Source: a virus | Length of the DNA stretch: 30,650 nt | IMG/VR virus record: IMGVR_UViG_3300027805_000057 | Coordinates: 1 to 30,650 of that record | Direction: 5' to 3' (one strand) | Shown here: piece after piece, positions 1 to 30,650 of the stretch | Layout: every line of letters begins with the position of its first letter | How positions within the stretch are numbered: the first letter of the stretch is position 1 | Position numbers and translations under genes: made by a program | The notes under the pieces: model-generated | The model's input: the letters and a program-made list of their open reading frames with translations, nothing else | Told to the model about the DNA's origin: nothing | The model's database searches: none

Positions 1-2
1 TA

Positions 3-773
3 GGATCTTTAGCATTTAAAACCGCACTACAAATATCTATGGCAAAAGCTTTATCTACTAACCCAAAAGGGGGTGATAGATTAGTTAGGTTTGCTAATTC
101 TCAATGGATAAATAATTTTTTATCTGAAGAAATTATAGAAAAAATAAATAATCCTTTTAGTTTTAAATTATCAACAGGAAAAACTAAAAATGGTTATGAC
201 GCAACATTACTTATAGATATTTGTAGTGCGGTTTTAAATGCTAAAGATACTATTAAATTAACTAGTGAACAATTAGTTATAGCTAAACAATGTGATAGTA
301 TAATAAGAAGTGTTGCTAAAGTAGGTATTGTAGCGTTAATTGATGAAGCTACTGGTTATCAGGAAGAAAGAGAAAAAGATGAGTTATCTATACTTCTAAG
401 AAACTATCTGGCAAAAGAATTGCAAAGCTGGATTCATACATTTCCTTTAGATTATTACAAACAATTATATAGATTAAGAAACCTTGAATATGGAAAGCAA
501 AAAATACCATCATATTTTGGTCATCTAACTAACAATATTATTTACAAAAGATTAGCTCCAGAAATATTAGGTAGATTAAAAGCGTTAACTCCAAAATCAA
601 AAAATGGTAATAATACAGCTAGATATTTTCAAAGTTTAACTAGAGATATTGGTTATCACAAATTAAAAGAGTTACTAGGTTCTGTTGTAACACTAATGAA
701 ATTATCTGATACGTACGATGATTTTGAGAGTAAGTTAAATATGATTCATCCTTTGTTTATAAAAGATGAATAA
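3..773 (+). CDS. P63C-domain protein, 5' end cut off by the window edge
   Basis: The frame is open from base 3, ahead of the first ATG in the window (39), and the upstream residues read as normal protein, so the true start probably lies outside the window. Residues after the ATG match the P63C domain of phage and plasmid proteins: GYDATLLIDICSAVL, then VGIVALIDEATGYQ, then KELQSWIHTFPLDYYKQLYRLR, then a Y.RLAPEILGRLK block and a C-terminal GYHKLKELLG. From family knowledge, P63C is found in regulators of DNA viruses and in phage- or plasmid-borne proteins; its biochemical activity is not established. It is the only plus-strand gene here and converges on the lysis operon, ending just before a palindromic terminator. 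It probably belongs to an early or regulatory module. Domain call firm, function open. Confidence 0.85.
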   Translation, partial: GSLAFKTALQISMAKALSTNPKGGDRLVRFANSQWINNFLSEEIIEKINNPFSFKLSTGKTKNGYDATLLIDICSAVLNAKDTIKLTSEQLVIAKQCDSIIRSVAKVGIVALIDEATGYQEEREKDELSILLRNYLAKELQSWIHTFPLDYYKQLYRLRNLEYGKQKIPSYFGHLTNNIIYKRLAPEILGRLKALTPKSKNGNNTARYFQSLTRDIGYHKLKELLGSVVTLMKLSDTYDDFESKLNMIHPLFIKDE

Positions 774-778
774 ATAAT

Positions 779-808
779 AAAAAACCCTAATTAGGGTTTT
801 AGGGTTTT
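779..808. terminator. Palindromic bidirectional terminator between convergent genes
   Basis: A perfect 20-bp palindrome (AAAACCCTAATTAGGGTTTT, 781-800) starts 7 bases after the P63C stop codon. As RNA it folds with a GGGTTT/AAACCC stem. On the minus strand it is followed by a T-rich run, and on the plus strand by a further AGGGTTTT repeat unit. The position between convergent genes fits termination in both directions. Confidence 0.7.
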
Positions 809-824
809 AGGTTTTACCAGCAAT

Positions 825-850
825 AAAAAAAAGAGGTTGTATGATAACCT
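825..850 (-). terminator. Rho-independent terminator of the minus-strand late operon
   Basis: Read on the minus strand, AGGTT (850-846) pairs with AACCT (838-834) across a 7-base loop, and an eight-base T tract follows (832-825). It lies about 28 bases past the o-spanin stop codon, the last gene of the operon. The stem is short but the T tract is good. Confidence 0.65.
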
Positions 851-877
851 TTTATGTGCAAATTCAATATATCACGT

Positions 878-1144
878 TTATTTGGATAATTCAAGTCGAT
901 AGATATCATATTTTAGCTTAAATAAATATAATTCATTTAACCAGTTATTTAAACTATCACATTTATTATAAGGAATACAAAGTTTTTTAAATTCATTATT
1001 AGCAGAGTCAGACATTAACGGCAGAGGTGGAAGATTAAGTGTAGGTATACTACTTCTTGTTTGTGCCTGACAACCTATCAATAGAATCGCCAATATCACT
1101 ATGAGTAACACTTGTTGTAGCTTCCATAACTTTATTTTGGACAT
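878..1144 (-). CDS. o-spanin (Rz1-like outer-membrane lipoprotein)
   Basis: This 88-aa protein has a basic N-terminus, a hydrophobic segment (residues 12-23) and a lipobox LLIGC with the acylated Cys at position 25, so it should be a lipoprotein. A proline-containing stretch (PTLNLPPLPL) follows, as in Rz1 proteins. The start lies inside the upstream gene in another frame (95-bp overlap) and the gene runs on beyond it, the classic Rz/Rz1 overlapping arrangement. Its role would be to pair across the periplasm with the i-spanin and disrupt the outer membrane at the last step of lysis. It is the last gene of the operon. Family call rests on lipobox, size and overlap rather than sequence identity. 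Confidence 0.8.
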   Translation of the reverse strand: MSKIKLWKLQQVLLIVILAILLIGCQAQTRSSIPTLNLPPLPLMSDSANNEFKKLCIPYNKCDSLNNWLNELYLFKLKYDIYRLELSK

Positions 1145-1286
1145 CTATTATCTTATCTTTAGTTGTTATATTCTGTTCTAATACTTCTTTCTCTGCCTTT
1201 AGGGTTTTATTACGATTAAAAAGGTAAAGTGCAAAGAATCCTACAATACCAAGTAATATTTCTTTCAAGTAAGCAAATATAAGCAT
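1050..1286 (-). CDS. i-spanin (Rz-like inner-membrane protein)
   Basis: This 78-aa protein has one N-terminal transmembrane segment (about residues 5-24) followed by a charged, heptad-like helical region (LKAEKEVLEQNITTKDKIID). That is the usual layout of an i-spanin: cytoplasmic N-terminus, membrane anchor and periplasmic coiled coil. The last third overlaps the o-spanin gene in a different frame. It starts one base after the end of the frameshifted small gene upstream. It is shorter than lambda Rz (about 150 aa), but short i-spanins are common. Confidence 0.75.
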   Translation of the reverse strand: MLIFAYLKEILLGIVGFFALYLFNRNKTLKAEKEVLEQNITTKDKIIDVQNKVMEATTSVTHSDIGDSIDRLSGTNKK

Positions 1287-1287
1287 A

Positions 1288-1483
1288 TTAAAATTGTTGT
1301 TGGTTAATTAGAATTTTTTTACTTTCATCTTTCTTCTGTTCTTGGTTTTGATCTATAGTAGTTGGATTTTCAAATTTATTAAATATCTCAATAGTAGGTG
1401 AGAAAAAAATCATCACAAGACATTGTTAAGTAACCTGTTAGAAGTAATAATAAAGCTCCTATAAGTTTTTTTAAGCTAACCAT
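1288..1483 (-). pseudogene. Small exported protein in the lysis cassette, frameshifted at a T7 tract
   Basis: From the ATG at 1483 the frame reads MVSLKKLIGALLLLLTGYLT then MSCDDFF, a signal-peptide-like start with a possible weak lipobox (TMSC), and then stops at 1390-1388 after 31 codons. Skipping one base of the seven-T run (A7 on the plus strand, 1403-1409) opens a frame that continues SPTIEIFNKFENP to ILINQQQF and stops at 1290-1288. That is one base before the i-spanin start, giving a 64-aa protein that fills the gap exactly. The ATG overlaps the lysozyme stop codon by 13 bases. It may be a real loss of function, a sequencing indel, or a gene rescued by transcriptional slippage. Function unknown; position suggests a lysis accessory role. 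Confidence 0.6.
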
Positions 1484-1902
1484 AGTTTTATCTCTTCTTC
1501 ACGTCTAGCAAGCAACCCTTTTGATACTACTTTATTAATATATTTCCAACGTCTGAACTGATCAGGTATTTTATCAAATAATTTATCATTAATAAACTTA
1601 AGTAGTGTTGATTGTTTAAAGTTTTCAACACCTATATTGTATATAAGGCTTATTAGAGCGTCAAATTGATTTTGATTGATCTTTACTTTAAGAAATTTAT
1701 TTAATGCTGATTCTCGGGGTTTTAAATCCTTTATAAGTAGTAATTCACCCTCTAATCTTGTCATTAGTTGTGGAAAATCTTCATTAGGTAATATTACATG
1801 GCCATAGCCGATAGTAAATTTACCAGCTGGACAAATATATTCCCTCTCAGTAAATCCTTCAAATTTCTTAATTAAATCCAATCCTTTTTGGGAAGTTTTC
1901 AT
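1471..1902 (-). CDS. Endolysin, GH24 T4-type lysozyme (muramidase)
   Basis: This 143-aa protein cleaves the beta-1,4 bond between N-acetylmuramic acid and N-acetylglucosamine in peptidoglycan. The GH24 catalytic arrangement E-x8-(D/C)-x5-T is present as E15, C24 and T30 in FEGFTEREYICPAGKFTIGYGH, with Cys at the middle position. The usual downstream blocks follow: QFDALISLIYNIG and a C-terminal RREEEIKLW. There is no signal peptide or signal-anchor segment, so the enzyme should stay cytoplasmic until a holin opens the membrane. The ATG overlaps the stop of the preceding small membrane protein as ATGA, which indicates coupled translation. Confidence 0.95.
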   Translation of the reverse strand: MKTSQKGLDLIKKFEGFTEREYICPAGKFTIGYGHVILPNEDFPQLMTRLEGELLLIKDLKPRESALNKFLKVKINQNQFDALISLIYNIGVENFKQSTLLKFINDKLFDKIPDQFRRWKYINKVVSKGLLARREEEIKLWLA

Positions 1903-2084
1903 GATTGTGGCGAGAAATCTAGTTTTAGACCGGTTAGTATTTGAGTGACAAGTTCACCTAATTGTTCTAAAGCATTATCATTACCGAATATGTAATGCGA
2001 AAATAATATAAAACAAGTAATAAATCCTATCCAAAAATTTATGTTTGTAAGAGTTGTTTTTACAAACTCAAACATCAATATCAC
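1899..2084 (-). CDS. Small membrane protein, candidate holin
   Basis: This 61-aa ORF begins at GTG 2084; an alternative ATG at 2075 gives 58 aa. I kept the GTG because a GGAA sequence lies at a sensible distance before it and is too far from the ATG. One clear hydrophobic helix (INFWIGFITCFILFSHYIFG) is followed by an amphipathic C-terminus ending in LKLDFSPQS. It sits directly before the lysozyme with an ATGA overlap, the usual place for a holin or antiholin. No family recognised; call by size, topology and position. Confidence 0.6.
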   Translation of the reverse strand: MILMFEFVKTTLTNINFWIGFITCFILFSHYIFGNDNALEQLGELVTQILTGLKLDFSPQS

Positions 2085-2298
2085 TTAATTCAGTTCCATT
2101 AGATGATCCACCTATACCATGGACAACTTGTAATAAAGTTACAAGTGATAATGATAACTGTCCAAATACCTTTACAAAATGATCAAGGTCTTTTGCTGTT
2201 GCTAGCATCATTAGGAGTAGAATATTTACAAGTACAAGATTCACTTGGATTAGATTCCAAGATTTTATATGCTTTATTATCTTGTAAAAGATGTTCAT
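2068..2298 (-). CDS. Small membrane protein, candidate holin or antiholin
   Basis: This 76-aa ORF opens the lysis cassette. A basic N-terminus (KIIKHIK) is followed by a hydrophobic stretch (LVLVNILLLMMLATA), and a second moderately hydrophobic segment (LSLSLVTLLQVVHGIGG) could be another helix. Its stop codon overlaps the next gene. Two small membrane proteins in tandem before a lysozyme suggest a holin/antiholin pair, but sequence alone does not show which is which. The upstream 188-bp gap shows no convincing promoter. Confidence 0.55.
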   Translation of the reverse strand: MNIFYKIIKHIKSWNLIQVNLVLVNILLLMMLATAKDLDHFVKVFGQLSLSLVTLLQVVHGIGGSSNGTELSDIDV

Positions 2299-2486
2299 TT
2301 TTTAATTTATAATAATAGTATTTATAACTTATATATTTGAATTTTTTATAGTCTTCACTACCTATAGTAAAAATCAAATTTATAAAAAAATTCTGTATAT
2401 TGATTTTACATCAATTTTTTTTGTAAATATGAAACTTATAGTAACACAATACAATAATAAAAAAGTAAAAAATAATAATAAATTAA

Positions 2487-5400
2487 TCATCTTGCATACC
2501 AAGGAACGTCTTGTGGTTCAAGTAACCAGTCTTTACTATTTATTGCTTTTTCTTTTAAGATGGTTTTACTACCACCAACGTCTTTTTTGATGGCATCATA
2601 AGAATAAACATTACCTTGTTTTAATAAAAACTTCAAGATATTTGTTTCACTTCCTTTCTCAATTAGTCCAATTAATTTAGCTGTTGTTTCTGGTCTATCA
2701 AAACTGTTAGCAACACCCCTCATAATTGTGTTAGAAATATAGTTTACAGTGCCAGCTCCAATGATTGTTCCTATTGGTCCAAGACCTACTGCACTACCAA
2801 TTGCTCCAGCTACAGCAGCTTTAGTTGTAAACCTGCTTAACACACCTTTGATATTTTTATCACTATTAATATTTATTTTTATTTTGTCAGTTATTTCACC
2901 AACTTTTTGTAAGACAACAGGTAGTCTTTTTATAATAAATTCAGCTTGTTTTTCATCTCTAACTAAACTTCTAATTAGATTTTCATTGTTTAAAATATTG
3001 CTTTGTGTTTTAAATGTATTGAAATCAAATTTACTATTGGTTTTTTCATAATTTATAAAATCATCTAATATAAGTTTTTTAAGTTTTATTTGTCTTAGAG
3101 CATCAAAAAGTTCTTTAGCTTTACCATCTATTTTTGATATTATTTCCCTATTTTCACCAATATCCAAGTTATATTTATGAGCTATATTAGATAAACCTCG
3201 ATCATTACCTGCATTTTTAAATTCACGTGCTTTTTCCACATCTTTTTTACTAAGAAATTTAATAACATTACTTGTACTTGTATTTGTATTTGTATTTGTA
3301 TTTGTATTTGTATTTGTATTTGTATTTGTATTTGTATATATTTTTCCTATTTCATAACCATCTTTGTCAATAAAACCGTGTTCACTAGGTAAAGGTTTTT
3401 TATTAAGACCTCTTCTGTAAGCAAATAATATCTTTCTATAATAGTTATCTGCTAATTGTTTATTTTGTTTTAAAATATCTTCTTTAGTATGAAAATTTTT
3501 ATATTGTTCAGTAGTATTACTTAAAGCTTTTCTTACTTGCTCAACACCTTTACTGGTGTTCATTATGTTAGATATATAGCCAGTAGGTTCACCTTGTAGT
3601 ATTGTTTTAATAATTTCATCTTGGGTAAAAGAGAAATAAACTTTAGAATCAAAATCTAAAGCTTTTCTATATGATGTTATAAATTCCTCTGGTAAATTAC
3701 CCAAATTCGTGTTTTTCTCAATTATTTTATCAATTAATGATACAGCTTTTCTTTGTAACTCTTCGACATTGCTATTTCCTCTATATGAAATATCATTTAA
3801 ACTTTGTCTTTTATTTACAAGCTCTATTGGACTTATAGCATTTTTTACTATTCTTCCATTTACATTTCTACTTTCAGCAGCAGAAGAAGATTGAAATAAC
3901 CTATTAAAAGTGTCTGATACTTGTTCTATTGCTGAAATTTCAGCAGCATCATTTCTACTGGTAGGGGAGAATATTTTAAAATCGTCTGATAGTTGTTTTA
4001 ATTCAGGTAAAAATTCTTCTAAACTAATAATACTATTCTCATTACTATTTAAAATTTGTCTATATTGATCGTGATTTAAATTTCTTTCTTTTGTTAAAAC
4101 ACTATTAAATTGAGGTAAAAGTGTTTTAAAATCCTCAATCTTATTTGTATAAGTAAGTTCGCTAGCATTTTTAGTAAAATCACCTAAATTTCTCTTTACT
4201 AAATCAATTGTACTTTGTTCTGTATTTTTTAATATCTTTTCTTTTAATGTATAATCTGGTAAATACAAACCTAGTTCTATTGCTTTATTGTTATTTTTTT
4301 GCAATGTATAAGCATTTACTAAATCTTTATTTTTAGATAACTCCTGTATAATAGTTTTTTTATCCGCACCATTATTGATCATATTAGCGAGTTCTGGACT
4401 TACTGCTTCAAGAAATTCCATATCAACAGGATTTCCTTTTTTATTTAATAACCAAGCAGCAAAACTTGTGTTAGTTTTATTCATTATTCCTGTGTCAGTT
4501 GAAGCATATTCAATAGCTTCTTTAGATGCTTGTTCAATTTCTCTTAATCTTTTCATGGTTAATTTACCGGTTTCAGTATTTGATTTGAATACTAAACCAT
4601 TTATCCAGTTACCGGCAGTTTCTTGAACAGTATCTAATGATTTGTATAACCCCTCTACAAAAGGTTCTTTAAGTTCAGCTACATTTTCCATTACTTTATT
4701 ATACATGGTTTTTGGCAGAGCTGTTTTTAATATATATTTAGCCCCACCAGTAACAACTCCATAACCACCTCTTACTGATACATCACCAGCAATATAACCA
4801 CCAAGAGTTCTTGCAGTGTCTTCTATTGGTGCTTGCTCCCTTGCTATTTCATCTTCTTCTCTAAAGTTATTAGCCCAATATCCTCCAACAGCTGCTGCGG
4901 TAGTATTAACTGGATTAACCTCAACACTTACTAGAGTATTTAGAAAGTTTGTAACTTTATTATTTACCAAGAAATTTTTAGCACTAGGGTTGCTAACAAG
5001 TGCTGCAACACCTTTACCAGCTAATTTTAAAACACCTCCCCCAGCAGACATTTCAACTAAAGATTCTACTGTATGACCGGCAGATACATAGTTGTCTATT
5101 ACATATTGTTGATCAGTACCTTTATATTTTTCTATAGCATCAGGTTTTAAATTATCTTCAACGTATTGTTCTGCTACTTTACCATTCCATAATTCATTAG
5201 CATCATTATAGGCTTGATCTGCTTGTTCTCTGTAATTTTTAGATATGTTATCCATACCTAACGCTCCCGTTACATTAGCAGTTGCACCTTGAACTCCACC
5301 TAATAAAGCATTACCAGCGGCGGCAACACTGTCAACAGTTTTACCTAATCCTTTATTAAAACCATATCCAAAACTGGTTGTTTTTTCTTTAAAAGAAGGT

Positions 5401-5501
5401 TCTTCAGGTGAAATACCAGACTCTTCTGGACTTACAATTCTCCACTCTCCACTTTGTATTTTTCTTTGTTTAAGAGTTTCAAAATCTTCTTTGTCTTCCA
5501 T
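2487..5501 (-). CDS. Large internal virion (DNA ejection) protein, 1004 aa
   Basis: This is the largest of three consecutive genes placed where short-tailed phages encode ejection proteins (compare P22 gp7, gp20, gp16, or T7 gp14-gp16). The N-terminus has a glycine/alanine-rich stretch (about residues 45-85). A second small-residue-rich hydrophobic segment lies near 885-920 (AAVAGAIGSAVGLGPIGTII), a plausible membrane-inserting region. Between them it is largely helical and charged. Residues about 723-744 are (TN)9(TS)2, encoded by a hexanucleotide microsatellite. No lytic transglycosylase motif was found. The start codon overlaps the preceding stop as TAATG. Family call by position, size and composition. 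Confidence 0.6.
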   Translation of the reverse strand: MEDKEDFETLKQRKIQSGEWRIVSPEESGISPEEPSFKEKTTSFGYGFNKGLGKTVDSVAAAGNALLGGVQGATANVTGALGMDNISKNYREQADQAYNDANELWNGKVAEQYVEDNLKPDAIEKYKGTDQQYVIDNYVSAGHTVESLVEMSAGGGVLKLAGKGVAALVSNPSAKNFLVNNKVTNFLNTLVSVEVNPVNTTAAAVGGYWANNFREEDEIAREQAPIEDTARTLGGYIAGDVSVRGGYGVVTGGAKYILKTALPKTMYNKVMENVAELKEPFVEGLYKSLDTVQETAGNWINGLVFKSNTETGKLTMKRLREIEQASKEAIEYASTDTGIMNKTNTSFAAWLLNKKGNPVDMEFLEAVSPELANMINNGADKKTIIQELSKNKDLVNAYTLQKNNNKAIELGLYLPDYTLKEKILKNTEQSTIDLVKRNLGDFTKNASELTYTNKIEDFKTLLPQFNSVLTKERNLNHDQYRQILNSNENSIISLEEFLPELKQLSDDFKIFSPTSRNDAAEISAIEQVSDTFNRLFQSSSAAESRNVNGRIVKNAISPIELVNKRQSLNDISYRGNSNVEELQRKAVSLIDKIIEKNTNLGNLPEEFITSYRKALDFDSKVYFSFTQDEIIKTILQGEPTGYISNIMNTSKGVEQVRKALSNTTEQYKNFHTKEDILKQNKQLADNYYRKILFAYRRGLNKKPLPSEHGFIDKDGYEIGKIYTNTNTNTNTNTNTNTNTNTSTSNVIKFLSKKDVEKAREFKNAGNDRGLSNIAHKYNLDIGENREIISKIDGKAKELFDALRQIKLKKLILDDFINYEKTNSKFDFNTFKTQSNILNNENLIRSLVRDEKQAEFIIKRLPVVLQKVGEITDKIKININSDKNIKGVLSRFTTKAAVAGAIGSAVGLGPIGTIIGAGTVNYISNTIMRGVANSFDRPETTAKLIGLIEKGSETNILKFLLKQGNVYSYDAIKKDVGGSKTILKEKAINSKDWLLEPQDVPWYAR
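3270..3335 (-). repeat. Hexanucleotide microsatellite inside the 1004-aa gene
   Basis: Eleven head-to-tail six-base units on the plus strand: two ACTTGT (3270-3281) and nine ATTTGT (3282-3335). On the coding strand these are ACAAGT and ACAAAT, giving Thr-Ser and Thr-Asn dipeptides. Because the unit is six bases, gain or loss of copies changes protein length without shifting the frame. Confidence 0.97.
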
Positions 5502-6850
5502 TATTTACCTACAAAACTGTATCCATCATTATAAACTTCTTCATAATCTTCTAAAGGTATTTCAATAATTTCCTTTTTTCCTGTGTTTTTATTAACTTTT
5601 GATACTTTAATTATTTTTTTAGATGAGTTTTCTTTAACATAGTTATTAAATTCATCTTCATTAAAATTTACAACATTTTTATCATAAGGGCTTCCTTGAT
5701 AATTATTAGTTCTTAGATTTTTTTCAATATTATTAAATCTGTATATATTATTAAGAGCGTTGTTTTTATCTTTTCTTAATATATTTAATGAAGCTAATAA
5801 ATTCTTGTCAGTATTAGGTATTGTTTCTAAAGCTGTTAAAAATTCAGTAGTAGATGGGTTACTACCACCAGCTTCCTTAACTCTTGCAAAATATGCTGCT
5901 TTAGCCATATCTACAATAGTCATTTCTTTGTTGTTACCGCTAATATATTTACCCCATTTTCTTCTTGCTTGTGCTAATAAATCACTTCCTACCTGTCCTT
6001 TTTTAGCAGCTTCTATTAACATTTCTTCTGTTTCATTTAAAGTTTTCACAAGAACTTTATCTGATATTATTTTTTTACCAACATCTTTTATGTATTCTTT
6101 ATTACTGTCAACATCAGCTTTGAATAATATTTTTTGTTGATCATTCATAGGTGGGTTTTTTACATCATTACGAGCTTTTTCCGCTTGCGACTTATACAAT
6201 TCACTATGAGCTCTACTTGCCTCAATATCTGCTTGATATTTTTCCATTTGTAATTCTTGTGCTTTGACCATCCTATCAATATCTGCATTCTGCAATGGGC
6301 TAAGGAATCCTCTATATTCTTTTTTCTGATCAGGCGGTAGCAAATCCATTACTGGTTGTATTAAATTCTTAATGTTAATAGTTTTAGGATCACCGCTTTC
6401 ATCTATAAATGTTGCATAACCATTCTTGTAATGATTGAATTTACCTATTTTATTTCCTGTTATATCGCTATAACTTTTTAATATTTCAGGAGCTAACATA
6501 TCAACCTCACTATGTTTCCCCGCATAAATATATTCACTTAATTGGGATAACGCAGCTTGGTTTTCATTAAAAAAAGCTAAGTTTTTTTGTTTTGTAAGCT
6601 CATTCTTACCGCTTTCCATTTCAAGAGCATACTTATTCATTGAGAGTTCTTTTGACATATTCTCAAGTTCTGCAAGTTTAGCTTCTCTCTCATCATCGCT
6701 ATTTAATCCAACACCAAGTCCTCTAAGTAATGCCTGTTCACGTCTTTGACCGACATTCATAGGTCTCATGGAATTAGCTTGATCGGTAAAAGCATCACCT
6801 AATCTGTCAGATGTTTTTTTCCTGTTTAAAATATCAGAGTAATCTTTCAT
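5501..6850 (-). CDS. Probable internal virion (DNA ejection) protein, 449 aa
   Basis: Middle gene of the three-gene ejection block. The N-terminus contains ANSMRPMNVGQRREQALLRG. The protein is rich in Q, K, N and E with long helical stretches (for example MVKAQELQMEKYQADIEASR) and has no signal peptide or membrane segment. Length is close to P22 gp20 (471 aa), the middle ejection protein in that phage. Both junctions are TAATG stop-start overlaps, so it should be made in step with its neighbours. I recognise no catalytic motif. Assignment is mainly from gene order. Confidence 0.55.
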   Translation of the reverse strand: MKDYSDILNRKKTSDRLGDAFTDQANSMRPMNVGQRREQALLRGLGVGLNSDDEREAKLAELENMSKELSMNKYALEMESGKNELTKQKNLAFFNENQAALSQLSEYIYAGKHSEVDMLAPEILKSYSDITGNKIGKFNHYKNGYATFIDESGDPKTINIKNLIQPVMDLLPPDQKKEYRGFLSPLQNADIDRMVKAQELQMEKYQADIEASRAHSELYKSQAEKARNDVKNPPMNDQQKILFKADVDSNKEYIKDVGKKIISDKVLVKTLNETEEMLIEAAKKGQVGSDLLAQARRKWGKYISGNNKEMTIVDMAKAAYFARVKEAGGSNPSTTEFLTALETIPNTDKNLLASLNILRKDKNNALNNIYRFNNIEKNLRTNNYQGSPYDKNVVNFNEDEFNNYVKENSSKKIIKVSKVNKNTGKKEIIEIPLEDYEEVYNDGYSFVGK

Positions 6851-8190
6851 TATTTTTTATCAAATATACTTTTACCTAAAGACTTACCAAAACTACCTGT
6901 AAATGCTCCAACACCAGTATTGATTATAGTGCCAAATGGATCGCTTTGTGCTGCCTGCTCATTCTTAAACCTTTCCTGTTCTAATCCGGATGCTTGCAGT
7001 TCATTAGCTTGTTTCTTATACATAGCATCATTAGTAACTCCTATCGCATTAACAGCGTTGGTATTGTTATTAGAAATAAAGTTAAGCCCCATCTTACTAG
7101 GGTCTCTATTTACAAGCATATTTAAAGTTAGTTCACGTCTTGCTAGCTCTGATTGCCTTTCTGCTTTACCTCTATCAAGTTTTAATCCCTCTGTTGCTAA
7201 ATCCTGCTGTCTTTCCTGTATTTGAGCACTTAATATAGCGTTAGCTCTTTGTTGCTCTAATTCCTCAACACCTAAATCCTGTTGTCTAATTTTAAGCTGG
7301 TTATCACTATCCTGAGCAAACTGCTTGTACCTTAAATCACCCTCTTGTGCTATAGTATTTCCAGACTTAATTAAATTGTCTATTGATTGCTGTTTCAGAT
7401 TATTTGCAAAAGCGTATTCTTTAAAGTTATTTTCTATTTCTGTGTCTACTTTCTGCTTTTGCAAGCTAATCATAGTCCCAAGAGCAGTAGTTGAGTTGTT
7501 TAATCCCATTTCTCGAAGTTTTGCATCAAGTCCGTTGTATCTGATATCAAAACCCCTATCCATAGCAAGCTTATTTGCATCCTTGAATGCTCTTATCATT
7601 GGACCATAACGCTCAATTGTCATAGGGTCAGATACTTCAAGACCTGTTATTGTATCCTGCAAATCCCTAAGCCTATTACTTACATCACTAACAGCAGCCG
7701 CATAACGCATTTCAAAAGGTAATAATTCTCTAATTTGCGGTAAATTCAAATTAACATTAGGTAAATTAGCTATTTCTGGCAACAATGTTTCAAAAGGAGC
7801 ATCTAAAGGTACTCTACCAGATAAATCGTTAATTTGAATTTCTGTATCACCGGCAGAATTTTCAAGCGAAGATGCTTCATTTTCCAAATTAGATATTTCG
7901 GATTGCAATCTTCCCATAATATCTATATTTGATCCCAAATTGCCAAAATTAGTATTAGAACTAGTTCTGTTATACTCATCCTTTTTTTGTTGTATGAGAT
8001 TTTTAAGTTGTAGATAACGCTCTCCTTTAGGCGATTTTTTAAATACAAACTCCTGCCCGCTTACTGCATCAAACATCCTCATATAGTTAATAGAGGGGTT
8101 ATTTTTAGTAGCATCAATAGGTGTATAAGGTGTAAAATTTATCGGTGGAGCTTCATCGTCATCACCGCCAAAGAACCCACCCATCAGCAA
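6850..8190 (-). CDS. Probable internal virion (DNA ejection) protein, 446 aa
   Basis: First gene of the ejection block. The N-terminus is MLMGGFFGGDDDEAPPINF; long Gln- and Glu-rich helices follow (LKIRQQDLGVEELEQQRANA and ERQQDLATEGLKLDRGKAER, a near-repeat), and the C-terminus is small-residue-rich (FGTIINTGVGAFTGSFGKSL). A glycine-rich end on a coiled-coil body is common among podovirus internal core proteins. It overlaps the GNAT-like gene upstream by 7 bp and the next gene by 1 bp. Call by position and composition; no family confirmed. Confidence 0.55.
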   Translation of the reverse strand: MLMGGFFGGDDDEAPPINFTPYTPIDATKNNPSINYMRMFDAVSGQEFVFKKSPKGERYLQLKNLIQQKKDEYNRTSSNTNFGNLGSNIDIMGRLQSEISNLENEASSLENSAGDTEIQINDLSGRVPLDAPFETLLPEIANLPNVNLNLPQIRELLPFEMRYAAAVSDVSNRLRDLQDTITGLEVSDPMTIERYGPMIRAFKDANKLAMDRGFDIRYNGLDAKLREMGLNNSTTALGTMISLQKQKVDTEIENNFKEYAFANNLKQQSIDNLIKSGNTIAQEGDLRYKQFAQDSDNQLKIRQQDLGVEELEQQRANAILSAQIQERQQDLATEGLKLDRGKAERQSELARRELTLNMLVNRDPSKMGLNFISNNNTNAVNAIGVTNDAMYKKQANELQASGLEQERFKNEQAAQSDPFGTIINTGVGAFTGSFGKSLGKSIFDKK

Positions 8191-8501
8191 ATACCTAAAT
8201 AATAATATTTTTCATTATACTTCATAAATCCAAAATGATTAAGTAACCTCAAACTCTTGATGTTGTTAAGCCTTGTAATAACTATATCATAACCTACTTT
8301 AGAGCATATATCAATAAACTTGCTTCTAAGATTCAAATACAACTCCTTATTAAGCCACCTACAGCGGTATGGGATGCGTATAAACAAATCAAGCACTCCT
8401 TGCTTATCAGTTCTCTTAAACACTCTTATAATACCAGTTATATTGCCGTTATTGTATAACAATATGTTTATTGTATCTTTCTTAAAGTAAACTTTAATCA
8501 T
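8184..8501 (-). CDS. GNAT-fold small protein, possibly virion-associated (T7 gp13-like position)
   Basis: I start this gene at the ATG at 8501 (105 aa) rather than 8522, because a strong Shine-Dalgarno AAGGAG (8516-8511) sits nine bases before it and the ATG overlaps the preceding stop as ATGATTAA. The pattern fits an acetyltransferase (GNAT) fold: N-terminal beta strands (ILLYNNGNITGIIRVF), LDLFIRIPYRCRWLNKEL where motif A would lie, and the C-terminal NNIKSLRLLNHFGFMKYNEKYYYL, like the usual N-x-x-S-x-x-L-x-x-x-x-GF block. In T7-like phages a small GNAT-like protein (gp13) precedes the core proteins, and this gene is in the equivalent place. The acetyl-CoA loop (R/Q-x-x-G-x-G/A) is not evident, so activity is doubtful. 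Confidence 0.6.
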   Translation of the reverse strand: MIKVYFKKDTINILLYNNGNITGIIRVFKRTDKQGVLDLFIRIPYRCRWLNKELYLNLRSKFIDICSKVGYDIVITRLNNIKSLRLLNHFGFMKYNEKYYYLGIC

Positions 8502-9573
8502 CGTCGGTAACTCCTTTAGCAATTAATGCTTGTCGTACTTCATCGCTAAAATGTCTTAATCTTAATGTTCCATGTGGAATACATCTACCTTCAAGTTTAC
8601 AATTACTACTGTCAATATATCCTTGCTGAAAGTAACGTGGTTCGTTGTAATTATCGTACCATGGAATATTCTCCCAATTGCCAATATCTTGATAAGCTAT
8701 TAAATGATCATCTTCAAGGCATTCCTGAACTATATTATATGATTCCAATATTTCTGCTACATTTAAATCTGGATTTTCTGGGAACTCATATGAATCTTTA
8801 AACAAATATTTTTTATTATTTGAATATTCCCTAAGTGAAAATAATTGAGGATTATAAATTGGAAGAATAGTTTTATCCATAATTTTACTTGGATCTAAAA
8901 ATCCTTGACTAAAAGCAGCTAAATTATTTACTCCAATAACATTTTTATATCTATCAGGTATAAAAGGTGTATCTTGATCATTTTGTGATAAATAAAAAAA
9001 ACTACTATCTAAAGATGTACTTTTTATTTTATCTGATGTAATACTACCATCTGTAAAATGTTTTGTCTCAAGTATATTTACTGATAAAAAATCATTTATT
9101 AAACTACCAGCTAGATTTATTTGATCTAATATATTTATTTCATTACCCGTTATCGATTGATCCTTAATATCTTCATTTAATAATTTACGCCAAATATGAG
9201 TATTTTTATACCTACCGAATAAAATACCAAAATCAATATTACAAACTATAGGTATTATTTTACCTTCTTCATCAGTACATAATACTGATGAAGAAGGTAT
9301 TTTTTGTAATTTATTAAATGGTATAGAGTTATTATCTATAATGTCTATAATATCTACCCACTCAATTTTACCATTACCGACATTACTAAGAAACTTATTA
9401 AATTCAACAATAAGACTTGTATTAAGAATTTTTTCAAATTCTTTGCTTAAAACATTATTGAAATAATTACCAAGATCATCAAATTCTTTATATAAATCGG
9501 CTGTTCTAAAATGTTTTACTGTATTAGCTAAAATTTTAAATTGTTCTTTATTTCTAACGTAATTATCTAACAT
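8494..9573 (-). CDS. Tail-associated protein, third of three tandem paralogues (359 aa)
   Basis: It shares its layout with the two genes before it: an N-terminal helix built around YKEFDDLGNYFNN; GNGKIEWVDI; a strand-rich middle with IPFNKL; then LINDFLSV and the block HFTDGSITSDKIKSTSL; and a C-terminal LRLRHFSDEVRQALIAKG. The (D/E)-x-(S/A)-I-(T/S)-x-x-K-I pattern is common in trimeric phage fibre and needle shafts. Placed between the tail nozzle and ejection proteins, it is probably a tail appendage, needle or knob component. Start overlaps the previous stop as TAATG. A 17-bp perfect hairpin lies within it (9261-9299). No known family assigned. Confidence 0.55.
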   Translation of the reverse strand: MLDNYVRNKEQFKILANTVKHFRTADLYKEFDDLGNYFNNVLSKEFEKILNTSLIVEFNKFLSNVGNGKIEWVDIIDIIDNNSIPFNKLQKIPSSSVLCTDEEGKIIPIVCNIDFGILFGRYKNTHIWRKLLNEDIKDQSITGNEINILDQINLAGSLINDFLSVNILETKHFTDGSITSDKIKSTSLDSSFFYLSQNDQDTPFIPDRYKNVIGVNNLAAFSQGFLDPSKIMDKTILPIYNPQLFSLREYSNNKKYLFKDSYEFPENPDLNVAEILESYNIVQECLEDDHLIAYQDIGNWENIPWYDNYNEPRYFQQGYIDSSNCKLEGRCIPHGTLRLRHFSDEVRQALIAKGVTDDD

Positions 9574-11003
9574 TATACAAGACCTAATACACGTTGTAGA
9601 TTTATATGAAGAGCATATTTGTTTATAAACTTTTCATTTGGTACATTATTATAATTAATCCTATCAGGAATATTAAGTATATTAAAACTATTATCTTTTA
9701 AATGATATGATTTAATACTAGATTGATTTGAAACTTTCTTATAAGCTTTAGTATTAGGTACAGCTTCTAGTTTTTGATAAATAATAGGTGGTACTTGGGT
9801 ATAAATATTTTTAGGTATTTTCTGTAAATTAGCATTTATATTAATTAAATAAGCATATAAATTATCATAATATTTTTTTTGGGTTTGATAATTGTTCACA
9901 CGTTCTAAATATGTTTGATATATATCATAATTTTCTGAAACAATAGTAGAATTTAAATCATCAATTGTTAACAAAGCCATTCCTTGAAATATACATAAAT
10001 TATACAATTGACTCAAATAATTATTAGAATCAATTAGTTGTTTACTTACACTATTATATAAATCAAGTGTTTTAGTGTAATCTGGATTTAAATAAACTTT
10101 ATCTGATTGAGGTTCTTCATATGTGTTTAATTGATAAGCTCTAGATATACTATAGATACATAGTTTATATGTATCTATTGTTTCATTTGCTAAATTGTCA
10201 GGTTTAGCTATTACTACTTCCCTTAAAGGAATTACTCTTTTATCTAAAATTCCTTTACCAAATTTATTAAGATTATTTGAAATCAATCTCATATCAAAAC
10301 TATTATCTTTTATCTTATTAACACTAATTGAATTATCTTGATACGTTAAAAATATATCGTCCCTTTCTCTATATGTTTTTATTTCTTGATCTAGTTTATT
10401 ATAAGTTATTGCTTTATAAGCAATTTTATTATTTCCAATACTTTCATTAATAATATGTCTATTTTCTACTTGTATATTTTGTAGTAGATGTATTTTTCCA
10501 GCATCATTTATATGATCTATTATTATCGTGTTAGAAGCAATATTATTAGATAATATTGCTTCTTCGTAAAAATTTTTACCCTCTAGTTTTATTCCTATTT
10601 TATAGTCATTAATATTACCAAATATTCCTCCCCCATCATCATTATTAAACTTAATGCTACATAAAGTGATTTCAGATGTACTATTTACAAACAGAAGAGA
10701 GAAAGGATCAAGAAATATATTATCTATTTTATAAAAACCAATACCATTATTTTCATAATTTACGTCCTTGAGGCTATCAAAAGTTACTTTTCCATTACCT
10801 ATATTTTTTATTATGTATTTAGCATTATCTAAAATGCCACTATATGAATTTTCTCCAATATTATTTATTGTGGTAACAACTTTCCTATTTAAATAATTAA
10901 CAAGATTGTTTATTTCATTATCAAAATCATTATATGTAATATCCATATTACTTTCTGATAAAGACTGAAAAAAACAACTATCTCTTGTAAAATTATTTAT
11001 CAT
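9573..11003 (-). CDS. Tail-associated protein, second of three tandem paralogues (476 aa)
   Basis: The longest of the three related genes. Its N-terminal half follows the same plan: YNDFDNEINNLVNYLNRKV, GNGKVTFDSLKDV, IGFYKIDNIFLDPFSLLFVNS, and later RHIINESIGNNKIAYKAI. The extra length is a roughly 100-residue insert rich in Tyr, Asn and Leu (YNLCIFQGMALLTIDDLNST onwards), probably helical. The C-terminus, INKYALHINLQRVLGLV, resembles the ends of the other two (HL..xIRQxLG). It starts with a 4-bp ATGA overlap. Probably a structural tail protein; exact part unknown. A 13-bp hairpin lies at 10533-10563. Confidence 0.55.
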   Translation of the reverse strand: MINNFTRDSCFFQSLSESNMDITYNDFDNEINNLVNYLNRKVVTTINNIGENSYSGILDNAKYIIKNIGNGKVTFDSLKDVNYENNGIGFYKIDNIFLDPFSLLFVNSTSEITLCSIKFNNDDGGGIFGNINDYKIGIKLEGKNFYEEAILSNNIASNTIIIDHINDAGKIHLLQNIQVENRHIINESIGNNKIAYKAITYNKLDQEIKTYRERDDIFLTYQDNSISVNKIKDNSFDMRLISNNLNKFGKGILDKRVIPLREVVIAKPDNLANETIDTYKLCIYSISRAYQLNTYEEPQSDKVYLNPDYTKTLDLYNSVSKQLIDSNNYLSQLYNLCIFQGMALLTIDDLNSTIVSENYDIYQTYLERVNNYQTQKKYYDNLYAYLININANLQKIPKNIYTQVPPIIYQKLEAVPNTKAYKKVSNQSSIKSYHLKDNSFNILNIPDRINYNNVPNEKFINKYALHINLQRVLGLV

Positions 11004-12094
11004 ATATAACCAAGTTTTTGTCTTATTGCCGGTGTTAAATGTTCAATAGTTATTGTATTTTTAGATAATATATCATTTATATTATAACATTTATCAGCAT
11101 CATTAACCTTATGGGCCCAACAAAAAAGTCTGTTTGAATTAATAGAATTAGATTTAAATAAATGAGATGATAATACATATATTTTCTCAGCTCCAACTTT
11201 CTTACCTGCTGGATCTGTTAATGATAAATCAGTTACCCCCACACCATTTACATAATATTTAATAATGTTTTTTACATAAAAATTGGTAAATTTACTAATT
11301 GGAATAGTATATGGTTTTTTTATATTTATCCCTATTGGTAATTCACTATCAAAAGCATAGTTTTTCAAAAATGTTCTATCCCACTTACTAATAATATTAT
11401 TTATATTACCAACACTATTTAAATTAATAAAATTTTCAGGAATAATTTTATTCCAAATATAATAATTAAGTAATCTCCTACTATCACTATCGAAAATTCT
11501 TAAATTTAATGAATTATCAGCAATTTTAGACGTAGTTATTGCTCTATCTTTAATATAATCCGATATAACACTATTTTCTAAAAGAAGTGGTTCAATATTT
11601 AATAAATTGTAAACACTAATTGATCCATATGCTATTTTATCACCAGTTATTTTAGTTACTGGATCAATAAATTCATTTGAAAGTTTATCAAAAGTAATCT
11701 TTTGTAATTTGCTACTATAAACTATAGTAAAATTATTCATATCAGAGTTTTGAATTTGCATAACATCATTTTTAGTTGAGTTTATGAAAATCGAGTTGGT
11801 GATATTTTTATAATTAAATTTTCGTATATCTATCGAATAATCTATAAAATCTGCATTATTTATTTTTTTCCATCTATATCCATTCTCATCATTACTTTTA
11901 AGAATACTATTAATATCATTTTGTAATAAAGAACCTAAAATAATATTGTCATTTAAATTATTTATTCTATAGATAATCTCATCATTCAAATAATTAACAA
12001 TATCATTAAATCTGTTATCAATTTCTACTGATTTAATAATATTATTAGAATATTTGAAATATTCTAAATTCTGTGTTAATAATTTAACTGACAT
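11000..12094 (-). CDS. Tail-associated protein, first of three tandem paralogues (364 aa)
   Basis: The N-terminus has the family helix (DNRFNDIVNYLNDEIIYRI), followed by a strand-rich middle with SIFINST, then the shaft-like block SVISDYIKDRAITTSKIADN, and the C-terminal TITIEHLTPAIRQKLGYI. These landmarks appear in the same order in the next two genes. It begins 5 bases after the tail-nozzle stop, so it is probably made with the tail. Candidate roles are tail needle, knob or fibre-attachment subunit; I could not match it to a named family. Confidence 0.55.
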   Translation of the reverse strand: MSVKLLTQNLEYFKYSNNIIKSVEIDNRFNDIVNYLNDEIIYRINNLNDNIILGSLLQNDINSILKSNDENGYRWKKINNADFIDYSIDIRKFNYKNITNSIFINSTKNDVMQIQNSDMNNFTIVYSSKLQKITFDKLSNEFIDPVTKITGDKIAYGSISVYNLLNIEPLLLENSVISDYIKDRAITTSKIADNSLNLRIFDSDSRRLLNYYIWNKIIPENFINLNSVGNINNIISKWDRTFLKNYAFDSELPIGINIKKPYTIPISKFTNFYVKNIIKYYVNGVGVTDLSLTDPAGKKVGAEKIYVLSSHLFKSNSINSNRLFCWAHKVNDADKCYNINDILSKNTITIEHLTPAIRQKLGYI

Positions 12095-12099
12095 CTTTA

Positions 12100-14244
12100 C
12101 TAGTTTTTTTTCTCTATATTAATACCACCAGCTAAGTATAAACTATCAAAAATAAATTCCTTATAAGCAATACCATTTATTTTTAAAGAAATACTATCTG
12201 TGTGAAATCTTAATGTTTCCTGTGGATAAATAGATTTTTTATTATTGGAAAACTTATCAATATCAAATCTGCTTATATCATACTTACTATCTATCTGATT
12301 AACTTTTATTTCAGTTAATTGATAATCTGACATATCATAATTTAAATATATTTGTATTTTAACTAATATATCTTCACTTGATTGACAACTTAAATATATA
12401 TTTTCATTATACCAAGTAGTTGTAATATTAAACCAATTATAATATAAATTAAATGGTATAGGATTATTTTCCATATCCATATAATTTTTATATTTTAATT
12501 TATCACAGTATACTAGAACATTACCTTTATTAGCTAAATAAAGATTTTTAGAAACAGAATCATAAAGAAAAGTTTTACTATCTGAAAAATTTTGAGTAAA
12601 TATTGTCCAGAAACCCTTACCTTTTAATTGATAAATATAACAATTATGTATAAATCTGAATCCTATAAAACCTCCATAAGGATATACGAAACAATTAAGA
12701 TTCCTATATTCTCTTTCAGTAGTTAAATTTTCAAGCTGTTTTCTTATATAACTATTTACATTATCTGCAAAAAACAAATCTATATTAAGATTATTAAAGC
12801 CATCTATCTTTAAACTGCAAATACCAAATTTTGATAGAAAAATAAAAACATTTGGCAATTCAACAAACATGTTTTTACTGAAAATCCCAACAGGTTCAGT
12901 TTTCTGCCATCTAAAATCACTAAATTCTATATTCTGACCATCATTAATAACAGTTGGATCATTACCTATCCATATTTGTACTGATTCTTTACCCCAAAAT
13001 AATATTCTTCCTTGATAGGTATTAAAACATTGCAAATCATCTATTTTATTGCTATTAGAAGCAAGATTTATAGATTCAATAATTCCTTTTTGAGTATACC
13101 AATTAAATATTGATTTTCTTTTTTCACAATAATAAACCAACATTGATTTATTAGGATCTCTGAATTTTTTATAAAAAGAACCCCCACTATCTAAAGCAAA
13201 TAATCTATCATTAATAATATTTATATAACTAAAAGCAGGTATAGATTTTAAATATAGAATGTGAGTAGGTTCACCTATAAAATTATCTTTAAATGTTAAA
13301 TCAATTTTTATACTATGTTCATCAAAGTCTGTAAAATTAACTAATTCAATTTTATTAGCGGTTTCCAATCTTAAACCACTAACTACCTTAACAATATTAC
13401 CAACAAGTAAATTTTTTCTTAGTTCTGGTTCATAATTAAGTGATACTATTAAATATAATGTTTTATTAGAAGTTTTTGTAATAGATATTTGAATTATTTG
13501 ATAGTCACTTTTTAACTCTTTTAAAAAATTTCCATCATAATAATGTACAGGATCAATACCATTACATATTATTAAGTATCTTTGATAATTAATATATGAC
13601 ACAATAACACTAGGATTCAGATCTAAACCTAATGGAATTAATTTATCTATAACGTCTGAATCTATAAATTTATATATTCCAGCTCTTTCTATCCATAAAT
13701 TGAGAGTATTATCAAAAAAACTTATATCAAGATTTACTTTAAAAACTATATCTTCATCACGTTGTTCAACTTCAAATATTTCACATTTATCAGAATAACT
13801 TTCTTGTTCTATAAAAATATAAACATTTTCAAAAAAATAATTGTATAAAATACTTTTTTCATATTCATTTAAAGGTCGTATATCAATTGCTATTTGTGTT
13901 AAATTATCTACTAATCGTGTTATAGTAACATTTGTGTCATAAATTATATAAGGAGTTTTTATAAAATAAGTTTGATAAGTAATAATTTCCGAATTACCAT
14001 TAATATTAATATAATTCATCAATTTTAATTGATCATTATAAATAACATCTTGATTTATTTCCTGATTTGCTACAATTCTTGTACCATTTCTTACAGACAA
14101 ATTATTATCTTCATTCAAAATCATATTTTGAATATATTTAGCATATGTTATATTATCTATTGAATTTGAATTAATACCATTACTAGCTGCTTTAAATACA
14201 ACAGCATTATCTCTTCCTTGAAAATTATTTATAATTTTTGACAT
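12100..14244 (-). CDS. Tail nozzle / tail tubular B-like or P22 gp10-like protein (714 aa)
   Basis: The N-terminus, with YAKYIQNMILNEDNNLSVRNGTRIV, matches the pattern at the start of podovirus nozzle proteins, where a conserved Asn and a 'xRxGT' motif follow a helix. The body is beta-rich with propeller-like repeats: YLIICNGIDPVHYYDG, INDRLFALDSGGSFYKKF, FNTYQGRILFWGKESVQIWI, FIFLSKFGICSLKIDG. These are typical of gp10/TTPB families, which form the distal tube of the short tail. It directly follows the adaptor gene, as expected for a tail built outwards from the portal. P22 gp10 is 472 aa and T7 gp12 about 794 aa, so the length is within range. Confidence 0.75.
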   Translation of the reverse strand: MSKIINNFQGRDNAVVFKAASNGINSNSIDNITYAKYIQNMILNEDNNLSVRNGTRIVANQEINQDVIYNDQLKLMNYININGNSEIITYQTYFIKTPYIIYDTNVTITRLVDNLTQIAIDIRPLNEYEKSILYNYFFENVYIFIEQESYSDKCEIFEVEQRDEDIVFKVNLDISFFDNTLNLWIERAGIYKFIDSDVIDKLIPLGLDLNPSVIVSYINYQRYLIICNGIDPVHYYDGNFLKELKSDYQIIQISITKTSNKTLYLIVSLNYEPELRKNLLVGNIVKVVSGLRLETANKIELVNFTDFDEHSIKIDLTFKDNFIGEPTHILYLKSIPAFSYINIINDRLFALDSGGSFYKKFRDPNKSMLVYYCEKRKSIFNWYTQKGIIESINLASNSNKIDDLQCFNTYQGRILFWGKESVQIWIGNDPTVINDGQNIEFSDFRWQKTEPVGIFSKNMFVELPNVFIFLSKFGICSLKIDGFNNLNIDLFFADNVNSYIRKQLENLTTEREYRNLNCFVYPYGGFIGFRFIHNCYIYQLKGKGFWTIFTQNFSDSKTFLYDSVSKNLYLANKGNVLVYCDKLKYKNYMDMENNPIPFNLYYNWFNITTTWYNENIYLSCQSSEDILVKIQIYLNYDMSDYQLTEIKVNQIDSKYDISRFDIDKFSNNKKSIYPQETLRFHTDSISLKINGIAYKEFIFDSLYLAGGINIEKKN

Positions 14245-14862
14245 TTAAACACTCGTATAGAAGTCTATAATATCACCTAATTTTTCTTTATATAGTGTAT
14301 ATACAGTGGATAATTTAGTCATTTGGCCATTAGTCGTTAAGAATATATAAAATACTGCTCCAATAACTAATGTTTGCATTACAAGTGCATCATAAATAAC
14401 GATATTTGACTCAACATCTTCATCATTTACTGTTTCAACTAGAATTTTTAATTTAGGTATATAAAATATCTTAACAAAATTGTCATTTTCAATATCTTTA
14501 GGATAATCTTTGCATCCTAGTACTACTCTATTTTCAGTTGGTATTATGTAATACTGCTTTTCACTTAAGGAAAGAGTATCATTTGTAAGTAAATCAAAAG
14601 AGCTTAGTTTAATACTATGATTATAAATTGATCTTAATCTATTACTCTTAAAATCAAATTCAAATTCAAAAGAATTATCAAGATTATTAAAAAAAATTTT
14701 CTGTTCTTTATAATTTAAAAATTCTTTATAATTTCTTAGTTTTAAATAAATATCATTATTAGCAAAGTTAAGACAACGTAAGTATTCCTTACGTTGTCTT
14801 TCTGTCGCTAATGTTCCAAAAGCAAATTGAGATATTGTATCAATAAGTTCTGTAACATTCAT
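14245..14862 (-). CDS. Head-tail adaptor (P22 gp4 / T7 gp11-like)
   Basis: This 205-aa protein lies between the head genes and the tail nozzle. The N-terminus, MNVTELIDTISQFAFG, then TERQRKEYLRCLNFANNDIYLKL, fits the adaptor pattern of N-terminal helices with a conserved run of residues around 'xxxLNxAxxDIxxxL', followed by a beta-rich middle and a C-terminal helix ending in a short tail. Its job would be to bind the portal ring and form the platform on which the nozzle assembles. A 13-bp perfect hairpin lies in its early coding region (14770-14800). It stops one base before the nozzle start. Confidence 0.7.
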   Translation of the reverse strand: MNVTELIDTISQFAFGTLATERQRKEYLRCLNFANNDIYLKLRNYKEFLNYKEQKIFFNNLDNSFEFEFDFKSNRLRSIYNHSIKLSSFDLLTNDTLSLSEKQYYIIPTENRVVLGCKDYPKDIENDNFVKIFYIPKLKILVETVNDEDVESNIVIYDALVMQTLVIGAVFYIFLTTNGQMTKLSTVYTLYKEKLGDIIDFYTSV

Positions 14863-14867
14863 TTAAA

Positions 14868-15461
14868 TTAGTTTTTATAAGTTATTCTTAAATTAAGTAT
14901 AGCTCCTTGGAATGATGTAGCAAGTGCCGGGCGTGCTGCATTCATAAGTGCCATTATAGCAGCTGCATCAGCTCCTACTAAATCATTAGCAGTTGTAGCA
15001 AAACTTAAAATAGATGATTTATTAGGAATACTAATAATTAATCTGGATTTACTAACAGAAAAGTTAATACTATTTCTAATTATTACATGATTTGCAAACG
15101 CAGCTATATTGTTTGTTTCAGTTCTATTTAAACCTATAAATTCTACTCCAACTATATCAGAATTAATACCTATGTTTGATAAAAGTACAGATAGATAATT
15201 AATAGTAGTTCCATCAAGAGTGTTTGGAATAGTTATTGCAATTATTTTATCAACATAAGTACCACTAGTAAAATTGTTAACTGCTGGTAAAACACTAGCT
15301 TTATCACTATTATTAGTAGCAACAGCATTAGTTAAAGCCATTGTTGTAGCAGCATTACATCCTACAAAATTAAGTCCTGTAATACCTAAAGTTTCGGTAT
15401 CATTTGTCAATTGGGAAACGTTAGTAACTCCAGTTATTGTATATTTTATAACTAAATTCAT
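14868..15461 (-). CDS. Head-associated protein of unknown function with internal repeat (197 aa)
   Basis: Strand-rich, Thr/Asn/Ala-rich, with no signal peptide or membrane helix. It contains a repeated motif: NFVGCNAATTMALTNAVA (residues 31-48) and NDLVGADAAAIMALMNAARPA (159-179), suggesting an ancient duplication. Its place right after the major capsid gene suggests a capsid decoration or head-surface protein, but I recognise no family. Base composition is less AT-skewed than in its neighbours because of the Ala and Thr codons. Confidence 0.5.
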   Translation of the reverse strand: MNLVIKYTITGVTNVSQLTNDTETLGITGLNFVGCNAATTMALTNAVATNNSDKASVLPAVNNFTSGTYVDKIIAITIPNTLDGTTINYLSVLLSNIGINSDIVGVEFIGLNRTETNNIAAFANHVIIRNSINFSVSKSRLIISIPNKSSILSFATTANDLVGADAAAIMALMNAARPALATSFQGAILNLRITYKN

Positions 15462-15477
15462 TTTTTATACCTATTTA

Positions 15478-16755
15478 TTAAATTAATGTAAAAGAATGTA
15501 TAATACCAGTTTCTAGATATGGGAATGTATTTACATTCTGATATCTTTTAGATGGAAATTTAATAACTTTCATACCATCAAGAAGTCGTATACCCATCTC
15601 ATACTGATTTTCATGATCCATTTCTTTTATAGTAATCTTAGGTGTAGTACAAATAGCTTTAGCAAAAGCCATTGAACCACATAAAGCTCCATAACCAATA
15701 TCTATATTAGCATCAGTTGTAAAGTTTAAGTAATCAAACTCATCAATACATACAATATCAGTACCATTAATTCTACCAATATAATCAGTACCATTAAAAT
15801 AAGTGGGTTGACCATCTTCTCTAAAAGGTCTAATTAGCATCTGTTGCACAATAGGATTTTTTAAGAATCTAGCTTTAACACGTGGTCCTATAAAATATGT
15901 ATAACCCATACCTTTAAAACCTTGATAATTAACATAGTACATTGGTTTTATTGACCCTTCAGTATTTATTTTTCTACCTCCAGTTTTAGCCATTTGAATC
16001 AAATTATTTAAATGGTCAATATTACAATAACCACTAGTTCCATCTGCATAATCATTTGTTCCTATATTTCCGTTATTTCCGGGAGCACCGACAGCACATC
16101 TTTGTTGAACTGTTTGACCTGCGGCAATTACGTTTCTTATTGATTCAGCACCAAATAATACACGATCAGAACTAATGCCATCGCCGTTAGCATCAATTTG
16201 ATTAATAACACAAGTTTTAATCTTAGGTGTAAAATAACTCTCAAAATCACTAGTTACTTGATTATCACCTAATATATAATCTTTACTTATATGATCATTT
16301 TTACCTTTACTACCATAAGCAAAACACCAAGCAAACTGGTTGATATTTCTTCTTTTAGTTAAAAGCTCACGTTTAATTGTTATTTGTTCATTAACACTTT
16401 TAGTAAATTGAAATTTAGCTAGATATTCAGCAATATCAAAATCTTTAGCACCTACTGCAAATCTAGTTTTACCTATATTCATTGTGCAGTTTACAGGTGT
16501 ATCTAAAGTTCCTTTACCCTCTAAAGTATTTTCGTCATAAACCTCATTTACTTTACTGTTGTAAGTCATGCTAAACACAAGTTCAGCACCTTTACCCTTA
16601 TCAACATTTTTTTGTAAAGCTATCATTGAATTGCCAGTAGAACCCATATATTTATTAAAAGGGTCTTCTGCCAACATTTCTTTCCAAAATGGGTCTAATA
16701 CGTCTCTCTGAAATTTATTCTGATCTTTTGGTTGACTAAAATTAAATATAGCCAT
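15478..16755 (-). CDS. Major capsid protein, N4-gp56 family
   Basis: This 425-aa protein matches the N4-gp56 capsid family (HK97 fold) in order: an N-terminal helix (DQNKFQRDVLDPFWKEMLAE); IALQKNVDKGKGAELVFSMTYNSKV; the E-loop-like VNEVYDENTLEGKGTLDTPV; then TMNIGKTRFAVGAKDF and a helix with KRELLTKRRNINQFAW. The C-terminal half has GYTYFIGPRVKARFLKNP and DYLNFTTDANIDIGYGALCG, typical of the A domain. A good Shine-Dalgarno (GAGG, eight bases before ATG) and a 108-bp upstream gap suit a highly expressed gene. It follows the scaffold gene, the usual order. Confidence 0.88.
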   Translation of the reverse strand: MAIFNFSQPKDQNKFQRDVLDPFWKEMLAEDPFNKYMGSTGNSMIALQKNVDKGKGAELVFSMTYNSKVNEVYDENTLEGKGTLDTPVNCTMNIGKTRFAVGAKDFDIAEYLAKFQFTKSVNEQITIKRELLTKRRNINQFAWCFAYGSKGKNDHISKDYILGDNQVTSDFESYFTPKIKTCVINQIDANGDGISSDRVLFGAESIRNVIAAGQTVQQRCAVGAPGNNGNIGTNDYADGTSGYCNIDHLNNLIQMAKTGGRKINTEGSIKPMYYVNYQGFKGMGYTYFIGPRVKARFLKNPIVQQMLIRPFREDGQPTYFNGTDYIGRINGTDIVCIDEFDYLNFTTDANIDIGYGALCGSMAFAKAICTTPKITIKEMDHENQYEMGIRLLDGMKVIKFPSKRYQNVNTFPYLETGIIHSFTLI

Positions 16756-16863
16756 TCTAATTACCTCGTTATTTATTAATTAATATTAATTGTTTATTAA
16801 TACTTATTAGGTAAATAACTAATAATATTTAAAGTAAGTTCACACGCTTTAAAGTAATACTAA

Positions 16864-17796
16864 TTATGTCTGTTGTAACATATCAAATAAACTTTCCAAA
16901 TGATCATCATGCTTTTTAGTTCTACTAAAATTTGATGATCTTGAATGTATCTGTTTATTATCGTTTTTATCAAAATAATTGTCAACACTTTCTTTATTTG
17001 TGTTAATTTGTTCATTTAATTTTGATATTTCATCTTGCAAGCTGTTAACAAACGCAAATATATTTTTATGTTTTTTTAATCCTTTTTCAAAAATATTTCT
17101 ATAATCCTGACCAAGAATCAATAACTTTTCTATAGCATCAGTTGGCTCTGCTTCCTCAAGATAATCTAATAAACTTTGCCTTTCATCAATATTTAGCAAA
17201 TGGACTGAATCATAAAACGCTTTATAATTATTATCAATTTCTTTTGATTTATTATATTTTTTAAAATTTTGAAATTCATTCTCAAGTTTTTCAAGAATTG
17301 TTTTTGATTTACTATCAGCTCCAGAAATCTCATCTTTTGTTTCCAATTCATCTTCTTTAAAATCAAATATTGAAGTTAGTTTATTAACAGCATCCTTAAA
17401 CTCAGCTTCATCAAGATATGTATTATTAGGATCAAGTATAGATTTTTTCAATTCCTCAATTGTAGAGTTGAATTTCTTTTTACTTAAAACAAATTTTTGA
17501 TTAGTAGTCTGATAAGTTCTTTTAGTATCGTTTAAAGCTTTTTCCAGACTTTTTATCTGTTTTTCAAGATCGGGTTTATCTTCAACCCCTTTTTTATCAT
17601 CCTTAACAGATTTTTCTTCTTCAATACCGATATCTTTACTTTCAACTTCTATTGTTTTTTCTGTAACTTCTATATCAGCTTTTTTTTCATCTTCAACTTT
17701 TATATCAGTAATATCTTTTTTACTTTCCGTATTTTTAGAGACTTTAATTTTATCATGTATCTCACCAAGTACACTATCTAAATCATTATCACTCAT
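16864..17796 (-). CDS. Capsid scaffolding protein
   Basis: This 310-aa, highly charged protein is almost all predicted helix. The first 80 residues are acidic and Lys/Glu-rich, followed by coiled-coil-like heptads (LEKQIKSLEKALNDTKRTYQ), and it ends in a basic-plus-amphipathic tail (SRTKKHDDHLESLFDMLQQT) of the type scaffolds use to bind coat protein. It lies between portal and capsid, as in P22. It overlaps the portal stop by 8 bp. Identification is by position and composition. Confidence 0.75.
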   Translation of the reverse strand: MSDNDLDSVLGEIHDKIKVSKNTESKKDITDIKVEDEKKADIEVTEKTIEVESKDIGIEEEKSVKDDKKGVEDKPDLEKQIKSLEKALNDTKRTYQTTNQKFVLSKKKFNSTIEELKKSILDPNNTYLDEAEFKDAVNKLTSIFDFKEDELETKDEISGADSKSKTILEKLENEFQNFKKYNKSKEIDNNYKAFYDSVHLLNIDERQSLLDYLEEAEPTDAIEKLLILGQDYRNIFEKGLKKHKNIFAFVNSLQDEISKLNEQINTNKESVDNYFDKNDNKQIHSRSSNFSRTKKHDDHLESLFDMLQQT

Positions 17797-19552
17797 TTGT
17801 ATCCTCTTGTTGATTTGGAATTATACCTTGTTGTAATTGCATTTTTTCAACTACAACCCTTTTATATTCAGCAGATAACTTATAACTTGACACCTCACCT
17901 ATACCCTCTTGTTGCAAGAAATAAGGTGATGACAATAACATATCTGCAAGCCCACTACCTATAATAGTATTAAATATTTCTTTCTCTTCTTCAATACTAG
18001 AACTAAAGTTAGGTGAAGTTGTTGGATAAACTTCAAAATTAAGTAATGATATATCACTATCAATAACAGCACTATCTTGTTTTCCCTCATTATAAAATGA
18101 TATTACCTGTTTAAAGTTTTCTATTCCCTTTAAAGTATCAAGCATTAATCTTCCCTCGGAAGTAAGCATATACTCATAAGCAAGTACTAAAGGATTCTGA
18201 GCATTTAAAGTAGTATTAATCCTATTCTGTATAGCTACACCACTTTCAGCATTGGTAGGTTTCCCTGCAAAATCATCAAATAATCCTGATAAATTCTGAA
18301 ACTCCCTATTTAACATATCAAGTGAGCTAAGAATTCCTTTTATATCATTGCTATTATCAACAACAGTAATATCTTTTGGGTCTACCTGTATAAAACCCCT
18401 TTTCTTTTTGGATTCTATATTATACATCTTAACAAATTGTTCATAATCCATACTACTTGCTTTAGGATTACACATCGTTAATTTAGAATTAGCATAATGG
18501 AATAGCTTTGACACCTCAACATTCCACAAATCCTGTAATTCTATCATGTAATTTGTACTACCTATGAACTCACCACTTGTACTTCTTGAGTAAACCATAG
18601 GAACATATGGAAAAAATGTTTGATTAGGTACTTGTTCAGCTATTGCTCCATGATAAATTAATATATCGTTGCAAAATACAGTTTTATAAATTTTAGTACC
18701 TGTTTTTATATCTGCTTTACCTGTTGCTTTCTGTTTTACTAAATCTTCATTAAAAGTAGTAAATATAGTATCATCAAATTCTTTATATGTATTATCTATC
18801 TGTCTATCATTATTATCATTTGTTTGTATATCACAAACTGCTTCAAAATACTTATCTGATTTTTTAGTATATAACTCAACTATCCGTATTGACTTTCCAT
18901 TTACCCAAATATCTGTAGGTATTGCATTATAATCATTAATATTTAAATATTGATTGGTTTTGTTATTAAATATCATATCATCAAATTCAGACGAATATTT
19001 TGGAAATAAATTTTTTAATTTAATAACATTAATAAAATAACTTCTTGCAATAACATTCTGATTTTCAAGTCTAGGACTTAAATCATCAGGGTCAAAAAAC
19101 ATTTCTCTACTATTTACCCATTCATAACAGAACCTATTGTTTTCATAATAAAAATGAGACCAACCAATACCACTAGTTAAAGCTGACTGACACTTTAAAC
19201 TAGAATAAAACATATGGCTATTTTGACTTTGAATATTAAAAGCCCAGTTTTTTATATAATTTGCTAAATTGAAATGATATTGAGAATTAGTTACAGGTAA
19301 AAAACCAACTCTTTTACCGCTTTTTATTAGTATACTTAAATATCTATCAACAATTGGTTTAATCCTGTTAATAGTTATAGGTTCACAACCTATTTGTTGC
19401 AAACCCTGTTTATCCTTAAAATTATTCCATTGTTTATTATAATAATAATTACTATTTATAATATCATTCTCAAACCAATTTTTCCTTATTTGAGATTCTG
19501 CTAAATATTTAAATAATTCTTTTGAATCATCTAATATCTGTCTTTTATTCAT
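17789..19552 (-). CDS. Portal protein (P22 gp1-like)
   Basis: This 587-aa protein forms the ring at the DNA-entry vertex. P22-type landmarks are visible: an early NSNYYYNKQWN block, then IGCEPITINRIKPIVDRYLSI (the family's 'hPxhTINRLKPhVD'), and GIGWSHFYYE with the portal's REMFFDPDDLSP ('xxVFWDPxxxxxD'). FIGSTNYMIELQDLWNVEVSKLFHYANSKL forms the helical wing/stem region and SGLFDDFAGKPTNAESGVAIQNR the later helix. It is shorter than P22 gp1 (725 aa), as it lacks a long C-terminal barrel. Start overlaps the preceding stop as ATGA. Confidence 0.85.
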   Translation of the reverse strand: MNKRQILDDSKELFKYLAESQIRKNWFENDIINSNYYYNKQWNNFKDKQGLQQIGCEPITINRIKPIVDRYLSILIKSGKRVGFLPVTNSQYHFNLANYIKNWAFNIQSQNSHMFYSSLKCQSALTSGIGWSHFYYENNRFCYEWVNSREMFFDPDDLSPRLENQNVIARSYFINVIKLKNLFPKYSSEFDDMIFNNKTNQYLNINDYNAIPTDIWVNGKSIRIVELYTKKSDKYFEAVCDIQTNDNNDRQIDNTYKEFDDTIFTTFNEDLVKQKATGKADIKTGTKIYKTVFCNDILIYHGAIAEQVPNQTFFPYVPMVYSRSTSGEFIGSTNYMIELQDLWNVEVSKLFHYANSKLTMCNPKASSMDYEQFVKMYNIESKKKRGFIQVDPKDITVVDNSNDIKGILSSLDMLNREFQNLSGLFDDFAGKPTNAESGVAIQNRINTTLNAQNPLVLAYEYMLTSEGRLMLDTLKGIENFKQVISFYNEGKQDSAVIDSDISLLNFEVYPTTSPNFSSSIEEEKEIFNTIIGSGLADMLLSSPYFLQQEGIGEVSSYKLSAEYKRVVVEKMQLQQGIIPNQQEDTNE

Positions 19553-19914
19553 GTTTCTAACAACTCATAACCAGTTAATATACAAGAAAAAACTTCTCCA
19601 TAAGATGAACTATAACAAACTAAATTATCTCCATTAAACATCAAATGTTCTGAAATTTCCGAACTATTACCTTTAATTACCATTAATAAGTCTGTTGTCT
19701 GATTAGGAGTTAATAATAAATTATAACAAATGTATCCTTTTTCTATAGGGCTTTTTAATAACATTACATCTTCGACAGTTATACGAACATTAATATCTGT
19801 AATATTTGTACATCGTAAAGAAGTTATAATAGTTTGCTTTTCAGCACTTATTAGAACTGTTTTTGTGTTAGATAAATTTTCAAAATTATTTTTAATATTA
19901 TTAATAAAAATCAT
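19549..19914 (-). CDS. Small beta-rich protein before the portal gene, unknown function
   Basis: This 121-aa protein has alternating strands: TKTVLISAEKQTIITSLRCTNITDINVRITVEDVML, then a turn, YICYNLLLTPNQTTDLLMVI, and a C-terminal GEVFSCILTGYELLE. The pattern 'xTIITSLRCTNxTDxxVxVTV' resembles the small beta-sandwich proteins found beside portal or neck genes in many podoviruses. It may be a head or neck accessory protein. It overlaps the next gene by 4 bp and touches the previous one. No named family. Confidence 0.55.
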   Translation of the reverse strand: MIFINNIKNNFENLSNTKTVLISAEKQTIITSLRCTNITDINVRITVEDVMLLKSPIEKGYICYNLLLTPNQTTDLLMVIKGNSSEISEHLMFNGDNLVCYSSSYGEVFSCILTGYELLET

Positions 19915-20165
19915 TAATAACTAACTATTTTATCAACGATGGCTTTCATTTTATTAAATTTTTCAGTAAATAAATCAATATCTTCTATTATTATTTCTTC
20001 TTTTTTACCCTTTTTAATTGAAATATACATTACAGATTGTTTAATAAAATCATTAAGAACTGAAAAATTAGTTATTAATTCATTTAATTCACATATTTTT
20101 GTAATTTCTATTAAACTTTCTATTTTATTTTCTTGTTTATTTTCTTGTTTATTTTCTTGTTCCAT
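19914..20165 (-). CDS. Small helical protein with N-terminal QENK repeats
   Basis: This 83-aa ORF starts with three QENK tetrapeptides encoded by three exact 12-bp repeats, then a helical, Lys/Glu-rich body (SLIEITKICELNELITNFSV). No signal peptide, no recognised domain. It is packed between two other small ORFs at the front of the head block, touching the 121-aa gene. Possibly structural or assembly-related, by context only. Confidence 0.5.
   Translation of the reverse strand: MEQENKQENKQENKIESLIEITKICELNELITNFSVLNDFIKQSVMYISIKKGKKEEIIIEDIDLFTEKFNKMKAIVDKIVSY
20125..20160 (-). repeat. Three exact 12-bp tandem repeats at the start of the 83-aa gene
   Basis: The unit TTATTTTCTTGT occurs at 20125-20136, 20137-20148 and 20149-20160. 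On the coding strand it encodes QENK. Copy changes keep the frame. Confidence 0.97.
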
Positions 20166-20169
20166 TATT

Positions 20170-20355
20170 TTAACCTAATATTTTTTCTAAATTAGCTAAT
20201 TGTTCTTTAATAAGATTTATATCATTTTGTAATGTAAGTTTCCTAGCTTCTGTTGCAATAGTTAACTCACCTGAAAAATAAAGCACACCATCACTATATA
20301 ATGCTTGAACATATTTAGGAAGAAGTTGGATAATATCTATTGGATTTTCACTCAT
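20170..20355 (-). CDS. Small ORF at the start of the head gene block, unknown function
   Basis: A 61-aa ORF: MSENPIDIIQLLPKYVQALY followed by SDGVLYFSGELTIATEARKL and a C-terminal helix (LINLIKEQLANLEKIL-like). A weak GAGAG ribosome site lies eight bases before the ATG, and a consensus-like promoter (20389-20417) lies just upstream, so it should lead the head-gene transcript. No family recognised. Confidence 0.5.
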   Translation of the reverse strand: MSENPIDIIQLLPKYVQALYSDGVLYFSGELTIATEARKLTLQNDINLIKEQLANLEKILG

Positions 20356-20388
20356 GTATTTACTCTCAAAAATTTATAATTATTAGTA

Positions 20389-20417
20389 ATTCTAAATTAA
20401 ATCTACTTCAATGTCAA
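20389..20417 (-). promoter_or_regulatory. Sigma70-type promoter upstream of the head-gene block
   Basis: On the minus strand, a perfect TTGACA (20417-20412) is followed after 17 bases by TAGAAT (20394-20389), one mismatch from TATAAT. It lies in the 122-bp non-coding gap between the long fibre gene and the first small head gene, and points into the portal and capsid genes. The spacing and match are good, though AT-rich DNA raises the chance of false hits. Confidence 0.6.
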
Positions 20418-20477
20418 ATTTCTATCTGATTATCTAAACCTAATTTTTCAAAAATATAAGATAGAAAATATTCTTTT

Positions 20478-23400
20478 TTAAATAAATTCTATTACTACTT
20501 TACCATTTCCGCCGGTTAAAGCAGTACCGCTAGCAACACCAGCACGTCCAACACCATAACCACCGCTAAAATCACTATCGCTACTTGCTATAGATGGGAT
20601 ATTAACTCCATTTGCAACATATGTTGTTCCGATTATATATCCGGTAAAAGTGTTATTCACATAACCTGAACCACCACCAGAAGTTCTTCCATCTCCTCCT
20701 GAACAACCTCCCCCATAATATCCATCACCACCTCCTCCGCAATCATAATTAGAACTTGTTATATTAATTGATGGCCCAGCACCTACTAAATAACCGGCTT
20801 GAGTTATTAATTCAACGCCAGGATTAGGATTACTTAATCCTCCTGCATTCTGTTTTCCTCCTGAACCTGTATATACACCATCCTGACCTGTATTACCACC
20901 ACCTCCTCCAAGACCATTAGTGGAATATCCGGACCCTCCACCACCTCCTCCTGCAACTGCTAATAACGTACCGCTAGAAGATCCTATCCTTACTTCTGTT
21001 CTACCTCCACCACCTCCAGGATATGTATCTCCTGAAATACCTCTACCACCATTAGGGTATCCTCCAGTACCAGCATAACTACCTAAAGTACCTCCAACTC
21101 CTCCTTGTCCTATTTTAAAATATAACCATTGACCAATATAATTTGCAGTATCAAATTCATATATTGTAAATCCACCTGCTCCACTACTTCCTTGATTTAA
21201 AGCATACGCTCCTCCACCTCCACCAGCAGCAAGCAACTTTATTCTACATTTAAAGCTATCGCTTGGCGGTATGAGAATAGAATACGTTGAGGCAGTACTA
21301 ACATACTTATAAGTAGGACCTGGTACTAAAACCAAATTTTTAATATGATTTATCAAATACAATTTACCTGTTTCGCCCGATTTATTAAATATCAAACAAT
21401 CAACTTGTGATGCTCCAGTAGAAATATCCATATCAGTATATGTAGATGTGTTTTTATAAATATTATAAATCCCCAACGATCTGTTACCTACAGTATCTTG
21501 TTTAACATATAAAATAAAATTAGCTATACCATCGCTATCCCAGAAAATATTTTTAATTGCACAATTTCCAGTTAAAGTTAAAAAAGCTATGTTACCTAAT
21601 TTTGTATCCCAAACTAACGCTCTTGAATATGCTAATGTTTGAAAAGTATCCGTTTTTTTTAGTACATAATTTCTACTTGTTGCAGATGTAGATATTTCTG
21701 GAGTAAGCGGTAAACCTCTAATATCATAACCATGAGTATCAATATCACCACTTATATCAAGATCATTTAAAGGAATAGATGATTTGTTTATACCAATTAT
21801 TGGATTTCCACTTACCCCATCATAATTAGTTATTACTATTCCAAAGCCAGATGTTAATGTTCTATTAACAAAATTACTAGTACCTATTCCTGTAGTTGTA
21901 AGAGATATGAAACCTAAACTATTCAAATTATGGATATTCTGTAATTGTGTGCTTAAGATGGTAGTAGGATTCCCTAATACACCATCGCCATTACTAACAG
22001 TCAATCCACTTCCTCCTGCTGTTATTGTTCTACTAGTAAAGATATTAGTACCCGTCCTTGCTATTATTCCAGTAGTAGATAAATTAGCTAATTCTAGTAA
22101 CTGACTACCAAGATTTATAGTAGGATTACCTGATATACCATCAACATTAGATATAGTTAAACCTGTTCCAACACTTAAAGAACGAGTTGTAAAAGTATTA
22201 GTACCAGTCCTTGTTATTATTCCAGTAGTAATTAGACTAGATAAATTCTGTAATTGTGTAGATAAATTAATTGATATATTACCAGAAGAAGTAATTGGCG
22301 AATTTGAAATTGTTAATCCAGTCCCTCCTGTTATACCAATTGATGTAACTGTTCCACCTGAATTAAGTGGTATACTCCATGTACCATCACCTCTTAAATA
22401 AACAGAACTACTTGTTGGATAACCTGATAATGAGCTAATTGGTACAGTTCCAAGACTAATAGTAGGATTTCCATTAACACCATTACCATCAGTTATACTT
22501 ATTCCTGTTCCAGCTATTAATGTTCTACCAACATAAGTATTACTTCCAGTTCTTGTAATTAATCCTGTATTAGAAAAATTACTTAACGCATTTAATTCTG
22601 CATTCAATCCAAAAGTAGCAGTCATTGTTGTTGTATTTAAGGAAAGTGTTAACCCACTACTACTAGGATTAGCTAAAGTATAAACATTTAAATTAAAACG
22701 TGCTGTTGTAATGTTTGTTAAATCTGATAAATTGTTTATTCCTAATAAACAGTCTTTAGGATTAACTTTTGAAAATATTATGGAAGATACACCAACTGTT
22801 ATATTATCTAATTCTGTCTGATTAAAACGTGTTTTACCATTAGTATTTCCAAAAATTATATCTATAAAATCATTTTGACTTATTTTACCAATATAATCAT
22901 AATCAATTGCTCTAGTTAATATTACAGTTGATGCAGACGGGAGAGTTGTTAAAATATATATCCCATTATGCTTACTCAAAGGTTGATCTTTTACAAGTAT
23001 TCTATCGTTAATTCTTGGTACATAATTATCAATGACAATTTGATAATTACTTTGCATATTTAATGAGATAGTTGCTCCTATACCAGAATTTCCATTACTA
23101 TAAGTGTATGATATAACACCTGATATATTTGCTAAATTATTTGTAGTAGCACATTGACAAGATTGTTTTGGTAATTTAAAAGTCGCTTGATTTAATTGAC
23201 CTAAGTTTATACCATCAGTATTATTTATTCCATTTGATACATTAATTAATTTTTTACTGTTTATATCAATAGATGTAGTATTTATGGTAAATAATGAAGT
23301 ATTACCATATTTAAATTCAAAATAAGGTATTTCACCTACAGTTCTTATAATATTAAAAAACATATCTTCTAAAGAACTATTTCCTTTATAAATATGTGAA

Positions 23401-23654
23401 ATAGTAGAACCTACACTAGACGTAGCATTGAAATTATACTCAAAAGAACCATAAATTCTAGTTGTGTAAATACCAATACCTAAAAAATCTAATCTCCATA
23501 CTCCATCTAGATTTTTTAGGTTTTTTGTAATGGTTGTATCTATGTATCCGTTTGTATTATTATAAATACCGGTTACATCACCCTTTAACTCTATTGATAA
23601 TGAGTTTTTTATTGTTTGCCAATTTGTTCCATCAAAAGACTCTAATTTACCCAT
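20478..23654 (-). CDS. Long tail fibre with glycine-rich receptor-binding end (1058 aa)
   Basis: The start reads MGKLESFDGTNWQTI, the second half of a common fibre motif (see the split-gene finding). About residues 215-300 hold the fibre module 'NDRILVKDQPLSKHNGIYIL', also present in the 228-aa ORF. Residues about 370-640 contain four repeats of the type TGIITRTGTNTFTTRSLSV...GLTISNxDGxxGNPTI, common in trimeric fibre shafts. The C-terminal 250 residues, starting near KCRIKLLAAGGGGGAY, are very glycine-rich with Gly runs separated by short polar loops, like polyglycine adhesin tips in other phage fibres. That tip should contact the host receptor and is the likely host-range determinant. It lies between terminase and portal genes. 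Confidence 0.8.
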   Translation of the reverse strand: MGKLESFDGTNWQTIKNSLSIELKGDVTGIYNNTNGYIDTTITKNLKNLDGVWRLDFLGIGIYTTRIYGSFEYNFNATSSVGSTISHIYKGNSSLEDMFFNIIRTVGEIPYFEFKYGNTSLFTINTTSIDINSKKLINVSNGINNTDGINLGQLNQATFKLPKQSCQCATTNNLANISGVISYTYSNGNSGIGATISLNMQSNYQIVIDNYVPRINDRILVKDQPLSKHNGIYILTTLPSASTVILTRAIDYDYIGKISQNDFIDIIFGNTNGKTRFNQTELDNITVGVSSIIFSKVNPKDCLLGINNLSDLTNITTARFNLNVYTLANPSSSGLTLSLNTTTMTATFGLNAELNALSNFSNTGLITRTGSNTYVGRTLIAGTGISITDGNGVNGNPTISLGTVPISSLSGYPTSSSVYLRGDGTWSIPLNSGGTVTSIGITGGTGLTISNSPITSSGNISINLSTQLQNLSSLITTGIITRTGTNTFTTRSLSVGTGLTISNVDGISGNPTINLGSQLLELANLSTTGIIARTGTNIFTSRTITAGGSGLTVSNGDGVLGNPTTILSTQLQNIHNLNSLGFISLTTTGIGTSNFVNRTLTSGFGIVITNYDGVSGNPIIGINKSSIPLNDLDISGDIDTHGYDIRGLPLTPEISTSATSRNYVLKKTDTFQTLAYSRALVWDTKLGNIAFLTLTGNCAIKNIFWDSDGIANFILYVKQDTVGNRSLGIYNIYKNTSTYTDMDISTGASQVDCLIFNKSGETGKLYLINHIKNLVLVPGPTYKYVSTASTYSILIPPSDSFKCRIKLLAAGGGGGAYALNQGSSGAGGFTIYEFDTANYIGQWLYFKIGQGGVGGTLGSYAGTGGYPNGGRGISGDTYPGGGGGRTEVRIGSSSGTLLAVAGGGGGGSGYSTNGLGGGGGNTGQDGVYTGSGGKQNAGGLSNPNPGVELITQAGYLVGAGPSINITSSNYDCGGGGDGYYGGGCSGGDGRTSGGGSGYVNNTFTGYIIGTTYVANGVNIPSIASSDSDFSGGYGVGRAGVASGTALTGGNGKVVIEFI

Positions 23655-23660
23655 AACCTA

Positions 23661-23700
23661 TTTTTTATAAATCAGTATTATTTTTTATAAATCAGTATTA
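23661..23700. repeat. Exact 20-bp tandem duplication at a fibre-gene junction
   Basis: The 20 bases at 23661-23680 are repeated without change at 23681-23700. The second copy includes the last codons and stop of the 228-aa ORF (NTDL-stop); the first copy lies in the 30-bp gap before the 1058-aa ORF. Removing one copy would leave only 10 bases between the two genes. Confidence 0.97.
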
Positions 23701-24371
23701 TATCTGATCATTCCTACTGTAGGATTAATAGGTCTTTGAGCATTAGTACCTACAGGAATAGTAACTGCTCCTGTTCCAGGTATTATTGGATTATCAGCTA
23801 ATTTTACAGTAGCTACACCATCAACTATATCTATATTAATTTGATTTGTAGTTCCTGTTATAGCTATTAAAGAATTACTACTAATACTTTCAAAAATAAA
23901 ATCACTTGTTCCAATAGAAGTTACATTTGAGGTCAACATCAATAAACTTATTTTGTTGGTATTACCACTAACAACAGGAATTATATCTCCTATTCTAATT
24001 CTACTTATAGCATCATAATCATCAGCTCTTGTTAATACCCAATTTACAGTAGCCCCACCTATATTTGTTACCGTATATATCCCATTGTGAGAACTAATTG
24101 TTTGATCTTTGACTACAACCCTGTTACCAACAACTAAAGCTAAACCATCAATAGTTAAAGTTGTTTGTGTTCCTAAATTAGTTAATGTCGCTCCAACCCC
24201 GTTAGTACCATTAGCATATGTAGCAGTTAAATTAGTACTGCTAGCAGCTATTACAGGCGCTATTTGTCTATTAATACTTAAAACATGATTAATAGTTGCT
24301 AATTCAAATACACCATTAGAATAACCTACTTCATATCCACCCGGTTTTGCCGGAATAATTATTTCTGCCAT
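23685..24371 (-). CDS. Tail fibre module protein (228 aa), probably the front part of a split fibre
   Basis: Contains the common fibre domain NGVGATLTNLGTQTTLTIDG, then VVVKDQTISSHNGIYTV, then WVLTRADDYDAISRIRIGDI, followed by a C-terminal VPVG-like stretch IPVGTNAQRPINPTVGMIRYNTDL and the stop. In other phage fibres RYNTD continues straight into a '(L/F)ExYDGTxW' segment; here that segment is the start of the next ORF. The same domain occurs inside the 1058-aa fibre, so module duplication is likely. It starts 8 bases after the 691-aa gene, which ends in the similar GMIRYNTEI. Confidence 0.7.
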   Translation of the reverse strand: MAEIIIPAKPGGYEVGYSNGVFELATINHVLSINRQIAPVIAASSTNLTATYANGTNGVGATLTNLGTQTTLTIDGLALVVGNRVVVKDQTISSHNGIYTVTNIGGATVNWVLTRADDYDAISRIRIGDIIPVVSGNTNKISLLMLTSNVTSIGTSDFIFESISSNSLIAITGTTNQINIDIVDGVATVKLADNPIIPGTGAVTIPVGTNAQRPINPTVGMIRYNTDL

Positions 24372-24379
24372 ATTTTTAC

Positions 24380-26455
24380 CTATATTTCTGTGTTATATCT
24401 TATCATACCTACTCCAAAATCACTAGGTCTTTCGGAAATATTACCAACTGGAAGTTTTATAGCTCCTTTTCCTAAAAATCTAACATTTTTTTGAAAATCA
24501 GCTTCTTTTTCAAAATTCGTATATTCCTTTAATACTACCTTTTTATAAAAATTAAAATTGTTATAGTCGTATTCAAATATGGTTTCTTTGCTATCCCATC
24601 CAAATTTATTTGATGTCCACGTGCCAATTGTTCTTGTTACATCGTATAAACCAAATCTTTTAGGGAATCTGTAATAATCATCACTACTAGATTCATTGTG
24701 AAAATCGGGTATACTAAAGATAAAACCTTTATATTTAGCTGTTGGATTAGGAAAAGGCCATGTATGATATTTATTTTGATAACCAAAAAGTCCTATATGA
24801 AGTGGAGCAATAGGAGAATCAAAGCCTAAATGATCACCACCGCTATCCCAAGAAAATAAACGCAAACCCGCTTCTGCTTTATCGACATCACTCCTACCGT
24901 CTGAATCAAACCATAATGTACTATAACCCCTATCATCTGAACTATAACCTGATGGAAACCTAAATTCATAATCACCAACGGCATTATGTCCCTCATCGTT
25001 TAAATCAGCACTATACCACTTATTTTTTACGTTTAATAATTGACCTCGAATATAATCTCCATAAGCTTTACCTCCTACAGCTACACCTATAAAACCTAAA
25101 ATAGTCCCAAGAATACTTATAGCTTCTACTCCTGCTAGAGCTGCAATCTGCTCTTCCATAGCAGCTAAACTTGCCATTTTTTCAAAAATATCAGCTGCTT
25201 TAGTTGCTGTAGCAGCTATTTCAGCTGTTTTTGCTAAACCTACCGCATTTTTAACAGCATCTGCCAGTTTACTAGCTTCTGAGAAAGTAACATCTACCAT
25301 ATCTATAGTGTCTTTAACACCACCTATGGTTTTTACAATCTTATTTAAATTACTTGCTTGCTCTATTGTTATACTAAAAAAATCTACAGTATCTTTAACG
25401 CCGACAAGTAATTTTACAATTTTTGTTATTTGTTCAATTTTAGTATTAATATCATCAGGAGCAACATAATCAGTTCCTTTTACAGCAGGGATTAATTCGT
25501 TAAAATTATCACTTATTTTAATTAATGAACCAGCTGCTATACTATTTATAGCTAATTTAGTAAAACTGCTCGCAATACCAGTTAATATATTAATTGTATT
25601 AGCATTAGGATAACCAAATTCTAAGGCAGTATTTCCTCTTGTGCTAAAATCTGTCGGAGCAATCAATTTGTGTCCAGAAAGAGGATATAATGGGTCTAGT
25701 ACAACTAATTTGCCAATAGGAATATCAGCAGTATTAACATAATCCTCACCTGAAATAGCCTTGGATAATGTACCTTTTTCATTATTTACAATATTTTTAA
25801 GTAATCCTGTTTCTAATGCTCCAAGTGATTGAGCCTTAGTAAAGGTATAAGTTGTTCCAAGCCCGTATAATTGTTTTAATGGTTCTGGAATAAGATACAT
25901 TTTTGGGTTTTCCCAATTAAATTCTACAACAGAACTTCCAACAATAAAATTGGCATTATCAAACCGCTTCATTATTTGTGCTGCTCTTACCTGTGTCATA
26001 GCTAAAGATGACGAGATATCTGTTCCTATTGGATTGCCCATTGTATCATACTTAGTAGCATAAATCTGTGGTAAAAAAGGCCCAGACATTACCCAATCAA
26101 AAGGTGATAAATAGTCAAAAGTAGGGTTAGGTATTCTAAAATCGCCAATAATTGGACTTATTGGATTTGGAAATACTGCCTCAGTTAAAGGTGGTAAATT
26201 TATAACGCCTATATTAAGTTGTGCTATAGGTTCATTATCATAATCACCTATCCATATTAAATTATGTTCTAATTTTTTTAATTCTTCAAAACCACCTATT
26301 TGTCTTTTTAAATCTATAATATCTTGGCGTACATCAATTAGAACTGGTGATGCAAAAGATCTTCCTACTTTGTCACCTAATAATATATATCCTCTATCTA
26401 TCGGTAATTTACCGCTTACAGGAGAAATAAAATTATATAAACGTTCATACCTCAT
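24380..26455 (-). CDS. Tail fibre / appendage protein (691 aa)
   Basis: The N-terminus (ISPVSGKLPIDRGYILLGDK, then SPVLIDVRQDIIDLKRQIGG) reads like a fibre attachment region. The middle (about residues 335-460) is helical and Ala/Thr/Val-rich with a near-repeat, IVKLLVGVKDTVDFF and IVKTIGGVKDTIDMV. A hydrophobic Gly-rich stretch follows (ISILGTILGFIGVAVGG, about 450-466), then a Trp/Tyr/Gly/Asp-rich beta domain (residues about 480-640), and finally ERPSDFGVGMIRYNTEI at the C-terminus. It overlaps the patatin-like gene by 4 bp. Probably a virion appendage; the domain before the C-terminus could bind a surface ligand. Confidence 0.65.
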   Translation of the reverse strand: MRYERLYNFISPVSGKLPIDRGYILLGDKVGRSFASPVLIDVRQDIIDLKRQIGGFEELKKLEHNLIWIGDYDNEPIAQLNIGVINLPPLTEAVFPNPISPIIGDFRIPNPTFDYLSPFDWVMSGPFLPQIYATKYDTMGNPIGTDISSSLAMTQVRAAQIMKRFDNANFIVGSSVVEFNWENPKMYLIPEPLKQLYGLGTTYTFTKAQSLGALETGLLKNIVNNEKGTLSKAISGEDYVNTADIPIGKLVVLDPLYPLSGHKLIAPTDFSTRGNTALEFGYPNANTINILTGIASSFTKLAINSIAAGSLIKISDNFNELIPAVKGTDYVAPDDINTKIEQITKIVKLLVGVKDTVDFFSITIEQASNLNKIVKTIGGVKDTIDMVDVTFSEASKLADAVKNAVGLAKTAEIAATATKAADIFEKMASLAAMEEQIAALAGVEAISILGTILGFIGVAVGGKAYGDYIRGQLLNVKNKWYSADLNDEGHNAVGDYEFRFPSGYSSDDRGYSTLWFDSDGRSDVDKAEAGLRLFSWDSGGDHLGFDSPIAPLHIGLFGYQNKYHTWPFPNPTAKYKGFIFSIPDFHNESSSDDYYRFPKRFGLYDVTRTIGTWTSNKFGWDSKETIFEYDYNNFNFYKKVVLKEYTNFEKEADFQKNVRFLGKGAIKLPVGNISERPSDFGVGMIRYNTEI

Positions 26456-27495
26456 GCAAGTAGCCGAGCTAATATACTTGAAATCTTATCACTTTCATTT
26501 GCATAATGATTATCTATCAAATCAGCAAGTTGACTAAACCACCCTGGCGTACTGTTATCTAACTCATTAGGAAAATTATCTAAAAATTTAGGTTGAAACT
26601 TATAGTAATAAACATCTCTGCTAAGCCTATTACTTAAATAATCTAAATTATATCTACTCCACTCTTCCCCTCCTGTCATAGCAACATTCATAATTTCAAA
26701 CAATCTAACTGCTGCGTGAGATATACCCTCCTCCTCAGCACTGCCATCAAAACTCATATTGCCTATTCCAGTCCCAACGTCGATTATAACTATTCTATTA
26801 GCATGTGGTTTTACACTTAATCCTACATTAATTGCCGCTAATATTGCATCATTAGCATATACTCCTCCATCACTATAAAAATGTCCGTTGAAATTATGAG
26901 CTGGTAAATAAACAGGTGCCGCACTTGATGCTCTACAAACATTTACTATACTTTCGTTATTTCCAATAAAATATGAAGAATCATTAAAATTGGAAAAAAC
27001 AACATATCTTTTCATATCTTCCTCAAAAGATGGTATAACAACAGGAATTTTTAAGTTTGCAAGCGTATTGCTACCGAAATTATCTACAAGAACTTGATGG
27101 AGTATGTTATGCCCATAGTTTGAATCCTCAAAGGACGATTTATAAAAAGGGTCGTCAGTGGCAATTAATCCTAATTTCTGTAATACACTCGGTCTATTCG
27201 AATCCTCGCTTGCATTATGACTACCAGAAGCTACGTCTGCCGCTGTCCTGATAGTAAATACACGTTTGGCATCATTTAAAAAAAAACTTTCCATATAATC
27301 AGGAGTTTTACCAAATGAATAACCAGAAGCAAGTATCGCTCCAATACTTGTTCCACACATAACATCAACATATTTCCAGAAATCAGCTTGCGGTATTCCC
27401 CATTGATGCAGAAATTTTTGCATAAAACGATTAGAGCCGTAACCCTTAGTGCCGCCACCACAAAAAGAAAATATCCTAAGAGTGTTTGTATCCAT
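26452..27495 (-). CDS. Patatin-like phospholipase
   Basis: This 347-aa protein carries the full patatin signature: oxyanion loop GGGTKG (residues 13-18), nucleophile elbow GTSIG with S50, and the catalytic Asp of DGG (D209). The Ser-Asp dyad is therefore intact. RASSAAPVYLP (188-198) just before the Asp is also typical. Patatins hydrolyse acyl esters of phospholipids (phospholipase A activity). There is no signal peptide. It sits between the large terminase gene (2-bp gap) and the fibre genes (4-bp overlap), so it is expressed late with virion parts. It might be packaged or attached to the tail to act on host membranes, or act during lysis. Patatin genes also occur in the tail region of Wolbachia phage WO, a useful parallel. 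Confidence 0.92.
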   Translation of the reverse strand: MDTNTLRIFSFCGGGTKGYGSNRFMQKFLHQWGIPQADFWKYVDVMCGTSIGAILASGYSFGKTPDYMESFFLNDAKRVFTIRTAADVASGSHNASEDSNRPSVLQKLGLIATDDPFYKSSFEDSNYGHNILHQVLVDNFGSNTLANLKIPVVIPSFEEDMKRYVVFSNFNDSSYFIGNNESIVNVCRASSAAPVYLPAHNFNGHFYSDGGVYANDAILAAINVGLSVKPHANRIVIIDVGTGIGNMSFDGSAEEEGISHAAVRLFEIMNVAMTGGEEWSRYNLDYLSNRLSRDVYYYKFQPKFLDNFPNELDNSTPGWFSQLADLIDNHYANESDKISSILARLLA

Positions 27496-27497
27496 TT

Positions 27498-28760
27498 TTA
27501 TACCCAGATTGTATTATCAACAATATTCTTATATTTGAAATCATCATTGTATCTGTTCTTCATACAATCCTCAAGGCTATAACGTAAACAATCAACTAAA
27601 TGGTTATTTTTATCTTCTATCTCATCCTTAATTTGACCACTATGTCTATCAGTTTTGTATTTAAGGTTATAAACTTCTTTCAAGAACTCTTGACATCTTG
27701 GATGAACATAGCATTTTTTAAATGTCTTAATATAAGTTATACCTGCTTCAATTGATCCCCTACCTTTAATTGCAGGTTTGCAAGGATATTCATATTTATT
27801 AAGTAAATTTATCAAATCAGGGCTTGAACTATCTGCTGTTATGGTATATTTTCCCTTTTTCCTGTAATCCTTAAGTACTTTTTCTAATTCTTCACCAAGA
27901 CAATCAACACTTATATGTGACTTTTTAAATTCATGTGATACATAAAGGTTTTCATCTTGAATATAGCATCTAATACCAGCACTTGCATCAGTCCAGCCAA
28001 AATCAAGCCCATAGTAAGGAAATATCCCCTGTGGTTCTTCAAATTCCTGTATTACAAAAAACTCATTTCTAAATACGTGTTTTTCAGTATTTATTAAACA
28101 TTCACCTCCATAAACGTGCATATATGTATTAAAATCGTTTTCTCTCATCCTAACGATTTTAGCTATAGCATCACTGCTTAAATGTGGATTATTATACCAG
28201 TTTAATTGTTTAATAAATAAATCTTCGCCGTATTTCTTTTTACCATTTACAATAAACTCTTGATATAAAAAATCAGTTTCATTTTCAGGGTTCATTGTTA
28301 CCCACAATTCACACCCTTGTTCTCTAAGTGTATTGTCTACTATATCCCAAGCATATTTACTAATGAATGATCCCTCTTCAAGCCATAAAATACCAATATT
28401 CTCAACTGATTTTATACCAGATGTCCTATAGTCTCTAATACCTTTAAAAAGTATTTCAACACCTGTTAATTTATTTACAATGTAAGTATCTGTGATGTGA
28501 AAGAAATTTCTATATTCCTCTACTCCGTCAATTACTCTCATGTACAAAGCATGCACACTGTCCTTAATGTCGCCTAAATACTCTCTACCTGCGACTATTT
28601 TTCTCCCCATAAATTCTTTATTAAAAGATAATCGCAAATGTGCTTTTACAACAGACGTGGATTTCATAGACATACGCCCACCATGTAAAACTTTATATGA
28701 TATAGGTTCGTAAAGTTTATTTTCCCAATGCTCTAAATTATAAATATCAAATTTGTTCAT
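27498..28760 (-). CDS. terL: Terminase large subunit (PBSX/Terminase_3-like)
   Basis: This 420-aa packaging motor has an N-terminal ATPase with P-loop GGRMSMKST (residues 27-35, K33), a Walker B with catalytic Glu in IGILWLEEGSF (around 123-133) and a coupling motif near LWVTMNPENE. The C-terminal RNase H-like nuclease shows its acidic residues in YYGLDFGWTD (about 250), ITADSSSPDLI and NNHLVDCLRYSLED. The P-loop has Met where Gly is common in this family (GGRGSGKS). It overlaps the small subunit gene by 14 bp. Length matches the family. Confidence 0.93.
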   Translation of the reverse strand: MNKFDIYNLEHWENKLYEPISYKVLHGGRMSMKSTSVVKAHLRLSFNKEFMGRKIVAGREYLGDIKDSVHALYMRVIDGVEEYRNFFHITDTYIVNKLTGVEILFKGIRDYRTSGIKSVENIGILWLEEGSFISKYAWDIVDNTLREQGCELWVTMNPENETDFLYQEFIVNGKKKYGEDLFIKQLNWYNNPHLSSDAIAKIVRMRENDFNTYMHVYGGECLINTEKHVFRNEFFVIQEFEEPQGIFPYYGLDFGWTDASAGIRCYIQDENLYVSHEFKKSHISVDCLGEELEKVLKDYRKKGKYTITADSSSPDLINLLNKYEYPCKPAIKGRGSIEAGITYIKTFKKCYVHPRCQEFLKEVYNLKYKTDRHSGQIKDEIEDKNNHLVDCLRYSLEDCMKNRYNDDFKYKNIVDNTIWV

Positions 28761-29409
28761 CTTCTAAAGGATTGTTTTTTACAACAGAAATAGACATTAT
28801 TTTCTTATGATATTTATCCATTAATTCTTCTTCATAATTACCATCACTATTAATAATTTTTAATGGTTTATTCAAGAATTCCTGTGTTATTGTGATGTTG
28901 GTTGCTTCATCTTCTTTTTTCATTTTCATTCTATTGTTCAAATAATAAAACAAACTTGCTTTACAACCAGACCTTATATTTTGAACTAATATGTTTGATA
29001 CTTCTGCCATAAAAGTACCTTGTCCTATTTCAAAAGCAGCTTTTAGCGCAGGTATTTTTTCCTCTCTATTAATGTATGTTTGTAAAGACATATTGAATCG
29101 TCTGGCAATCTGTTCTTTAGTCATACAGATTGCCATTTCTTGAACTTTAGCAATATTTTCATCTGTAAATTCTACTTCCTGCATGCAAGAAAGCTCTTTT
29201 TTATTTATTTTCTTTTTTAATTTTTCCTGTAAGCTTGCATTTTTACTCATTAAACTAGAAAACTCTTCTTTTTGAATATATAGAATATTTGAAATACGTT
29301 TAAAACCTAATTCTAACTTTTTTTGATTTTCTTTTAAAACGTCAATTTCATTTTTATGATGTTTTAACTGATTATTGCATTTTGTTAATTCAAATTCAAT
29401 CTCTGACAT
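28747..29409 (-). CDS. terS: Terminase small subunit
   Basis: This 220-aa protein starts with a coiled coil (about residues 1-70), followed by a helix-turn-helix (MTKEQIARRFNMSLQTY, about 94-110). The terminase-small pattern comes next: PALKAAFEIGQGTFMAEVSNILVQNIRSGCKASLFYYLNNRM, i.e. 'Ai..G......v...L...A..G...a...yLknr'. Its role is to recognise the packaging start on phage DNA and pass it to the large subunit, whose gene overlaps its end. A 10-bp inverted repeat with a 13-base loop inside the gene (29103-29135), at the HTH codons, is a possible pac-like site. Confidence 0.82.
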   Translation of the reverse strand: MSEIEFELTKCNNQLKHHKNEIDVLKENQKKLELGFKRISNILYIQKEEFSSLMSKNASLQEKLKKKINKKELSCMQEVEFTDENIAKVQEMAICMTKEQIARRFNMSLQTYINREEKIPALKAAFEIGQGTFMAEVSNILVQNIRSGCKASLFYYLNNRMKMKKEDEATNITITQEFLNKPLKIINSDGNYEEELMDKYHKKIMSISVVKNNPLEDEQI

Positions 29410-29412
29410 TTA

Positions 29413-29670
29413 TCATAATCTACCAGCTAATCCAACACAGCCAATATAACCATATTGTTTTATATATTCCAAATCTTCAAATAATTTCTTCTTTTTCATT
29501 TGTTTTTGCTTTAATTTTAATTTGTCAAAATTATCATCGTTAATAATGAATATTCTACGATTAGCGTTATCATTTATCCTATCCCTTTCATCATAGACTT
29601 TTTTAAATTTTTTATCTTCAGTAGAAGTATATTTGTTTATATGGTTTTGAGATATGTTGATTTTAATCAT
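29413..29670 (-). CDS. Small basic protein upstream of the terminase genes, unknown function
   Basis: 85-aa ORF, strongly charged and Lys/Asp/Asn-rich (NANRRIFIINDDNFDKLKLK, then KQMKKKKLFEDLEYI), ending in YGYIGCVGLAGRL. No recognised domain. It is tightly spaced with its neighbours (3-bp and 6-bp gaps) on the same strand, so probably real and co-transcribed with the terminase genes. Confidence 0.5.
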   Translation of the reverse strand: MIKINISQNHINKYTSTEDKKFKKVYDERDRINDNANRRIFIINDDNFDKLKLKQKQMKKKKLFEDLEYIKQYGYIGCVGLAGRL

Positions 29671-29676
29671 TTAATA

Positions 29677-29859
29677 CTAGTACCAATTTATTATTTCAAA
29701 AAGTATTTTTATATTGCTTGTTAATATTGTGTTTTCAAGTTCAACATTTGCTAATTTATTTTCTAATTCATTTATTCTCTCAAATATGGTTTTTTCTTCA
29801 AACATCGGTTTTTTCTTATCTAAATTTATCCACATATCTTTTTTATCATTTAATAACAT
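29677..29859 (-). CDS. Small coiled-coil ORF, first gene of the late operon
   Basis: 60-aa ORF with a heptad-like helix (IFERINELENKLANVELENT, then ILTSNIKILFEII). It is the first reading frame downstream of the promoter-like sequence at 29904-29932 and is followed closely by other minus-strand genes. No family recognised; modest support. Confidence 0.45.
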   Translation of the reverse strand: MLLNDKKDMWINLDKKKPMFEEKTIFERINELENKLANVELENTILTSNIKILFEIINWY

Positions 29860-29903
29860 AAAATTAATCCAATTTTTACAAAAAAAAATTCATATAACGA
29901 CTT

Positions 29904-29932
29904 AATGTAACACATTTCTATCTAAATATCAA
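29904..29932 (-). promoter_or_regulatory. Candidate promoter for the terminase/fibre operon
   Basis: On the minus strand TTGATA (29932-29927; one mismatch from TTGACA) is followed after 17 bases by TACATT (29909-29904; two mismatches from TATAAT), about 45 bases before the first start codon. It points into the late operon. Moderate match in very AT-rich DNA. Confidence 0.35.
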
Positions 29933-29958
29933 ATTTACCTAAATAATCAAATGACGAG

Positions 29959-30044
29959 TTTTAAACCACCATAGGAGCGTAAGTTTATTTCTAATGTATG
30001 TTTTATCATTTTGAATAAACTTACGCTCCTATGGTGGTTTAAAA
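29959..30044. repeat. Perfect 31-bp inverted repeat with 24-base loop
   Basis: The arm at 29959-29989 is the exact reverse complement of 30014-30044. The arms contain the GC-richer core ACCACCATAGGAGCGTAAG, which stands out from the surroundings. Neither side has a clear T tract beyond the stem, so it is not a standard terminator. It lies just before the late-operon promoter and after the origin-like region. Confidence 0.95.
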
Positions 30045-30159
30045 TGTCTAAAAACTGTGTGTATTGTTTAAACTTCTGTGCTTTATAATCAAAATCTAGT
30101 TATAAAATTATTCCTAACAAAAAACTAAAAAATATTTTTATTAATTCAAAAATTTATTA

Positions 30160-30189
30160 TTGACATATCCACAAAGAAAATCGTATGAT
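30160..30189 (+). promoter_or_regulatory. Sigma70-type promoter in the intergenic control region
   Basis: A perfect TTGACA (30160-30165), an 18-base spacer and TATGAT (30184-30189, one mismatch) point rightwards, out of the window. The spacer holds ATATCCACA (30165-30173), one base from a DnaA box. A short hairpin, TGCCTA/TAGGCA (30227-30243), followed by ATTTTTA lies about 35 bases past the -10 and could act as an attenuator. Confidence 0.6.
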
Positions 30190-30577
30190 GCACAGATAAA
30201 ACTTAAATTCGTAAATCACACATGACTGCCTAAAAAATAGGCAATTTTTATCTTGATTTCTGTACAGAAATAATACCATCCAATACCATCAAAATACCAA
30301 CTAAAAATAGATGGCGTCCCTTATAGACACAGGGGAAAATACCATCAATACCAACTTTTGCATTTTTTCCTCACGCGCATCCACGAAAAGAAAATCTCAT
30401 TTATTATTTTTATTTTCTCTTATGTGTACGTAAAAAGATGGTATTAATGGTATTATACACAGGTGATAAAAGGCTCGCCATCCAATACCATTAAATACCA
30501 TCCAATACCATCTTTTGTAAAAAATAATACCATCAATACTATAAATACCATCTTTTTAACATTTTTTAAAATAAATT

Positions 30578-30650
30578 AGTTAATATAAATATTAATGAAT
30601 TAATTATTATTTAATAAAATAGTTAATATAAATATTAATGAATTAATTAT
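30578..30650. repeat. 30-bp direct repeat in the AT-rich right end
   Basis: An exact 30-base sequence occurs at 30578-30607 and again at 30621-30650, start to start 43 bases, made of A and T with three G residues. The second copy ends exactly at the window edge, so the array may continue outside. Confidence 0.9.

Follow-up and report, generated by a model that had tools for sequence, protein, structure and literature searches.

Phage origins can seldom be identified from sequence, and VapE-type primase-helicases are widespread in phages and satellites. In P4, the alpha protein binds the repeats of the ori region with a winged helix (PMC4234260). The type 1 repeats of this ori are GGTGAACAG, with a spacing of 10-11 bp (annotated record NC_001609), and a blind repeat scan, used with P4 as positive control, recovered the region. 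The Rep protein of SaPIs and Cch2 of SCCmec read their iterons with C-terminal domains (PMC7581432), and the origins of PICIs consist of iteron sets flanking A/T-rich DNA (PMC6092414).

The DNA investigated here, referred to as the window, is the entire linear IMG/VR record G000 (30,650 bp). It is a phage fragment, and the complete genome behind it is a phage of about 42 kb. An array of short repeats in the window is most likely the replication origin of this phage, with the repeats serving as iterons that are bound by the C-terminal winged helix of the phage's own primase-helicase.

The repeat array

Twelve exact or near copies of AATACCATC are located at 30272-30552 (281 bp) in five blocks, inside which the copy starts are 9, 10 or 11 bp apart. 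The exact 9-mer occurs seven times on the plus strand (starts 30272, 30282, 30338, 30494, 30504, 30526 and 30544) and once on the minus strand (30437). The variant AATACCAAC occurs twice (30293 and 30347), the variant AATACCATT once on the minus strand (30446) and once on the plus strand (30484), and a thirteenth copy, at 30535, is degenerate (AATACTATA). The repeat unit of the window reads GGTATTGGAT on the G-rich strand. The best 9-mer count in positions 29900-30650 (750 bp) was 8, a value reached by none of 500 dinucleotide shuffles (mean best count 2.0, maximum 3). An earlier, sequence-only reading of this DNA had described twelve such copies in 281 bp with local 9-11 bp spacing, which was confirmed by the recount and the shuffles. 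Nor is the 9-mer scattered over the window, a point that reading had raised: the single further exact copy is found at 503, inside the P63C gene, and one-mismatch copies outside the array occur at about twice the expectation in the window, without clustering. The features of the region are:

30160..30189, plus strand: sigma-70-like promoter TTGACA-18-TATGAT (11/12 consensus positions), reading into the array and forming the left border of the origin region
30227..30243, plus strand: terminator-like hairpin TGCCTA-AAAAA-TAGGCA followed by a T-rich tail (sequence read)
30272..30301, plus strand: iteron block 1, AATACCATC, AATACCATC and AATACCAAC, starts 10 and 11 bp apart (sequence read)
30338..30355, plus strand: iteron block 2, AATACCATC and AATACCAAC, 9 bp apart, with a conserved CTTATAGACACAGGGGAAAA before the block (sequence read, relatives)
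30437..30454, minus strand: iteron block 3, inverted pair GATGGTATT and AATGGTATT, 9 bp apart (sequence read, relatives)
30453..30461, plus strand: TTATACACA, a DnaA-box match, probably not functional (judged from relatives)
30484..30512, plus strand: iteron block 4, AATACCATT, AATACCATC and AATACCATC, exactly 10 bp apart (sequence read, relatives)
30526..30552, plus strand: iteron block 5, AATACCATC, degenerate AATACTATA and AATACCATC, 9 bp apart (sequence read, relatives)
30554..30650, no strand: A/T-rich tail, 92 of 97 positions A/T (95%), candidate duplex-unwinding element, cut by the record end (composition)

Promoter-like TTGACA sites were found on both sides of the array, and a sequence nearly identical to the promoter at 30160..30189 is present in the related loci L005, L007, L010, L012 and L018. 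The hairpin at 30227..30243 is not conserved as a terminator in the relatives. The right end of the window is A/T-rich and not, as first described, A/T-only. It contains a 43-bp tandem repeat (30570-30607 and 30613-30650, 97% identical), at which the window stops because the record is a fragment; in L005 the A/T-rich tail runs on to an early promoter and the early operon. A further long hairpin, with 38-nt arms that are 92% complementary and a 10-nt loop, was observed at 29959-30044 between the array and the late operon, and a more diverged form of it is present in L005, L007 and L010.

Gene neighbourhood in the window and its relatives

The genes left of the array are on the minus strand and comprise small genes and genes for TerS-like, TerL, patatin-like, tail, portal, capsid and lysozyme proteins. 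The patatin-like phospholipase gene (26452-27495), which lies between the TerL and tail genes, is conserved in L030 and L031. A tandem ACAAATAC-type repeat at 3279-3335, inside a gene for a 1004-aa protein (2487-5501), codes for a Thr-Asn run.

Sequence right of the array is absent from the record and the window carries no helicase gene; relatives were therefore used, and a TerL search of IMG/VR gave 14 loci. In the relatives, the late and the early operon run away from each other, with the array in between. The sequence-only reading had advised a search right of 30650 for an initiator or repressor gene. The window ends there, but L005, which has the same array, carries a divergent early operon on its far side. 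This operon comprises small genes and the genes for an RHH-like protein and for a primase-helicase of 749 aa; the primase-helicase gene is 4.7 kb from the array, the array being upstream of it. The primase-helicase contains PriCT-2 and a VapE-like domain, and its N-terminus was assigned to the AEP primases by DxD and SxH motifs in the sequence and by PHROG primase matches. The rest of the early operon, in the more complete relatives, encodes DUF2800/PD-(D/E)XK nuclease, Enc34-type SSB, DNA polymerase-like, HNH, VRR-NUC and SNF2 proteins. No relative of the primase-helicase was found in the searched genome contigs (genome_contigs), and the array region had no match in the phage or plasmid records searched. 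Two contigs, L024 and L026, contain the helicase and lack the array region, and yield predictions only. A stretch of about 1.1 kb in L014 (340-1490) consists of low-complexity, GGNTAT-like arrays, between which pieces from the beginning of the gene for the DNA polymerase-like protein recur.

GC skew, a further check proposed by the earlier reading, was computed in the relative G008 (42,490 bp). The cumulative minimum (38.1-39.1 kb) lies at the array (39.03-39.40 kb), which fits an origin but is also expected of divergent operons, the minimum being confounded with gene orientation.

Conserved architecture and exchanged repeats

Conservation of the array in relatives had also been named as a check, and the AATACCATC array is indeed common to the window, L005, L007, L009 and L010. 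At the corresponding position, other relatives carry arrays of GGTAATGAT (L012, L011 and L016), GGTGAATAA (L018, L013, L017 and L027), GGTGAGTAA (L014) and GGTCATCAT (L030), while L031 showed a weak GTTATAATT array, the best 9-mer count of which was equalled by 18/500 shuffles. Spacing in the relatives is mostly 9 bp, and every relative read has the inverted central block at the corresponding location. The relatives thus keep the origin architecture and change the repeat sequence. Their repeats on the G-rich strand are mostly GGTNANNAW; a plain GGTNA count misses the array of the window itself because its repeat is GGTATT, and GGTNA is therefore not universal.

DnaA boxes and the plasmid reading

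The sequence-only reading had proposed a plasmid-type, DnaA-dependent origin, possibly of a phage-plasmid, on the basis of a perfect DnaA box and two near-boxes. All three are present in the window sequence, the near-boxes being ATATCCACA (about 30165) and TTATAGACA (about 30321). The perfect box TTATACACA, however, is not conserved, as its site reads TTATACGCA in L005, L007, L009 and L010, and the match is explained by the repeat itself. One or two TTATCCACA pairs, 12 bp apart, occur at the array edge in L005, L012, L013, L017 and L018 and leave room for a role of the host initiator. Such pairs are missing in the window, L030 and L031, indicating that DnaA is at most accessory, and may help in some members; TTATMCACA was likewise absent from the L030 and L031 loci examined. 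No integrase, ParA/ParB or other partition gene and no plasmid Rep was found among the G008 ORFs of at least 90 aa examined, and no plasmid record matched the array region. The locus thus differs from DnaA-dependent iteron plasmid origins in having neither a conserved DnaA box nor a plasmid Rep among these ORFs, and it is very improbable that the array is a DnaA-dependent, plasmid-like origin and the element a phage-plasmid. What stands of the earlier proposal is an iteron-type origin, with a conserved array beside an early replication operon and an A/T-rich segment.

The protein that tracks the repeat

Among the relatives, two natural recombinants could be recognized. The L027 primase-helicase is a mosaic, with the first ~365 residues L012-like (90%) and residues 366-740 L020-like (92-93%); residues 681-740 are 68% identical to L012. 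Informative sites in the gene shifted from 175:54 to 44:162 around nt 1200 (Fisher 9e-32; the sites are not independent). The array of L027 is of the L018/L020 type, and the DNA directly beside it is of the L012 type. Over 15.6 kb, helicase residues 366-740 were the sole compared protein segment with a clearly closer match in G008 than in L012. L027 is thus a natural domain swap, in which array and helicase residues ~366-740 match the GGTGAATAA phages on an L012-like backbone. The helicase of L020 is L005-like up to about residue 450 and in its last residues, with 51% identity in the winged-helix block, and the array of this phage is not of the L005 type. Between L020 and L005, identity is 89-98% for most of the early genes that separate the array from the helicase gene and 54% for one of them (L005 5005-5331). 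L020 and L018 show the same switch as L027, on an L005-like backbone.

Distances in the winged-helix block followed the repeat distance (Spearman 0.57, exact permutation 0.010, n=7) and those of the other five of six helicase segments did not (rho -0.21 to -0.08), in seven phages with both parts and five clear repeat types, with repeat units assigned by hand and relatedness uncorrected. Judged from these comparisons, the helicase C-terminus covaries with the repeat and no other comparable protein appears to do so.

Covariation also bears on a large cooperative operator, which the sequence-only reading had offered as an alternative. A phage regulator, such as the small RHH protein encoded beside the helicase gene, would bind the repeats and control the divergent early and late promoters. 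The array does lie between divergent promoters, the helicase has an RHH-like protein as a conserved neighbour (sub-threshold Pfam; phrog_15913), and tandem sites with a spacing of about 10 bp are often bound by proteins of the RHH family. The RHH proteins of L005, L012, L025 and L027, however, have identities of 86-90% in the pairs that were compared, yet three different repeats occur in their phages. RHH pairwise identities did not vary with repeat type, so that the repeat sequence does not track this protein, and in L027 only the helicase C-terminus tracks the repeat among the compared early protein segments. As an explanation of the array an operator is unlikely; it might be a second role.

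The repeats could also be template sites for the primase domain and not duplex binding sites, comparable to the TTTGGTTA site of NrS-1 PrimPol, at which NrSPol initiates (PMC8718748). The sole TTTGGTTA of NrS-1 lies inside the GGTTACAC array adjoining the PrimPol gene, and the window shares a similar GGT core. Repeat type, however, is tracked by the C-terminal winged helix and not by the primase domain (residues 1-190). This explanation is therefore decidedly unlikely, and may hold in addition to binding by the winged helix.

Model of the C-terminal domain

The helicase C-terminus is predicted to be a winged helix. An AF2 model of the domain showed a helix-helix-strand-strand arrangement with a pLDDT of about 80-87; an AF2 model of the entire primase-helicase was of poor quality (pLDDT 40) and served only as a hint for the C-terminal block. 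The top structural matches of the C-terminal model (VIA) were AsfvPrimPol tail domains, with a weak Z of 5.9, and this tail reportedly resembles the origin-binding winged helix of P4 (PMC10516667). A Foldseek search with the C-terminal domain had no significant result, and no match was obtained with hhalign between the helicase or its C-terminus and P4 alpha or NrS-1 PrimPol.

Proposed mechanism of initiation

For binding of the array by the primase-helicase, the following course can be proposed. The 9-10 bp repeats would be iterons for the C-terminal winged helix of a protein composed of AEP primase, PriCT-2, VapE/SF3-type helicase and wHTH. Its subunits would load cooperatively on the helically phased iterons and form helicase rings, which would melt the adjacent A/T-rich DNA, where the AEP domain would prime; hand-over to the phage DNA polymerase and the Enc34-type SSB would then start replication. 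Protein-DNA binding, melting and origin firing at the array are here deduced from the comparisons. The link of the window array to the helicase runs through the relatives because the window has no helicase gene, and we infer that the missing early region of the window phage encodes a helicase of the L005 type, the wing of which reads LVGCKKF.

A tentative extension, which we regard as possible without favouring it, is that array and winged helix form an exchangeable origin-specificity cassette. The two parts would be swapped together by recombination although they are ~5 kb apart, with the intervening genes staying in place, and wing residues and repeat might form a readable code (LKRE with GGTGA; RKDGP with GGTCA or GGTTA; VKEDK with GGTAA; LVGCK with GGTAT). 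Its diversity is perhaps maintained by coinfecting phages or satellites competing for each other's replication initiator. The two recombinants amount to natural domain-swap experiments that pair the DNA-reading domain of the helicase with its iteron, and from them follow predictions on the specificity of VapE-type primase-helicases that can be tested directly.

Comparison with known origins

Nitratiruptor phage NrS-1 is similar in its AEP-helicase fusion, in the GGTTACAC array beside its PrimPol gene and in a related terminase. It differs in its PF22762 tail domain, in the position of the array directly 3' of the gene and in being a temperate phage with an integrase. In NrS-1 (L044), eleven AGTGTAAC copies, eight of them GGTTACAC, were found at 17061-17370 immediately 3' of the PrimPol gene, with the genome's only TTTGGTTA among them; they overlap NRS1_29, a CDS of the annotation that is perhaps not a genuine gene. 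In APSE-2, too, the VapE helicase gene P3 is followed closely on its 3' side by an array, made up of eight GGTTGTTA copies, which differs from the present one in position and repeat sequence. This array (L051, 3301-3574) is a candidate origin of APSE phages. Aeromonas phage phiWae15 and Xanthomonas phage Murka, which encode distantly related helicases, showed no comparable array in the stretches scanned blind.

The array resembles the origins of P4 and SaPIs, yet is not assigned to either class because there is no crr array, the origin is not 3' of the helicase gene and there is no sequence match to alpha. SaPI and PICI origins lie directly 3' of rep, whereas the present array precedes the helicase gene by ~4.7 kb (L005) and separates the divergent operons of a full phage. 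P4 has crr as a second region, whereas no second array was found in the G008, G007 and G012 stretches scanned; alpha consists of a TOPRIM primase with a Pox_D5 C-terminus, in contrast to AEP and VapE here. The similarities to SaPIs and PICIs (Rep, Pri-Rep; SCCmec Cch2) are sets of short iterons flanking A/T-rich DNA, in five blocks in the window, and, as a probable further one, iteron reading by the C-terminal domain of the helicase, which covariation and the natural mosaics support here. The sole PDB sequence match to the phage helicase was 7pds, a VapE-like staphylococcal protein. P4 alpha is a primase-helicase that binds the origin through a winged helix at its C-terminus; the presumed initiator here is likewise a primase-helicase, and its C-terminal winged helix is predicted. 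The iterons of both are 8-9 bp long with a GGT core, 9-11 bp apart and in both orientations around A/T-rich DNA; GGTATTGGAT of the window and GGTGAATAA and GGTGAGTAA of the relatives are not identical to GGTGAACAG of P4, but are like it in length, spacing and GGT core.
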